The translations under genes and the position numbers were made by a program. The notes beneath the pieces were generated by a model, which did no database searches, had not been told where the DNA came from, and worked only from the letters and a program-made list of their open reading frames with translations. From Pilasporangium apinafurcum (Eukaryota > Oomycota > Peronosporomycetes > Pythiales > Pythiaceae), in assembly GCA_001600495.1 (NCBI GenBank), contig BCKE01000069.1, forward strand, positions 152,119-216,118: DNA of 64,000 nt, written 5' to 3'. This document shows, in pieces, positions 1 through 64,000 of this stretch; position 1 is the first letter of the stretch; each line of letters opens with the position of its first letter.

Positions 1-1156
1 TTGGTAGGCTCGATGTGCTGCGCAAATCACAGAGAAAAAGTCTCTCAAATGACGTGAACGAAGAAACAGATGATGGTCACCAACAGCAGTTACAACAGGC
101 GGTAGTGCTGTTGGAGAAAACCAATTCGACACAAAGTTGCTGCTCCGTCGTAGTGAGTGAACCAATTTCGTCCACACTTACTGCAGCTGTTACTCCGACC
201 GCAGCATGTGCCGTTGGAGCGTTCATGCAGGAAATGGAAGAAGACGACGAAGAATTGATCCTGAATGAGATGGAAACTCATACGCTGGAACCGCAGGCAC
301 GAAACCCATACATTCAGCAGGCAGCGGAAACATCGCCAGAAGTTCATTATGAAGATCATGGACTGTCGTACTATTTCGATCCTGATCAATTTGGGAACCA
401 ACCACCACCGCCACCACCACCACCTCCTCCTCCTTTACCTGTGGGCTCTGATGGATCTTCTGAAGTTCAGGATGAACAAGGTGATTGGTATGAACCGATA
501 GAGCACAAGGAAGAGCATCGTCGAATAAATAACATCTACTTCATACCACCTCCACCCCCTCCTCCTCCTCCACCACCACCACCACCAAGTGAAGATCAGC
601 GACTGCATGTTGAAGAAGAAGGGGATGTGCCTGATCTCGATACGCAATGGAGACGACCGGCGAGTTTGTTGCAAGAAATTCGAATGGGAACGTCATTGCG
701 CTCAATCAAGGCAAGTTTCATCCGATGCCAAAAGACAAATTAATAATTTTAAATTCATTCAGATGCTCATGCTTACTTTTTTTTAACTACAGGGTGATGA
801 AGATGAGAGCAAGTTAGGAGAAACACCAATCTGTTCCGCTACTTCTGTGTTATCGCCGCATATGACGCTCCTGGAACAGATTAAACTCGTAAGTGTTTGT
901 GATATATCTGTTGTTTAATGTTCTAAGACCCATTACATGAACAATACTTGTGGTTATTTCGTCAATTATGTAGAAACAAACTAAACTACGACGAGTAGAA
1001 ACACCTCTACCACGTCGTAATAATCCTGGTCTCCCTATACTCACAGCTCCGTTCGCACACTCTATCGCCAAGCTCTTGGAGCGGCGAACTGTTATTGCAT
1101 ATGATTCAGACACCAGTGAGTCCAACAAATCCAATGATAGTGACAATGAATGGTAG
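1..1156 (+). CDS. SCAR/WAVE-family actin regulator, 3' end (5' partial)
   Basis: Activator of the Arp2/3 complex, acting at the cytoplasmic face of membranes to start branched actin. Three exons are readable: 3-710 (open to the left edge), 793-888 and 974-1156, each junction keeping frame. The visible part has two long proline runs (about codons 134-145 and 181-195), then a WH2 motif (SLLQEIRMGTSLRSIK), a second WH2-like motif (LLEQIKL, just before the second intron), a basic linker and an acidic end finishing DNEW, the Trp that binds Arp2/3. This polyproline-WH2-central-acidic order is the SCAR/WASP VCA tail; no GBD/CRIB is visible, but the N-terminus lies outside the window. The first intron starts GC rather than GT (711-792, GC...AG). 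ARPC3, a subunit of its target complex, is at 45.2 kb. WASP or WASH remain alternatives to SCAR. Confidence 0.85.
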
Positions 1157-2677
1157 GAAGGGAGATGACATTGAATTGCCTCTGAGATTACTACAGTACT
1201 CTGTATGTTGATCATACAATAAAAAAAAACAACTACTTGTCCATGCGTCCAATACTATTGACAGCACTTTAGACTGCACAAAGTGAGCGTCCTGTGTAGA
1301 GAGGAGTATGTTGAAAGCATGATCTCTACCAAGTGAACCACATGGTGTCTCGTTCTGGTGTAAATTCGCCATCTCTCCAATCGAATGTCGTGGTCCACCC
1401 TTTTATAATGCGATCCACAAAATGCGTCGAGTACAACGGTCATTTCTTTAAGATGAACTTTGCTGACCGTTGTCGCATGCAAGTAACGAGCGGTTCCTTT
1501 ACCAACTCCATCTTGTGTGGCAGACTAGACACAATGTTACAACGACTGATTAATTTAATACACCCATTAAGCAGTTCTGGTCCTGCTCTGTATAGAGCCA
1601 AATGTTAGCATCTTGCCGGCTTCTCTCTATACAATAGATGGGTACGCAGTGCATGTAGGTGGATGTGTTTTTAGTATGCAGCGTGATGCCATTGATCAAG
1701 ACTATCATAAACAACATAGCTCCAAGGAATGCGCAAAGCCGGTCAACCGAAATATTGCATGTATCTTCGTGCTCCATTTCTATGAGGAGGAGTCCGAATG
1801 AAAGTGTGCATGTGTATCGCAATCACGAGTCTTTAGATACGACAGTGTCCAGACCTTCCATCTGCTGTATGCAACTAGCATTACACCAGCATGAACAAAA
1901 AAGAATATAAAAAACCCAAAAGTACAGCCTTGAAGTTATAAAACAAAAAAAAACACACTTGAGATCGCCCTCTTGATGATGATAAAAGAAGAAAAAAGGA
2001 AAGAAAAACCCAAATTAGTATGGTTAAAAAATCTTGAAGGAAGATCTATACCAAAGAAAATACTTACTTGGTTTTTTTATGTTGAGAGTCAGCACCCTAT
2101 TGATCCGTATGTTTTAATTGTTCAACTAATTTATTTTATAGGGAAAATTATATTTTACAGTAAAATTTTGAGATTAATCTTGTACTTGTAGACTATCATA
2201 TTGTCACAATTATTGAAATACAGAGGTAATTATCGAAATTCCATGTGACGAAAGTTCCCTATGTGAATCCAACTGTGGGGGAAAGTGTGGACGCCATTGT
2301 CTGATCGTCGTAGTTTTGCCGCCACATACGATAGGAAGTGCAGTAAAGGTCTCTAAACGCTGAAAGATGGCTGGTTTTTGTCTATATAATTCCCTGGCGG
2401 TTCTTGATCACAGGATAGGGTTTCTCTTCCTCCCCCGCACGTTTCAGTGAGGGAAGTTTCTTCATACAAAAACCAAGATATTGAGAGTCAGACTGGGCAG
2501 TCAGTACAACTGGACAAAAAGAAACGATAGGGAGCACCGTTTCCTTCCGCCATTCTTCCAAATCGAGAGTGCCGCGCACATCCACGACGTCGCTCTTGAT
2601 TACCCGAAAGCGCTTTCCCTGCAAGTTAAAGCACTTTATTCCTAACGAAAACCAATTTAAAAAACAAAAAAACAACC
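1157..2677. other. Intergenic, no gene seen
   Basis: About 1.5 kb between the SCAR/WAVE stop and the GH16-like start. Open frames here are short, overlap one another on both strands and do not join across plausible splice sites. The stretch 1900-2230 is A/T rich. The last 60 bases before the ATG at 2678 are A-rich, as expected of a leader. Confidence 0.5.
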
Positions 2678-4175
2678 ATGGCGGTAGAATACAACCAGGA
2701 GGTGACCGCACGCGCGAGCGATAACCACGTATTGCCGCATGCGTATGATGAAAAGGAGGACATGGATTCGCTCAAGGCCAAGTTGCGTGAGAAGAAGAAA
2801 CCCATCTACATTGGATTGGCGTTTTTGTGTGTTGTGATCATTGGTTGCAGTATTGGTTTCTCTGCGGGTGGCAGTGAATCAGCGTCCAACCAGTCTGCTC
2901 TGGTGTGTTGAGAACATATTATCACCCAAGTGTAAAGATTGTTTTGTTCTGACATTTGATATTGCGCTGTTATAGGATTCGAGTTCGTCTGGTTCGGGTT
3001 CCGTTTCGAGTGCGCCATCACCTTCTTCGGATGATACGGAGGTTGGCACAGTCGTGACCAATAACGAAGACTATACAGCTTCGTCGAGCGGACGAAGTTC
3101 GGCAAGTGCGTCTTCCTCTGGATCAACGGGTTCAGTGGCGGGTGAAGCGGATCTTGGTTCAAGCTCGGGTTTCTCGCTAACAAGTAGTAACGACACTTCT
3201 GCTTCTGCTTCTACACCGATGGACTATTCAGCTGACGTTACTCTTTCCTCCTCTCCTGCTCCTGCAGACACGACATCTGCTCCGGCCAGTACTGCGGCTT
3301 CCTCGGCAGCCTCCGACAATGGTGAAGTGCTCGGATACAGCATCGTGGACTTTGATTTCACAGATTCTTCGCTGTGGGAGTACGCCAGTGGCGCGTCCGT
3401 GCCGTCGTCCATGTTCAGCAATGGCCAGATCACGTTGAACGAAGATAACAGCGCTGAACCGATCCGTACGATTCAGGGATGGAGTGGTGAGAAGATCGTG
3501 TACGTCGAATGGACTCGCTCGTCAACCAGTGACACTAACATCTGGATGCTCAACACGAAACTGGAGGACCAGTTTGCCACAGGCAATGGCTGGCCATACT
3601 GGGGTGAAATCGATCTCTTTGAGATGTTCACGGAAGATGCCAAGACTTACCCGTCGTATGATTTCTCGGGCTTTGGTTCTTTCTCAGATGTATCGAGCTA
3701 CGGTCAGCTGACGATGCATATGGGCCCTGCCACTGAAAATGGCAGTCCATGCTACTGTCCTGCCAGTGCTTCCAAGAGCTCCTGGTACCAGAGCACTCAA
3801 CCTATGACTTCGGGTTGCACGGCACAGTTCTCTAATGACGCCTCAAACTCGATTGCGGCAGTTTGGGGCTCAGACAGCAACGGTCAATTCATTCAGTTGA
3901 TGCAAAACCCAACCATCACGAAAGGTGGCAAGCTCAACGGCGTCGACACGTACGACATCGCGGCCGGTGGCATCACAACCACCAAGATCTACAACAACGC
4001 CAACTTGTTCTGGGGCGTGGACGCTTCGGATGCCTGCGCTACGGCAGGTGGCCACAATGCCAACACCGGGTTCCCATTCTTTGAGTCTTTCCGCATCATT
4101 CTGGAAGAACAGAAGACAGGCGACTCCAGTGCCACATTTTCCGTGACCAATATTCAAGTCTTCACCCCGAACTAA
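2678..4175 (+). CDS. Type II membrane GH16-like glucanase/transglycosylase
   Basis: Predicted wall beta-glucan hydrolase or transglycosylase (glycoside hydrolase family 16 clan). Two exons, 2678-2902 and 2976-4175, joined in frame, give 474 residues. The start at 2678 is the first ATG and follows an A-rich leader. Residues 1-42 are charged and probably cytosolic, about 43-61 form one membrane segment, and about 65-190 are a Ser/Thr/Ala-rich stalk likely to be O-glycosylated. The catalytic domain follows; GEIDLFE at about 285-291 gives the ExDxxE signature, with Glu286 and Glu291 as nucleophile and acid/base by family rule. No secretion signal is needed with this topology. Similar membrane-anchored SKN1/KRE6-like proteins act in beta-1,6-glucan assembly, so a biosynthetic rather than degradative role is possible. 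Family call firm, substrate not. Confidence 0.85.
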
Positions 4176-4391
4176 GAAGCATAGAAAACAAGAGCGCGAT
4201 CGCATGATCGTCTCTTTTTTTATTTCCTGTTTGTTTTCTCTTTTTGGCCCGAGGTTGCGATCGTTGTAGGACGAGATAGGGATACAGATTGCATGTATCC
4301 AAGTCACCCTTGTGAATATGAATGACTTGTTTTGATTTTGATATATTTGCTCAAGTCTTGACTCTTCTGATATTAAACCTTTACTGGCAAT

Positions 4392-4570
4392 TACCAGGAT
4401 ATGGCCTACCCGTGTGGACACGTTTGAGAGATTGTTAGATCCCACGGATACTCTTCCTACACTCCATTCTCCTTGTTGTAGCTCTAATGATCTTGGAAAT
4501 CCACGTAGGAGATACATGGCGAGTGTAAGGATATTCTTCGACTGCAAGCAGCATTCTTGTAGTTAACTGC
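4392..4570. repeat. Left terminal inverted repeat of copy A
   Basis: Imperfect inverted match to the right end of the same element (about 5060-5238). Shared blocks include CGTGTGGAC, ACTCTTCCTACACTC, TTGGAA(A/G)TC(C/T)ACGTAG and GACACATGGC-like stretches. The repeat boundary on the inner side is approximate. Confidence 0.6.
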
Positions 4571-5238
4571 TGTACAAGTGCAGGGATGTATTGACAAAAC
4601 AAATGCTCATTTAGCAGACATTTACGAGCACATGCACAGGACAAAAGATATCGACGACAGCGAGAATGACAGCAAACTAGAATCTAGCAAAGGGAGACTA
4701 TCCGAGCCGAGTAGTGACTAATTGCAATCAGACTGCATACTAACAGCAACATTCATACACAAATACGATGTCTCGTGATGATTTCTGGTTGACAGAGAAT
4801 TGGAAATTGTCATGTGTGTATGCGTTTTAGAGTTGTCAGATCTTCTAGACTTGAGTGAAATATGGTAAATAACCAAGTAAAAATGACTCTTGGATGATGT
4901 CGTGCATTGTAAGTAAACTCGACTATAGCCCACCACTCGCTTCGCAAGAACAAGTTGTGCATTGAGCATGCACATCAACTTGATGAGCCAGGACTCCCAT
5001 CAGGTTTTCCGCTGCAATAACAGGGAGTACAGAATGACGTGGGAACGAGATGTGAATGCGTCAAAGAACACCCTTAGACTTGCCATGTGTCTTCTACGTA
5101 GACTTCCAAGACCACAAGACCTGCAATGGGGAGAAAAGAATGTCGGAAGAGAGTAGAGTGTAGGAAGAGTGTCCGTGGACAGTGGAGAAGTCAATCGACT
5201 TTTCAGACGCGTTCACACGGTTAGACTGTATGTTGATA
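4392..5238. mobile_element. Non-autonomous DNA element, copy A (847 bp)
   Basis: Ends are inverted repeats: left CCAGGATATGG...CGTGTGGAC, right (reverse complement) TCAACATACAG...CCGTGTGAAC, each bordered by TA. The terminal 150-200 bases at either end are related inverted copies of each other (shared segments such as ACTCTTCCTACACTC). The same 847-bp unit lies in opposite orientation at 23075-23921 and a truncated relative at 43618-44113. It holds no open frame that looks like a transposase, so it is probably mobilised in trans; TA borders suit a Tc1/mariner-type enzyme, which is inference. Confidence 0.8.
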
Positions 5239-5460
5239 ACTATCGGTAGTTGAGCTACAACAGCATAAATAAAAAATATATTAATCCTAACGCATCTTTT
5301 ACACCGATCTCTAGATCCAATGTGGCACACCCACAATCTATCGGTCGGTAAATACATATCGAATACATAGCAGCAGTACGTGGCCTCATTTTGGATGAGG
5401 ATTACACTTTTTTGCCAGAGTTTTCATTGGTTTGTTCTTAGCATGCCAATTTTGATTGAT

Positions 5461-6162
5461 TCACCATTGGCGATATCGTTGCTGTTGTTGCTGTTGTTGC
5501 TGCACGTTGCGGCGTTGTCGTCGAGGTTCTTTAGGGGAATTGTCGGTGAGCATCGTCACTTCTGTGTCTTTTGGTACGATTATATGCACTACATCTTCGT
5601 CGTTTTCATCTCGACGTCCAAAGGGCCAACTCAGGCGTGATTTTTCTTCTCCAATAGATGATGAGGAAGAGGAGGAAGAGCGTGAGTGGAAAAGTCGTGG
5701 CATGGCTTTTGGTTTGTAATTCTGTCTCAGTAGTGGTGATCGTTGGTTGGGATGTGTTGCTGAGATTGCAATTTCACGAATGACCCACTTGGCGCATCTT
5801 CGAACGCTTTCGCATGCGACGAATATGCAAATGTTTTCGTCAGCACCAAGTATCGCAATCATTTCTCTGTGATAAACATTGTAAATCCGTAAAAATTCCT
5901 CTCGGATGCTGTTATTATGCATTAAATTCCGTTAAATGTCAAATTTTTGCTAATTTTTAACGTAGGTGTAATCACAAATAGTTGATGATGTAAAAGAAGT
6001 TTTGTTGTCTCATGGGAGCGTTGGGTGCGAATAACGTAATCGACACCAAATTCCTGTGCTGGCGAATGCCAGGTGGAAGAAAATAGTAGAAGAAAGGGTT
6101 GCACTCACAACTAGAATGTTGGGGCATTGCCAAACACGTCCACCTCTACAAGATTGTTGCTG
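5461..6162 (-). CDS. Unrecognised multi-exon gene, 3' part (tentative model)
   Basis: Three exons read well and join in frame: 6109-6162, 5962-6053 and 5461-5908 (read on the minus strand). Borders are gtgagt...cacag and a weaker gttaaa...aacag. The C-terminal 148 residues contain a conserved-looking stretch (IREEFLRIYNVYHREM, ADENICIFVACESV), then a Ser run, an acidic patch and a run of about eight Gln near the end. Upstream exons probably extend to about 6480 but two reading frames compete there and no start is secure, so the 5' end may be eroded. I do not recognise a family. The polyQ run corresponds to a GTT-GCT-GTT repeat at about 5475-5502. Confidence 0.4.
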
Positions 6163-6499
6163 CTGTCAAACTTGGTGCGCAGCAAAATACTTCTTTTCTT
6201 CTCCAGAATTACATTAGCACCATCAGAGTCTGAGTGTAGTTCTGCGGACAAGAAACTACCAAACCTATCTCGCTCGTTTGTTTATCTTCTTCCGACGAAG
6301 ATGATTATGGTGAAAATGGCAAGTAGCCAGCCATGTCTGCTCTTTATTGTTGCCGATATTGATGGTTTCAAACCGCTCGTTCATTGGATTTTTCGGCATG
6401 GATCTGCTGGCGTTTGATTGATTACCATCACATACATTGCCATCATCTACCGCCTCTATACCGCAACATACTTCCATAATCAAGGCGTTCTTTCACCCC

Positions 6500-7231
6500 T
6501 TCCCATTCTCTTCTTTGTCAATATGAATGTTTTTTGTTTCTGATCAGCCTCTATCAGTGATACACTTAGACACAACTTTTGAAGCGAACCAAGCCACATC
6601 GATAAAGACAAAAACCTGTTTCCAATTCTCTGTAACGAACTCTTTTCTCCTTTATCCTTCTTTTTAATAACGGATCCAAGCCGATGACAGTGGATGCCCG
6701 AAGCGATCGAGTGCGTGGAAAATCAAAGCGCTTGTCTAGAAAGCGTGGCGCGGTAGTATCGATGCGATAGGAAGGCAAATATCACACATACAAATGTGAG
6801 GAACACTATACAACAAAAACTTGTTCTTAGTGTGGGAGAATTAACCGCGCGATAAACCATCAAAAAATTTTTGACTTTCCTTACTGCAAACTCGTCCTTG
6901 ATAAAGATGTCAACGCTGTTAGAACACATCTTTTCTCAAGCATGAACACCTACTCGTTTGATCGCATCGAGTCCAGGTGTCGGAAATCGCTACTCCGTGG
7001 TTGTTTAGTCTTAATCAGCTTTTGTTAGTCAGTTTGGATCCAAAGAAAAAAGAGGAGGTTCTTCCTGAGGTACTTTGGTATCTCGCATGATCTCTTGAGG
7101 TGCTACATTGACTTCATAATTAAGAAAAAAGCGTGAGCCTGACCATTTCTGCTTTGTCTTCTTCCAAAAAGAATATTTAACTGCTGATAAAGACCAACAA
7201 TCCAAAACGCGCTTTCATTTCAAGGAGCAGT
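6500..7231. other. Intergenic, nothing recognised
   Basis: About 700 bases between the tentative minus-strand gene and the stop of the SCP2-domain gene. Small opposing open frames only, with no splice continuity or family motif. Confidence 0.5.
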
Positions 7232-8166
7232 CTATGCGGTGAGCTTCTCCTTTGGCAATGACTGTCGATTGTGGTGGCGGTCTTTCGAGGTTAGCCCAGC
7301 CCACACTTTTGCCAGCCAGTCGTCGATCTGAGGGATCCCAAAGATTGGTCGTTGCGTGGTATTATTGCCATTATTCGTTGGCTCTTTGGACACGGAATTA
7401 TCTGTAACCACTTCCCACTCACCACCCTGACCCACTGCAGTAGTCGTGGTCGCTTCTGTCACCAGCAGCCAATTCGCGTCGATCTCTTCCTTCGTACTAG
7501 ACACACAGCAACCCTGTGAACACTCTGTTGATTTATTCTCCACACCGTTAGCGAGCAAATATCCATAGTATTCGTCCCATTTCTCGGACGAGAAATCGAA
7601 ACAGTCTGCAAACGCCTTTAGTTTCTTATACGCACTCCATGTGACCGAGACTCGTCCAGACATGACCATACCGGCGATCTCTGTGGCGGTTGCTTCACCC
7701 GAGTACATGTAGAGGAAATCAGCCAGGCTAACATACACCACCACGACATCTGAAAGAAAAGGATCCTGTGGATGTAGCGTTGTGTTGTCAATTTCAATGC
7801 CTACACATAAAAGAACGATGAGCACGCATTCATTTGTGTATGACGCCTCATATAATATTCGGTTGTATTAGTACCTCTTCGCATATCGATCGTACGGATA
7901 CACACAAACGAATCCTTAGGTGCATTCACTTCACGAAACATAAACGTCACCTGATTAGCAAATTGATGGGAGAGAGATAGAACGACGCCACAACAAATCA
8001 TGTGTTTTTCGTTAGTCTTCCGCCTGATAACATTCTGGTGATAACAGGATTGAGAAAGCGATTGACTTACCACACCATGGAAATCGGCCGTTGGGAGCTT
8101 CGCAAACTGCAAAAAGTCCATTAGTTCGTTCAATTTCGCTAACAATCCATCGCAAACCTCCGCCAT
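7232..8166 (-). CDS. SCP2 sterol-transfer-domain protein
   Basis: Three exons on the minus strand, 8071-8166, 7875-7950 and 7232-7800, joined through gtaagt and gtacta introns of 120 and 74 bases, give 246 residues. After a short helical start, residues about 30-130 read like an SCP2 fold: a GVVTFMF strand, a D-P-F-L-S-D-V strand pair, the loop LADFLYMYSGEA, and the helix/strand TEIAGMVMSGRVSVTWSAY, which matches the family pattern of a Gly-rich 'sGk...A...Gk..i.G' core. SCP2 domains bind sterols and fatty acyl lipids in a hydrophobic tunnel. The second half (Thr/Asn rich, ending PKEKLTA) has no recognised domain; no PTS1 tripeptide (SKL-like) is present, so peroxisomal targeting by that route is unlikely. 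Divergent with the WAPL-like gene, 330 bases apart. Confidence 0.7.
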
Positions 8167-8496
8167 GCTGTCGTGTTGGTCTGCTTTCTCCGTTCTCCAA
8201 GTGCAAGTGTAAGTGCAAGGCGCACGTTCTTTCCTGCTGACCTGCTTCCTCTCTACCACTGCACCACGCCAATAGAAGACAAAATTTCGTTCGAGGTGAT
8301 GTCCAAGCTATCTTTAACCCGTATTTCCTTTCATTTTAACCTGTTATTAGCATTTCCTGAAGGTATTTTGCCTATCAAGTTTATGGTTATTTTGAGGTTA
8401 CATGACATCATTGAAGTAATTTTTTTACTAGAAACAGTAATTATAACCCTCTTTGTTTCTCTTTTTTGGCTGATATAATCGTGTAGGTTATGCAAA
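8167..8496. promoter_or_regulatory. Divergent promoter region, SCP2 gene / WAPL-like gene
   Basis: 330 bases between two divergent starts. The half next to the WAPL-like gene is T-rich. I see no clear TATA or CCAAT box. Shared regulation is inferred only from layout. Confidence 0.4.
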
Positions 8497-11400
8497 ATGG
8501 CACCACCAGCAACAGTTGGCGCAGATGACGATATCGTCATGCAGCCGTCTTCTCCTATTGCTGTAGCAGATCCTGCGCGTAACAACAGAAGTAGTACTAA
8601 AGCACGTGCAGGTCAATTGGACATGCTGTCCTCAACATCCCACCTCCCAGAAGATTTATCTACTAAAGGAAACTACGGTAATGCAACAACCACCGACAGT
8701 GATTTTGAGGCGTTGAAGAGGAAATTTGCCATGTATGGGCGACAGAACGCCCATGTGAGCCACATACAGTCGGATCAGACATCAAGTAGAGTACAGGAGA
8801 TGGATATAGGTGATGGTGAAGGCACTCAGGGATCTACAGCACATTATTTAAGTCCATTGTGCAAGAAGAAAGGTCGGACAAGTAGTCAAGGCCACGCAGA
8901 TGATGAAGTAGTAAGCTCTACGATTCCTGTACTCAAGAACACCATGTTATTACAAGAAAATGGGGAGCTGGCGGCACAATTGGATGAGATTCAGTATCAT
9001 CTCGACGGAATTTTACTTGCAAACAACACAAAAACCAACGATGATTCGGAAAACGTGGGAGGAAGTATTACACACGAAAGGAGATTTACCGACGCCATGA
9101 GCGTCGTGGCGCTCATTAAGTTGCTGCAGCTCGAACAGGTGCAGACAATGATGAAAGTATCGGGTCAAAGCTGGAATTTACACCAAAGGATTCGGAATGT
9201 CATTCTGCTTTTACGTGTAACCAAGCCAAGAACAAGCGCGAGTTTCTCTGCAGATGAAGAAGCGTTTCGACTGGTAGTGGCGGTAATGCTGTATTTCTTA
9301 ACACTGAGCCCGGATTCGGATGAATACACAACCGCAGAGATGCTGGATGTGGTAGTGGGTGCGTTGAAGCATGAAGTCTCTAAAGAAGATATGCATAGAA
9401 ATGACGAAAACTCTAAGGACAAAGCGCGGCATCAACAACAATCAAATATAGCACCGTCGAAGAAGACGTGCTTGAAGCGGAAACAGCCGAAGGTTTTCCA
9501 GGAAATCAATTCCAATATTAAGGCTAACAACGGTCACGACGATGAGTTGGTGTATCATAAACCCAGTGACAGAAGCGGACATCGAGACATGGTTTCGTCT
9601 AAAGACGCGCAAATTCGGAGCGCATTAAGTGAGCTACTAATTGATCACGAAGTTTTTTGTATTGACGGCAAGTTGCACATGTCAATGATGGATGTATTGT
9701 GCATGATCTTGCACAATATTATCCAAGTTGGCGGACCAGAAGAAAATCAATCCACGGTATCCTGTTGCAGTCCAAACAGCGCTCAACGCTACCACAGAAG
9801 AACTCGTCACACAATCACCGGAGCTACGTTTTCCACGATTCTTGCCCGCAAGCAGCAATTGATTGACAATCATGGTCTGGATGTGCTATTCCAAGCACTA
9901 AGTAGGAGGCTCTCCATGTTACAGGCGACTTTCTTCTCGATTCCTGGAACACCTGCGACATTTGAAGCGTCATGTTCATTCCAGCGAATACGAACAATGC
10001 TGCGCGTCTTGGATCAGGGATCGTTCCTCGCAACAAAAGTGCAGCGATATATGTCGAAGCAAAGGCAAGTATTTGAGATACTCCTGCAGCTGATTGATGA
10101 ATTGAGTGAATTGTGCTGGGGAAGGCTTTCGCAGGATCGATGGAGATCAGATCCAACTTTCCTCCATCTGGTGGCAGAGGTGTTATTGGCAGCAATGCGA
10201 GTACTAATCAATTTGACGCACCATAACGAGGAGGCTTCGCGTCATATCTGGCTTCTTGGAGGTACAAACGTGTTGTTTAGCGCATTTTACAAGCTATGGC
10301 GGATAACAAAAAGTTCTTCAAGTAGAGAGAACGCTTCGTCCGGTTCTTTTACGGCAATAATGGAAGACAAAATTGCGTTTGATGGATACCTATTGCTTCT
10401 CAGCGCACTGACGAATTGTATTGAGGTCAGTGATGAAAACAGTGAAGCTCTGTCAACTTGTTCGATCACTGACGAAGATGAACCATCCAATGGTTTGGTA
10501 ACATCTGGCCGTACAACAAGCGTTTGTGAGTTAGTGACGATATTCTTTTTATCCAAAACCCAGTCCTTCATCCATCTGATAGATACGAGTGAAGATCAGC
10601 ATGTGGCAATGGAAGATGACAGTGACCACTGGATTCCGGAAGATGTGATTCTTGCAGGATGTAGCTCACTATTGCTCGGGTGTCTAATGAGATTATCGTC
10701 CAGAAACAGTTCGCTCGTCTTGGAGGCATTGCCAGATAACTCACCCAGACTTTTGTTGCGTGCCTTGAGTGCGTTTGTGGCGTTGCACTCGCAAATTGGG
10801 GCTTTAACACCAGAAGTTGGCCAATCTGTTCTTCAGGTTGAGCAATTTCTCAAGTCATTTCTTGATAAAGACAATCGACCAAATACCACATCGTTTATGA
10901 AGGCAGATAACGTGATGGCCCATGATATAACTCCAGATAGAAACCCCTCTCTATCAAGAATCAAGATGAAGAATGAGCGACTGAGTGGTGAGGATACAGA
11001 AGGAGAAATACTTAGAACTCCAGCAAAAGAATCAAAGAGTGCTGGCATGACAGGTAACAGCACGAGCCGAAGTGGTCCTGATATTCGTTCTCCCTTGACC
11101 ATGAAGGCTAAATTGCAACGCATCACACATATTGACTCCGATTCTGATGAGGATCAATATTCTACGGAGAAGATTGTCACCCCAAAGCGTTCAGTTGCTA
11201 AGAAACCCCAAACCAGACGAGAAGCGAGTCCAAGAAGGACGCCTAATAGATCGACAACCCCGAGCCCTTCGCCTGCTAGGAAGAAAAACGAGAGTCAAAA
11301 GAAGTCTCCACTGAATCCTCCTACTCTTAAACGAGCGCGCTTGGTGATCGCAGACTTGGAAGCAGAATCAGCATTGATTGGACGGCTTGGAAATACAAAT

Positions 11401-12120
11401 AGTGACCGACTCTCCGGGTTCATGGCGTCCACTAAAGACGTCGATATCTTTCGAGATAAGCAGTTGCAAAGTAACAGGAAGGCAAAAAACAAAGACGAAT
11501 GGACTTCAAGAGGAGAGCTTTCAAGCTCGCCAGCACCTAGTCGTTCTCTGACCAGAATACGATCTGACAGCGGCGAAAAGAGCAAGCACAATCAACATAC
11601 TCCGCCACAGAGACTCAAACGAACACAATTACGTGTCACCGACTTGGAGGCGGAATTGGCAAAAGTAATAACAGGTTCTGGTACTCGTAGCAGTAATTTG
11701 TCTTCATTCATGACGTCCACGAAAGACGATGATGTTGAGAGTCTTGATTTTTCCCGAGACATATCTGTCGAACCAAGCAAGAAACGATCCGCGGAGTGGA
11801 GTTTATTGTCTCCGAGGAGAAGTCCACAAAGAAGTCCACAAAGAAGTCCACAAAGAAGTCCACATAGAAGCCCCAAAAGGAGTCCTCCACCATCGGCAGA
11901 ACGAGCCTCGAAACACCGTCTAACAGTAAGAAAGGCACCAACCGTTGGATCGTTCGCGTTCAATACCCCACCCAGGAAGATGGAACGCAAGAAGAAAATC
12001 ACTGGAAGCCCTGCCGTGTTGGAGAACTCACCTTCATTTGAGCGTGGTCAGAAGCGTAAAGCCAAGCGCACACCAGTTCTAGGGACTATTGCCAGTTCCA
12101 TCTTTGACTTTACCGATTAG
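8497..12120 (+). CDS. WAPL-like cohesin-release factor
   Basis: A single uninterrupted frame of 1207 residues from the ATG at 8497. Residues about 140-320 carry the pattern of the WAPL domain start (ELAAQLDEIQYHLDGIL, then an S/T-R-x-S-like helix pair and VALIKLLQLEQVQTMMK), followed by helical repeat-like sequence to about residue 800, as in WAPL/Rad61 which binds Pds5 and opens the cohesin ring on chromatin. Unlike animal WAPL, the low-complexity region is at the C-terminus (about 800-1207): SP/TP and RSP-rich, basic, with two copies of a motif DLEAE...S.FM.STKD (about 955 and 1055) and a tandem RSPQ array encoded by 12-base repeats (11815-11880). TP/SP sites suggest CDK phosphorylation. 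Domain call from pattern reading; other armadillo-type cohesin partners are possible. Confidence 0.65.
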   Translation: MAPPATVGADDDIVMQPSSPIAVADPARNNRSSTKARAGQLDMLSSTSHLPEDLSTKGNYGNATTTDSDFEALKRKFAMYGRQNAHVSHIQSDQTSSRVQEMDIGDGEGTQGSTAHYLSPLCKKKGRTSSQGHADDEVVSSTIPVLKNTMLLQENGELAAQLDEIQYHLDGILLANNTKTNDDSENVGGSITHERRFTDAMSVVALIKLLQLEQVQTMMKVSGQSWNLHQRIRNVILLLRVTKPRTSASFSADEEAFRLVVAVMLYFLTLSPDSDEYTTAEMLDVVVGALKHEVSKEDMHRNDENSKDKARHQQQSNIAPSKKTCLKRKQPKVFQEINSNIKANNGHDDELVYHKPSDRSGHRDMVSSKDAQIRSALSELLIDHEVFCIDGKLHMSMMDVLCMILHNIIQVGGPEENQSTVSCCSPNSAQRYHRRTRHTITGATFSTILARKQQLIDNHGLDVLFQALSRRLSMLQATFFSIPGTPATFEASCSFQRIRTMLRVLDQGSFLATKVQRYMSKQRQVFEILLQLIDELSELCWGRLSQDRWRSDPTFLHLVAEVLLAAMRVLINLTHHNEEASRHIWLLGGTNVLFSAFYKLWRITKSSSSRENASSGSFTAIMEDKIAFDGYLLLLSALTNCIEVSDENSEALSTCSITDEDEPSNGLVTSGRTTSVCELVTIFFLSKTQSFIHLIDTSEDQHVAMEDDSDHWIPEDVILAGCSSLLLGCLMRLSSRNSSLVLEALPDNSPRLLLRALSAFVALHSQIGALTPEVGQSVLQVEQFLKSFLDKDNRPNTTSFMKADNVMAHDITPDRNPSLSRIKMKNERLSGEDTEGEILRTPAKESKSAGMTGNSTSRSGPDIRSPLTMKAKLQRITHIDSDSDEDQYSTEKIVTPKRSVAKKPQTRREASPRRTPNRSTTPSPSPARKKNESQKKSPLNPPTLKRARLVIADLEAESALIGRLGNTNSDRLSGFMASTKDVDIFRDKQLQSNRKAKNKDEWTSRGELSSSPAPSRSLTRIRSDSGEKSKHNQHTPPQRLKRTQLRVTDLEAELAKVITGSGTRSSNLSSFMTSTKDDDVESLDFSRDISVEPSKKRSAEWSLLSPRRSPQRSPQRSPQRSPHRSPKRSPPPSAERASKHRLTVRKAPTVGSFAFNTPPRKMERKKKITGSPAVLENSPSFERGQKRKAKRTPVLGTIASSIFDFTD
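11815..11880 (+). repeat. 12-bp coding tandem repeat (RSPQ array)
   Basis: Four to five tandem units of AAGAAGTCCACA, the last ones diverged, encode RSPQ-RSPQ-RSPQ-RSPH-RSPK. Units are in frame, so copy number can vary without breaking the gene. Confidence 0.9.
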
Positions 12121-12312
12121 GACAAATGAGATATGGACCTACATATCGCAAAAACATATTTACCATTAAAATGCTATCGTAATATCAAGAAGCATATATC
12201 GCCATGACAGAGAGCGCTATACACTCTATCAATATACCAGTAGATGGCACCATCGAATTATTACGGGTTGCAGTGAGAATGCCACCTTTTTTATCCATAA
12301 ATATATATAGCC

Positions 12313-12864
12313 ATGAAATCAATTGTCGAACGACAAATTTGTTTTCATCTTCAGACCCAAGGATTCACCTTCATCAAGATAGCTGAGATTCTTGATATAA
12401 GCAAACAAACCGTTCAACGTTGGTTCAGTGGTATTAAGTTGGCAGCACGACCTCTCAATCGATCTCACCTGTGAAAATTGAATGACAACCAATCCGTCAA
12501 CTTTTTTCTCAATCGTAATACAAGCACACTTGCTGACGAAGTTCTTTTCGTGAAAAATACGTATGCCGTTGATATCTCTCTACGAACAGTCTAGTGCATC
12601 TTGCTAGAACATAAAATCACGTACAAAAAGGCTTCCATTGCTTATCGAGAAGCCTGTACCACACAACAACGTCATTTTTTGTCATCATTGTCAAAACATA
12701 CAGAGGAAAAGTGGATAGCATTGGATGAAGCAGCATTCCTTCTCAATCACAACCGAAAATATGCATGGAGCATGAAGGGTCAGAGAACTATTGTGAGAAA
12801 ACCAGGAAGACGAGGAAATTTACATTCATTGATCTTAGCAGCATCATCCAATGGCGTTGAATGA
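12313..12864 (+). pseudogene. Transposase relic (IS630/Tc1-like, in-frame stops)
   Basis: Read from the ATG at 12313, 183 codons stay in one frame but are cut by TGA at 12472 and TAG at 12592. The first part is a helix-turn-helix (KIAEILDISKQTVQRWF), the DNA-binding start of Tc1/IS630 transposases. The last part has the DDE-region signature W-I-A-L-DE-A followed by Asn, then Y-A-W-S-x-K-G-x-R, typical of the second catalytic Asp of the IS630/Tc1 fold. The first Asp cannot be placed with confidence and the third acidic residue is absent because the frame ends at 12864. Inactive copy. Confidence 0.75.
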
Positions 12865-13130
12865 TGCTTGTTTTCAGGAAGTGTGAACTTGGTAAGCAAG
12901 AAGCTGCTATCCGTACAGACGTGACCACAGAAGAAAAGCCAGACAATGCTACTGGTAGTAATTGTGATCCAATTGCAATCTCTAGCGCAAGTTGATTAGC
13001 TTACAGAACGTAGAAAGAATAACAAGTGTCCACGAGTGTCCACAGGGAGACTCGTCCCTCTTTTCGGATAGCCATACGCTATGGTATTAGAACAAAGCCT
13101 GAAAGCAAATGTGAGGGAACATCTTAGGAA

Positions 13131-13181
13131 TTTTTAAGATTTTTTAGGGTTTTTTAGGGTTTTTTAGGGTTTTTTAGGGTG
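13131..13181 (+). repeat. Telomere-like decamer array TTTTTTAGGG
   Basis: Five consecutive 10-base units, the first altered (ttttaagatt), the other four exact ttttttaggg. The unit contains TTTAGGG, the telomere repeat of plants and oomycetes, with three additional T. It lies just inside the right end of the dead transposon. Confidence 0.85.
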
Positions 13182-13199
13182 ACATTTTCGATACCTGTA

Positions 13200-13730
13200 A
13201 CACATGTCTGGCCTTGCACGCAAGGAACAAGCGTAGCGTCGGCATGTACCTGACCTTGCGTTCGAGGTCAGACAACATTACATCTTAAAGTCATTTCAAT
13301 ACATTAAAAGGGAAAATAGCCAGAAATACATAGTTGCATATAATACATGTGTAAAGGAAGAAAGTAGAAAGCTGTTCGTAAGCAGATTAGAAAAAGATGC
13401 ATTCAAATGGAGCTTAGAGGCAGCGCTAGTGAACTAAGTCCTCCACCTAATTCATTTTTCATTTTGCCTTGAAGTTGCCATCTCCATCCACCAACGTCCT
13501 TCAAGTTCTTTGTATTTTAGCCAATGGTAAATCTCAAATCCAATTTTCGTCCAATCATAGTGAGATAAATCAAGTAAACGTCACAGTACCTTTGGTAATA
13601 ATCGATGACAGCGCCGTGTCGCAGCCCATCTTCACTGACGTCACTAAAGATGTGGAGTTAATGAGTATCTATTTAGAGAGGATATTCCCTCAAAACCGAC
13701 ACTGTCAGCAGTTTTTCCTTGGCCATTACG
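13200..13730. other. Intergenic, upstream of DGAT2-type gene
   Basis: 530 bases. Right beside the transposon end is an inverted motif pair (GGCCTTGCACGCAAGG and CCTTGCGTTCGAGG). An open frame at 13469-13771 starts only at TTG and overlaps the downstream start; I do not accept it as a gene. Confidence 0.4.
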
Positions 13731-14843
13731 ATGAGTCCTCCTCGACGGAACCCCAAGTGGCCCAACAATGACGATCTCCCACATCTGCAGACTCTCAAAG
13801 GAAAGTTCTGCCGCCGCGCACTGCTCTGGGTGCTCTATGCCCTCTGGGTACTGGGGCTCATGAGCTTCGGCGGACTTTCGCTCTTTTGCATTTTCTGTGT
13901 TGTGCGCACGGCCGTTACTTTTAATGCAGTGCCACTACCGCTCATAGTGCAGCTTTATGGTATGTTCGTTCTGCTCTACGGAGCCTACCATTTCCTTACA
14001 CCGGGGATGCACAAATGGCCATCAATGCGCAGCTGGATGCGCAACATCTTCAACAAGTACCCGTATTTCCGCTTGAATGTGTGTGTCTTTGAGGAAGAAC
14101 TTGAGCGGAAGAAGAAAAGTGACGCGAAAGATGATGTATACGACCAGGTCATCTTTGAGAACGACCACACACCAACGGTGCGGCCGGATGAGCGTACCAT
14201 GTACGCTTTTCACCCGCATGGAATCTTGTCCTGCGGATTCGCGCAAAATGGGTCCCAGCATCCACGCTTTGCAAACGGCAATTGCCGGTGGCTTGTGGCA
14301 GATAATCTGTTTTGGTTCCCTGTGTTGCGCGATGTCCTCAATTGGATTGAATCGAGTAATGTTACAAAAGAAACGTTTCTTCGCTTGATGCAAGCGGGCC
14401 AGAATATTTGCTTCATCCCTGGGGGGTTTGAAGAAGCGACAATCTACCACCGCGGTCACCATCGCGTGTTTCTCAAGAAACGATTTGGCTTCATCAAACT
14501 GGCGCTGCAGTTCGGATACAAGATTCACCCCGCGTATACCTTCGGTGAAGAGTATGCTTATTATTCATTTCCGTACTTGCTAAATCTTCGACTCAAGCTG
14601 AACGAATTCAAGATTCCCGGCGCTGTGTTCTTCGGTAAGGCATGGAGCTCGTTCATGCCGCTCAGCGATGTTGACTTGATCACTGTCGTGGGCAAGCCTT
14701 TGCAATTCCCCAAAATCGAAAACCCGACAAACGAAGACGTACAAAAATACCACGCGCTATACATGAAGACACTGCAGGACCTGTTTGACACTTACAAAAT
14801 TCACTATGCTGCGGATCCAAATGCCACCTTAGAAATCTATTAA
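13731..14843 (+). CDS. DGAT2-family acyltransferase
   Basis: Diacylglycerol or related acyltransferase that makes triacylglycerol or wax esters in the ER. Single exon, 370 residues from ATG 13731 (an upstream in-frame TTG is not used). Hydrophobic segments about 30-60 and 65-85 form the membrane hairpin typical of DGAT2. The active-site motif HPHG is at about 161-164, followed by G-I-L-S-C-G, and the second family block PGGFEE at about 230-235, then a R-x-G-F-I-K-L-A stretch (about 250-258). Length fits the family (about 320-390). DGAT2, monoacylglycerol and wax-ester enzymes share these motifs, so the acceptor is not decided. No intron, unlike most neighbours. Confidence 0.92.
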   Translation: MSPPRRNPKWPNNDDLPHLQTLKGKFCRRALLWVLYALWVLGLMSFGGLSLFCIFCVVRTAVTFNAVPLPLIVQLYGMFVLLYGAYHFLTPGMHKWPSMRSWMRNIFNKYPYFRLNVCVFEEELERKKKSDAKDDVYDQVIFENDHTPTVRPDERTMYAFHPHGILSCGFAQNGSQHPRFANGNCRWLVADNLFWFPVLRDVLNWIESSNVTKETFLRLMQAGQNICFIPGGFEEATIYHRGHHRVFLKKRFGFIKLALQFGYKIHPAYTFGEEYAYYSFPYLLNLRLKLNEFKIPGAVFFGKAWSSFMPLSDVDLITVVGKPLQFPKIENPTNEDVQKYHALYMKTLQDLFDTYKIHYAADPNATLEIY

Positions 14844-15065
14844 GAAAGTAAATTACTCTGAGAGAGACATGAGTTGAGCAGGAAAATACGTAGTTATACA
14901 ACAAAAATGCATGATAATACCATAGCCGAGTGATAAATTTGACAGAGGCGGAATGCCGTTTAGTGCATGTCACGAGCATGTAGGAGATGCCGACGGCTTC
15001 TTACATCTTCACTGACCGCTCATATATCTTTCAATAGAGTAAATAGGTTATATCGAAAGTCATCT

Positions 15066-17393
15066 CTATTCACCATGTTGGTGAGCTGCAGCTCCATCTG
15101 TTCGCCACCGCTGTAATCGAGCGAGCAACGATTCCGTGGGCATTTCTCTTCGTGGCTCCTGATGTTGATTTCGCAAGTTGTCATGATTCTGCCGATTTGT
15201 TTGGGCAGCACGACTTGCTCGAGGACTTTGCGGTGGGTTCCACATATTGTTCCAAATATTTGAGACATTCCAACGAAGGTCATCATCAATATCGTCTGTC
15301 GCTGCAAGGTTATCTAGCTCTGCGCGCGCGTTCTGCTCGATTCTCCTTTGACGATCGTGATCAAAACGTCCATTCAATATGCGTTCAATAGTATTCTCAG
15401 GAGATCGTGTCAAAGTAAGATCAGCGTGAATATCCTCCATGGAATGTTGTGGGAAGACTTCCCAGACCTGTTGAATCATGGCAGGCGTCACAACAAAAGG
15501 TGTGGCAGCTGCAGCTGGAATACCACTCCCATCGCGATGACGAACAATTTCAAAGGAAAAGTTCGGGAATGGAATCCAACGCGACAGAAACTCAGCTAAA
15601 TTATTACGAGGGATAGGAATATGTAAGTAGCCACTCGACACCAACCTCCAACATCAACACACGCATAGCATCATCACGTAACGTACTGCTAATTCGAAGC
15701 ACCTCTTCGGTCTCGGGCGGTAGCACCGCATTCCCTGGAGCTTCACGTGGAGTAGCGACAGCGTCTGGGGCAGGCACTTCTCTGTTCTGATTTGTTCCCT
15801 GTTGGGGCGTATTATCACCAACAGTCATTGGAACAGCTGGTGTTGCTTCATTCCTAGCTGGCGCTTGCAATTCGGTGTCAATCTTACCCGAATGTACGTG
15901 CTTGCGGCAAATTGGGCATCGGAGCGATGTGTTTGCTATTGTAGGTCCCTGCATAGCACCCAATCCATTCATCCCGCGATTCATATTGTCCAAAGCCGTA
16001 AATGCGTCTCCAATCGAAGCCCGTTGAAGACACTGGCGCAGACAGAGGCGGTGAAAGAGATGTCCACAATGGAGCTTCTTTGCTTGAATATCCATCGGTT
16101 TGAGACAAATCACACAGACATCATCGGCCACAGCGTCTAACTCTTCTTGTGTGGCGTTGGGAAATAATTGATCCAAATCCATCACAACTTGATGGTACAT
16201 TTTCACTTTCTTGAACTTCTCCAGTAGCTGCACCGTAGCATTCTTGACATTAATGATGAGAATCAAATCCAAGAAGCTGACACGAAATTGGTCGACACTG
16301 ATGATATACAGATAATACCAGACTAGCTGCACCAGATAGCAACCACTCAGCACCGTTTGCAGTACCAACAAGTAAAATTCGCCATTCTCTGAGCCGAAAT
16401 CAAGGCTATTCCCCACATCAAACATGTGGAACACCACCTTGACACCAAGTTGTAAAGCCCGAAGTAGCAGAAGTGATGCCTCAAACCACGCAAAATGCAC
16501 CACTAGTGGAGTAAAGAAGCTCACAAACGAGCAAGTCAATACCAGCAACAGATCCAAGATGATGACAAGCCCCAGTGCCGCACTTAGACGATGAAGATCT
16601 GTCATCTGGCTCATTGGTCGTGTTAGCAACTACAAATCCAATATTTTAGTCCTCGTCAGTAAAATAGTCCCATGTATAGACGTAGAAGAATCGGTATTCC
16701 TTACATGCTCAAATCGGGCTTTGCAAAGCGAGAGGAGTCCACGAATGAATGTTACTGACGATAGCCAGAGCAAAAGCAATCCCACAGTGGTTTTCTCCTG
16801 CGCTGGTCCCATTGTACTTGCCAGCAGGAGACATCGCATCAGCACAAAATGAATCATCGTCTCTTTTGTTTGCTGCGAAATGACACACAAAAGAAACGAA
16901 CGGTATTAGATTCGTGTAACATATTGCATGAATACATGTACAAAGCTCAAACCTGCATTTCTGTAGGGCGAATCACACCAAAACATGTCCGCGCAGTCGC
17001 CAAGAATACATGGTATAACATCACGCCATAAAAATGCATCACAATCTGCAGAGCACAAACACCAATCCGAATCAGTCCTTGTATTCATCACTGCCACCAT
17101 CAAAGAAGTAGATACGTCCAAATATCACGACTACGTACCGCTGCACTCACGCGTGAGTGCATGAGTTCTGTGAGAAAGGCGTTCATAGTCAACACATTTC
17201 CTGCGTCTTGTTGCGTTTCTTCTGCCGTTTGCTCTCCCAGCACAAACCCCAGTTCCGTCAGTTTTCGGTACGTGGAGCCCACCGCAATAGCAGTAGCCGA
17301 CACTGTCAGGAGGAAATACCGTCGGCCAGTCACAAGCGTCGTCATCATCCGTCGATGCTGTTCTTGTGCTTGGGCAGTCTCGTTATCGCGCAT
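15066..17393 (-). CDS. gp78/AMFR-like RING-CUE ERAD ubiquitin ligase
   Basis: ER membrane E3 ligase for misfolded-protein degradation. Minus-strand exons 17139-17393, 16953-17045, 16705-16872 and about 15650-16629 join in frame; the last part is 15066 to about 15645 in a shifted frame. Start is ATG 17393 (MRDNETAQ). The first half has several hydrophobic segments as in HRD1/gp78. A RING follows, C-x2-C (CVICLKP) with HCGHLFHRLCLR and CPIC, containing a long insertion between the second and third Cys/His pairs. The C-terminal part has a CUE domain (TPAMIQQVWEVFPQ...ILNGRF), which separates gp78 from HRD1. Near 15605-15650 the frame changes: either a very short intron (for example gttacg...cgag, 49 bases) or a one-base error. 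The end LLARLQRW...AA may be a p97-binding element. Membralin, another ER-stress protein, lies next door. Confidence 0.85.
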
Positions 17394-17809
17394 TTTTGCA
17401 GGGTGGGGATCTATCTGTTGCCTATGCGAGAAATCAAGAAGGAAAAACAGAATGAAGGTCACTTCACTGCAAGAACCCTGAATTGACCAAAATTGTAGAC
17501 ATTCGCAATTATTGACCAATCATCATGCGAAATGGTGGTGATGCTTTAGAAACCAAGCCACTGGACTTTTGTGATTATGCAGTTTTTTTTATTGGTTGAA
17601 AATCAATATGTTTTCAATCTAGGTTTTAGATTCCATTGATGAAGATTGTGGTAATCTTCCGCTTCAAGCAACTTGATGTCTCTTATAAAGAACAAACTAA
17701 ATAAGGAGTTTGTGCCATAAACAATGTGAGTCGAAAATAACGATTAATATTTGATGTTGCGTGAAGGTGCGTCCTTGCACTGTGGAACGCCTGCAATAAC
17801 AACAGCAGC
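17394..17809. other. Divergent upstream region, gp78-like / membralin
   Basis: About 415 bases between the two starts, containing ATTGGTTG (17583-17590, a CCAAT box in reverse) and an A/T-rich centre. No gene seen. Small additional 5' exons of membralin cannot be excluded. Confidence 0.35.
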
Positions 17810-19519
17810 ATGGAGAGCATGGAGGAGGTCTACTTCCGCATGCATGTGCAGCTCATGTACTCGTTCAAGCGTGTCCTATCTACAACGGTACGCTGACACA
17901 TTTGTGAGCGTGTGGATACGGTCTACGTTGCACTGGTTTTTATCTAGCATTATAGCTCGCTCAATCCAGTTTATTTCTGCGTTAAATTAGAACCGCACGC
18001 GATTGGAAACGATGCTGTTTGTGCTGACAGTGCAGCTGCTTCTGCTGACGATCCTAATGCATCTGAACTTCGCCAGCTCATACGGCCACGCACAACAGTG
18101 TTTGAGCGACTACTTGCCTGCACCATCAGCAACGACGTCCCACCCCGCCAACGAATCCCGCCTCTTGCGCATTCAGGTCGACAGTCTAACATGCTCACTT
18201 GCTGCCTTCGAGTTCCCATTTTGTTTATCGCATTTTTTTTTTTTGCAATCGCAGATTCTTCCCGATTACGACGTCCCATGGCATATCCAACCGGACACAG
18301 AACCATCATCGACAAACCCAAGAGTGCCGTATTACAATGATCCAAGGACATCGTTTGTGTTTGCTGCTCATAAAGGACTACTGGCGCTACTGGAGCATGC
18401 AGAGAACATGCAGACAGAAGTTCAAATGGAAACAACATACATTCCGAGCTCGTGTCCGTGCTTTCAACTGAAATGGGTCGGGCAGTCGCCCACTTGGAGC
18501 CTGTTCTTGGAAAACGTGCTCGGTTATGATACAATCCTTATGAACTACTTGGCTAGACAATATGGTGGCAAAGGCTACTTCTATCGAGAGTCCGTGAAAC
18601 TGGTCACAGATCTTAACTTTGGTGTATTCCAACCTCGAAGTGCAGCGACAAGTGTACGTGATTTCCTATGCACTTGCTTGATGATGATCCAATATGAACG
18701 ACAACAGCGTTTTATTTCTGATGTGAAATAGTGGCTCCTGTTTGTGTCTCTCAAGTTCAAGATCTTGCACACGATATTATTTCTTTTCTTTATTGTCACA
18801 GCACTGGTGGCATTTGTGCTCATGGAAACGCAGAAAAGAATGATTACCTTCACAGGTGAGTAATCTTTATTTCACATCAGAGTGATGAAGATCGATGCAA
18901 ACACACAATGTTCACTGACTGCTCTTGCGACGGAGAACAGAACTCTTTCAGAATCGTTCTCAGCTGCAGATTCCGTTTGCGAATTTGGTGTTGGCATACT
19001 TCGCTCAATCGCTCATGTTTGTGCCCGTGCTGGTAAGTGCCAATCATAACACTTGCTTCTGTAGTTATTGATTCGTGCTTGTTCCTCAGCGAACTCTGAT
19101 CGTATGTGCAGGTAGGCATGCTGTTCTTCCTCTTCGAACTTTATAAGGATCACCTTTTGGCTTTTGCAGTCATGACCATCATGTGGATCGGGGAATCGTT
19201 CTCCGTCATCAGGTACGTTCTTATGTCTCGCATCCATATCCCCAAAACGTAATACTCAACATTTGTGTATTGGCTCTCTAGTGTACGCTGCCGCCTTTCT
19301 CAAGTCTATTTTCCTCCGCTGTTTTTCTGTCTATTCGCGTTCTTTCATATGTACTTCTTCTCGTTTCCGCTTGGATTCTCTTACGTTGCATTTGCAACAA
19401 TGAGTATGTTCCTTGTCTACCTTACGGTGTTATTCACCAATTGCTTGGAGATCCCGGCACTGGATCATGGGCAAATATCGGTTATGATGCCAAGGGAGCA
19501 TTTCTTGCTCGCACTCTAA
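17810..19519 (+). CDS. Membralin (TMEM259) homologue
   Basis: ER multi-pass protein linked in animals to ERAD with gp78. Seven exons, 17810-17887, 17991-18176, 18255-18653, 18732-18855, 18941-19032, 19112-19212 and 19282-19519, all with gt(a/g/c)...ag borders and matched phases, give 405 residues. First ATG in frame is 17810; a stop lies upstream at 17762. Features: an N-terminal hydrophobic segment (about 36-52), a lumenal region with the family motif VLGYDTILMN and LNFGVF (about 205-215), then at least four membrane segments, including L-H-T-I-L-F-L-F-F-I and the Phe-rich V-Y-F-P-P-L-F-F-C-L-F-A-F-F-H-M-Y-F block that marks membralins. It ends at L-E-I-P-A-L..., shorter than animal membralin, which has a longer cytosolic tail. 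Tail to tail with CCZ1, 39 bases apart. Confidence 0.85.
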
Positions 19520-19558
19520 GTATTTATTCATATTGCTGCCTAGCAAAGTGCAAGGTGC

Positions 19559-21700
19559 CTACAATTCGTTTGGCAACGCTATGGTATCTTCCTGGGAAAC
19601 ATTGTAACCACCAAAGATGCACATTCGATCCATTTCTTGCTCTATCATCTCCATGGAGACCGAGTCGTCAAAGATGGCAAACAAAACCCATGTTTCATAA
19701 TGATTGGCGAGAATCCAGTAGTTTTGCCCGGATATGACGCGTCGCTCAGCGTCTTGGTACAGTGGCCGATTATGAAGCTCCGGATCAAGTCTCGGTGTTG
19801 GAAATGATCGACTGGATCCTGGACGAGGAAAAATATGTGCATCTTCGGTTGATATGTCAGCCCCAGATTCTGGTGTCTTTTCCCGCAGAAAGATCGTATT
19901 GGGATCGTCAGTGTTAAGCTTGATGGGAGGAACCCAGATACGTTGATTGGGGTTTGGCGCAGATGCTGGAATATCAGAATTTATATGATTTAAATGTTGC
20001 TGAAACGCAGCGATACATTGAATGAAATGAGAAAAAAGTTCTGTCTTCTTGCGTTCCTCTGCATCATCTTGAAAGCTGCTAGGCAGCTTGTCACCGATAA
20101 TCACATTGCGCAAACAGTCGAGAACAATGTAATACTTCGTGAAAGCTTTGTGATGATTTGCGTAAGTGTTATCGTTATGCTTGTCATGGTAGGCGATCAG
20201 TGCTGACTCCATGTGTTGCTGCCTTATTTGTTGCATAGCGCTCCAGTAACTTGCCAATTTCTCGGTGGCCAAGTCGATCACGATGTCGAAAATGTCATCG
20301 TGTATTTGGTGCAACTCCACTTCATTGCTCTCAAGATCTTTTTGTACAAGATAAACGACTTGAAGCTACGACATCATCATACAACATAAAGTTGGTACAC
20401 TTCCTGGAAAGAGTTGCTCAACCACTTACGTCTCCATGTTGTATCACGACACACGTGTGGCTTCGCGGATAAAATCCATGCCTGGCAAATCGGAAATCGT
20501 GCAAGTCATAAGTAAATACGGTGTATGTTCCTTGTCCTAATGGAGCGAATGTGATTCAAATTCTTAAGCCACCCGAACAAGAATCCAAGAAACACAATAC
20601 GAACCATTACGGCGTTGCCTCGAAGAGCTGGTGTGTGCAAGAAATCTGGTACTTGCGTTCAAGAGCCACTGATAAATCAGTCGTAGCATATCCTGCCTCA
20701 GCGTAGAGAGCACAAGCATGTCGCTATACCATGGTACACGGATGTATAATGAATGAATAGCAAACCGTTCAATTGGTGGTTGAATCTAGACGCGTATGAT
20801 ACCGAAAGAAAATGCATCGACCAGCTATGGAGCTCTGCTCTAGGGGAAAGTTGGACAATCAGAGAGTGTAGATATTCAGAGCCGGCAAAATCTTGATTAA
20901 CGTACCTTAGAATGCTCGTTTTTGTTTAACGTGAGAATCTCGAAGCTTGATAGCTCAGCCTGCATAAACACGCGACGTGCATGAGTACGAAGCGAACCAA
21001 ATTGACCAACGATGCGTGGTTGTACCAATGTCTCCAGCGGATAATGTACAGCAGGAACTCGACCATTGAATGCAAAGTGAAGATGTGAGCCAAAGTTTAA
21101 ATCTAGAACGAGTACAATCATCACACGTTATCAAGTCACATCCACAAGTATTCTCATTCGTTTTTGATCCGATTGTCTATACCCAGATCAATTTTCTGGA
21201 AAACATGAAAAAAGAATTGATCGAGTCGTTTCACGAGTGGGAGCATATTTGGCGATGCTACTGTATGCCATTCCTCAAGCTTTTGGTCTGGATAACCCAA
21301 GAAACTGAGAAGGAAGTCGCAGCTGGATTGAGTGTAGTACTGGGCAGCATTTTAAAGTGTTGGGACGAGAGTGTCTGGGTCGAAAAAAACAAACGGCTAC
21401 CTGGATTATTGGAGCTGGAAGCGCTTTGGATGGAAATGCCAACACATATAGTACTTCGGTAAGGTTGACATAGCCGACGACACCCGGATGACACTCATCC
21501 TCCGCCTCACTGTCGTCATTCATCGCAAAATGCGCACATTGCAATGGTTCGCTGCATAGAGATGTAGTGGCTCCCATCGCAGCTGCCAAGACTCCACGCA
21601 AGTCAAGCCACTTGGAGTTTGATATCCCTTCAGCAGCAAAATGGTAAAGTATGTTGTCCTCGCCTTCCTGCTCAGTCGTATCTAATAGCAAGACCTCCAT
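19559..21700 (-). CDS. CCZ1 homologue (Rab7 GEF subunit)
   Basis: With Mon1 forms the exchange factor that loads Rab7 on late endosomes and autophagosomes. Minus-strand exons 21401-21700, 21183-21339, 20906-21102, 20605-20785, 20430-20536 and 19559-20365 join in phase (about 582 residues). The start MEVLLLD at 21700 corresponds to the beginning of the first longin domain; GEDNILYHF matches the CCZ1 pattern 'E-x-N-K-I-L-F-Y-H'. The second longin begins near LVKRLDQFFFHVFQ, matching the L-x-x-x-L-x-x-F-F helix of animal CCZ1. The C-terminus (YWILANHYETWVLFAIFDD...MIEQEMDRMC) aligns with the third longin, whose animal counterpart reads YWVVGKK...V-N-E-E-V-K-K-L-C. Insertions of Asn/Gln/Pro-rich sequence make it longer than the human protein. 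Divergent from the basic-protein gene, 109 bases apart. Confidence 0.75.
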
Positions 21701-21809
21701 TGATGTGATTTCCCAAGATTCGCTTCATAAAATGAGTGAAGCGACTCTTAATGCTGCGATAATCAAAGAAGATTAAGGTGGCTCTTCGCAAGGATCATAG
21801 GATGATCAA

Positions 21810-22982
21810 ATGGTACTACACGACCAAGTAGATTGGCAAGATCCGCGATCATCGCTGAACCTTGATCTGAATCTCGTACACGATGTATTTCGACGGCTTG
21901 CCAAGAAACGGCACCAAGAGAAAAATAATCAGGAGGATGCCCAGTGCACTGAACACAGAAATTTGGATCACCTTCGCTTTTCCAAGTCAGACGTGCTAGT
22001 TGCATTGGAGCAGACTGACTCGTTTCTCGTAAAACGGCCATTACTACGAATGCTCCACACTAGCCTCGCTTGCGTCTCGAACGAAAAAGAGAGCGCAACC
22101 GTCGAGGGGTTTGTCCGCTATCGGGTAAAAGAACGGACACTGACCCATGCAATTGTGCGTGATCGCCTATTAAAAATCAACGAGAAGTATCAGGCATCGC
22201 TTGAATATGAAAGGCAGGTCGAGCAATTTAAACAACAGGCTAAATCCCAGTCTCTCTGGTGTGTTCGTAAATGGAAGAATGTCTGTCCACGACTATCGCA
22301 GTACTATGGTGTGCATAACATTCCATCGCGGCCAAAGACACAGAAGCAGATCGATTTCGAAAACCGCATGATTGCCACACATGCAATCGCTGTAGTTAAC
22401 TGCGCTGTTCAGCTCGCGATCGACAAGCTCATTGAACCATATCGTCCCAAAACCAGCAATAGTCAGCGAGCGGGCAGACGGAGCAAACATGGGAAATCTG
22501 CTCATGATGACAATGAAAACGAAGAATCGAAGCAACAACAATCAACCAAGCAGATACGCAAGACTGGAACCAGTAAGCTCATCCTTCGCGCCAGGGCGAA
22601 GCGTGAACAGGAACAGCTCGAGGCACGGCGGAGAGAATTGCGACTGCAACTGTTGTGTCCAGGTCTACTGCAAACACAGGCTACAACACAATTTTTTGCC
22701 TCCACTCCATCAACATCGGAACAAGAGGTGGATACATCTGCTGAGATGGACCACAAAGACCAGTCCGAGCGATTGTTAGCTCTGATTGAGGCGAATGGAG
22801 ATCCACGGCTTGCCCAACGACTATTAACACAGAAAATCGCACTGGCAGGATTTCGGCGATCTGTAGAGCAGGCGCAGAACCTTGGTCTTGCATTAGATGA
22901 TCAATGGGGAATTATAAAGACTTGGAAGGCCGTATATCGCAGTCACACGCTGCAATCGTTGCAGCATCTTGTATCTAAGTGA
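21810..22982 (+). CDS. Unrecognised basic protein
   Basis: Single open frame, 390 residues from ATG 21810. I do not recognise a family. The N-terminal 120 residues are mixed; residues about 130-200 have a charged helix (LEYERQVEQFKQQAK) followed by a Trp-containing basic stretch (SLWCVRKWKNV) and SQYYGVHNIPSRP; about 205-300 are Lys/Arg/Gln/Glu rich (nuclear localisation type, RRSKHGKSAH; coiled coil REQEQLEARRRELRLQ). The end (ERLLALIEANGDPRLAQRLLTQK) may form a helical pair. Nuclear location is inferred from composition only. The first 75 codons overlap an equally clean open frame on the other strand (21763-22041), so the true start may be a later ATG such as 22049. Confidence 0.6.
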   Translation: MVLHDQVDWQDPRSSLNLDLNLVHDVFRRLAKKRHQEKNNQEDAQCTEHRNLDHLRFSKSDVLVALEQTDSFLVKRPLLRMLHTSLACVSNEKESATVEGFVRYRVKERTLTHAIVRDRLLKINEKYQASLEYERQVEQFKQQAKSQSLWCVRKWKNVCPRLSQYYGVHNIPSRPKTQKQIDFENRMIATHAIAVVNCAVQLAIDKLIEPYRPKTSNSQRAGRRSKHGKSAHDDNENEESKQQQSTKQIRKTGTSKLILRARAKREQEQLEARRRELRLQLLCPGLLQTQATTQFFASTPSTSEQEVDTSAEMDHKDQSERLLALIEANGDPRLAQRLLTQKIALAGFRRSVEQAQNLGLALDDQWGIIKTWKAVYRSHTLQSLQHLVSK

Positions 22983-23074
22983 TCGCATGACAAGAAACCA
23001 ATGACTGGTAACAGGTAAAGATAAACTAAAAAGAGTCATTCAGGAGCATTGTATACTTTATAGTCGGTGTTGGC

Positions 23075-23921
23075 TACCAGCATACGGTCTAACCGTGTGG
23101 ACGCGTCTGAAAAGTCGATTGACTTCTCCACTGTCCACGGACACTCTTCCTACACTCTACTCTCTTCCGACATTCTTTTCTCCCCATTGCAGGTCTTGTG
23201 GTCTTGGAAGTCTACGTAGAAGACACATGGCAAGTCTAAGGGTGTTCTTTGACGCATTCACATCTCGTTCCCACGTCATTCTGTACTCCCTGTTATTGCA
23301 GCGGAAAACCTGATGGGAGTCCTGGCTCATCAAGTTGATGTGCATGCTCAATGCACAACTTGTTCTTGCGAAGCGAGTGGTGGGCTATAGTCGAGTTTAC
23401 TTACAATGCACGACATCATCCAAGAGTCATTTTTACTTGGTTATTTACCATATTTCACTCAAGTCTAGAAGATCTGACAACTCTAAAACGCATACACACA
23501 TGACAATTTCCAATTCTCTGTCAACCAGAAATCATCACGAGACATCGTATTTGTGTATGAATGTTGCTGTTAGTATGCAGTCTGATTGCAATTAGTCACT
23601 ACTCGGCTCGGATAGTCTCCCTTTGCTAGATTCTAGTTTGCTGTCATTCTCGCTGTCGTCGATATCTTTTGTCCTGTGCATGTGCTCGTAAATGTCTGCT
23701 AAATGAGCATTTGTTTTGTCAATACATCCCTGCACTTGTACAGCAGTTAACTACAAGAATGCTGCTTGCAGTCGAAGAATATCCTTACACTCGCCATGTA
23801 TCTCCTACGTGGATTTCCAAGATCATTAGAGCTACAACAAGGAGAATGGAGTGTAGGAAGAGTATCCGTGGGATCTAACAATCTCTCAAACGCGTCCACA
23901 CGGATAGTCCGTATGCTGGTG
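23075..23921. mobile_element. Non-autonomous DNA element, copy B (847 bp, inverted to copy A)
   Basis: Same length as copy A and in opposite orientation. Left end TA-CCAGCATACGGTCTAACC, right end in reverse CCAGCATACGGACTATCC with flank TG in place of TA. In every interior stretch I compared base by base, including three translated blocks of 64-86 codons, the copies are identical or nearly so; the differences I saw are in the outer 40 bases. Its left end is 93 bases from the stop of the basic-protein gene. Confidence 0.85.
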
Positions 23922-25042
23922 AGTCACGACGCGATGTTTTGCGACAACGCGACACTTATTCGGTACTTGGTTGATGGAAATGTGTCATTATGTCGCTGGG
24001 AAGAGCAGAATTTCGCCTTGTCGAATTGAGATGTGGTGTTAGTTTTGGTGAGGCGTACCCATGGATTCCTTTCCAGCGATTGACATGAAAATGTCACAAC
24101 CATTGTGTCCAAATGGAACAGATTTAGCGATTGATGTGAATAAACCATCTCAGTTACATGAGTCCAATGATCCTCCCATTCTTAGTCATTACACGACAAA
24201 CCCACTTCCTTTTTTTTTTTTTCCATTGGTTCTTCACATTTTCATTTCACTCCGACTCTTAATGGGCTTAGTATCCATCGAAGGAAAGCACCCAACCCGC
24301 CAGCCAGACGAAATGCCGACAAACTAACTCGGTGGGCTTCCCATATCCATATAAACAAATCTCTTTCCCATCCAATGTTGTTTCTACGTCATTGGTATGG
24401 TTCCATGTCTCAATAAATCTCCATAATGACCATTCATTTGATGCGGTAAAAGAGTTGTCGAGAGGACAGAGATGATTCTTTGTTTTCTGGTCAGAACAAG
24501 CACGTCAGCAGTGGTAGATAAGTAAAAGAGAACCATCAATCACGATGTTGATCTAATTCACATCGCTAGATCGTGAAAGAGGCAGGCACCTTCATTCGCG
24601 TCACGGATCAGAACTTTTGAAAATTGGGTACATTCCTATACAAAAATCAAGTCATTTCCAGAGTCACCGCGATGTCGCTCGCTCACCCCCTGTCTATTAC
24701 GATCGACTCAAACACGAAGAGCCACGAACTGCACTGTCTATTTACAGCCAACGCTCCATCCACCCACGCGCCTCTGCTGAACCCATGAGCTGCACAATAA
24801 CACGAACACATGACTGTTTCCCGAGCAGGAACGTTGGAACGTTCTACAACATACGTACACACTCCCTGCCTCTCTCTCTCTCTTCTCTAACGCAACCACC
24901 GCCCACCTCTACCGATGAATGAGTCCGATTGCTACTCGCCTCATTCCTCAATCTCCTCTCTTCTTGCCACGCCAAGAAGCCAAAACAACTACACTCCAAC
25001 CACAAAAGCCACCCACCTTCTATTTTTCACATCATCTCAAAC
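23922..25042. other. Intergenic / long leader of the myristoylation-candidate gene
   Basis: About 1.1 kb. It holds a T12 run near 24211, a CT microsatellite (about 24872-24890) and a C-rich, A/C-rich final 350 bases that look like a 5' untranslated leader. Open frames here lack good starts or splice joins and are not accepted. Confidence 0.4.
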
Positions 25043-26080
25043 ATGGGCAACGTTTGTTCTGGATCGGGCATAAGCAAGCATGTGAATGTGCCACGAGACC
25101 CCGCGGATAAAGAACTCGATGAGATCGAGATGAAAGAAACCAAGATCGCTGACTTTGATTCGTTTTTCACGAGCGCGGCTGACCCGTTGAACCAGATGGT
25201 TGAATTGCACAACAGTATCGCACAAAGCGAAGAGAATCTCAAGGCTGCGGCCTCTGCGATTCAAGGGGAAGCCCAAGTGCGGCTGATTGCCTCGCGCTCA
25301 GGCCGTGTATCGCTCGAACTTTGGAAGTTTGACGATAAGGAAGAAGAGTACGTCTTCAGTGCACAAGAACTAGATGAGAAAGTAAACAGCGATCCAGCAT
25401 TGCGAGATGCTTATGAGAAAACCGACCACGCAATTACGAATCTCAACGCTGCATTGGAACAACCCGCGGAGGTCCAACCGAGCGAGTACACTGTCAAGCA
25501 CGGCCGACTGTTTATCACCCGAAAAGGAGGTGACCATGACGCATTCATTCGTGACGTCAATGTTGCTATCTTTTCCTTCCGAAAACAGCTAATGCTGAAT
25601 GCACATATCGCCAGCTTGGGGGAAGCAATCAAGATCTTCATTGGTGAACTCGCTAAGGTCGAGGATGTTGGCGCACTCAGCGTTGAAACTGATGAAGAAA
25701 CGGGGTCAACAAAGGTCATGTGTGGTGAAGAGGAACTTGATCTGCGCAAGATAGACAAGCTCTCTAAGCCAGCGATTCAGCTACGAGATGCCCTTGTGGA
25801 ATTGCTAGAAAACATTCAAACCGCGGCGACGTCGCTACCTGCGCTTGCGGAACAGTCGGCAGCGTTTAATGAGGAAGCCCAAGCTTTCCCAGGAAAGGTA
25901 CCGGACGCTGTGTCCGAGTCGGGTTTGGGTATTACCGAGATCCCCAAGGCTGCGACTGCGACGAGCTCGAATGTAAAGGCTCTGGGTAATGCGCCGAAAG
26001 TGGCGAAGGCCACCACAATGATGATCCAGTACGCCGCTCGTGAGCTCCAGCAGGCGGTGAGCATCCCTCATGGTGGTTAA
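25043..26080 (+). CDS. Helical protein with N-myristoylation signal, unknown function
   Basis: 345 residues from ATG 25043 (an upstream TTG extension lacks an ATG and would bury the acylation signal). The start MGNVCSGSGISKH fits N-myristoylation at Gly2, with Cys5 available for palmitoylation, so plasma-membrane or vesicle attachment is likely. The rest has no recognised domain: alternating amphipathic helices, a segment SEYTVKHGRLFITRKGGDHDAFIRDVNVAIFSF broken by loops, an acidic stretch, and an Ala-rich C-terminal half (about 255-345) suited to a helical bundle. No intron. Codon use is slightly more G/C rich than the neighbours, which may mean high expression rather than transfer. Function not assigned. 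Confidence 0.75.
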   Translation: MGNVCSGSGISKHVNVPRDPADKELDEIEMKETKIADFDSFFTSAADPLNQMVELHNSIAQSEENLKAAASAIQGEAQVRLIASRSGRVSLELWKFDDKEEEYVFSAQELDEKVNSDPALRDAYEKTDHAITNLNAALEQPAEVQPSEYTVKHGRLFITRKGGDHDAFIRDVNVAIFSFRKQLMLNAHIASLGEAIKIFIGELAKVEDVGALSVETDEETGSTKVMCGEEELDLRKIDKLSKPAIQLRDALVELLENIQTAATSLPALAEQSAAFNEEAQAFPGKVPDAVSESGLGITEIPKAATATSSNVKALGNAPKVAKATTMMIQYAARELQQAVSIPHGG

Positions 26081-26312
26081 AGTGTAGTTTGCGAACCTTC
26101 TCAATGGGAAGAAGACAATGATACTGTATAAACGGACGCGATAGAGGGTAGTGATCCAAGCCCATGCGCGCGCGAGAGAGAATGAAGTAGAGAGAAGTAG
26201 TTAGTAAATCATTTGTTTTTATCTTTTCTTTGCAAAAATGGACGTGTAGTGATTCATCATGAGTGAGTGAATGCTTTTAATTGTTCGATTGCTGCTACAT
26301 TTATATGGATTT

Positions 26313-28287
26313 CTATCTGGACCTCGTGGGTGTAAATGTTGCATGTGGCGATGGTGAGGATGACCGAGCACTCTTGTCGTTGCTATTGTTGCTGCTCGCG
26401 GTTCTAGTTACTGGAAGATGCCGAGTCTTTTTGGAGGATGCGGATTGTACACGCCGAGTCTTGTTGGTTTCTTTTTGATTGGCGATGTCTTGGAGAAATA
26501 GCAGGCGTTGGATCGCAGTTTGGTTCTTAAACAGCTTCATAGACACTGTCTGCTCCAGACATATAAAAGATGCAACGCAATGAAGTCATGAATATCAGCT
26601 TGTTGAAGGCAAGCAGAAAGTAAACAATCACTTACATGGATATGCAGATACATGCGCTCTTCGTGCCACTTGGCGGTGCGAAATTCTAGTTGCGCGCGGG
26701 TTTTGCGATGTTCATACAGACTTTTAATGGAACTGGAGGTGGGCCTGGCGCCGACACGATGAGGCAGTGTAAACCGCAATGGCTCACCGATGCGCCGTTG
26801 TCTGTGACATTTCTGCTCGAATTTAAGCATCGCCACGCGTTCACGTGCCTGAATACCTCTGATGCAAATTACATAGAGCGCTTATTTGACTATCAAGTAG
26901 AGAAACGAAGTGAAACTGATCTTTGTACCGAATGAGACTTTGGATTTGCAAGACAGCACTCTGCTGAAGTTTGGCTACGATCCGTAGGATCTTTGCACGC
27001 AATCGATAGCCCCGAAACACACTCTACGCAATGCAAAACATACGCGTACCAACGTAGTTGGGAATGTTGACTCGATTTGGCTGTGTTTACATCCGTTGAT
27101 AAACGTGAATAATATACCTGAATTTTGATGACTGCATAAAGGTAGAGCTCATCGTAGTGACGTGCGATCAAGTTGGCATAACTAAATTGTGCAAGGAATC
27201 GCTTCACACATGCCTGCATAGATAACCAAAGAGATCATCAAAGGTGAAGAAGGGGCTTCACATATGAGTGCAGTGAAAGCCTTTTCTTACTTGAATGAGT
27301 ATGGCAGCCCGATGCATTCGATCTTTGCGTGTCTTGATTTCGTGCTTTCGCCTTGCTCGGTCTTTGATGTCTTTCTGCCATGGGGACACGCTGGTTGTAT
27401 CTTCCGTTGGTTCCTCTGCTTTCCTCAGCTGCTCCTGCATTGCCGACAACTATAACACCAGCGAATTGAATGATTGACTAGCCAATATTGACTCAACTAT
27501 AAAATAAGGACGTACATCAAAGCGAATGGTGGTCAAGTTGTTGAGTCGCTGCTTAGTAACGTATGTGATCAATCGTGGACGACTTCGGAATCCTCGATAG
27601 CACGCCTGGATTTTCGTTGCTGCCCAGTTCTCAAGCTGCTCTTTCTCGCGGCGTTCATTTTGCAATTGCTTCATGAATCGATCGCGTTCCTATTATCCAG
27701 GAGAAACCGTTTGCATTAGTGTCATCTTAGACACAATAGGTTGGCAAATGACTGACACAGACCTGCTTCAACTCTTGGTTAAGGCGTGTGATTGGGATGG
27801 GCAATGCCGGTAAACTACGGCGAAATGCTGGAAGCTGTGCATGGTACTTCCCTCCTTTCTGCCGCTTCTTAAGAACACCTTGCTTTCCGCACGGCTGAGC
27901 GTACACAGACAATGCCAGCAGAGGCGAATGCTCTTGGTTCTTGCTGGTTGTTCTCGAGTTAAACACGCCACCGAGCAGTGGTGATGGTGATGAAGAAGAA
28001 GAACTGCACCTATCACTAGATTGCTGCTGTCTCTTTGGATTGTCGACTGCTCTCGCTGTGACGACAGTGGACACGACGTTCGAGCACGTGACTTGCGTGG
28101 TGTAGAGGACCGTACATCGCGTGGTGTCCAGGGCGTTAAAACATGGGATATGAAATATTTTCTGCAGCGATAATTCCATTAGATCACTCTGTTCTTCCTC
28201 ATTAGTTAAAGCTTTCGCTCGATCATCTTGGGTTTGCACCGATGACACATCCAAAGCATGCACCTCCTCACCATGCTCAACTACCAT
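26313..28287 (-). CDS. IQ-motif (calmodulin-binding) protein
   Basis: Seven minus-strand exons, 27763-28287, 27516-27689, 27291-27449, 27118-27213, 26929-27023, 26636-26858 and 26313-26549, join in phase to 502 residues; start ATG 28287. The first 175 residues are low complexity (Gln/Ser runs). Then IQ-type calmodulin sites recur, often one per exon: AATKIQACYRGFRSRPRL, AAILIQACVKRFLAQF, AVIKIQSVFRGYRLRAK, AVLQIQSLIRGIQARER. The middle is Arg/Lys-rich helix; the end is a Ser/Asn-rich basic tail (TFTPTRSR). Such proteins are frequent in axonemes and cytoskeleton. No motor or other catalytic domain is present. Divergent from the IQ-ankyrin gene, 267 bases apart. Confidence 0.85.
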
Positions 28288-28554
28288 TATTAAGACAGCG
28301 CTGGCTCCACATGCTTCGCAAGGTCAAACGCTAAGAAGAAGAAGCAGCCGTTTCAATATACTACAAGGATTCGAAACGTCAAAGACTTCGATCTTGAAAA
28401 GGCGCGTACAGCAAGTTGACCAAATGACTCTAAGTGGCCCTTTGCTCATTAACTTTTGTTGGTGCCACTGGAAAATGATCAGGTCTGACTAATTGTCTGC
28501 AATAAATAGTGAGGCGACGCGAGTGGCTTGGAGTGGAGGGAGCAGCGTGGAGAA
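28288..28554. promoter_or_regulatory. Divergent promoter region between two IQ-motif genes
   Basis: 267 bases between ATG 28287 (minus) and ATG 28555 (plus). No TATA box seen. Both products carry IQ motifs, so common regulation is a reasonable guess from layout. Confidence 0.4.
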
Positions 28555-31500
28555 ATGGTCGATGCTGCAGCATCCGACATTGTAGACAAACACGAATGGC
28601 TGCGTCTACTTGCCCAGTGTCATCAAGAACAAATCGTCACCACCCGTCAAACGCTTTGTGCGACGCCGTGCCTATACTTTGGCACAAGGCGATGCACCTA
28701 CAGCGATGTGGTGTCAGTCGTCACAACGGTCCACCCGCTCTCACGAACGACAGCTGTGCCTTCAGTTGTATCTCCAGGTAAACAACAACTGCACAAACCA
28801 ACGGAGGCCTGGCAATCACTTACTTCTAATCAGAAAGAGCATGGGATACTGCCTTCATTTGCCACCGTATCAGCCAGCAACATCTATAGTGATTCTCCCT
28901 TGGCAAATGGCCACGAATCTATCAAGAAACAGCAACAGCGATCGGCGTTAGCATACGAAAAACACGTTTTCATGACGAAGCTCACCGAAAAACGGCAGCA
29001 TCGCTTCACATTAGAACAAAACGCTGCATTGGCGATTCAGCGTGTGCATCGTGGGTATGTGTTGCGCAAACGTTTCCGGGAAATCCGACAAAAACTGCAG
29101 GTGCGCAAGCGGATTCGCGTAAATCTTGTCAAGGTCACCAAAGGTACAGCGATCATCACAGGCGAGAAAGAGCGGAAAGAAAAAATTCTTCAGGAGAAAA
29201 ATGATGCTGCACGGAAATTGCAGTTTTTATATCAACGGTGGTCAGCGAGGAAAATAGTCACGAAAGAACGAAGCATGAGGCTCGAAGAGCGCCTTAATAG
29301 ATCAGCCAAGTTAATTCAGACAACATGGCGACTTTCTATAGCAAGAATGATCGCCAGAAAACTTCAGCAGCGGCAGAAAGAGGAGCAACAGCGAAAACTC
29401 GCAGCCACGCTTCACCGATTATTTCTTGGTTTTGAGGCTCGTCAGCGTGTGAGAAGACGACGTCTTCGCCGTCAGGTAGTAGCTGCGCAGCGGATCCAAT
29501 GGATATCTCAGCGTCTTCTCGCTCGGAAAGCGCTTTGTCTGGAAAAACAGCGCCGTATCCAGCAGCAGCAACATACAGCAGCAATTCAGATCCAGAAATA
29601 CTTGCGTCGGTATCTTCAACAACGTTACGTCATCACACTACGCGTGGAAGAAGACGCGGCGATCCGTGTGGCCTGTGTGGTCACTATTCAACGCGTCATT
29701 CGAGGGTTTATTGGTCGGCAACGGATGCGCTTCCACCGTGTTTTTCTCGTCAATCATTGTGCGTATGTGGCTGCCATTCACATCGCGCGGATTGTCCGTG
29801 GTTTTCTAGCACGTCGACGCGTGATGATTGAGAAAATCTACCAAGAGACTGATTTACTTGTCCAGACAAGAAAAGGCGACCTCAACACCGTCACCGATTT
29901 ATTAGATGGCGCAGGAATTGTTGATGAACCGGTGGACATTACCACTGCGCTTAGCGCCATCAATCGCAACAATGCGCTGCATGTAACCTGTAAACATGGA
30001 CACGACAACCTCTTGACATTGTTGACACAGCGCATGTTGACCACTGCGCCTGATATGGTGTATGCACTAAATCATAGCGGTGAATCACCACTAGAGCTGG
30101 CGATTGTAAATGGATATGAAGAATTGGCGGTCAGTTTGTTGACGATGACGTCATCGCTGTTTGTGAAGACACAGATTCATCGGAAAATTGTATCTCGCGC
30201 TGGAAGAGAGAGGACTCTGTTGCATCTAGCGGCCAGGCAAGCGCTGGCCTTGGTCATCGCCAAGATAGCGCTATTGGCCCCACAGTTACTGACGGGTAAA
30301 GAGCTCGATTCTTGGACAAAACGCACGCTGCTCCACGAATCACTCGTATACGAATTTGAGGAAGAAGGAATGGGTAGAAGTAGTTCAATAAACTCACAAA
30401 GGAAAAACAAGAAAATGTTGGCGACGATACGCACAATCCTGACCAAAGTGCCGCAGGTGAAAGTCGACCAACAGGACTTTGTGGGCTTTACAGCATTACA
30501 CTTGGCAGCTGCACAAGGAAATCTGGCTGCAGTGCGGTTATTGCTGGAGTATGGCGCGGATGTGGCGTTACTTGATGCCCAAGGACGGACAGCGTGGAGA
30601 ATCGCATTGTTACAAGGTCACGAGGCATGCTTCCTTGAGATTCGACGGAAATGGCTCGATGAGGTGAATGGTTCTTTAGCTGCATCCTCTCAAGTCCGTA
30701 ATGATAGTGAAGACATGGAGGAAGGTAATGGAGCGAGTAAAGCCTTGACCAATGCAGCGATGAAGACAAAAGCCAATCTGCAATTGCACCCACAACTTGA
30801 ACAGGAGATAATTACGATCGTTAGACAACCTGAGGAACCTAATTTAGAAATTTTGCGGTTCTACATCGAGGAATGTCATGTTTCTGTGAATGCAACTGCT
30901 GTTGGTGAGGATGGTGGTGAATCTCTCCTGATGGCGGCATGCAAAATACAACATCTACGTGTGATCAAGTACCTCCTCTCTGTGGAAGAGATAGACGTGA
31001 ATTACTCATCGCAAGCGGAGCAAACAGCACTGGAAATTGTTGTCACGAGCAACTTGGCGAAATCCAAAGTCATCGCAGATCTGTTGCTTCGTGCTGGTGC
31101 GGATCCGTGCCGACCATTCGGGCCGAAGCAGCGCACCGCCTTGCATGAAGCGGCTCGAAGGGGCTATTGCATTCAGAATTGGTTCAACACCTCGTTTTTA
31201 AATCGATTTTCACGCGAAACACTCGCTCGTTTGGTTGATAGTGACGGTCGAACACTCTTACATGACGCATCTACATCTGAAAATGCAGCAACCGCGAAAT
31301 TTCTGATCAATTTTGGGCTTTCAATCGATCGCCAGGAATCAGCGACATCTCAAACCCCTTTACATGACGCCTGTCGCGCTGGTCATGTTTCATTAGTGAG
31401 TAAAATGCTACGAAAGTGCCCTCAGGCTGTATATATTGTGGATAATCGAGGTCGGTCACCACTGTTCGGTGCTGTTGAAGCTAAAAGTGTCGAGTGTCTC

Positions 31501-31695
31501 GCACTGCTACTGCGTAATGTGGGGCAGCAATTTGGGGAAGTCAGCGGATCTTCTATCAAAATGAGGCAGAAACTGATGGTAGACTTTGAGGGATGTCACC
31601 TATTGGACTACGCAGCAAACTGTGCTGGTGGAGACAACTCCAGTGCTGTGGTACAATGTCTACGGGAACATATGGCTGAAAGTCATTACTCATGA
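28555..31695 (+). CDS. IQ-motif and ankyrin-repeat protein
   Basis: One exon, 1046 residues from ATG 28555 (the frame runs upstream only to a TTG). Residues about 160-440 are long basic helix with several IQ calmodulin sites: LAIQRVHRGYVLRKRFR, AARKLQFLYQRWSARK, SAKLIQTTWRLSIAR, AAIQIQKYLRRYLQQR, VTIQRVIRGFIGRQRMR and AIHIARIVRGFLARRR. From about 450 to the end are ankyrin repeats, for example NNALHVTCKHGHDNLLTLL, GFTALHLAAAQGNLAAVRLL, GRTLLHDASTSE and QTPLHDACRAGHVSLVSKML. The arrangement suggests a calmodulin-regulated scaffold, perhaps flagellar or cytoskeletal. No catalytic domain. Partner gene on the other side of the short promoter is also an IQ protein. Confidence 0.88.
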   Translation: MVDAAASDIVDKHEWLRLLAQCHQEQIVTTRQTLCATPCLYFGTRRCTYSDVVSVVTTVHPLSRTTAVPSVVSPGKQQLHKPTEAWQSLTSNQKEHGILPSFATVSASNIYSDSPLANGHESIKKQQQRSALAYEKHVFMTKLTEKRQHRFTLEQNAALAIQRVHRGYVLRKRFREIRQKLQVRKRIRVNLVKVTKGTAIITGEKERKEKILQEKNDAARKLQFLYQRWSARKIVTKERSMRLEERLNRSAKLIQTTWRLSIARMIARKLQQRQKEEQQRKLAATLHRLFLGFEARQRVRRRRLRRQVVAAQRIQWISQRLLARKALCLEKQRRIQQQQHTAAIQIQKYLRRYLQQRYVITLRVEEDAAIRVACVVTIQRVIRGFIGRQRMRFHRVFLVNHCAYVAAIHIARIVRGFLARRRVMIEKIYQETDLLVQTRKGDLNTVTDLLDGAGIVDEPVDITTALSAINRNNALHVTCKHGHDNLLTLLTQRMLTTAPDMVYALNHSGESPLELAIVNGYEELAVSLLTMTSSLFVKTQIHRKIVSRAGRERTLLHLAARQALALVIAKIALLAPQLLTGKELDSWTKRTLLHESLVYEFEEEGMGRSSSINSQRKNKKMLATIRTILTKVPQVKVDQQDFVGFTALHLAAAQGNLAAVRLLLEYGADVALLDAQGRTAWRIALLQGHEACFLEIRRKWLDEVNGSLAASSQVRNDSEDMEEGNGASKALTNAAMKTKANLQLHPQLEQEIITIVRQPEEPNLEILRFYIEECHVSVNATAVGEDGGESLLMAACKIQHLRVIKYLLSVEEIDVNYSSQAEQTALEIVVTSNLAKSKVIADLLLRAGADPCRPFGPKQRTALHEAARRGYCIQNWFNTSFLNRFSRETLARLVDSDGRTLLHDASTSENAATAKFLINFGLSIDRQESATSQTPLHDACRAGHVSLVSKMLRKCPQAVYIVDNRGRSPLFGAVEAKSVECLALLLRNVGQQFGEVSGSSIKMRQKLMVDFEGCHLLDYAANCAGGDNSSAVVQCLREHMAESHYS

Positions 31696-32327
31696 ACAGC
31701 ATATCCCAGCAACGCGACAAAATTGTAGTGTCAAACTAATCCACTAGAAGTCCCATGTGTCAACCACATGCAGTAGAAGAAAACAACGTCCCGACTTCGT
31801 CAAGTAGGAGAGAAAAAGGGCCAGCATGTACCGCGGTACTATTAACTTCGTGTTGACTGCAAGTCGATACAACACAGACTCGACGCCGTCTTGCTTAGCC
31901 TCATGAGCTGTGGCATGCACCACGGAGATTAAAAAGATAGTGGTAGAGAGTAGGAGAAAATGAGGTAGTAGATCCGGCTACGTAAGGTACGTCGACTTTT
32001 CTTCCAAGAACAAAACATTCAGCGCATCTATTGCCGTGCTTACGGACTACTAGTTGGCACTATAAATGGAGACGGAAGGAGACATTCCAGCTGAAGTTCT
32101 TCCACATGAACCCAAGAAGAAATGGCTACACTCTCATGAGTAATATGTAAATTTCGCTATCTTTGAAGTCGATATATGTAATTAACAATTTGCGAATTGC
32201 TGGCCATAAAGGTAATATTATTGGATAAAAAATGAAAAAATATTTATTTTTATCCAATAGAATACGCGTATATTAGATTTCCGCGCCATTTTGAGGAACT
32301 AACCAACAACTTAATCTTGAGACAAAC
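31696..32327. other. Intergenic with CCAAT-containing palindrome
   Basis: About 630 bases between the IQ-ankyrin stop and the exonuclease start. Contains TATAAATGG near 32060 and the inverted repeat described separately at 32219-32259. No coding signal. Confidence 0.5.
32219..32259. promoter_or_regulatory. Perfect 13-bp inverted repeat with two CCAAT boxes
   Basis: TATTGGATAAAAA (32219-32231) and its exact reverse complement TTTTTATCCAATA (32247-32259) flank a 15-base A-rich loop, 69 bases before the exonuclease ATG. The same TTTTTATCCAATAG core recurs upstream of the lipin gene (about 39966-39981). Probable CCAAT-factor binding region. Confidence 0.5.
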
Positions 32328-35236
32328 ATGGCGTCGGATGGAGAAGAGTGGGAAGATGGCGAGATCCTGGAAGAAGGCGAAGAAGTAGAGGAAGTTAGTA
32401 AAGTCACTGATCCAATAACTAGTGCTCGTGATATAGAGGAAGCGACAGCTACAGCTTCTGAACGAGCACTATCCCCACAAAGCGACGCAATCTTGCCGAC
32501 ACCCCCAGTAGTGCCTGCTCGAAGCAATCACCAAGTGCTACAGTCGGCTCTACTCCCTACACCTCCTGCTGTCAGTCTCGAAGCAAGTGGAAAAGGCGGA
32601 AGATATGCTGCTGCTCCTCCGTCAACGTATACTCGAAAGCGGTTGCATTCAACTATGCAAGAGCAACAGCCATGGAGTTATTCAGGTGGATATGCGAATG
32701 GAGCAGAAAGAGGAGGAGGCCGCGGTTCTTCTTCGTATAGTTACAGTCAGCCAAATGGACAGTATCGACCCTCGAGTGGTGGAAGCAGTGGAGCAAATAG
32801 CTACGATCAGGATGATCGCAAATACTCGGAAGATTTGATTATCAAGTATCCACGGCAGGTGCCACGCAGTCAAGTGCTGTTAAATTTCGCCACATGGATG
32901 GAAGCTGTGCGGTATCGTAAGCGTTTGGATGTCCAGGATGTGCAGGACTTGATTCTTAATGTTGTCATACCCAAGCAACAAAAGGAAGAAGAAACGGAGC
33001 CAGCGCACTCTGGCAGCATCGTGAGTCCATTTTTGATGGAATCTCTATTCCCGAATAAATGCTCGCCAACCAAAGTGTGCGTCATTCTGTTAGGCAATTT
33101 GCATCCTTCAGTCGTGCAGAAGTACCGACCAGCGTGGAGTTTCTTTGATGCCTGTACGAGTATGCCCTGTGCACTAACGAAAAACGATCAGTCGAAACGC
33201 ATGGAGACTCCACTTCCAGAGATGCTGTACAAATTCCCCAAACCGTCGGTCGATACAAAGTCAGTAAATATGGTCTTTCTACCTTTAAATGTATGCATGA
33301 TGACTAATGATGGCGTTGGTATTGTATGCACAGGGATATGAATGTGGATGAATTGTTTTTTGGGCATGAGCTGTCGTTCTTGATGGCTCATTCGATCGGC
33401 TACACGGACGAGTTAATTTTCCTGCCATCAGGAACGTTTTCTCGCAAATCACAACCCACACAAGGAGGAACATGGGAACTTGATGGCGATTTGTTGCATC
33501 TGAAATGGCGTCAGGTGACAGCGAAACCAGAAGAAGACAAACAAGAAGATGACGCCTACACACTGGATGTGTTGGTTAGTGAGGACGCTTCTATGCATTA
33601 CTTTAGCACGGACCCCATGACGGATCAAGCCTATGCACGCGAAGCACCTGAACATCTTGCTACAAAGAATCGTCGAGGTGGCAAAGACCAACAGCGCACG
33701 ATCCGCATTTCACTCATAAAAGCGACTGCTGTGGATGTACCTCGAAATTTAGATGGTTCATTGATACACTGTGGTAAGAAGAGAAAAATTGTCAATGATG
33801 ATAGCGTGACATTGTCTGGTGTCAAAGTAAGCAACGATGTGGAAGAAGATGTGAATACCAAATTACTTGATCGAGAAGCGATTGAGTATTACGTGTTATC
33901 TCCTGATGAACTGCGTCAACATGGCTACCCTGTCTCGGTGAGAGACGAACAAAAGCTGTTAGAGATTACCACGGAAGGGTGCACACGAGATCGTTTCGTG
34001 GCAACTCGACCACGTCCACTATCTGGAGAGGAGAATGCGATGGGGGCAGAGAGTTCGAAGCAGAACTTTCTGTATGCGTTGGATTGCGAGATGTGTGAAA
34101 CTGATATCGGAATGGAATTGACGCGAGTAACGGTCGTGGACATCAATGGGACGATTGTGTACGATCAACTAGTGAAACCACAAAGCACGATCATCAACTA
34201 CCTCACTGAGTTTAGTGGTATTACCGCCGAGATGTTACAGGATACGAAGTATATCTTGGCGGATGTGCAACGAGATCTGCTGGAGAAGTTTCTGTTTGAA
34301 GATACGATTCTGGTGGGGCATTCACTCACCAGTGACTTGCGTGCCTTACGAATTGTGCATCTGAAAATTGCAGATACATCCATTCTCTACCCTCATGACC
34401 GTGGGTTCCCGTTTCGGGCATCCTTGAAGTACTTGACGAAGACCTACCTGAATAAGGATATCCAGATGAAAAGCCAAGCTGGTCACGATTCCGCTGAAGA
34501 CGCCATCGCTTCGGTAGAGTTGCTCTTATTGAAAGTACGCAAAGGACCGTCGTTTGGTGTCCCCGAGACAAGATTTGCCCCTGAGGCATTCGATTCGCTG
34601 GTGGACAAGATTGGCGAACACGGGAAACGAATGGCGATGTTTCAGCTGCGGTGCAGAGAAATTGGTATAAATGAAGAGAATGAAGGAAAGGATAAGGACG
34701 AAACAATGGAATCCGTTGAAGATAAACCATGGCAAATGTTTGCAAGTGGGGACCTCAAGACACATCATCAAAGTCCGTTTGTGCATGCTCAATCGCTAGT
34801 ATTGAAAGATGAGGTGAAGACAATATCTACGGTTGAAGCATATACCGAATGGCTTGCACTCAGAGAGCATCTGCGTGATGCGTTGGTGACCCGTGGTGAT
34901 GATCTGTGCTGGCTGGAGATTGATGGGCCAAGTAATATCTCGCTGACGAATGAGTTTGTCAAGAATCAAGACCAATGGATGATGAAACATGCTGCGCATG
35001 GAGCGGCGGTGAACGGCTTCCTGCAAGACATTTACGATAATCTGCTTCCACAGGGCACACTAGTGATGGTGATTCCACAGGGTGATCTAAGTAAGCTCCG
35101 TCATCTTAAAGGGTTACGCACACGATCGAAATGGAAAGATGCCCAAAATGAAGAATGGACGGAGGACATGCACGCTGCCGTCACGGATGCGTTTCGAGGA
35201 ACAATCGATAGCTGCCTATTCTTAACGCAAAAGTAA
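32328..35236 (+). CDS. REX1/REXO-type DEDDh RNA exonuclease
   Basis: 3'-5' exoribonuclease of the RNase T/REX1 group, nuclear or nucleolar, trimming rRNA and tRNA ends. Exons 32328-33259 and 33334-35236 join as K-D (gtcagt...cacag) to give 944 residues. N-terminus is acidic (EEWEDGEILEEGEE) then Gly/Ser/Tyr-rich. The exonuclease domain is at about 558-710: Exo I YALDCEMCET (Asp563, Glu565), Exo II VGHSLTSDLRAL, Exo III HDSAEDA. All four acidic residues and the His are present, so it should be active. The region from about 170 to 330 (LLNFATWMEAVRYRKRL; KVCVILLGNLHPSVVQKYR) precedes a WELDGDLLHLKW stretch and is not a domain I can name. Ends 45 bases from LEO1, tail to tail. Confidence 0.9.
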
Positions 35237-35281
35237 ATGAAAGAGGAAAAAACTAGTGTACGTTCCTTTGGTAGAAGCCGC

Positions 35282-36934
35282 TTAGTCCGAGTCTTCATCC
35301 ACTGTTCGGCGCTTTTTGGTACTGCGAATGACCATTTCTTCCTCTTCTTCTTCTTCGTCCTGTTCATCCTCACCCTGATCGTTTTCACTCTCGGATTTCT
35401 CTGCTTCCCGACTGCGGTTACTCGTCTCGCGGCGGCGATACTCATCAAAGCCCCCTCCACGGAACGAAGACGCCGGTGCGCGACGCACTTGTTTTCTGTT
35501 CATGCCAGGCTTGCGACGCCCACCAAATTGCTCTTTGATCGCTCCGACGTGTTCATCGTCGTCGTATTCCATATTGTCATAACCTTCCTCAAGGAAACTC
35601 GCGTCCATGCGCGACGACCGTTCACGATCGTATTCGAAACTCTGTCGCGCCTTCTTCCGGTTCTGAAGCCGCAATTGATCATCCATGATCTTTACACGCT
35701 GCTCCTGTTCACGGTAGCCATCCAGTTCCGAAATGTACTGTTTAATCTTTTGCACACCTTTGTTGTGTTTGGCACGCATCGACATCGTCAAGCTCTTGTG
35801 CGATTTGCTAGATGTCGTCATTGGACGAATCGTAAATTTCTCCTTCAGTCGTCCATGGCACTCAAGTACCGTTTCTTGGCCCGTTGCATCTGGATCATCA
35901 TCGAATTCAGGCTTATCACTCGACATCTACATCAAAGTAAGCGAACAAAGTAACGACATCAGTTGAGCAACTTTAAACGCTTTCTTCTCCATAGCTTGGA
36001 CAGCCATTGTTGGGTAATCAATTGCTCATACTTACCTCGTTGGCGAAAAGAAACGAGTTGGCTAGTTTCTGACGTGACAAGTTGAGCGCTTCTTTGCCGA
36101 CAAACATAGTCAGTGTGCCATCTTCCCATTGGACGAGCTTCGTGTTCGCCTCGCGTTTAGGGCGGTTCGTAGATTTGTCAATGATCACATTGCCATTTTC
36201 ATCACGTGCATATCTAGAGTAAAAAATGCATTGTTTGAAAATAGAAACAAAGATAAAAAGAAGATCAAACGGTTGATTTTGAGTAGACTTACCTCCATCG
36301 CACATAGTTTCGATAGAGCGTTTCATCTGACGGGTTGCGCATCTCTTCCTCAATGGACTGTTTCGTGTAGGCTTCAGGTATCAATCGTAGAATATTCGGC
36401 ATCTTGCAGATAAAATAGGAGGCCGATTTTGGTGCTTTTGGGGTCTTCGGAATCCAAATCTCGCTTGACAGACCGTTGTGCGTTGGTGTATCGTCTGCAA
36501 ACGCATCGTTCGCTGCGCGTTGGTCTTCTCTCACAGGTGATTCTTTAATGCCTCTACATATCTCAATAATCGTAGAATCCAGTTAAATCTCTGTTTCCAT
36601 AAAGAAGTAAGAAAGCTATCCATTGCACGTACGAGGCTTTAAACTCTTCCTCTTCTGAGTCATAATCCGAGCCAAAGAGCTCTTCCATCTCCCTCTCTTT
36701 TCGATCATCATCCTCATCCTCTGCTTTCGGAGAGCCGCCCGTACCTTCATTGTCATCCTTGTCTCCATCCTTCACATCGTCGTCTTCGTCATCACTGAAA
36801 AGTTTGGAATGATCTTCTGCCTTTGCTTTTTGGTCATTTTCTCCATTATTCCCGGTCGTGTTCTTACTGAACGAAGAGCCAGAATTGCCGACATCGAACT
36901 CGTCCTCGCTACTGCTTGCTTCTGGAGATGCCAT
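35282..36934 (-). CDS. LEO1: LEO1, Paf1 complex subunit
   Basis: Component of the Paf1 transcription elongation complex on RNA polymerase II chromatin. Minus-strand exons 36633-36934, 36293-36553, 36036-36213 and 35282-35926 join in phase to 461 residues; start ATG 36934. The order is classic LEO1: acidic N-terminus (SEDEFDV, SDDEDDD), the Paf1-binding beta core beginning P-K-S-A-S-Y-F-I-C-K-M-P-N-I-L, then YVRWRYARDENGN, SNTRLVQWEDGT-like (NTKLVQWEDGTLTMFVG), QETVLECHGRLKEKFTIRP, and a charged C-terminal tail with FDEYRRRE and poly-Glu ending in a basic KKRRTVDEDSD. Length is in the family range. Confidence 0.95.
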
Positions 36935-37333
36935 CGTTGAATCTACGTGTGAAACTGCAGGAATGTGACCAGAGATAGAGTGCGACGTGTACTGCCAGGA
37001 GATCCGAGCTAGCACAATATACTTGGAGGTTTCTTCTGGTTGTAGCTCCCCAAAACTTGCGCCAACAACACAAAAAATGCGAACTTAGCTAATTAAGTGC
37101 GAGTTCGGACTTAAAGTGATAGTGACATTAAATAAAATATTCATAAATAGTGTCAATGTGCGAAAAAGCTTTTCCTCCAAATTGATGTCTTTCTTCCACT
37201 GTTTGTCAGCAATAAACCACGGATGTGTTTGAGCTCAATCAATTCGCTTTTCTTTATTTGTCTTTGTATTAATTTGTTGTGCTACTGTCGTAGTAAATAG
37301 TGCTTGATTTGTTGTAGTAGTTACTTCAAAAGT
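36935..37333. other. Intergenic, LEO1 upstream / lipin downstream
   Basis: About 400 bases. A/T-rich half next to the lipin stop. No gene seen. Confidence 0.5.
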
Positions 37334-39635
37334 TTATATTGTGCCTGGTCGAATGCGCCAAAAATTGACATCATTGTAGGCTTCATCAACCAATGACCGA
37401 GTCCGAACATGGGACGACATAATCTCCGACAACAACTCATCCGTCATCACAGAATCCACTCTCCTGATTAATGGACTTGAATCCTCAACAATGATATTCC
37501 CATTTTCCACTTTCGCTTTCTCTTTCTCCTCCATTTTTTCTAAAGACACAACCTTCGTAACTGACGGAGAACAAATCGGCGGGAACATCTTGTCGACCAG
37601 CTCCATCAGCGACTGGTAGGATTCCTGGTAGTTCATCATCGATCGATGGCGTAAGCGGCCGTCGCCTTCGTCCACCAAAAACACTTTGCCTGGGAACACG
37701 CCAACCTGCGTAAACACGACGCTGTCGACGTACGTTTTGCCGAACGCCGCATAGAATGGATTCACATCAGTTGGGAACAGTGCACGAATGCCATTCAATG
37801 CTGCGACTTTGAAATTTCGCGCGTAGATCGAGGAGTTGTTGGAGGAAGACGAAGGACTGGTAACCAATAGCTGGTCAGGCGAAAGTAGCACCGGTCCGTT
37901 CGGTAGAACGAGTGAGGTTCCATTCTTGGACGATGGCATTGATGATGAAGAAGACGATCGCTGGAGAATGTCGCGCATCATATTGGCCTGGGAGAGACCA
38001 TGCGACGTCAAGTACACGATACGATAACCATTACGTGCCAGTTGCGAGTAGAATTCCAGCGCACCCGGATGAAAAGTAGACGAACTGCCATTTTCCTTGC
38101 CTGGCAGCATTTTGGAAAACATCCCGCCTCCGTTGACAGAGGCTGAACGTGAGATGGCTCCGTCGATCTCGGCGATGACAATTTTAGCAGAAATAGGCCA
38201 CAGATACAGCTTCGCACGCACACGAATGTCGCCATCGGCAACCGTGTTGACTACAAATTCCACGTCATTTGTGCCGTAACGGAGCTTCATCTTGACGAGT
38301 TCGTCGTGAGAAGGTTGCAAACTTTTCCGAAAGAACGGTTCGTGACCAAGATGCTGATTCGTAGATTCTCCTATCGGCTTGGTGGCAGTTCGACGATAAC
38401 CACTTGTAGTGGTGGCGGTTGTAGTATCGGTCCACTGCTTTGTTGGCATTGCTGGGATTGATGGTTGACCATCGATAGGGTCTCCCTCATTATCTTCCTC
38501 TCCACACTCTTGCTCATCTTCTTCCTCGATCTCACACCAAAATTCCGACTGCTTTTTGTCCATTTCCGGACGATATTTATGACTGCCATTCGACGATGTA
38601 AGAGACAATGGCGGGGAGTTGGGGAAGAGCACCCGCGCAACGAGATACGCTTGCGTCTCGGCATTGAATGAACAGATCTTTCCGTCGACAAGTACCATCA
38701 GATTTGGATTCATGAGGATTGCCGTGGGGTTCTCACGGAAAAACTCAAACGTCACAATATGCTCTGAGAAAATCGCATGCACATCATTCTGCGACTCGGC
38801 TTGCCCCAATAAATGACCACAGAGAGACATACACGGATGATCAGAAAAGTAACCGCTGGAGTTCACAGGCTGCTCGTTTTCAACCGCATCAAAGTAAACG
38901 GAGTCGCTCTTGACCATCATCGGCAGTTCCTCTTCAGTATCGTTATCGGTCGTTTCACCACTGCTCACGTCGGCAGCAGACGCCGATCGATGGACTCTTG
39001 GTAGCGCGCCCCATCCCCATGTCAGTCGTTCGCTTGGTGCTACGGAGGATGGATAATTCGAGTCTCGTTTTGCTGGAAGACGATCGTCAGGTACCAAGCG
39101 GTAGGCGTCATGCCACTCGGGTTTCTCCAATAGTTTATTATCCGCGGTAGCATCACCACCATTTCTGCTGATTCCTGTACTGTCAAGTGGACTCAACGGT
39201 GGTAATTTCATCGGGTCAGATGTGACAGCAGCAGTAATCGGACTGGAAAGTGGTGACGTATTGTAGTCTTTTTCCACAGGTTCATGCACAGGGTCCACGA
39301 AAAACGCTTCCCCCGCCGCACCCAATTTCATGTGTACGCCTTCGACGATCCTACCATTCACAACAATCGTCACTTGCTTCTCCAAGTTGCTCTTGAGCTA
39401 TGTATCACCCATCATAAAAACTGTAAGTGCCAGGAAAGATATGTGAAGAATGAGCAGCTACAGAAGAGCAAAGGTTGCATACCATCATTTTGCCAAAATG
39501 CACATGGAACGGCGTGCAATGCAGACTCGCATCCTCGTGCTGCACTGTGACGATATCGATCGCACCAGAGACCGAGCTTTGCTGGAAATCAAATACATTT
39601 GTCACATAGTCCTTCACTGAATAAATCACGTTCAT
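37334..39635 (-). CDS. Lipin-like protein with degenerate phosphatase motif
   Basis: Lipins dephosphorylate phosphatidate to diacylglycerol at the ER and act as nuclear co-regulators. Exons 39483-39635 and 37334-39397 give 738 residues. N-LIP is clear: VTNVFDFQQ, S-G-A-I-D-I-V-T-V, FHVHFGKM, then MKLGAAGEAFFV. C-LIP is also clear: W-P-x-S-A-K-I-V-I, NGYRIVYLTS, LPNGPVLLSPDQL, FYAAFGKTYVD, QVGVFPGKVFLVD. The catalytic DxDGT loop, however, reads E-I-D-G-A at about 461-465: the nucleophile Asp is Glu and the Thr is Ala. The following SAR-type motif is TSHG. A phosphatidate phosphatase reaction is therefore unlikely; a structural or regulatory role is inferred. No stop or frameshift is present, so it is maintained as a gene. 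Confidence 0.9.
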
Positions 39636-40119
39636 CTTGTCTCGCTTGGTGACAAATGCGCGTGTGGCTCGTCCGCAAAAAAAAGAAACCACGAAGAAGC
39701 AGAAGGATTGCTTTGCTCTCTAGTCAAGCGGCGTCGATCAGTTGGGTGATAGAACGAGAGTGAGCCCGCGCGATCTGGCGATCTACAGAAGAAAGAATAA
39801 CTGAGATTCCACCTGTTTCGTCCGCTGATTCTTCGTCTGTAGCTCTTTGCTGACTGTTTTGTTCTGTCTACCTACGAATCTGCTTCCGCGCTTCTTCTCA
39901 GAGAAAAACAGATGAATTCTTCTCCTAGATTCTTTTATAGCCAATAAAAATTTATCTGATGATTTTTTTTATCCAATAGAAATGAGACAAATCCTTAAAG
40001 GCAAGTTCAATGTCACCTTGAACCTTGGACAACATGGCTTCATTTATGTGCAGCACCTCTGTTTATTCAAGTTCAAAGACGAAACAACTACGCCACACTA
40101 CAAAAGATATGCTTTTTGA
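39636..40119. other. Intergenic, lipin upstream region
   Basis: About 480 bases between the lipin start and the stop of the first LRAT-domain gene. Carries two CCAAT-type elements, TTTATAGCCAATAAAA (39937-39952) and TTTTATCCAATAG (39969-39981), plus CTTGAACCTTGG-type direct repeats. No gene. Confidence 0.5.
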
Positions 40120-41352
40120 TTATAGTATGGTGATGGTTCTACTGACACTAGAGCGATCGTCCAGGTCTGTTAGGATAATCATCGTGTCTTGGCTCTGAGT
40201 TTTGTGAAAATCACGCATGCTCTTCGAGTTCACGTATCGAATGGATTTTTCATGGTTGAATGAACGAGTAACGATGTCAATATCCGGTGGCTCATAGCCG
40301 GCGCCAGCACTACAATGGGCACCTTCTTGATTAAGATCACCACACGGGACGAACTCAAACCGAGAAGCTTCGCCACGGATGCTGACGTCGACCAAGACGT
40401 TCTTACCACCATCCCGCACACCGACGTACCGACGGTGCTGGTTCATGCTCTGTAGCGTGCCCGCCGAGGAATATTCCCATTTAATACCTGTAGTACCACG
40501 CAACCAATTCGCCTTCTTCATGCGCAAGTCCCGAAAACAGGAAAACGTTGATCTACTGAACATGTGCCGGCCAGTTGCTTCATGGTAGAAACTTACTTTG
40601 ATGCAATTGTATCCGTTCGAATAGCACTCCATTCTGAATGGTGTACGACCACAGGTCTCTGGATTGTTGCCTTGATGGACAATCCCGACATGTGTGTCGT
40701 CAAAGATGTGCACGTAGTGATCGCCTTTCACACGCAAGTAAACGTTTGAACCCGACAGCGCCAGTACACGATCAACCACTGACTGCGACAGCGCCTTAAT
40801 GCTCTGGATTTCTTTCTCCAGCGCATCGACATCTTCTTTCGCGAGGCGTTTTTCGAATGGTACGCGGCTATTCACTTTTGTCAACACCTGCTTGGACCAT
40901 TGCTGGCCCGTTTTGCACCAATGCGCGGCATGTTCGCAGTTTTGAGTGACAATATTAAAATCTCCACGGCCGAGTCCCAATAAGAATTTGCATCGCGCCA
41001 ACACAACTTCAGGTAAGTCGCTCTTCTTTAAGTGCACTTCGCCCCATTTCGACAGTAAATCGCGCATGCCTGATGTGTGGTACTCGACTAGTCTCAAATT
41101 CTTTGGGCTACGTTTATATAGAAATTCCTCCAATGTCGAAATACGGAAATAAGAGTCAGCCTGGGCATCCGCATACCCTTCCAATGGACTCCAGACATGA
41201 CAAACTTGGATCTCAGCAAAACTCGCACCGGATGTCCAGATGATGCCATGATGCTGATAAGAAATCGGCCAACGACTGTAGTCCCAAATGCAAACATGAT
41301 CTCCTGGACGCAGCGATGCCACATTCTGCACGCGAGTATAAACTCCTCCCAT
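40120..41352 (-). CDS. LRAT-domain protein, paralogue 1
   Basis: 410 residues, one exon, ATG 41352. The first 150 residues are an LRAT/H-Rev107 (NlpC/P60-like) fold: LRPGDHVCIWDYSRWP, the catalytic His in SYQHHGIIW (about 34-35) and the catalytic Cys in QNCEHAAHWC (Cys139, the NCEH box). Such domains are thioester-forming acyltransferases or phospholipases. Residues about 150-205 are a helical linker, and about 215-375 form a beta-rich second part (VYLRVKGDHYVHIFDD, CGRTPFRMECYSNGYNCIKVSFYHEATG, NQHRRYVGVRDG) that I do not recognise; it looks like a trefoil/fascin- or lectin-type binding domain. Tandem with a close paralogue at 41840-43054, same strand, about 490 bases apart. Confidence 0.82.
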   Translation of the reverse strand: MGGVYTRVQNVASLRPGDHVCIWDYSRWPISYQHHGIIWTSGASFAEIQVCHVWSPLEGYADAQADSYFRISTLEEFLYKRSPKNLRLVEYHTSGMRDLLSKWGEVHLKKSDLPEVVLARCKFLLGLGRGDFNIVTQNCEHAAHWCKTGQQWSKQVLTKVNSRVPFEKRLAKEDVDALEKEIQSIKALSQSVVDRVLALSGSNVYLRVKGDHYVHIFDDTHVGIVHQGNNPETCGRTPFRMECYSNGYNCIKVSFYHEATGRHMFSRSTFSCFRDLRMKKANWLRGTTGIKWEYSSAGTLQSMNQHRRYVGVRDGGKNVLVDVSIRGEASRFEFVPCGDLNQEGAHCSAGAGYEPPDIDIVTRSFNHEKSIRYVNSKSMRDFHKTQSQDTMIILTDLDDRSSVSRTITIL

Positions 41353-41839
41353 TTGCTTTACCTGATGACGCAGAATGGCACCGGTGAGTCTTTAATTGCT
41401 TGCATACTGATAGCACAAGATTCATGAGTGCTATTTGCAGGTACACCATGCATTGATGGTACAGTATTATTTATGATTGTGCTATTTATATACTTTTCAT
41501 CTGAGATGGAGCGATCAATGAATCAGTTGTGTTACACATCTGACCCTCCCGAAGAGTTAGATGGCTACATTTTATAACATCACGTCATTGAGCCTCAAGC
41601 TTAAACATACTTTGGTCAGTGATATGAACGCGAGCTTATTACGGATTATACGCTGGACAGACAAACGAATCTACTACTCAGATTTGCATGAAGCAAGCGT
41701 TGATGACTACATCTCTCTCATTCTTATTAAAATGTCTTTCTTCAAAAGGTAAAAGGATATCTGGAGTGTATGTGGAGATGCGGAAGTCCACTTTTTTTCC
41801 AATGAAAGCGATCTGCCTCCTCATCTTCACTTATCCAGA
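41353..41839. other. Spacer between tandem LRAT genes
   Basis: 487 bases with no gene. A/T rich around 41450-41520. It lacks any long similarity to the upstream spacer of the second copy that I could see. Confidence 0.5.
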
Positions 41840-43054
41840 TCAAGCACTTGTGCATATATCTATTTGTTGGACATGTGTGAGCGAGGGTACTCGATGTCTT
41901 GCGACATGCACAGCCGCCTCAAAGTCTCGCATACTGCGTGATTCCATCTGTTTCACTGATAAATCGTGATTGAATGCTCTGGTGACATGGTCAATGTCAG
42001 GTGCTTTGGCCTCATTCGCTGTCCCTTCTGCTTTTCCTTCGCTGGGCTCACATGGAATAAATTCAAATCGCGACGCATCGCCACGAATACTCACATCAAT
42101 CAGCACCAGGTCATCTCGGACACCAACATACCGTCGATGCTGGTTCATACTCTTGAGATTTCCAGCCGACGAGTACTCCCACTTAAGTCCAGTCGTGCCG
42201 CGTGCAAAAATCGCACGTTTCATGCGCAAGTCCCTGAAACAGGAGAACGTCGATCGGCTGAACATGTAGCTATCCGATTCTTCGTGATAAAAACTGACTT
42301 TGATGCAGTTGTAGCCTTTTGAATAGCACTCGAGTTTAAATGCCGTGCGACCGCAAGTCTCGGGGTCGTCTCCTTGCGGCACAGCGGCGACGTGGTTGTT
42401 GTCAATGATTTTCACATAGTGGTTGCCTTTCACACGTAAATACACTTTCATACCGGACAAGGCGAGCACATTGTCCACGACGGACCGCGAAATAGCTTTA
42501 ATATCTTCAATCTCCTTATAGAGCGCATCGACATCTTCCTTGGCGATACGATTCTCGAATGGCACTCGTCCTTTAGCTTTGGTCAAATTCTGCTTACACC
42601 ATTGCTCACCAGTCATGCACCAATGCGCAGCATGCTCGCAATTCTGTTTAAAAATATTGAAATCCCCTTTGCCCAGTCCTAACAAGAACTTGCATCTCGC
42701 TAACACAACCTCGGGTAAATCGCTTTTGGTCAGATGCACTTCACCCCACCTCGACATAATCTCGCGCAATTCGGACGTGTGGTATTCTACAAGCCGTAAA
42801 TGTTTCGGACTGCGTTTATATAGAAATTCTTCCAATGTCGAGATCCGGAAACATGAGTCAGCTTGCGCTTCAGCATACCCTTCTAACGGACTCCAGACGT
42901 GGCAGACGCGGATGTCGGCGAAAGTTTCACCAGATGCCCACACAATACCGTGATGCTGGTACGTAATCGGCCAGCGGCTGTAGTCCCAGATGCAGATGTG
43001 GTCCCCTGGGCGCAGTGACTGTACGTTGTGGATACGCGTGTAGACCCCACCCAT
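41840..43054 (-). CDS. LRAT-domain protein, paralogue 2
   Basis: 404 residues, one exon, ATG 43054. Closely similar to paralogue 1 along the whole length (MGGVYTRIHNVQSLRPGDH, NCEHAAHWCMTG, YLRVKGNHYV, NQHRRYVGVRDD), so the pair arose by tandem duplication. Catalytic His (YQHHGIVW) and Cys (NCEH) are kept. They diverge in the surface-like loops and completely in the last 60 residues, where this copy reads ARHRVPSLTHVQQIDI. Likely the same acyl-chain chemistry with different targeting or partner, which is inference. Confidence 0.82.
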   Translation of the reverse strand: MGGVYTRIHNVQSLRPGDHICIWDYSRWPITYQHHGIVWASGETFADIRVCHVWSPLEGYAEAQADSCFRISTLEEFLYKRSPKHLRLVEYHTSELREIMSRWGEVHLTKSDLPEVVLARCKFLLGLGKGDFNIFKQNCEHAAHWCMTGEQWCKQNLTKAKGRVPFENRIAKEDVDALYKEIEDIKAISRSVVDNVLALSGMKVYLRVKGNHYVKIIDNNHVAAVPQGDDPETCGRTAFKLECYSKGYNCIKVSFYHEESDSYMFSRSTFSCFRDLRMKRAIFARGTTGLKWEYSSAGNLKSMNQHRRYVGVRDDLVLIDVSIRGDASRFEFIPCEPSEGKAEGTANEAKAPDIDHVTRAFNHDLSVKQMESRSMRDFEAAVHVARHRVPSLTHVQQIDICTSA

Positions 43055-43617
43055 CACCTTTATTCACGTCAAACCAGCTCTGTCGGAAGTGTGAGGCTGC
43101 TTTATGTGTATGAAGAGCAAGCACTGAATGAGAGAGTGAACGAAGGAGAGCGCGTTTGGAAGGGACAACGCCTGTGTGTTTGTATATTCTTGTTCGTTTG
43201 ATGGTGGTAGGGATCGCCCTTGTTGTTGCTGCGCATGTGCGAACAAAAGGACGAAATGGCTGAGAAATGGCGGTGTTATGGGCGTAAAATCTGCAATACT
43301 GCTGTATCACATAAACCTCTATTAATGAATAACACTACCAAACTCATTACATATGTTTTAAATAGAGTTATCCTGCTTTCACTCATAAACCTTTTTAATT
43401 AAATATAATTTGGTATATGAATATTATAAAGGGATGAAAGATTTCCGAGACAATCCAACCATACACTTGAAACTGTATGACCAAGTTCAATGAAACAGAC
43501 TGATCTCTGTATGTGTTATGAAAGGTATCCCTTCAATCATTTCGGTAAGTTTAAGTACGCACTCCAAGCACATTGCGTACTTAACATCACACACGCTGAG
43601 AAAAATCGACTGCCGAT
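43055..43617. other. Intergenic, upstream of the LRAT pair
   Basis: About 560 bases with small opposing frames only. The 43300-43480 part is A/T rich. No gene seen. Confidence 0.5.
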
Positions 43618-44113
43618 TACCAGCGTACAAACTAAAACCGTGTGGACACATTTGAGATTTAGACTCCTTCGCTATCCGTGGATACTCTTCCTACATTCTA
43701 TTCTCTTCGTTGCAGCTCTGGCGATCTTCGAATTCTGCATAGGAGACACATGGTGAGAGTAAGAATATTCTTTGACGCATTCACATCTCGTTCCCACGTC
43801 ATTCTGTACTTCCTGTTGTTGCAGCGGAAAACCTGATGGGAGTCCTGGCTCATCAAGTTGATGTGCATGCTCAATCTACAACTTGTTCTTACGAAGCGAG
43901 TGAAGGACTATAGTCGAGTTTACTTACAATGCATGACACCATCCAAGAGTCCTTTTTATTTGGCTATTTACCATATCTCACTCAAGTCTAGAAGATCTGA
44001 CAACTCTAAAACGCATACACACATGACAATTTCCAATTCTCTGTCAATCAAAAAGCACCATGAGACATCATATATGTGTATGAATGTTACTGCTAATATG
44101 CAGTCCGAGTGCA
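43618..44113. mobile_element. Truncated copy C of the 847-bp element
   Basis: Left end TA-CCAGCGTAC...AAACCGTGTGGAC matches the left end of copy B, and about 495 bases follow in the same order with scattered differences. Similarity stops near GCAGTCCGAGTGCA, about 510 bases into the element, so the right half and its terminal repeat are missing. It is visibly older than copies A and B. Confidence 0.8.
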
Positions 44114-44297
44114 TACGAATGATCCTTGTGAAGATTGATCCAGTGACCATTGGGTCGTAAAGCGATCTGATCTCACTGGATCATCGCGAAAGCTAATAAG
44201 TGCTACAGAGAACTTCCATATAGAATTGCCCGTATATGTAAATTCAACTATGTCATAAATGCATGACGCCGTTTGAAACCGGATATTGTGTATGCCA

Positions 44298-45060
44298 TTA
44301 GGCGAGTATGGCGTACTGGTATTGTGGACTAGTCTTCTTGTACTGGATATATGCCCCCAGAGCAGAGAGTGCGAGGATGCCTGCAAGATATCCCCACCAG
44401 GCACTCGGGATTTCGTAGATGAGGTTGCCGTCGATGTCCTCGGTCTGATACTTTTGTAGATCTGTGAACTCTGGGAAATTACCTTCAAAATATCCAATAC
44501 CCCACACAATCAAACTAGCACCAATGAGACTTGTGGCAGTGATGATGACTGGTTTCTCCAATTGGAACGACATGAATCCGCCGGCAAGACCAAAGATGAT
44601 AGTAAACACAATGAGCCCCGTGTCAGGGTTGCTTGGGAAGATCTTGTAACCGAACGACGTGTTGACAGCGATACCAAACGCTACGCCAGCTGCAACACCA
44701 ACGAAGAAGATGCCCGTGGTGTAGAGCGAGAGTACGAGTGCACCCAAGAAGATACCACCAACGAAGAAACCAACCCACTGCGCCATGATCACCCATTCCT
44801 TGTCCTTATAAATAGCAGCAATTGTTGTTCCCAAGAAAAAGCCACCGACAAGGAACCCAGAAACAAATATTGATGGACGTAGCATCTTGTAACCGAAGAA
44901 GCATATTGCACCACCAACCCCAATCGCGATGATCGCCGCCACACTTGGAACGAACCGGATATGTTCCTTGATCTTATTGATGACTACTTCGCCCGGAGGA
45001 GAAGCTGAACCAGTATCATCACTGTCATCAACGATGGTGGCGTCAATCCAGTCGCTCGAG
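44298..45060 (-). CDS. TMEM198-like multi-pass membrane protein (5' end unresolved)
   Basis: The secure part is 44298-44942, 214 codons, and the frame stays open upstream to about 45110. It has at least seven hydrophobic helices, starting A-I-G-V-G-G-A-I-C-F-F-G-Y-K-M-L-R, the pattern of the DUF4203/TMEM198 family (C-F-F-G-Y-R-x-F in animals), and Gly-rich helices such as FFVGGIFLGALVL and FVGVAAGVAFGI. The C-terminal tail ends YKKTSPQYQYAILA. Upstream codons give S-S-D-W-I-D-A-T-I-V-D-D-S-D-D-T-G, an acidic lumenal-type segment, but no ATG in frame; the initiating exon, perhaps a signal peptide, must be spliced from 45120-45240. Divergent with ARPC3. Confidence 0.75.
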
Positions 45061-45241
45061 TGCGAAAATTGCTTTATCCTGCAGCTATATGATCGCGATT
45101 CGAGAACACTGATTGGTTAAAAATACAGAGACGTTGGTTTATTAGTTTTGACAGGTGGGCTCGATCACTGACGAAGACATTCAGAGGCAGTTCAAGGTGA
45201 AGAGGTCCGATATCTGAAAGAAGAAGAAGAAGAAGGATAAG

Positions 45242-45950
45242 ATGCCAGCGTATCACTCGTCGTTTAATGAAGTAAAGTCCCAGGAGGCATGCGCTTGTGC
45301 TATCTTGCCTATCAAGACCCGCTCTAGAGGCCCCGCACCACCCGCACCCGAGGGACAGGAAGATATCGTGGACGAGATCATTCAATTGTTCCGCGCGAAT
45401 GTATTGTTTACGAACTTTGAGATCAAGGGGAATGCCGATCGTGTATTGATCTATGGCACACTCTTTGTGCATTACTGTTTGAAGAAATTGGATCGATGCA
45501 CAAACAAAGCTGACGGTATGCAATGAGCTTGCTCTTACTTCCTTGTGGAGCAGGGAGTGATTTGATTTGCATATGAAAGTGTAGTCTGACGACGCAATCG
45601 TGATTATTCTTTGTTATTATAGCGACGCGAATTCTGCAGCAGGCAGCGGTGGATACGTTTGCTATCCCAGGTGATTCTAGCTTTCCTCTTGGTGGTCTTG
45701 TGCGCGCACCCTCTAGTGCCAACGAAGCAGGTTTGTGCTGTTCTACAAAAAAAAATACGAGCGGCACGTAGTTGAAGCCTATCTAATTATTGCTTTTATA
45801 TTGTTAGAAACAATTCGTGGATACTTTAAACAACTTCGTGAAGCGATCGCGTTCCGTTTGGTAGACGAAGTTTTCCCTGACGGCAATAAAAGCAAGTGGT
45901 GGATGCTCTTTGCCAAGAGGAAGTTTATGAACAAGGAGCTGACGAAGTGA
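45242..45950 (+). CDS. ARPC3: ARPC3, Arp2/3 complex p21 subunit
   Basis: Structural subunit of the Arp2/3 complex that branches actin filaments. Exons 45242-45515, 45623-45730 and 45808-45950 join in phase to 174 residues. The start MPAYHSSF is the invariant ARPC3 start; ILPIKT...GPAPP, D-I-V-D-E-I-I-Q-L-F-R-A-N, ADRVLIYGTLFVHYCLKKL and the C-terminal SKWWMLFAKRKFMNKEL match the family along its length (animal protein about 178). This is the same complex that the SCAR/WAVE protein at the left edge activates. Confidence 0.97.
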
Positions 45951-46145
45951 ACAGTCATATACAGAAATGTTTGAGAAGGAGTGTCTTCGATAAAGACACA
46001 AATGTGATTGCTGAGATGAGAAAAATGCAAGAGGCAAAAACAAAGTCATAAAAAACAACAGAATCTGTTCCACTGATCAAACATTCCTTCTTTCCTTCAT
46101 CGACTCGTATCAAGTCATCATCTACGATCATAGTGTAGCACACAT

Positions 46146-47021
46146 TTACGAAAACGATGCTGCCATTTGGGAGAATTCTTGGTCTAGACGAATGTAATTC
46201 GTCAGCCATGGGTTCGACGGGGCGATCTGTTGTAGCTGCGCAATGTACTGGTGGTTGGGTTTGCTGAGATGCGAACTGACTGCGATCAAGTTAACCAGCG
46301 TGTCTTCGTTCGCCATATCTTTCGGCAGTGCTTCTAACAGCAGCCGCTCAGCTTCGACAAAGTTCTTTAACGCCATAAACGCTGCTGCTGCACCATTCAA
46401 CAGCAATGGCGTTGCACCAAACCGATCCGCGAGTTCCTGGAAGTGTAGCGTCGCTTCGTCGGCTTTTTCACCACCACGTAGCGTCAAACACCAAGCTTGC
46501 GCCAATTGGGTCAAAGTTGAATCTTCTTCGATCTTGCGCATTTCTTGGACCTGTTTCTGTGCCAAATCCAAGCGATCCATTTGCAAATACAGATGTACGA
46601 TGTAAAGCATGTGCTCCAATGTGCCGCCGCGTGTGAGCGTCGACAACGCGTCCGAGTATTTGCCCTCACGTGAAAAGATCATGCCAGCAACCAGCAACAG
46701 ATGCGGGTTTTCAGCACTACTGGGGTCACTGAGCCACTCCTTTAGCGTCAATTCGATCATATCCTTGTCGCCACCACTCAAGTAAGTTGCCAACAATTTC
46801 ACGGCACTCAATGAGATGGGAGTGCTGCCTGAATCCGGGATGTTCTGCATGACCTGGTGGTAGTTGCCGAGTCCCAATTGGGCGCGGTAGACGTACACAT
46901 CGCGCTCATTGCGCAGCGCGTCACGCAGGTGGCTCAACATGTTGCCTTCGCTTATCGCATTCTGGTAATTCCCTACCCATAGTTGGTTCTTCAGCGTAAA
47001 TAACTCATCTGGTTCTGCCAT
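46146..47021 (-). CDS. COPE: Coatomer epsilon subunit
   Basis: Epsilon-COP, part of the COPI coat for Golgi-to-ER transport. One exon, 291 residues, ATG 47021. Starts with LFTLKNQLWVGNYQNAI, the family start (L-F-x-x-x-N-x-F-Y-L-G-x-Y-Q), followed by TPR-like helical pairs, Y-V-Y-R-A-Q-L-G-L-G-N-Y, a W-C-L-T-L-R-G-G loop, and the end SHLSKPNHQYIAQLQQIAPSNPWL, matching animal 'P..N.....QL....P.H.F'. Length is normal. The gene is convergent with ARPC3 (195 bases between). Confidence 0.93.
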   Translation of the reverse strand: MAEPDELFTLKNQLWVGNYQNAISEGNMLSHLRDALRNERDVYVYRAQLGLGNYHQVMQNIPDSGSTPISLSAVKLLATYLSGGDKDMIELTLKEWLSDPSSAENPHLLLVAGMIFSREGKYSDALSTLTRGGTLEHMLYIVHLYLQMDRLDLAQKQVQEMRKIEEDSTLTQLAQAWCLTLRGGEKADEATLHFQELADRFGATPLLLNGAAAAFMALKNFVEAERLLLEALPKDMANEDTLVNLIAVSSHLSKPNHQYIAQLQQIAPSNPWLTNYIRLDQEFSQMAASFS

Positions 47022-47461
47022 CTTTTGCTTTGGTGCTGTGCTTTATTTCCACGTAGCTATCAAATCTGTAAAGGGGGCGAACGAGATACAAGCGGAAATG
47101 CTCCCGTTAAGTACGATCCACACTAAATATGTATGCTCTTCCATACGTATAGTATACGCTATGTTAAGTACGTTTTCAACACACACGTTGAAGTGCCGGC
47201 TTTGCTAAATGAAGAGGTTATGCGCCACTTGGAATGGAGGTTATGTGGTGCAATCTTTCCACATAACAACGGAACGAAACGGATTGAGTAGCTAGAGATG
47301 TAGACAACAATCAGTGGCGGAGAATATGCGATTTCTGGCCCCCTCTCTACTTCGCCACTGCAGTAGGAGTTTCCATTCACTACAGTGGCAGAGGTTCCAC
47401 TTCACTTCACCAAAAGTCTGCTTTGGTAGCAAGTTACGTAGCCACATTGTGTGAGTGAAGA
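47022..47461. promoter_or_regulatory. Divergent promoter region, COPE / small MGAKCS gene
   Basis: 440 bases. Contains a near-palindrome ATACGTATAGTATACG (47145-47158 region). No gene seen. Confidence 0.35.
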
Positions 47462-47809
47462 ATGGGTGCGAAATGTTCAACTGACACACTGGTAGACAAA
47501 CGAGTGCGTAGCCACCGTAAGCGTGAAAGCAAGAGAATGCGTATGATCAAGCGCGACAAGTCCGAAAAGAGTCCAAGGAGATCGACTCTGATCACCACGA
47601 TCTCGACGACGACACCACCATCTCCACATATAAGCAATGATACACTTATTCCAAGCCTATTTACCAGTGTTACGAGTCAAAGAAGCGGCGCACAGCACTC
47701 AGTAGCGACACCTTCGGTTCCACCCTTGCAACTGAGTGAGCTACATGATATTTTCGTGGCCATGCTTGATAGTAACGACCCATTTCAGTGCAAGCTGCTT
47801 CAGAGATGA
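47462..47809 (+). CDS. Small protein with myristoylation/palmitoylation start
   Basis: 115 residues from ATG 47462. MGAKCSTD fits Gly2 myristoylation with Cys5 palmitoylation. A basic stretch follows (VRSHRKRESKRMRMIKRDK) that would add electrostatic membrane binding, then Ser/Thr/Pro-rich sequence and an amphipathic end LQLSELHDIFVAMLDSN. No recognised domain. A further exon downstream is possible. The gene is supported by its N-terminal signal and good codon pattern only. Confidence 0.5.
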   Translation: MGAKCSTDTLVDKRVRSHRKRESKRMRMIKRDKSEKSPRRSTLITTISTTTPPSPHISNDTLIPSLFTSVTSQRSGAQHSVATPSVPPLQLSELHDIFVAMLDSNDPFQCKLLQR

Positions 47810-48122
47810 AGATTGGCAGTCGCAACGAGACAGTTTTCGCTATATCGATGACTTGCATCAATAAAGCAGATAGTTAGTGTTATATGATGAATAGTAAAGC
47901 TTCATGTTTGTCTGGAGTTGTGAAGCGAGCCATCAATGTGTCTTTTTCTCATGCTCCTCGATATGGTCTTGCCATCATGAACTCGATAATCAGCTTGCAT
48001 TATTTTATTTTTATCCAATCAATGACATCCTTCAAAATGAAATCATGCGATTCAAGTTTGAATCGCAGCAAACCATCAAGACTAACTTTTTCATTCCGAA
48101 GTAAAGTCAAACAGTAGCCAAT

Positions 48123-48788
48123 ATGGAGCAAATCATGCAAATGCAGGACGACATTCATAAGCTCAAGAAGATGATGGATTCGGTCTTCGAGAAAATGTAT
48201 ACTGACATCAGCGTTATACACGCCTATGCAATTCCGTATTCACCCGTGGTTATGTTTATCCGATGCTGTGTCAACTAGTGAGAATCAGTCCGGAACCAAT
48301 ACATATGACGCCGCGGATGCCTATGGTATGCTCAGTGATTTACCATAGGCTTGCTGGTTGTTAGAATCCATGCTGATTAGAGTGAGTTTTGTTTCCCAGC
48401 GGACAAGGATCGAATTGTTGAAATGCTCAATCGTCTGAGCTCAAGGGTAGGCTACTGGTGTTGGGTTTGTTCTTGCCAGAATATGCAAATGATCAACGTA
48501 TGTGCTCGAATTTACTGAGTAGATGGCGGATGCGGACATGTCGAATCTCACATCTGCACCAACGAAAGACGCCACACCCGAAGACATTGCGGTATGTTTG
48601 CCTGTTAGATTGCGAATCTTTTATTTTTGAACAGAAATCGAAAGCGACATGATGTACTCACCCCATAATCACGTGTCATTTTCTTGCGCTTCATCATGTA
48701 GGAGTTAAAGCAAACGATTAACCGCATTGAAGCCGAGCGACAGAGTCTGCAGCGTCGCGCTGGTGCTTCTCTGAAAGGCTTAATGTAA
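48123..48788 (+). CDS. Small coiled-coil protein, five exons, unassigned
   Basis: Exons 48123-48212, 48289-48325, 48400-48446, 48523-48591 and 48702-48788 all have good borders (gtt/gtatg/gtagg/gtatg...ag), match in phase and give 109 residues. The first 30 residues are a Met-rich helix (MEQIMQMQDDIHKLKKMM), the middle is short and polar, and the last 40 form a charged helix (EDIAELKQTINRIEAERQ). The shape resembles small subunits of larger complexes, for instance Mediator or kinetochore helical subunits, but no family can be claimed. Two exons are only 37 and 47 bases long, so automatic gene finders could miss it. Confidence 0.7.
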
Positions 48789-48966
48789 GCACCACACATA
48801 AAAAAAAGAGTCATGGTTGATAGTAGCATATATATACATATATTAGACCCCTTTACTTGATAAACACGCACAGAAAAGCGTCAGCATAGCAAACGAAACA
48901 CAGTACGGTGACCAAGTTGCTTCGTATCAACTCTAACCTAACAAACTCCCCTTTCTTTGATGAAAC

Positions 48967-51330
48967 TTAGCCATCAAACTCGAATACATCGGTGGAATTG
49001 ACCCAGATCTCGTCTGTGAGCGCTGTCACATCTTTGTCATTTACTGGTTGAATCAGTTCTGACTTATGAGGAGGGGATTTAGTGGAGACAGCAATAGCAG
49101 GTGAGGGGCGGTCCTTGCTATTGCTACGGGGTCGCTTCGTTGGTGAAGAGGAAGCCATAACGGGGCTCTTGTCGTCACTCAATGACGCACGCTTGCGATT
49201 CACTGACGAAGCAGCAGCAGATGTGGTACTACTGGAACCAGACGCCATGGCATGATCTTCTTGGCTCATGCGAATGACTGCCTGCTCTTCTTTGTGGAAC
49301 TGTTCGTCGCAGATCTCTTGTGCGAGTTCGTTCCAGAGTCCTGTGACCTTCAAATGCGTTTCTAGTTCAGCTTCACTTTGGAAATAGTCCTCCCCTGGAC
49401 GAGCGTTCTTTGGGGTCACGCCTGGTTTAAAGTAATCGTACTCGAAGCGACCAGGCTTGAAATACCACCCGCGCTCGATTAATTTCTTCACAATCTTGCC
49501 CATAGAGATTTTGATTTGTGGCGTAAAAGCAGACTCCATCCTTGTAAACGCTGTAGCACCAAACTTCTTGTTACCGTTGCTCTTCTTCTTGGCTATACTT
49601 GATTCTAATTTGGCTGCTTTAGCTGCTTCTATTGCCTTCAGTCGTTCTGCCTTTGCCTTGGTAGCTTCCGCCTTCGCAACGGCAGCTTCTGCCTTGGCTG
49701 CTTCAAGTGCTTTCTGTTTAGCCTCCCTATTTTCTTGTTGTCGTTTCTCCATCCGCTCTTTCATCCGTCTGCGCTTCTCAATAGCTTCTTGACGAAGCTC
49801 TTCGACCAGTTCGGCGTGTTCGTCACGCAACTGAGACTCGATTGTTTGCCATAATCCGCATGCTTTGATAAACTCTTCTAATTCCGCCGCAGATTGAAAA
49901 TAATTGCCGTTCAAGATGGCCGTCTGTTCGGTGTAATCCGGTGAAAAGTAGTCGTACTCAAATTTTCCACTGCGATGATACCAGCCCATCGTTTGCAGCT
50001 TCTCGTATACCAAGCCAAAAGTGCAACGGAATTCTGGAATATGGAAATTTAATTCCTCATCCTTCCGCTTCGGTTTGTAGTCGCTTGGAGATGGGGTGGC
50101 CATGGCTTTCTTCTTCTTCTTGGTCGACGAAGACTTGCCAGTCGGTGTGGTTTTCTTTGCTGATACTTTCTTGGTCGAACTCGGTGGGGTGACTTTCACA
50201 CCAGAGGTTGTAATTGGACGCTTACCACCACCCGAGGAAGAAGATGAAGCCACTTTAACGGATTGTTTCACGGGCGTGACGAAATTCATAATGGACGCAG
50301 GCTTACCCTGCTTCGGACTCTTCTTTGTGGTCACTGGTGTTTCCACGCCATTGGATTTAGATTTGGAAGGATCTTGTTTCTTTGTAGATGCAGGCGCATA
50401 TTTGTCAAGGTACACCGTGTTGAAATCAATTGACTGCGGACCTTCCACAGATTCTCCAAGTTCGATCACGATGTTCTCATTCGCCAGGGATTTCAGAATC
50501 GCTAGTCGTTTAGTTTGGAAAATCGTGACATTCGGCTGGAAGTCCTCAAAGCGTGTCTTTGGTTGCACAAACCACGTCTCACTACCGCAAGCCATCGTGT
50601 GCCAGCTCAGTTTTTTTTCACAAATGGGCCAAAGTGAATCCCACAGGACCTGATTGTTGATTTTTTCTGAGGATTGGTCTTCATGTTTAAGGGCAAGTTC
50701 GAGATATTTCCAGCATGCTTTGTCTTTGGAGTCAAATACGTTGATATTGGGGCGGAAATTGAAGAATTGGGTGTCAGGCATAGCACAAAACATTGTTCCT
50801 GGACCCTCAGCGACTTGCCATCCTTGATCCAACATGAGCTTCCAAATAGAACCGAAGACAGCCTCAAATTTCTCAACAGTAGATGTGTTTTCATCATCCT
50901 CAATGGGGTTTTCGTTTGTCTCCACTGTATTTATGACGGTCGGAGAAGATTCTCTAACTGTTTCTTCTACCGATTCTTTCGTCTGCATCTTCTCATCGGT
51001 ATCATTGTGCTCGTTCACCTCCCGATCAGCATCCTCATTGCCATTGTCTTGATGGGAAACAGAGGGCTGAGATACTTCAACAGCAGCAACAACAATATCA
51101 CCCGATTGTTCAGCTGTTGTTTCCTCTCCATCAATAGCATCACTCAATACTTGTGTAGATGCTGGAAACGCGTCGTCGTTCATCTCTTCTATCGTCATCT
51201 GCATCGGCTCTGCTTCTGGTTGATCTGCATCCGAGAGCGGCGAAAACCCGCTCCCACGTCCTGACGTGTTCATCACTTCGTCGTCCACAAACTGGTCCAT
51301 AATGCCACTCTCGTAGCCAGATTGAATCAT
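48967..51330 (-). CDS. Four-module GW/YDYF-domain protein (partner of CDC6-like gene)
   Basis: 787 residues, one exon, ATG 51330. Acidic first 145 residues, then four modules in the order A-A-B-B. A1 (about 150-210): SIWKLMLDQGW, F-F-N-F-R-P-N-I-N-V-F-D. A2 (about 218-275): LWPICEKKLSWHTM, W-F-V-Q-P, FQPNVTIFQTK. B1 (about 430-500): LQTMGWYHRSGKFEYDYFSP, YFQSAAELEEFIKACGLW. B2 (about 615-690): LIERGWYFKPGRFEYDYFKP, DYFQSEAELETHLKVTGLW. Between are a Lys/Ser/Pro-rich segment (SSSTKKKKKA), a long Ala/Lys/Glu helix and a basic tail with KRPRSNSK. The same four modules occur in the divergent gene at 51856. I cannot match the module to a named domain. Nuclear, chromatin-associated function is inferred. 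Confidence 0.85.
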   Translation of the reverse strand: MIQSGYESGIMDQFVDDEVMNTSGRGSGFSPLSDADQPEAEPMQMTIEEMNDDAFPASTQVLSDAIDGEETTAEQSGDIVVAAVEVSQPSVSHQDNGNEDADREVNEHNDTDEKMQTKESVEETVRESSPTVINTVETNENPIEDDENTSTVEKFEAVFGSIWKLMLDQGWQVAEGPGTMFCAMPDTQFFNFRPNINVFDSKDKACWKYLELALKHEDQSSEKINNQVLWDSLWPICEKKLSWHTMACGSETWFVQPKTRFEDFQPNVTIFQTKRLAILKSLANENIVIELGESVEGPQSIDFNTVYLDKYAPASTKKQDPSKSKSNGVETPVTTKKSPKQGKPASIMNFVTPVKQSVKVASSSSSGGGKRPITTSGVKVTPPSSTKKVSAKKTTPTGKSSSTKKKKKAMATPSPSDYKPKRKDEELNFHIPEFRCTFGLVYEKLQTMGWYHRSGKFEYDYFSPDYTEQTAILNGNYFQSAAELEEFIKACGLWQTIESQLRDEHAELVEELRQEAIEKRRRMKERMEKRQQENREAKQKALEAAKAEAAVAKAEATKAKAERLKAIEAAKAAKLESSIAKKKSNGNKKFGATAFTRMESAFTPQIKISMGKIVKKLIERGWYFKPGRFEYDYFKPGVTPKNARPGEDYFQSEAELETHLKVTGLWNELAQEICDEQFHKEEQAVIRMSQEDHAMASGSSSTTSAAASSVNRKRASLSDDKSPVMASSSPTKRPRSNSKDRPSPAIAVSTKSPPHKSELIQPVNDKDVTALTDEIWVNSTDVFEFDG

Positions 51331-51855
51331 GTATTTTGTCTGCCTTCAACCTCTCTCTCGAGCTGTCTGTGAATGTGCGGCGTCTTCGTTTCTGATGATC
51401 ACCATTCGCAAATCAAAGATTGGCGCGAAAACATTGGCTGGAGTTCCCGCCTTTCTGCTGATTGGCTAAAATACAAATTTATTTGGATTTTCACACGATT
51501 GTAAGGAAATACTGTAATATCTTGTTGAAGTATATAAATCTAGGTTTAGGTTACCGTTGAAAGAAGCACCAAATTTAAATTGTATACTTTAATAGAAAGA
51601 TACAAAAGTTAATTTTCTTGTTAAATCTTAAATAAATAAATATTTTATGAGATATGGAGTATTTATATAGAGAATATATTTTATCAAGAATACACGGTAG
51701 AATTGAATTTGAGCGAACTTGTTGCTGTTAAGTACGATTCTGTGTTTTCAAATTGCATCAGAAGCGCGCGAAAAGCTACGCACAAAAAGCGCGCAATTTC
51801 CCTTCCACACCCGCTAGCACGAAAAAGAAACTTCAGGAAGAGAAAGAGAGGAAAC
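51331..51855. promoter_or_regulatory. Divergent promoter with E2F-like sites
   Basis: 525 bases between the two module-sharing genes. Sites matching the E2F consensus (TTTSSCGC or its reverse) are seen as TTGGCGCGAAAA (51420-51431), TTCCCGCC (51444-51451), GCGCGCGAAAAG (51764-51775) and AAAAAGCGCGCAAT (51785-51798). An ATTGG (reverse CCAAT) lies at 51461. The central part (51480-51690) is very A/T rich. Confidence 0.55.
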
Positions 51856-54800
51856 ATGACGTTGCACAACGCATGTTCCCCATCTGCACCGCTTCAATGG
51901 GTGAAGCTACGCAACATGCAGGTCTTCTGGCCAGCGTGTGTGTACAAGACCTACTCGGATGCTGTCAAGGTGACCCATGATACTTCGTCATTGCGGTGTC
52001 ACAAGCCCATGCTGGATGCTGAAGACCGCATCGTTTACTTTTTTGGTGTCGGACCACATGCATGTCATGTGCACGGAACTGGACAGGCACCAAACCTACA
52101 GCTCTGTGTGGCACATGAAGACGATATCATTGCTGTGGATTGGAAGCACCACACGCATGCTTTGGTGCAGTTCACTGCGATTTGCCGGCAACATCACATC
52201 GTAGAAGAAAACTTGGCGCGTGCCGAACGGAATAACTGTTTCCAGCGCGCATGCCAAGAAGCGATGAAGTACTGCACAGATGCGATTAACGATGAAGAGG
52301 TACGTTGGCCACACATATGCATGTTCATCAAATTGATGTGGTTGCTGATGGATCCGCGTATATTCAAAAATATAATTCTATGTAGGCAAGTCGAGTATTT
52401 ATGATGTTCCTCATGAATGCCAAAAAAACAAGTAGCCGTGAGGATAAAACAATTGCAGAATCGAAATCAGTCGGACAACGAGAGATTAGTCGACCGATGC
52501 CAATGACATCAAAGCCAGACGTTGCAGCTACACCGAGCCCACATAAAGCGAAGTCTGCAGTAGCACTTCCAGCACCAATGGCTCCGTGGTCATCTCCTGT
52601 GTTTAAATCACCAGATATGAAGGTTGTGGCAGTGAAGTGTTGGCAACAAATGCTCAAGTCAGGTTGGGAAACGATGACCCAAGCAGATGGTCAAGTGCTA
52701 TACAAAATGCCAGGCACACAGTTCTTCAATTTTCGGCCCAATGTTAACATCTTCGACTCACTTGAGAAGGCATGTCAAAAATATCTTGCCACATGGATCC
52801 AGTCAGTCAAGACATCACCCAATGGCAGCAACACGGCAGAAATGGAGACGCTTAGTACCATTTTGTGGCCCATGGCGAAGAAAGCTGGATGGCAAACGAT
52901 GACCAGTGCCAACGAAACGTGGTACATTCAACCCAATACGTCTTTCGATCAATGCATTCCCAACGTCACCATCTTCCGCTCCAAGACCGACGCTATTGCC
53001 AAGTTCCTTGAAAATTCCGTTGGTCTGTTTTCATCTTCAGATGTGGTTGCTGAGCCATCCGCAGAGACTGCTCAGAAAGAGGACAATGAGATCATGGATG
53101 CACAAGTTTCCGATAATGACCATGATAAGAGTGAAAACGAAGGGAGTGAAGAAGATGAAGATGATGACGGAGAAGAAGATGTTGAAGACGATGAAGACGA
53201 AGATGAGGAGAATGCATCAGAAATTGAAGAGGAAATTGAAACCAAACAGGTTGTTACAACACCCGTGAAGCGATTCTTAAAGAGAAAGGAAGTCCTAAAG
53301 CCAACAGCACGGCCCACTGAAGCAGAAAAACCTTCTTCTGTCGCACCTGCAAAGAAAGCTAACGAACCGAAGGCTGTCATCTCTTCGCAAAGCAAAAACG
53401 CTACTGTTTCTTCAGCCAGAGATGCCAGCAAGAAACAGACTCAAACCCAAAAGCCAAAGATTGTCATTCCCCCGTTCAACCTGACATTTGGTAAAATCGA
53501 GCGTGAGCTACGCGCACGCGGATGGTACTGGAAGCCTAATAATCTATTTGGGTGGACGTATTTTCACCCATCCTGTCTAGAAAACAGTGATTCATCGACA
53601 CATATTCCAGGCAAGAATGTTTTCCATGGCCAGTCCGCTCTTGAAGCGTACTTAGAGGAAAGTGGGCTCTACGATGAGATCAGAGAAGACTTGCTACAGG
53701 AGCACAATGAACGTTATTTGGGTTCACCGAAGCCAGCGAAAAAACGCGCTCCTCTCAAGGCCGCACCTGCTAAGCAACAACCGCAGGTAAAGCCATCTGT
53801 AGTAAACACAACAGTTGCAGTCATTAAACCAGTAGCTGTGGTAAAGAGACGATCTAGTCCACGATCGTCTGATGTTGCTGCTACAGAAGCGATCAAGTTT
53901 GGTGCTATTTGGTCTCGACTCTCCGAGAAAGGATGGCACTACAAGCCAGGTCAGTTGGAATATGACTACTTTAAGCCGCATTGCCAAGATGCTCGACATG
54001 GAAAACAAGGCGTCGATTATTTTCCCTGTAAATCGATGCTGATCGAATATTTACACTCAAGTGGTATTTGGGAAAAAACGGCAATGCAGATTCTTCGTGA
54101 TGACCCGATCGATCTGTCATCGGATACGGAAGATGACGAGAACACTGGATACATCAAAACAGCCTCATCAACTAGAAAGAGAAAGAGTAGTAACAATTCT
54201 AAAGCTGATCGAGGTGCAAAACTTTACAACGAAGAAACCCCTACTTCGTCCAAGCACATACGGAAGAGGGCAAAGCAAGATAATGACTTTCATACTCCCA
54301 CTGAGAAAACCCGATCAAAGACGGATTCCAAGTCCGACGAATCGAGCGACAAGGATATTGATGACACGATTTCTCCAGATGGAGCAGGTCCTAAAGACAT
54401 GAATTATGATGCTTCTAGTGGATCAACTCTGCCACGTAGCCTGGCTAATTACTTTACCCCATCACCAGGAACGTCGAAGAATGACAAGAATGGTCGCAGA
54501 TCCGTTGATGTGGAAATGGACGAACCTGAAGCAATGGAAAGCAATCCACGCAAACTAATTTCTGATGCTATCCAACGACTTTCATCTAGCTTCACTCCAT
54601 CGACATTTCAGTACCGCGACAACGAATTTGGAGAGATTCGTGGTTTTCTCTGCAAGTGCTTCGATCAAAACCATGGATCCAGTTTATACATCTCAGGCGC
54701 ACCAGGATGTGGCAAATCAGCACTCCTACAATCAACTAAATCCAAAGTTCAAGAGTTGTATGAAGTAAGCTTGAGTACTGCTTGGCAACATCTTCTCTTC

Positions 54801-55893
54801 AGAGTCTAACTGTTTTTGTTCTGTTCCCATAGGAATACTGCCATAAGGGCGACATGGATAAACTAGTTGTCGCCCATATCAACGCCATGGCATTGACCAA
54901 TACGAGTGCTCTTTTTTGTAACCTTGCTCAAAAGCTTACCACCCAAACATTTTGGGATGGTGACAGTGCGTTTGAAACGATCGAAAAAGTGACCAACTCT
55001 TCATACAAGCGGCCAAAGATGATGTACGCCAAGCTTAACAATTTTAAACTTTGTGGAACCTTGCATTTACAATCACTCATTCTCTTAAATTATTCTTGTT
55101 GCTTAGGATTCTCGTGTTGGATGAGATCGATATTCTACTGAAAAAGAACGGCATTGAAAGTGACCTATGCCGGTTGTTTGAACTCGCGCATCGTCCTACA
55201 CACAAATTCATCCTGATTGGAATTGCCAATCAAGTCGATTTCACAGAACGTTACTTGCCACTGCTCAAACAACAGCTGCCAGACTGCCGCCCTCAGGTAG
55301 TGATATTCAAGCCTTACAGTCACCAAACCATTGAGCAAATCTTGATGGATCGGCTTGGCGGGAAGGAAGTCGCCAAGAAGATACTCAATTTGCATGGTGT
55401 CTCATTCCTTGCACGAAAAGTCGCTTCCACTACTGGCGATATTCGACTAGCGCTCGACACATGTCGACGAATGCTTCAACAGAAACTCGACAGCGGAGAC
55501 GTAAATCTTTTGGACAACCCAACGCCGCTGACAGATATGCTGCGGCTCATCAAGAGTACACTCGAATCGAAAAGCTCGTTGATCATTCAATCGTTGCCAA
55601 GAAACCTCCAGATGATCTTGTTTGCCTCGACTAGACTGCTCTCCATGAGTACGAATTCCGCGACGATTTTCAACGTGGAAGAATTGTACAACTGCTATTG
55701 CGATGTGAGTCAAGACGCGGGTGTATTTAAGCCATTAGCGCATCGCGAGTTTAAAAGCGCATTGGACATTTTGAGCTCCGAAGGGCTTTTGGGTCCAAAT
55801 GAGCTCAAGAAACAACTCGTGAAACTCTTATTTAGTCCAAGCGAACTGCTGCAAAGCTTCCGGAACGACCCGTTCTTCTCGCGTTTCATTTAA
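51856..55893 (+). CDS. ORC1/CDC6-type AAA+ ATPase fused to PWWP-like and four GW/YDYF modules
   Basis: Exons 51856-52299, 52386-54764, 54833-55023 and 55107-55893 join in phase to 1266 residues; first in-frame ATG is 51856. Order: an N-terminal PWWP-like stretch (LQWVKLRNMQVFWPACVYK, about 14-32); module A1 (about 225-285, WQQMLKSGWETM, FFNFRPNVNIFD), A2 (about 300-355, ILWPMAKKAGWQTM, IPNVTIFRSK), an acidic poly-Asp/Glu region, B1 (about 510-590, LRARGWYWKP) and B2 (about 650-718, LSEKGWHYKPGQLEYDYFKP); a Lys/Ser linker; then an AAA+ ATPase of the ORC1/CDC6 group: Walker A GAPGCGKSA (about 919-926), Walker B ILVLDEIDIL, sensor 1 in LIGIANQVDF, sensor 2 region GDIRLALDTCRRML, and a winged-helix end (LAHREFKSALDIL). 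Predicted origin-licensing protein. The usual ORC1 BAH domain is absent. Confidence 0.88.
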
Positions 55894-56336
55894 AAGAACG
55901 TCCCATCAACAAGATGTGTCGTCCATCAGCATTCCGTATATATTATCCGTTCAACCAGTAGCAACACGGGACGATTGAGTCGGTAAGAAGTGAGCAATGC
56001 AAATGGTGATCCACGCTTGCTTCCTCTTTGTGTATATAGCTAACAAACTGTTGCGTTCTGGTAAGAATAACACCGTCCGTATTTCAATTCCTTAATGGTT
56101 TGTGCGTTCTTTTTTCTCGATAATCAAAGCTCCGGTGACGCTATCTTTGGGGTATTTGCAGCGTTTTTCCAATCAAACAATACCATTTTAGGAAATTAGC
56201 ACATGTCGTTACACTGCACAAATTGGAAACGGCTTCATCCGTTCGATGGGAACGGAACCTGCCACACTACAGCTTGCACCGCTGCTACTCTCACGCTCTC
56301 GACTTCTATCTGCAAAAGCGTCAAAATTCTCAAACC
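55894..56336. other. Intergenic, CDC6-like downstream / kinesin upstream
   Basis: About 440 bases. Frames extending the kinesin upstream of 56337 begin at TTG only. Contains AATCAAACAATACC and ATTTCAATTCC stretches; no clear promoter box. Confidence 0.4.
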
Positions 56337-58881
56337 ATGTCCAACAAAAGCGAAAGCGTCCGTGTCTGTGTGCGAATCCGTCCGTTGAGCACGAAGGAAA
56401 AGCAAGATGGGCGCAATTATATTGTGTTTGCAGACAAAGCGCAGGGCGAAATTTCGCTGGCAAACCCCGAGGCCGACGACCGCGAACCGCCCAAGAAGTT
56501 CACATTCGATGCCGCGATCCCACCGGAGAGCACACAGATGGACGTGTATAACATGGCCGCGACAGATATCGTCGAGTCAGTCGTAAATGGGTTCAATGGC
56601 ACGATTTTCGCGTATGGACAGACTGGTGCAGGTAAATCGCACACCATGGAAGGGTATTCCGATTCCCCAGAGCAGAAAGGCATTATTCCAAATTCTTTCA
56701 AGCACATCTTTGACCGCATCGCTGCTGAGGCACACACAAAGCAGTTTATGGTTTATGCGTCGTACTTGGAGATCTACAACGAAGAGATTCGTGATTTGCT
56801 CGCACAGGATCCGAAAAATAGGTTGGAACTCAAAGAAAACCTCGAAACGGGCGTGTACGTGAAAGACCTCACGTCCAGACAAGTCACGGGCGAAGCCGAG
56901 ATCGATGCCGTGATGCAACAGGGTAAGAAAAATCGTAGTGTTGGCGCGACATTGATGAACCAGACGTCTTCGCGGTCCCATTCCATGTTCACGATCACCG
57001 TTGAAGCCTGTTCGAATGCTGTTGGAGTGGATGGCAAACAACACATTTGTGTTGGGAAGCTAAACTTGGTAGATCTGGCTGGTAGTGAGCGACAAGCCAA
57101 GACTGGTGCTACGGGAGACCGCATGAAAGAGGCGACTAAGATCAATCTGTCGCTGTCGGCACTGGGAAATGTCATCTCGGCGCTTGTGGATGGAAAATCG
57201 CAGCATATTCCGTACCGAGATTCAAAATTGACACGATTGCTGCAAGATTCGCTTGGTGGGAATGCCAAGACCGTCATGATCGCCAATTGTGGGCCAGCAG
57301 ACTACAACTACAATGAGACGCTCTCGACGCTGCGGTACGCGAATCGTGCCAAGAATATCAAGAACAAACCTAAGATTAACGAAGATCCGAAAGACGCCAA
57401 GATTCGCGAGTACCAGGAGAAGATTAAGGAGCTTCGCGAGGCTTTAGCTGCCCAGGAGAAGAATATGGCGAGTGGTACAGGAGGTGGAAGTGGGGTGGGG
57501 GCTAAAGGTGAAGGAGCAGCTTCTTCTACTGGCCCTCAAATTGTGGAGCGAATTGTTGAGAAGACAGTCGTGAAACGCGAAGGCGTGAGTGAAGAAGTGC
57601 TGCGTAAGTTGGAGGAAGATGCACGCCGAGAAAAATTGGAGCTGAAGCAAAAAGCCCAAGCTGAAATGAAGGCACTGCTGGCGGAGCAATCGCGGACCGA
57701 GGAAGAACGTGCCAAACTCGAGCAGGAACTCGCCAACAAGGCACAACAAAAAGAAGTGATGGTGAAACAGAAGGATGAAATGATCGAGCAATTACACAAA
57801 CTCGAGCAGAAACTCATCTCCGGCGGTAAAGTGATTGACAAAGCTGCCAAGCAAGAACGTGCACTTCGTGCGGCGCAGGCTAAGATTGAAGAGCAAAAAC
57901 GTCAGGAAATGCTGCTTGCGCGCGAACTTGCGGAGAAAGAAGACTCAAACATGCTACTCGAGGAACAACACGCGACCTTACAGGAAGAGGTTGACGACAA
58001 AACTCGCAAGCTAAAGAAACTTTGGGCAAAGCACAAGGCTGCGTCCACTGAAATTGAAGATCTGAGAGCAGAGTTCCAAGCCGAGAAAGAGGACATGCTG
58101 GACACGATTCGTGCGCTCACACGGCAGCTGAAACTCAAACATTTACTTTTATCTCATTTTGTGCCATTTGACGACGCTGTCTCGTTGGAAAAACGCGCCA
58201 AGTACGATCCAGAAGTAGACGAATGGAAAGTCGACAAACTCGATGTCAAGGCGACTTCTTTACGTCCCAAACGTCCAGTCTCACGTCGAGGTGCTCGAAG
58301 GATCGAAAGTGAATATGCGCGACGCAACAAACTGATTGACCCAACAAACACACGATGGCGCAGTGACAACGTCGTGCTGCTAGACATGGAAATGCCCGAG
58401 CGACGCACGCGGGACTTTGAGTATGGTGGTGGACTTGGCATGATTGGCATGAATTACTGGCTAGATCGAATCGGCATAAATGACGATGACGTGGAGATTG
58501 TATTTGAAAACGAAGTGGAAGCGGCTTCAGTGATGCCTACATCAAAGGAAAAGACACAGACAGAGAAGAGCAACGGATATTCTTCATCACCGCATGGTGC
58601 AACAAGTAGTAGTAGTAATGGGTCTCTCGCCAATGGTCAAAGCACGACCAACGGCAGTACCAGTAGCATCAAGAAAGTCTCATCATCCACTGAAGCAGTC
58701 TCGAATGGAGTAGATGCAAGCGTGAAGGACAAGAGCAGCAGGAAGAGCTCAAGCAAACGCCCACCGACTGCCAGGTAAAGCATTTCTTTTTTTTCTTCTT
58801 CTTCTTTCCTAACGATGTTTGTATGGGTTGCTAACAAAATTGCTTTTTTTCTCTAGTCGCCGACGCAAAGAAGAGGAATGA
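56337..58881 (+). CDS. Kinesin-2 (KIF3/FLA10-type) heavy chain
   Basis: Plus-end motor for intraflagellar transport. Exons 56337-58774 and 58857-58881 (gtaaag...ctctag) give 820 residues; ATG 56337 (MSNKSESVRVCVRIRP). The motor domain is N-terminal (about 8-350): P-loop GQTGAGKS (about 94-101), switch I NQTSSRSHS, switch II DLAGSE, the microtubule-binding HIPYRDSKLTRLLQDSLGG, and the neck linker ANRAKNIKNKPKINEDPKDA, where the N-K-P-x-I-N-E-D-P-K-D string is diagnostic for kinesin-2. Then a Gly-rich spacer, a long coiled coil (about 400-640) and a globular tail with YDPEVDEWKVD and a Ser-rich end. Indicates flagellated zoospores. Whether it is the A or B chain is not decided. Confidence 0.95.
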
Positions 58882-60722
58882 TTGGTGGAAAATCTAAGTT
58901 GTAGGTACATTTCTAGTCAGGTGGGTTCGTTTGATCTCAAAAAAATCCAAAACGAAGCTTTTCTCAGATTTCTCATCCAAGGAGTCAATTTATTTTTTCT
59001 TTTGCCTTGGTTCTCGAAAGAGGGATACCTTCTCAGCTGCAGATCACCACCCATTCGCTGCGATCTTCTTTCTCTCCCCGCCGAATTCATCTTTTGTCAA
59101 TTTCTGTTTACGCTGGTATGTCGATTGTTCTGTTTAGTTACCTGATTTTTTTGCTTTGCAACCCTAAAAGTCCAGTGACTTGGATACACTGGCACACTGT
59201 GTGACAAGATTGATCGTGTGATCCAAGAACGTCAAGGGATGCAAACGTCTTCTGAGGGTGTGTATCCAAGGCAGAGCGGTCCACCCTTGCATCCTCTCCT
59301 TTCCTCTCCTTTTTTTCTTTCCGGTACGAGTTCAGACAACTCGATATATTGGGGCTGACATGGTTGCATCTGTCAAGTATATGTCTGTCTATCTACGTGC
59401 TGGACACCAATGCTCAACTCATTCCCTTCATAATATACCTCTTAGTGAAAGAGCTAATCCAGGAAATACTTTCATCTTTCACGTAAACACAAAAAAACAC
59501 GCACCATCAACAAACACACACACACACAAATCGGCGCAGGTCTGTTCAGGAAAGTCGCATGCGAAAGCAGGAAGGAGCAAAGAGCCTAGAAATTTCGAAG
59601 TTACTGGCCACTTCGATGCACCTCTTGTCGCCCACGAAGATCCCCTCTCAACCAGCTGGTGGCCTGGACAGAATTAGAAATAATGTCAAATGGATTTGCT
59701 TCCCCCCCCTTAACCTATTTTTCCATTATTAGCAGCCATTGCTCTGCCCACATTTGATGAACCCTTAGTTTCTACAAAGCCTAAACTTTCGATAGTTCCT
59801 TTATTATTCTCTTCCTCCCCTCCTCTCCTTTCCGCTCCTCTTTTCGTTGGTTTCCACACCGACATGTACACGCACAGAGACACAAAGAGTCTGAGTATCG
59901 ATGCGACTGGCGTTCGTCCGCGAGATGGGTGTGGGATGTCTGAACGGCCTAACTGGTCACTGCGGCCAATATGCCCATGCTGACCACATTATGGATTTCG
60001 TCCAATCGTTGTCGTTGTATCATCATTTTGGACCAATTAACGCACAGTCAGTCATGTCACTTTAGCAGAAAGAGCGAGAACCTAAACTGGACCCAAAGAG
60101 AACAAAAGCGATCCAATTTTTTTAGTGAGTCTTGAGTCGTCCAGCAACAACATCGGCAAAGTCAAACTGAAGAGAAAACGGGATAGGGCTTGTGGCTGGC
60201 CAGCTAACTAAGTGAATGGAAGAAGAGTTAATAACTTGAAATTTGTATATATCACTTCCAATCGGAGAAGTCACTATGCAAAGGTAGGGAAGGGGATCCA
60301 CTGTTCGGTACTGCAGTGTTCTTGAACCAAAAGGAAGCGGCTGTGATCGTTGGAAACTGTTCAGTCAAGAAAAATTGGCACCTGTTCTTCTTACTGGAGA
60401 TATCAGCAACACAATCGTGGTACAATGACATAGAGGGTGTGTGCAGAAGCGTGTAAGAGAAAGGAGGAGAAGTGAAGAAGTGACGGTTTTTTATTTTTGT
60501 TTTTTCTAGCTTGTGATTGTGAGTGGTCCATCCGCTCCTCTCGCACACAGTCACACTTTTCTAAACTCCGAAAGAGTAGAACGTAGCGTAGCGGAGCGGA
60601 GAAAGAGGAGAGGCGGAGAGGAGTTGTTGAGTGTGCGGGCACAGACAGAACCGACCGCGCGGGGCTACAACACCACGTACCCTCCCCCTCATACACACAG
60701 TTCCCACTCTCTCGCACAAGTG
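58882..60722. other. 1.8-kb gene-poor stretch / leader of ankyrin gene
   Basis: Pyrimidine-rich tracts (58785-58860, 59285-59320, 59810-59850), an ACAC microsatellite (59514-59528) and a C-run near 59701. An open frame at 59258-59677 begins at GTG and is low complexity; not accepted. From about 60500 the frame of the ankyrin gene is open but lacks an ATG before 60723. Otherwise nothing recognised. Confidence 0.5.
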
Positions 60723-62783
60723 ATGCAGATGATTACAAAGGAGCGACTCAATAGCAGCGGAAGCCCAGCAGAGGAACAGCGCAGCAGGGAAAAGGCGGCG
60801 ATGGTCGATCGCCCAGAGCTGAAGAAATCGCGGAAGATGAAAACCATCGGAGCCACCACAACAGACACAACGACATTCACAGACACCAACAGCTCTACAG
60901 GAAGTGTGAGCAGCACACTCAGTACAAACAGTCAGCGATGGAGACGTACAACACCGACACACGCTCTGCGTGACTATGAAGCAGCCACAAGTGTCCTGGA
61001 AGCCTCACGGCGGGTAGAATTGGCGCGTCAACGATCCCATGTCTCCTTTGGACAACGAAAAATTGACCTTGGTAAAACCTTCCGGACTGCTCCGGAATCT
61101 CGTGCACGGATAGTGTTGGACTCACCTCCAGGAAGTCCCGACACCAATGCACCGCTCGGTGACCGCATGTCTTTACTCACGGCTGCACAAACAATGCATG
61201 CTACGACCACAAGGCGCTATCGACCAGCTATCACACTATCCCCGACGAAAACCACGGATAGCGACGCCAAAAAGACCAAGAAAATTGTTTCGTTTGACAA
61301 CGGCCATCCGGCCGCCACACAGTCTACAACCGGTGCATGCCAACACGATCACGTAGATGTATCCACATCAGATGTGTCCAAAATGCTGTCTCCAATCCAT
61401 GCCGCCTGTCGGAAAGGCGACTACCTTGTGCTGAAGCACCTACTGAGCTTCTACTATGGCAATGAATGCTACAACCTCGTGAATTCTGCCTGTTCCTGTG
61501 GTATGACGCCATTGCAAGTCGCCTGTGATCATGGCCATGTGCGCGTGGCACGTCTGTTGCTGCGGCGGCATGCACAGCCCAACAAATGCGGCGCTGGGGG
61601 TAGTAAGAAACGCCACCACACGTGCATGGCCATGGCGTGTCTGCGACGCAACCTTGAATTGGTAGAATTATTGCTGCAGTATGGAGCTGTTATTGATGAA
61701 GAAGCACTTGTGGGTGCCTGTAAGTTGGGTTTTGATGATGTCGTGCGTGTGTTGACGACGTTTCGACCAAATAAACCGCTGAGTTTGGAACTTCCAGCAC
61801 CAACAACTTCTTCATCCTCATCGAAGAGATCTGCAACGGACACTACTACCACGAATGACGGAAAGGATGAAATGCTGATTGATCCACACATTCTTCATAA
61901 AGCAGTGTTCCATGCAGCGATCAACGACCACCCAGAAATTGTTCGGTTGTTGCTTGGTGATGGGAAAACACCGGCCGACAGAGCCAAGATCCTTACATGT
62001 GCCGTTGAGTTTGCGAGTTACACGGACAGTCACCACAAGATGATGAGGTGTCTCGCTCGTGTCTATGATCCGCAATCGCTGGTGGCGACGAAAGACGCGC
62101 AGGGCTCGACACTATTGCATCATGTCGTGAAACAGGACAACACGAAGAGTGCGTTGCTTCTTACGCGACTCGGTGCAGACGTGAATGCACGCGATGGTGG
62201 AAGGATTACGGCGCTGTACATTGCCTGTGCACGCGGTCAGGCCGCGATAGTGCGTGGGTTGTTGCAGGCTGGTGCTAGGTGTGTGTCCATGGGACCGAAC
62301 GGTGAGACACCTTTGCATATCGCTGCCCAGGAAAATCACCTTAGCTGTGTGGAGATGTTACTCAAGCACGGCCGCGCCAAAGTGGACGAAGTGACGATGG
62401 ACCAGTGCACGGCGCTGCATTTGGCATCTCAACGTGGGAACACGCAGGTAGCAGAGCTGCTACTGCAACATGGCGCGAATATTGACGCGATGACCCAAGC
62501 GGGTGAAACACCGTTAGTGAAGGCGAGCCGCATGAGCCAGTTTGAGACAGTAAAGTTACTGGTGGCTAGAAACGCGAATACACACCCAAAGCAGAGCAAG
62601 GAGAATACCAATTATGGCTCGAACCGGTCGAGCTTGACGGGTGGAACGTCAAAAGAAGACCTGAAACGAGGTGGATCAAGTGGCAGCAATCAGGAACCAG
62701 ATGAGGATCAGATTTTCATTGCCAAGACCAACACGCACACGTCATTGAAGCGATGGTTAAAATCGGTGATGAAGAGTCATTAA
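60723..62783 (+). CDS. Ankyrin-repeat protein
   Basis: 686 residues from the first in-frame ATG at 60723 (the frame is open for 70 more codons upstream without ATG). The first 210 residues are Ser/Thr/Arg rich with likely phosphosites (LDSPPGSPD). About 225-650 hold some nine ankyrin repeats: SPIHAACRKGDYLVLKHLL, MTPLQVACDHGHVRVARLLL, a repeat beginning CMAMACLRRNLELVELLLQ, STLLHHVVKQDN, ITALYIACARGQAAIVRGLL, ETPLHIAAQENHLSCVEML, CTALHLASQRGNTQVAELLL and ETPLVKASRMSQFETVKLL. There is no further domain; the end is SLKRWLKSVMKSH. Scaffold or adaptor, partner unknown. Confidence 0.9.
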   Translation: MQMITKERLNSSGSPAEEQRSREKAAMVDRPELKKSRKMKTIGATTTDTTTFTDTNSSTGSVSSTLSTNSQRWRRTTPTHALRDYEAATSVLEASRRVELARQRSHVSFGQRKIDLGKTFRTAPESRARIVLDSPPGSPDTNAPLGDRMSLLTAAQTMHATTTRRYRPAITLSPTKTTDSDAKKTKKIVSFDNGHPAATQSTTGACQHDHVDVSTSDVSKMLSPIHAACRKGDYLVLKHLLSFYYGNECYNLVNSACSCGMTPLQVACDHGHVRVARLLLRRHAQPNKCGAGGSKKRHHTCMAMACLRRNLELVELLLQYGAVIDEEALVGACKLGFDDVVRVLTTFRPNKPLSLELPAPTTSSSSSKRSATDTTTTNDGKDEMLIDPHILHKAVFHAAINDHPEIVRLLLGDGKTPADRAKILTCAVEFASYTDSHHKMMRCLARVYDPQSLVATKDAQGSTLLHHVVKQDNTKSALLLTRLGADVNARDGGRITALYIACARGQAAIVRGLLQAGARCVSMGPNGETPLHIAAQENHLSCVEMLLKHGRAKVDEVTMDQCTALHLASQRGNTQVAELLLQHGANIDAMTQAGETPLVKASRMSQFETVKLLVARNANTHPKQSKENTNYGSNRSSLTGGTSKEDLKRGGSSGSNQEPDEDQIFIAKTNTHTSLKRWLKSVMKSH

Positions 62784-63359
62784 TCGATGGAAAAGATACT
62801 GATGACCGAGATGAAAACGCAAAAAGAAGAAAACAAGTAGAGCATTTGGACGAGAGCCAATCTATCTTTATGTAAGACGAGTTTAAAGGAAAGACCGCCA
62901 CCTGTACGTTATAGACAAGAAACACAACAACAAAGATGATAAACGCCGTGTAGATGTAATAAATAATTTGCTTATTGATTCATTGTTAAGCTGTACCTGA
63001 TCATTCATTCAATCGCGCCCCAGAAACGCATACTCAATCAAAACTATTGTTCTGTACTTGTCGTTACTTGCTTATTCTGTTTCATCATGGCAACTCATCA
63101 CATCAGAGAATGCATACTACAGTACACTGGAGACGTACAAGGACCCCGCAGTGTGAACAAGTCGCTCACGATCCTGGTTTATGTCGACTTGCTGCAATGC
63201 AAGGGTTGATGTTGTGCTCCATTAAGCACTTTGTTGTCTATCATGACATGTTCCTGTGTTGAAGCCTGTCCTAGCATGAATTCCAAACGAACATTATCGG
63301 ATATTAGAGCTGTATCAAGTGGCTTACTGCCTATGATACCAAAATCATTTCGTGCGATC
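62784..63359. other. Intergenic, convergent gap
   Basis: About 575 bases between the ankyrin stop and the next stop on the minus strand. AATAAATAA near 62960 may serve as polyadenylation signal. No gene seen. Confidence 0.45.
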
Positions 63360-64000
63360 CTAGTCGCATTTTCCCGTAGTGGAGAATGGTAAAGAAGCCG
63401 ACGACTCAAGTTGACAATTGTCCGTGGTCATAGCGGCATACACTTCGGAAAGTCCATCATCGACGTCTTCCAATTCCCCCATACACTCACCGATCATAGT
63501 CTGTATGTACTCTTCACTTACACTCGCTGTACGCCTCATAACCTTTCGCCGGAGATTATGTAAGCTGTTTGTCTTGTCATCTTCTGCCTGGAAATCACGT
63601 AGTGATACATCGACATCCTGTGGTTTGGGGTTTCTTCGTTGCGTCATATCAAGAGAACGAAGTATATCAACGCAACAATCTTCTTCGAGATGTGGTTGTT
63701 CACTATCTCCATCAAGTGTATTGTCAAATTCATCTCCACATGGCGACAAACCATCTGCAATGCCCCCAAATGCATCAATTTCTTTGTGCAAGCCCAAATC
63801 AGTATCAAACGGAACAGACAAAACTTCACACTTCATGCCACTTGTATCATATAAAGATTCACCTGACACCAAATCATCCATTGCAGCAGCCATATCGCCT
63901 TCCATTGCAGCAGTCATGGTGCTCTCCATCACAGAATCTCTTACTTGCGATACCACATCTGCAACAACATCCTCGCTCTCAGTTACTTCATCACCCACGA
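63360..64000 (-). CDS. Acidic protein of unknown function, C-terminal part
   Basis: An open frame of 213 codons reaches the right edge; the only start visible is GTG at 63998, so the gene probably begins outside. Composition is acidic and Met/Asp rich (EGDMAAAMDDLVSGE), with LRRKVMRRTASVSEEYIQTM (about 148-167), which holds a basic R-R-T-A-S phosphosite followed by an amphipathic helix, and ends FSTTGKCD. No domain recognised. May be a regulatory tail. Confidence 0.5.
   Translation of the reverse strand, partial: VGDEVTESEDVVADVVSQVRDSVMESTMTAAMEGDMAAAMDDLVSGESLYDTSGMKCEVLSVPFDTDLGLHKEIDAFGGIADGLSPCGDEFDNTLDGDSEQPHLEEDCCVDILRSLDMTQRRNPKPQDVDVSLRDFQAEDDKTNSLHNLRRKVMRRTASVSEEYIQTMIGECMGELEDVDDGLSEVYAAMTTDNCQLESSASLPFSTTGKCD

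What the first reader, a model, noticed from the sequence alone, without database searches (positions are those of the whole stretch)
48967..55893. Unnamed four-module array shared by a divergent gene pair, one member fused to an ORC1/CDC6 ATPase
Both proteins carry the same module order A-A-B-B. Type A: hydrophobic helix, (S/G)W, then F-x-P-N-(I/V)-x-(V/I)-F-x-(S/T)-K or similar. Type B: L..(R/K/M)GW(Y/H), K/G-P/G, (E/G)-(Y/W)-(D/T)-YF-x-P, then F-x-(S/C)-x-x-x-L-x-x-(Y/F/H)-(L/I)-x-x-(S/T/C)-G-(L/I)-(W/Y). In one gene this array precedes a full AAA+ licensing ATPase with Walker A/B; in the other it stands alone with basic tails. The most economical explanation is local duplication of an origin-binding or chromatin-reading array, giving a dedicated partner. 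I know of no ORC1 or CDC6 with such modules; ORC1 usually has BAH or PHD.
Basis: partly seen in the sequence, partly recalled or inferred. Interest (0 to 1): 0.85.

Follow-up and report, generated by a model that had tools for sequence, protein, structure and literature searches.

The report
Replication-licensing ATPase with unknown module array
In this eukaryotic genome a gene for a DNA-replication licensing protein (closest to CDC6) carries four copies of an unrecognised, possibly chromatin-binding module, and a related gene next door carries the same four copies without the licensing enzyme.

Summary
Two head-to-head genes each encode four modules in the order A-A-B-B. One is a single-exon 787-aa protein. 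The other has four exons (1266 aa) and ends in a CDC6/ORC1-type AAA+ ATPase; one open exon carries all four modules plus Walker A, so the fusion is real at sequence level. A and B are branches of one module family: same predicted helix-strands-helix layout, and a profile similarity that 0 of 200 shuffles reach. The genes are paralogues.

No Pfam family reaches its cut-off for the modules, and no PDB-sequence or Foldseek match is significant. A resemblance to methyl-CpG-binding domains is suggestive for type B only; the modules are not basic. Best reading: a chromatin-tethered CDC6 with a co-regulated ATPase-less paralogue; the chromatin ligand and the partnership are inference. No eukaryotic sequence collection could be searched, so distribution and novelty are untested.

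The parts
48967..51330 (-). Partner gene: single exon, 787 aa; acidic N-terminus, A-A, basic linker, B, charged linker, B, tail; no ATPase found
   Evidence: codon-usage score highest in this frame of the three tested
50680..50877 (-). Partner module A1
50470..50658 (-). Partner module A2
49819..50034 (-). Partner module B1
49303..49527 (-). Partner module B2 (model: helix, strands, helix; mean pLDDT 82.3)
51331..51855 (.). Shared divergent promoter region, 525 bp, 36% GC
51423..51431 (+). E2F-like site GCGCGAAAA, 92 bp from the partner's ATG
   Evidence: E2F identity recalled
51766..51774 (+). E2F-like site GCGCGAAAA, 81 bp from the CDC6-like ATG
   Evidence: E2F identity recalled
51856..52299 (+). 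CDC6-like gene, exon 1: weakly PWWP-like (aa about 14-68)
   Evidence: Pfam PF00855 E 6e-4, 20.7 bits, below the cut-off of 25.6, exon scanned alone; not listed when the whole 1266-aa protein was scanned; coding-type codon usage in the right frame
52386..54764 (+). Exon 2: all four modules, acidic stretch, Walker A
52620..52808 (+). Module A1 (tandem A1-A2 folded, mean pLDDT 79.5)
52842..53024 (+). Module A2
53469..53702 (+). Module B1
53886..54104 (+). Module B2
54696..54719 (+). Walker A GAPGCGKS (aa 919-926)
54833..55023 (+). Exon 3 (between Walker A and B)
   Evidence: introns 52300-52385, 54765-54832, 55024-55106, all GT-AG
55107..55893 (+). Exon 4: Walker B, sensor 1, lid, sensor 2, C-terminal winged-helix-like region

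Best explanation
The plus-strand gene is a CDC6-type licensing ATPase whose long N-terminal half (weak PWWP-like region, four copies of one helix-strands-helix module, two CDK-type S/TPxK sites) tethers it to particular chromatin. The minus-strand gene is a paralogue of that array that keeps the modules but has no ATPase; both are switched on together at G1/S from a shared promoter with E2F-like sites. The partner would bind the same chromatin feature and help or limit CDC6 recruitment. Shown here: gene structure, fusion, the eight modules and their common ancestry, CDC6-like residues, the promoter motifs. Inferred: chromatin as ligand, G1/S co-expression, any physical or functional partnership.
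For: One 793-codon open exon carries modules and Walker A. AAA families pass Pfam cut-offs (AAA_22 30.3 bits against 27, AAA 27.8 against 21.2); best PDB match human CDC6, E 4.5e-32 (species of PDB chains recalled). 28 diagnostic columns: 13 CDC6-type, 2 ORC1-type, 13 neither. PWWP-like exon 1 with coding-type codon usage. A1 scores best with A1 and A2 with A2 across genes (154 and 141, against 67-94 for the four A1-A2 pairs), and a tree supports the A2 pair at 92, so the A1-A2 tandem looks older than the gene split. Both of the window's GCGCGAAAA sites lie in the 525-bp promoter; 0 of 2000 local dinucleotide shuffles held two. Modules share conserved aromatics (GW, YF), as reader domains often do (recalled).
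Against: No module matches a known reader domain above cut-off: Pfam, PDB-sequence and Foldseek searches gave nothing significant. Module net charges run from -6 to +3, so direct DNA binding by the modules is not favoured. The E2F-like motif was chosen after seeing the promoter; in the whole window neither form is enriched (TTTSSCGC 9 against 7.9 expected; GCGCGAAAA 2, reached by 20 of 100 whole-window shuffles), only the co-location is unusual. The tree does not resolve CDC6 from ORC1 (support 48), and fly ORC1 scores slightly above fly CDC6 (80.4 against 75.1 bits). C-terminal winged helix and lid are below Pfam cut-offs. Rooted on B, the module tree does not recover an A1 pair (55).
Confidence: 0.47

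Rival explanations
1. The modules are protein-protein docking units: the shared arrays join the partner to CDC6 (or both to a third licensing protein) and touch no chromatin themselves.
For: Modules are near neutral; same order in both proteins; shared promoter with paired E2F-like sites; no enzyme domain above cut-off in the partner.
Against: The PWWP-like exon beside the array hints at chromatin, weakly (but); no interaction data of any kind.
Confidence: 0.27
2. The modules are distant MBD-like DNA-binding domains that read a DNA modification (in oomycetes perhaps 6mA, as 5mC was not detected in two Phytophthora species, PMC6211444, passages), placing licensing under control of DNA methylation.
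For: Type B profile versus a four-sequence MBD profile: score 25.7, shuffled-column maximum 17.1, 0 of 150 reach it; all eight modules together: 22.1, maximum 15.4, 0 of 150. Shared pattern GW...YDxY..P...F.S..EL...L. Weak DUF7028 match for A1-A2 (E 0.072; 0.028 for one single module).
Against: MBD was chosen after seeing a likeness; hhalign E 1.7e-4 for one comparison would not survive correction for thousands of families. Type A alone fails (103 of 150 shuffles reach it). No MBD family among the Pfam hits and none among the Foldseek rows shown. Modules are not basic.
Confidence: 0.12
3. The ATPase is this organism's ORC1, or a single ORC1/CDC6, rather than CDC6.
For: Fly ORC1 scores above fly CDC6 (80.4 against 75.1 bits); the five-sequence tree has weak support (48); accessory chromatin domains are described in ORC1 (BAH, PHD; PMC7058166, section 11 read).
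Against: 13 against 2 diagnostic residues favour CDC6; human and yeast CDC6 outscore human and yeast ORC1 (102.7 against 67.9 at most; 71.2 against 42.5; species recalled); no BAH among the 15 families listed.
Confidence: 0.25
4. Gene-model artefact: the array and the ATPase are separate transcripts.
For: No transcript data were available.
Against: One exon holds the modules and Walker A with no stop in 793 codons; the three introns have GT-AG borders and join in frame through Walker B.
Confidence: 0.03

Closest known systems
CDC6 (human, fly, yeast)
   Same: Initiator-type AAA+ ATPase with Walker A/B, sensor 1, sensor 2, lid; more CDC6-type than ORC1-type residues; two S/TPxK sites upstream
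   Different: About 870 aa N-terminal half with a weak PWWP-like region and four modules; the human CDC6 chain in PDB is 560 aa and has no such array (recalled)
ORC1 with BAH or PHD (animals, plants)
   Same: Licensing ATPase carrying putative chromatin-binding domains ahead of it; PMC7058166 describes BAH and PHD in ORC1 (section 11 read)
   Different: No BAH or PHD listed; ATPase residues nearer CDC6; the array is unmatched
PWWP domain
   Same: Exon 1 scanned alone matches about half of the profile, E 6e-4
   Different: Below the family cut-off; not listed in the whole-protein scan; no PDB match
Methyl-CpG-binding domain (MBD)
   Same: GW start and strand-P-strand-F.S-helix pattern in type B
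   Different: Extra N-terminal helix, longer loop, not basic, type A alone does not match, no Foldseek match
WW domain
   Same: Foldseek's two top rows for the A tandem are WW pairs, not significant (E 0.12 and 0.18)
   Different: Phe, not Trp, after the last strand; flanking helices (by eye; WW definition recalled)

Membership tests
CDC6/ORC1 AAA+ initiators | AAA+ core with Walker A and B, sensor 1 and sensor 2 | tested here: met
   GAPGCGKS, ILVLDEID, GIAN, GDIR present; Pfam AAA and AAA_22 above cut-off; PDB E 4.5e-32
CDC6 (versus ORC1) | CDC6-type residues and clustering with CDC6 | tested here: inconclusive
   Residues 13 CDC6, 2 ORC1, 13 neither of 28 diagnostic columns; tree support 48; fly ORC1 above fly CDC6
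CDC6 | C-terminal winged helix | tested here: inconclusive
   Cdc6_C E 6.4e-5, 23.3 bits, below cut-off 25.1
CDC6 | Binds ORC-DNA and loads MCM | not testable with these tools
   needs biochemistry
ORC1 | BAH domain | tested here: not met
   none among the 15 families listed at E up to 5
PWWP | Profile match above cut-off | tested here: not met
   20.7 bits against cut-off 25.6, E 6e-4, exon alone; not listed for the whole protein
MBD | Profile similarity of the modules | tested here: inconclusive
   B: 0 of 150 shuffles reach it; all eight together: 0 of 150; A: 103 of 150; no MBD family listed by Pfam scans
MBD | Basic DNA-binding surface | tested here: inconclusive
   module net charges -6 to +3 argue against it; the surface itself was not examined
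WW | Second conserved Trp after the last strand | tested here: not met
   invariant Phe there in all eight (read by eye)

The most novel reading that the evidence does not exclude
A new reader-domain family, arrayed fourfold, puts origin licensing under direct control of a chromatin or DNA mark through CDC6 instead of ORC1, and a co-expressed ATPase-less paralogue with the same array acts as a dedicated competitor or co-loader at the same sites.
Probability: 0.22. Interest if true: 0.85.

Novelty: new variant of a known kind. Interest (0 to 1): 0.57.

Why it matters
How CDC6 and ORC find origins in eukaryotes without sequence-defined origins is still open. A CDC6-like protein carrying a fourfold unrecognised module array, with a paralogous array-only protein next door under what looks like a shared E2F-type promoter, gives a directly testable case of chromatin-guided (or partner-guided) licensing through CDC6. 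It also offers a small domain family, unmatched in Pfam and PDB, for structure work.

Tried and rejected
Relatives: no whole genome is held for the window. Scans of viral contigs and of genome contigs found 11 to 20 pattern matches each, none confirmed; tblastn of the partner against phage records found none. These collections are prokaryotic or viral, so the nulls say little about eukaryotes. The metagenome collection was not scanned because its stated cap is 0.

Fold: Foldseek against PDB for the A tandem and B, and against viral models for B, gave no match at E 0.001 or better; best E 0.12, 0.27 and 0.71. In the PDB profile search 7 of 12 rows, all at E 0.4 or worse, are toxin or cell-wall-binding repeat chains: chance, not followed.

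Pfam matches to the modules or their surroundings were all at E 0.0036 or weaker and below their cut-offs (DUF7650 0.0036, FAM110_C 0.0055, DUF5630 0.0078, NmrA, DUF7028, EnY2, tRNA_int_endo); treated as chance, DUF7028 as a weak lead only. That DUF7028 is part of plant IDM1 is recall (paper searches found nothing).

Papers: ten searches used; three listed only part of their matches (15 of 30, 10 of 21 and 10 of 12). Among what was listed, no title or abstract start describes a CDC6 or ORC1 with such modules. PMC7058166 (passages and section 11), PMC6211444, PMC2705460 (12 of 22 places), PMC7641849 and PMC2848206 (passages) were looked into; none mentions this architecture in what I saw.

The organism is probably an oomycete or other stramenopile (my recall of gene content and short introns); no test was possible.
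Full report
What is there. The minus strand 51330-48967 is a single open exon of 787 aa. The plus strand 51856-55893 is a four-exon gene of 1266 aa (exons 51856-52299, 52386-54764, 54833-55023, 55107-55893; three GT-AG introns of 86, 68 and 83 bp). The start at 51856 is the first ATG of that open frame. Exon 1 shows the same codon bias as the other exons (0.125 against 0.109-0.125; the other five frames of exon 1 give 0.043 or lower, trained on seven other ORFs of the window).

Modules. Each protein has two type A and two type B units. Pairwise scores within type are far above shuffles (12 of 12 pairs with 0 of 300), between types mixed (8 of 16 pairs with 3 or fewer of 300). Profile A against profile B: score 29.1, hhalign probability 75.5%, 0 of 200 column shuffles reach it (also 78.9%). 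AlphaFold models from very shallow alignments (4 rows for B, 2 for the A tandem) give mean pLDDT 82.3 and 79.5 for the best of five models (the other models 69-79 and 52-78) and the same order: helix, two short strands, a third strand of about two residues, helix. I therefore treat A and B as one family. A six-frame search finds no ninth copy in the 64 kb. Across genes A1 scores best with A1 and A2 with A2; a tree supports the A2 pair (92) but, rooted on B, not an A1 pair (55). For B the order is unresolved: by score the partner's own B1 and B2 are closest (167), while the tree weakly joins B1 with B1 (57).

What the modules resemble. No Pfam family reaches its cut-off. Over the eight modules, six families each hit one module, best E 0.028; consensus sequences gave nothing better than 0.016; exon 2 alone gave DUF7650 at 0.0036, 17.7 bits against a cut-off of 27. 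The profile against all PDB sequences gave best E 0.4, and the type B consensus gave no hit at E up to 10. Foldseek gave no hit at E 0.001. The pattern GW...YDxY..P...F.S..EL...L recalls MBD. The type B profile scores 25.7 against four MBDs and the eight-module profile 22.1, each above all 150 column shuffles, but type A alone does not (103 of 150 reach it). Because MBD was picked by eye, and because the modules are near neutral or acidic (-6 to +3), I leave it as a lead.

The ATPase. Pfam AAA and AAA_22 pass cut-offs; Cdc6_C and the Cdc6/ORC lid are below theirs. Best PDB matches (species recalled): human CDC6 4.5e-32, fly ORC1 3.4e-26, yeast CDC6 5.5e-24, human ORC1 1.1e-23 at best, fly CDC6 1.2e-23. 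Over the core, human and yeast CDC6 beat ORC1 of the same species, but in fly ORC1 is slightly ahead (80.4 against 75.1 bits). At 28 columns that separate the two families in human and fly (columns with a gap in any of those four left out), 13 carry the CDC6 residue, 2 the ORC1 residue and 13 neither; the five-sequence tree is unresolved (support 48). CDC6-like is the better label, not a certainty; the genome could not be checked for a second copy.

Exon 1, scanned alone, is PWWP-like (E 6e-4, 20.7 bits against cut-off 25.6); the whole protein does not list PWWP at E up to 5, and there is no PDB match, so this stays weak. The 525-bp region between the start codons has 36% GC and holds the window's only two GCGCGAAAA sites, 92 bp and 81 bp from the two ATGs; 0 of 2000 local shuffles hold two, and 5 of 2000 hold two of the looser TTTSSCGC. 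Over the whole window neither motif is enriched; only their co-location is unusual. The motif was chosen after reading the region, and E2F control of CDC6 is recalled from other organisms. Both proteins have two S/TPxK/R sites (aa 199 and 440; aa 352 and 729) and a shared short motif P-x-S-(L/I)-x-N-(Y/F) (aa 831 and aa 344); no chance test was made for these.

Mechanism. I favour a CDC6 tethered to chromatin by its N-terminal half, with a co-expressed paralogue that has the same array and no ATPase, acting at the same sites as helper or competitor. Gene structure, fusion, homology and promoter motifs are shown; chromatin as ligand and the partnership are inferred. Near-neutral modules keep the docking model alive.

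Known or new. A study of ORC evolution reports BAH and PHD as accessory domains of ORC1 (PMC7058166, passages and section 11); I saw no mention of such an array. In two Phytophthora species 5mC was not detected while 6mA is present (PMC6211444, passages), which matters only if the organism is an oomycete and the modules read DNA. No eukaryotic protein or genome collection was available, so whether the module is already a named family outside Pfam and PDB, or widespread, is open. I rate it a new variant of a known kind.

Noticed in passing
window 40120-41391 (-) and 41840-43063 (-): Two neighbouring, similar genes, each with an LRAT-type acyltransferase domain (E 2.9e-8 and 1.5e-8) followed by a longer region that looks alike by eye and has no Pfam match at E 1e-4.
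   Followed up: no
window 8479-12120 (+): Long ORF with a WAPL (cohesin release) domain, E 2.2e-6, and a run of RSPQ-like repeats near its C-terminus.
   Followed up: no
window 54432-54452 (+) and 50281-50301 (-): A shared short motif P-x-S-(L/I)-x-N-(Y/F), resembling a degenerate PCNA-binding box (recalled), lies at aa 831 of the CDC6-like protein and aa 344 of the partner; no chance test made.
   Followed up: partly
window 53025-53234 (+): Strongly acidic stretch (aa 362-431, net charge -33) between modules A and B of the CDC6-like protein; the partner has its acidic stretch at the N-terminus instead.
   Followed up: partly
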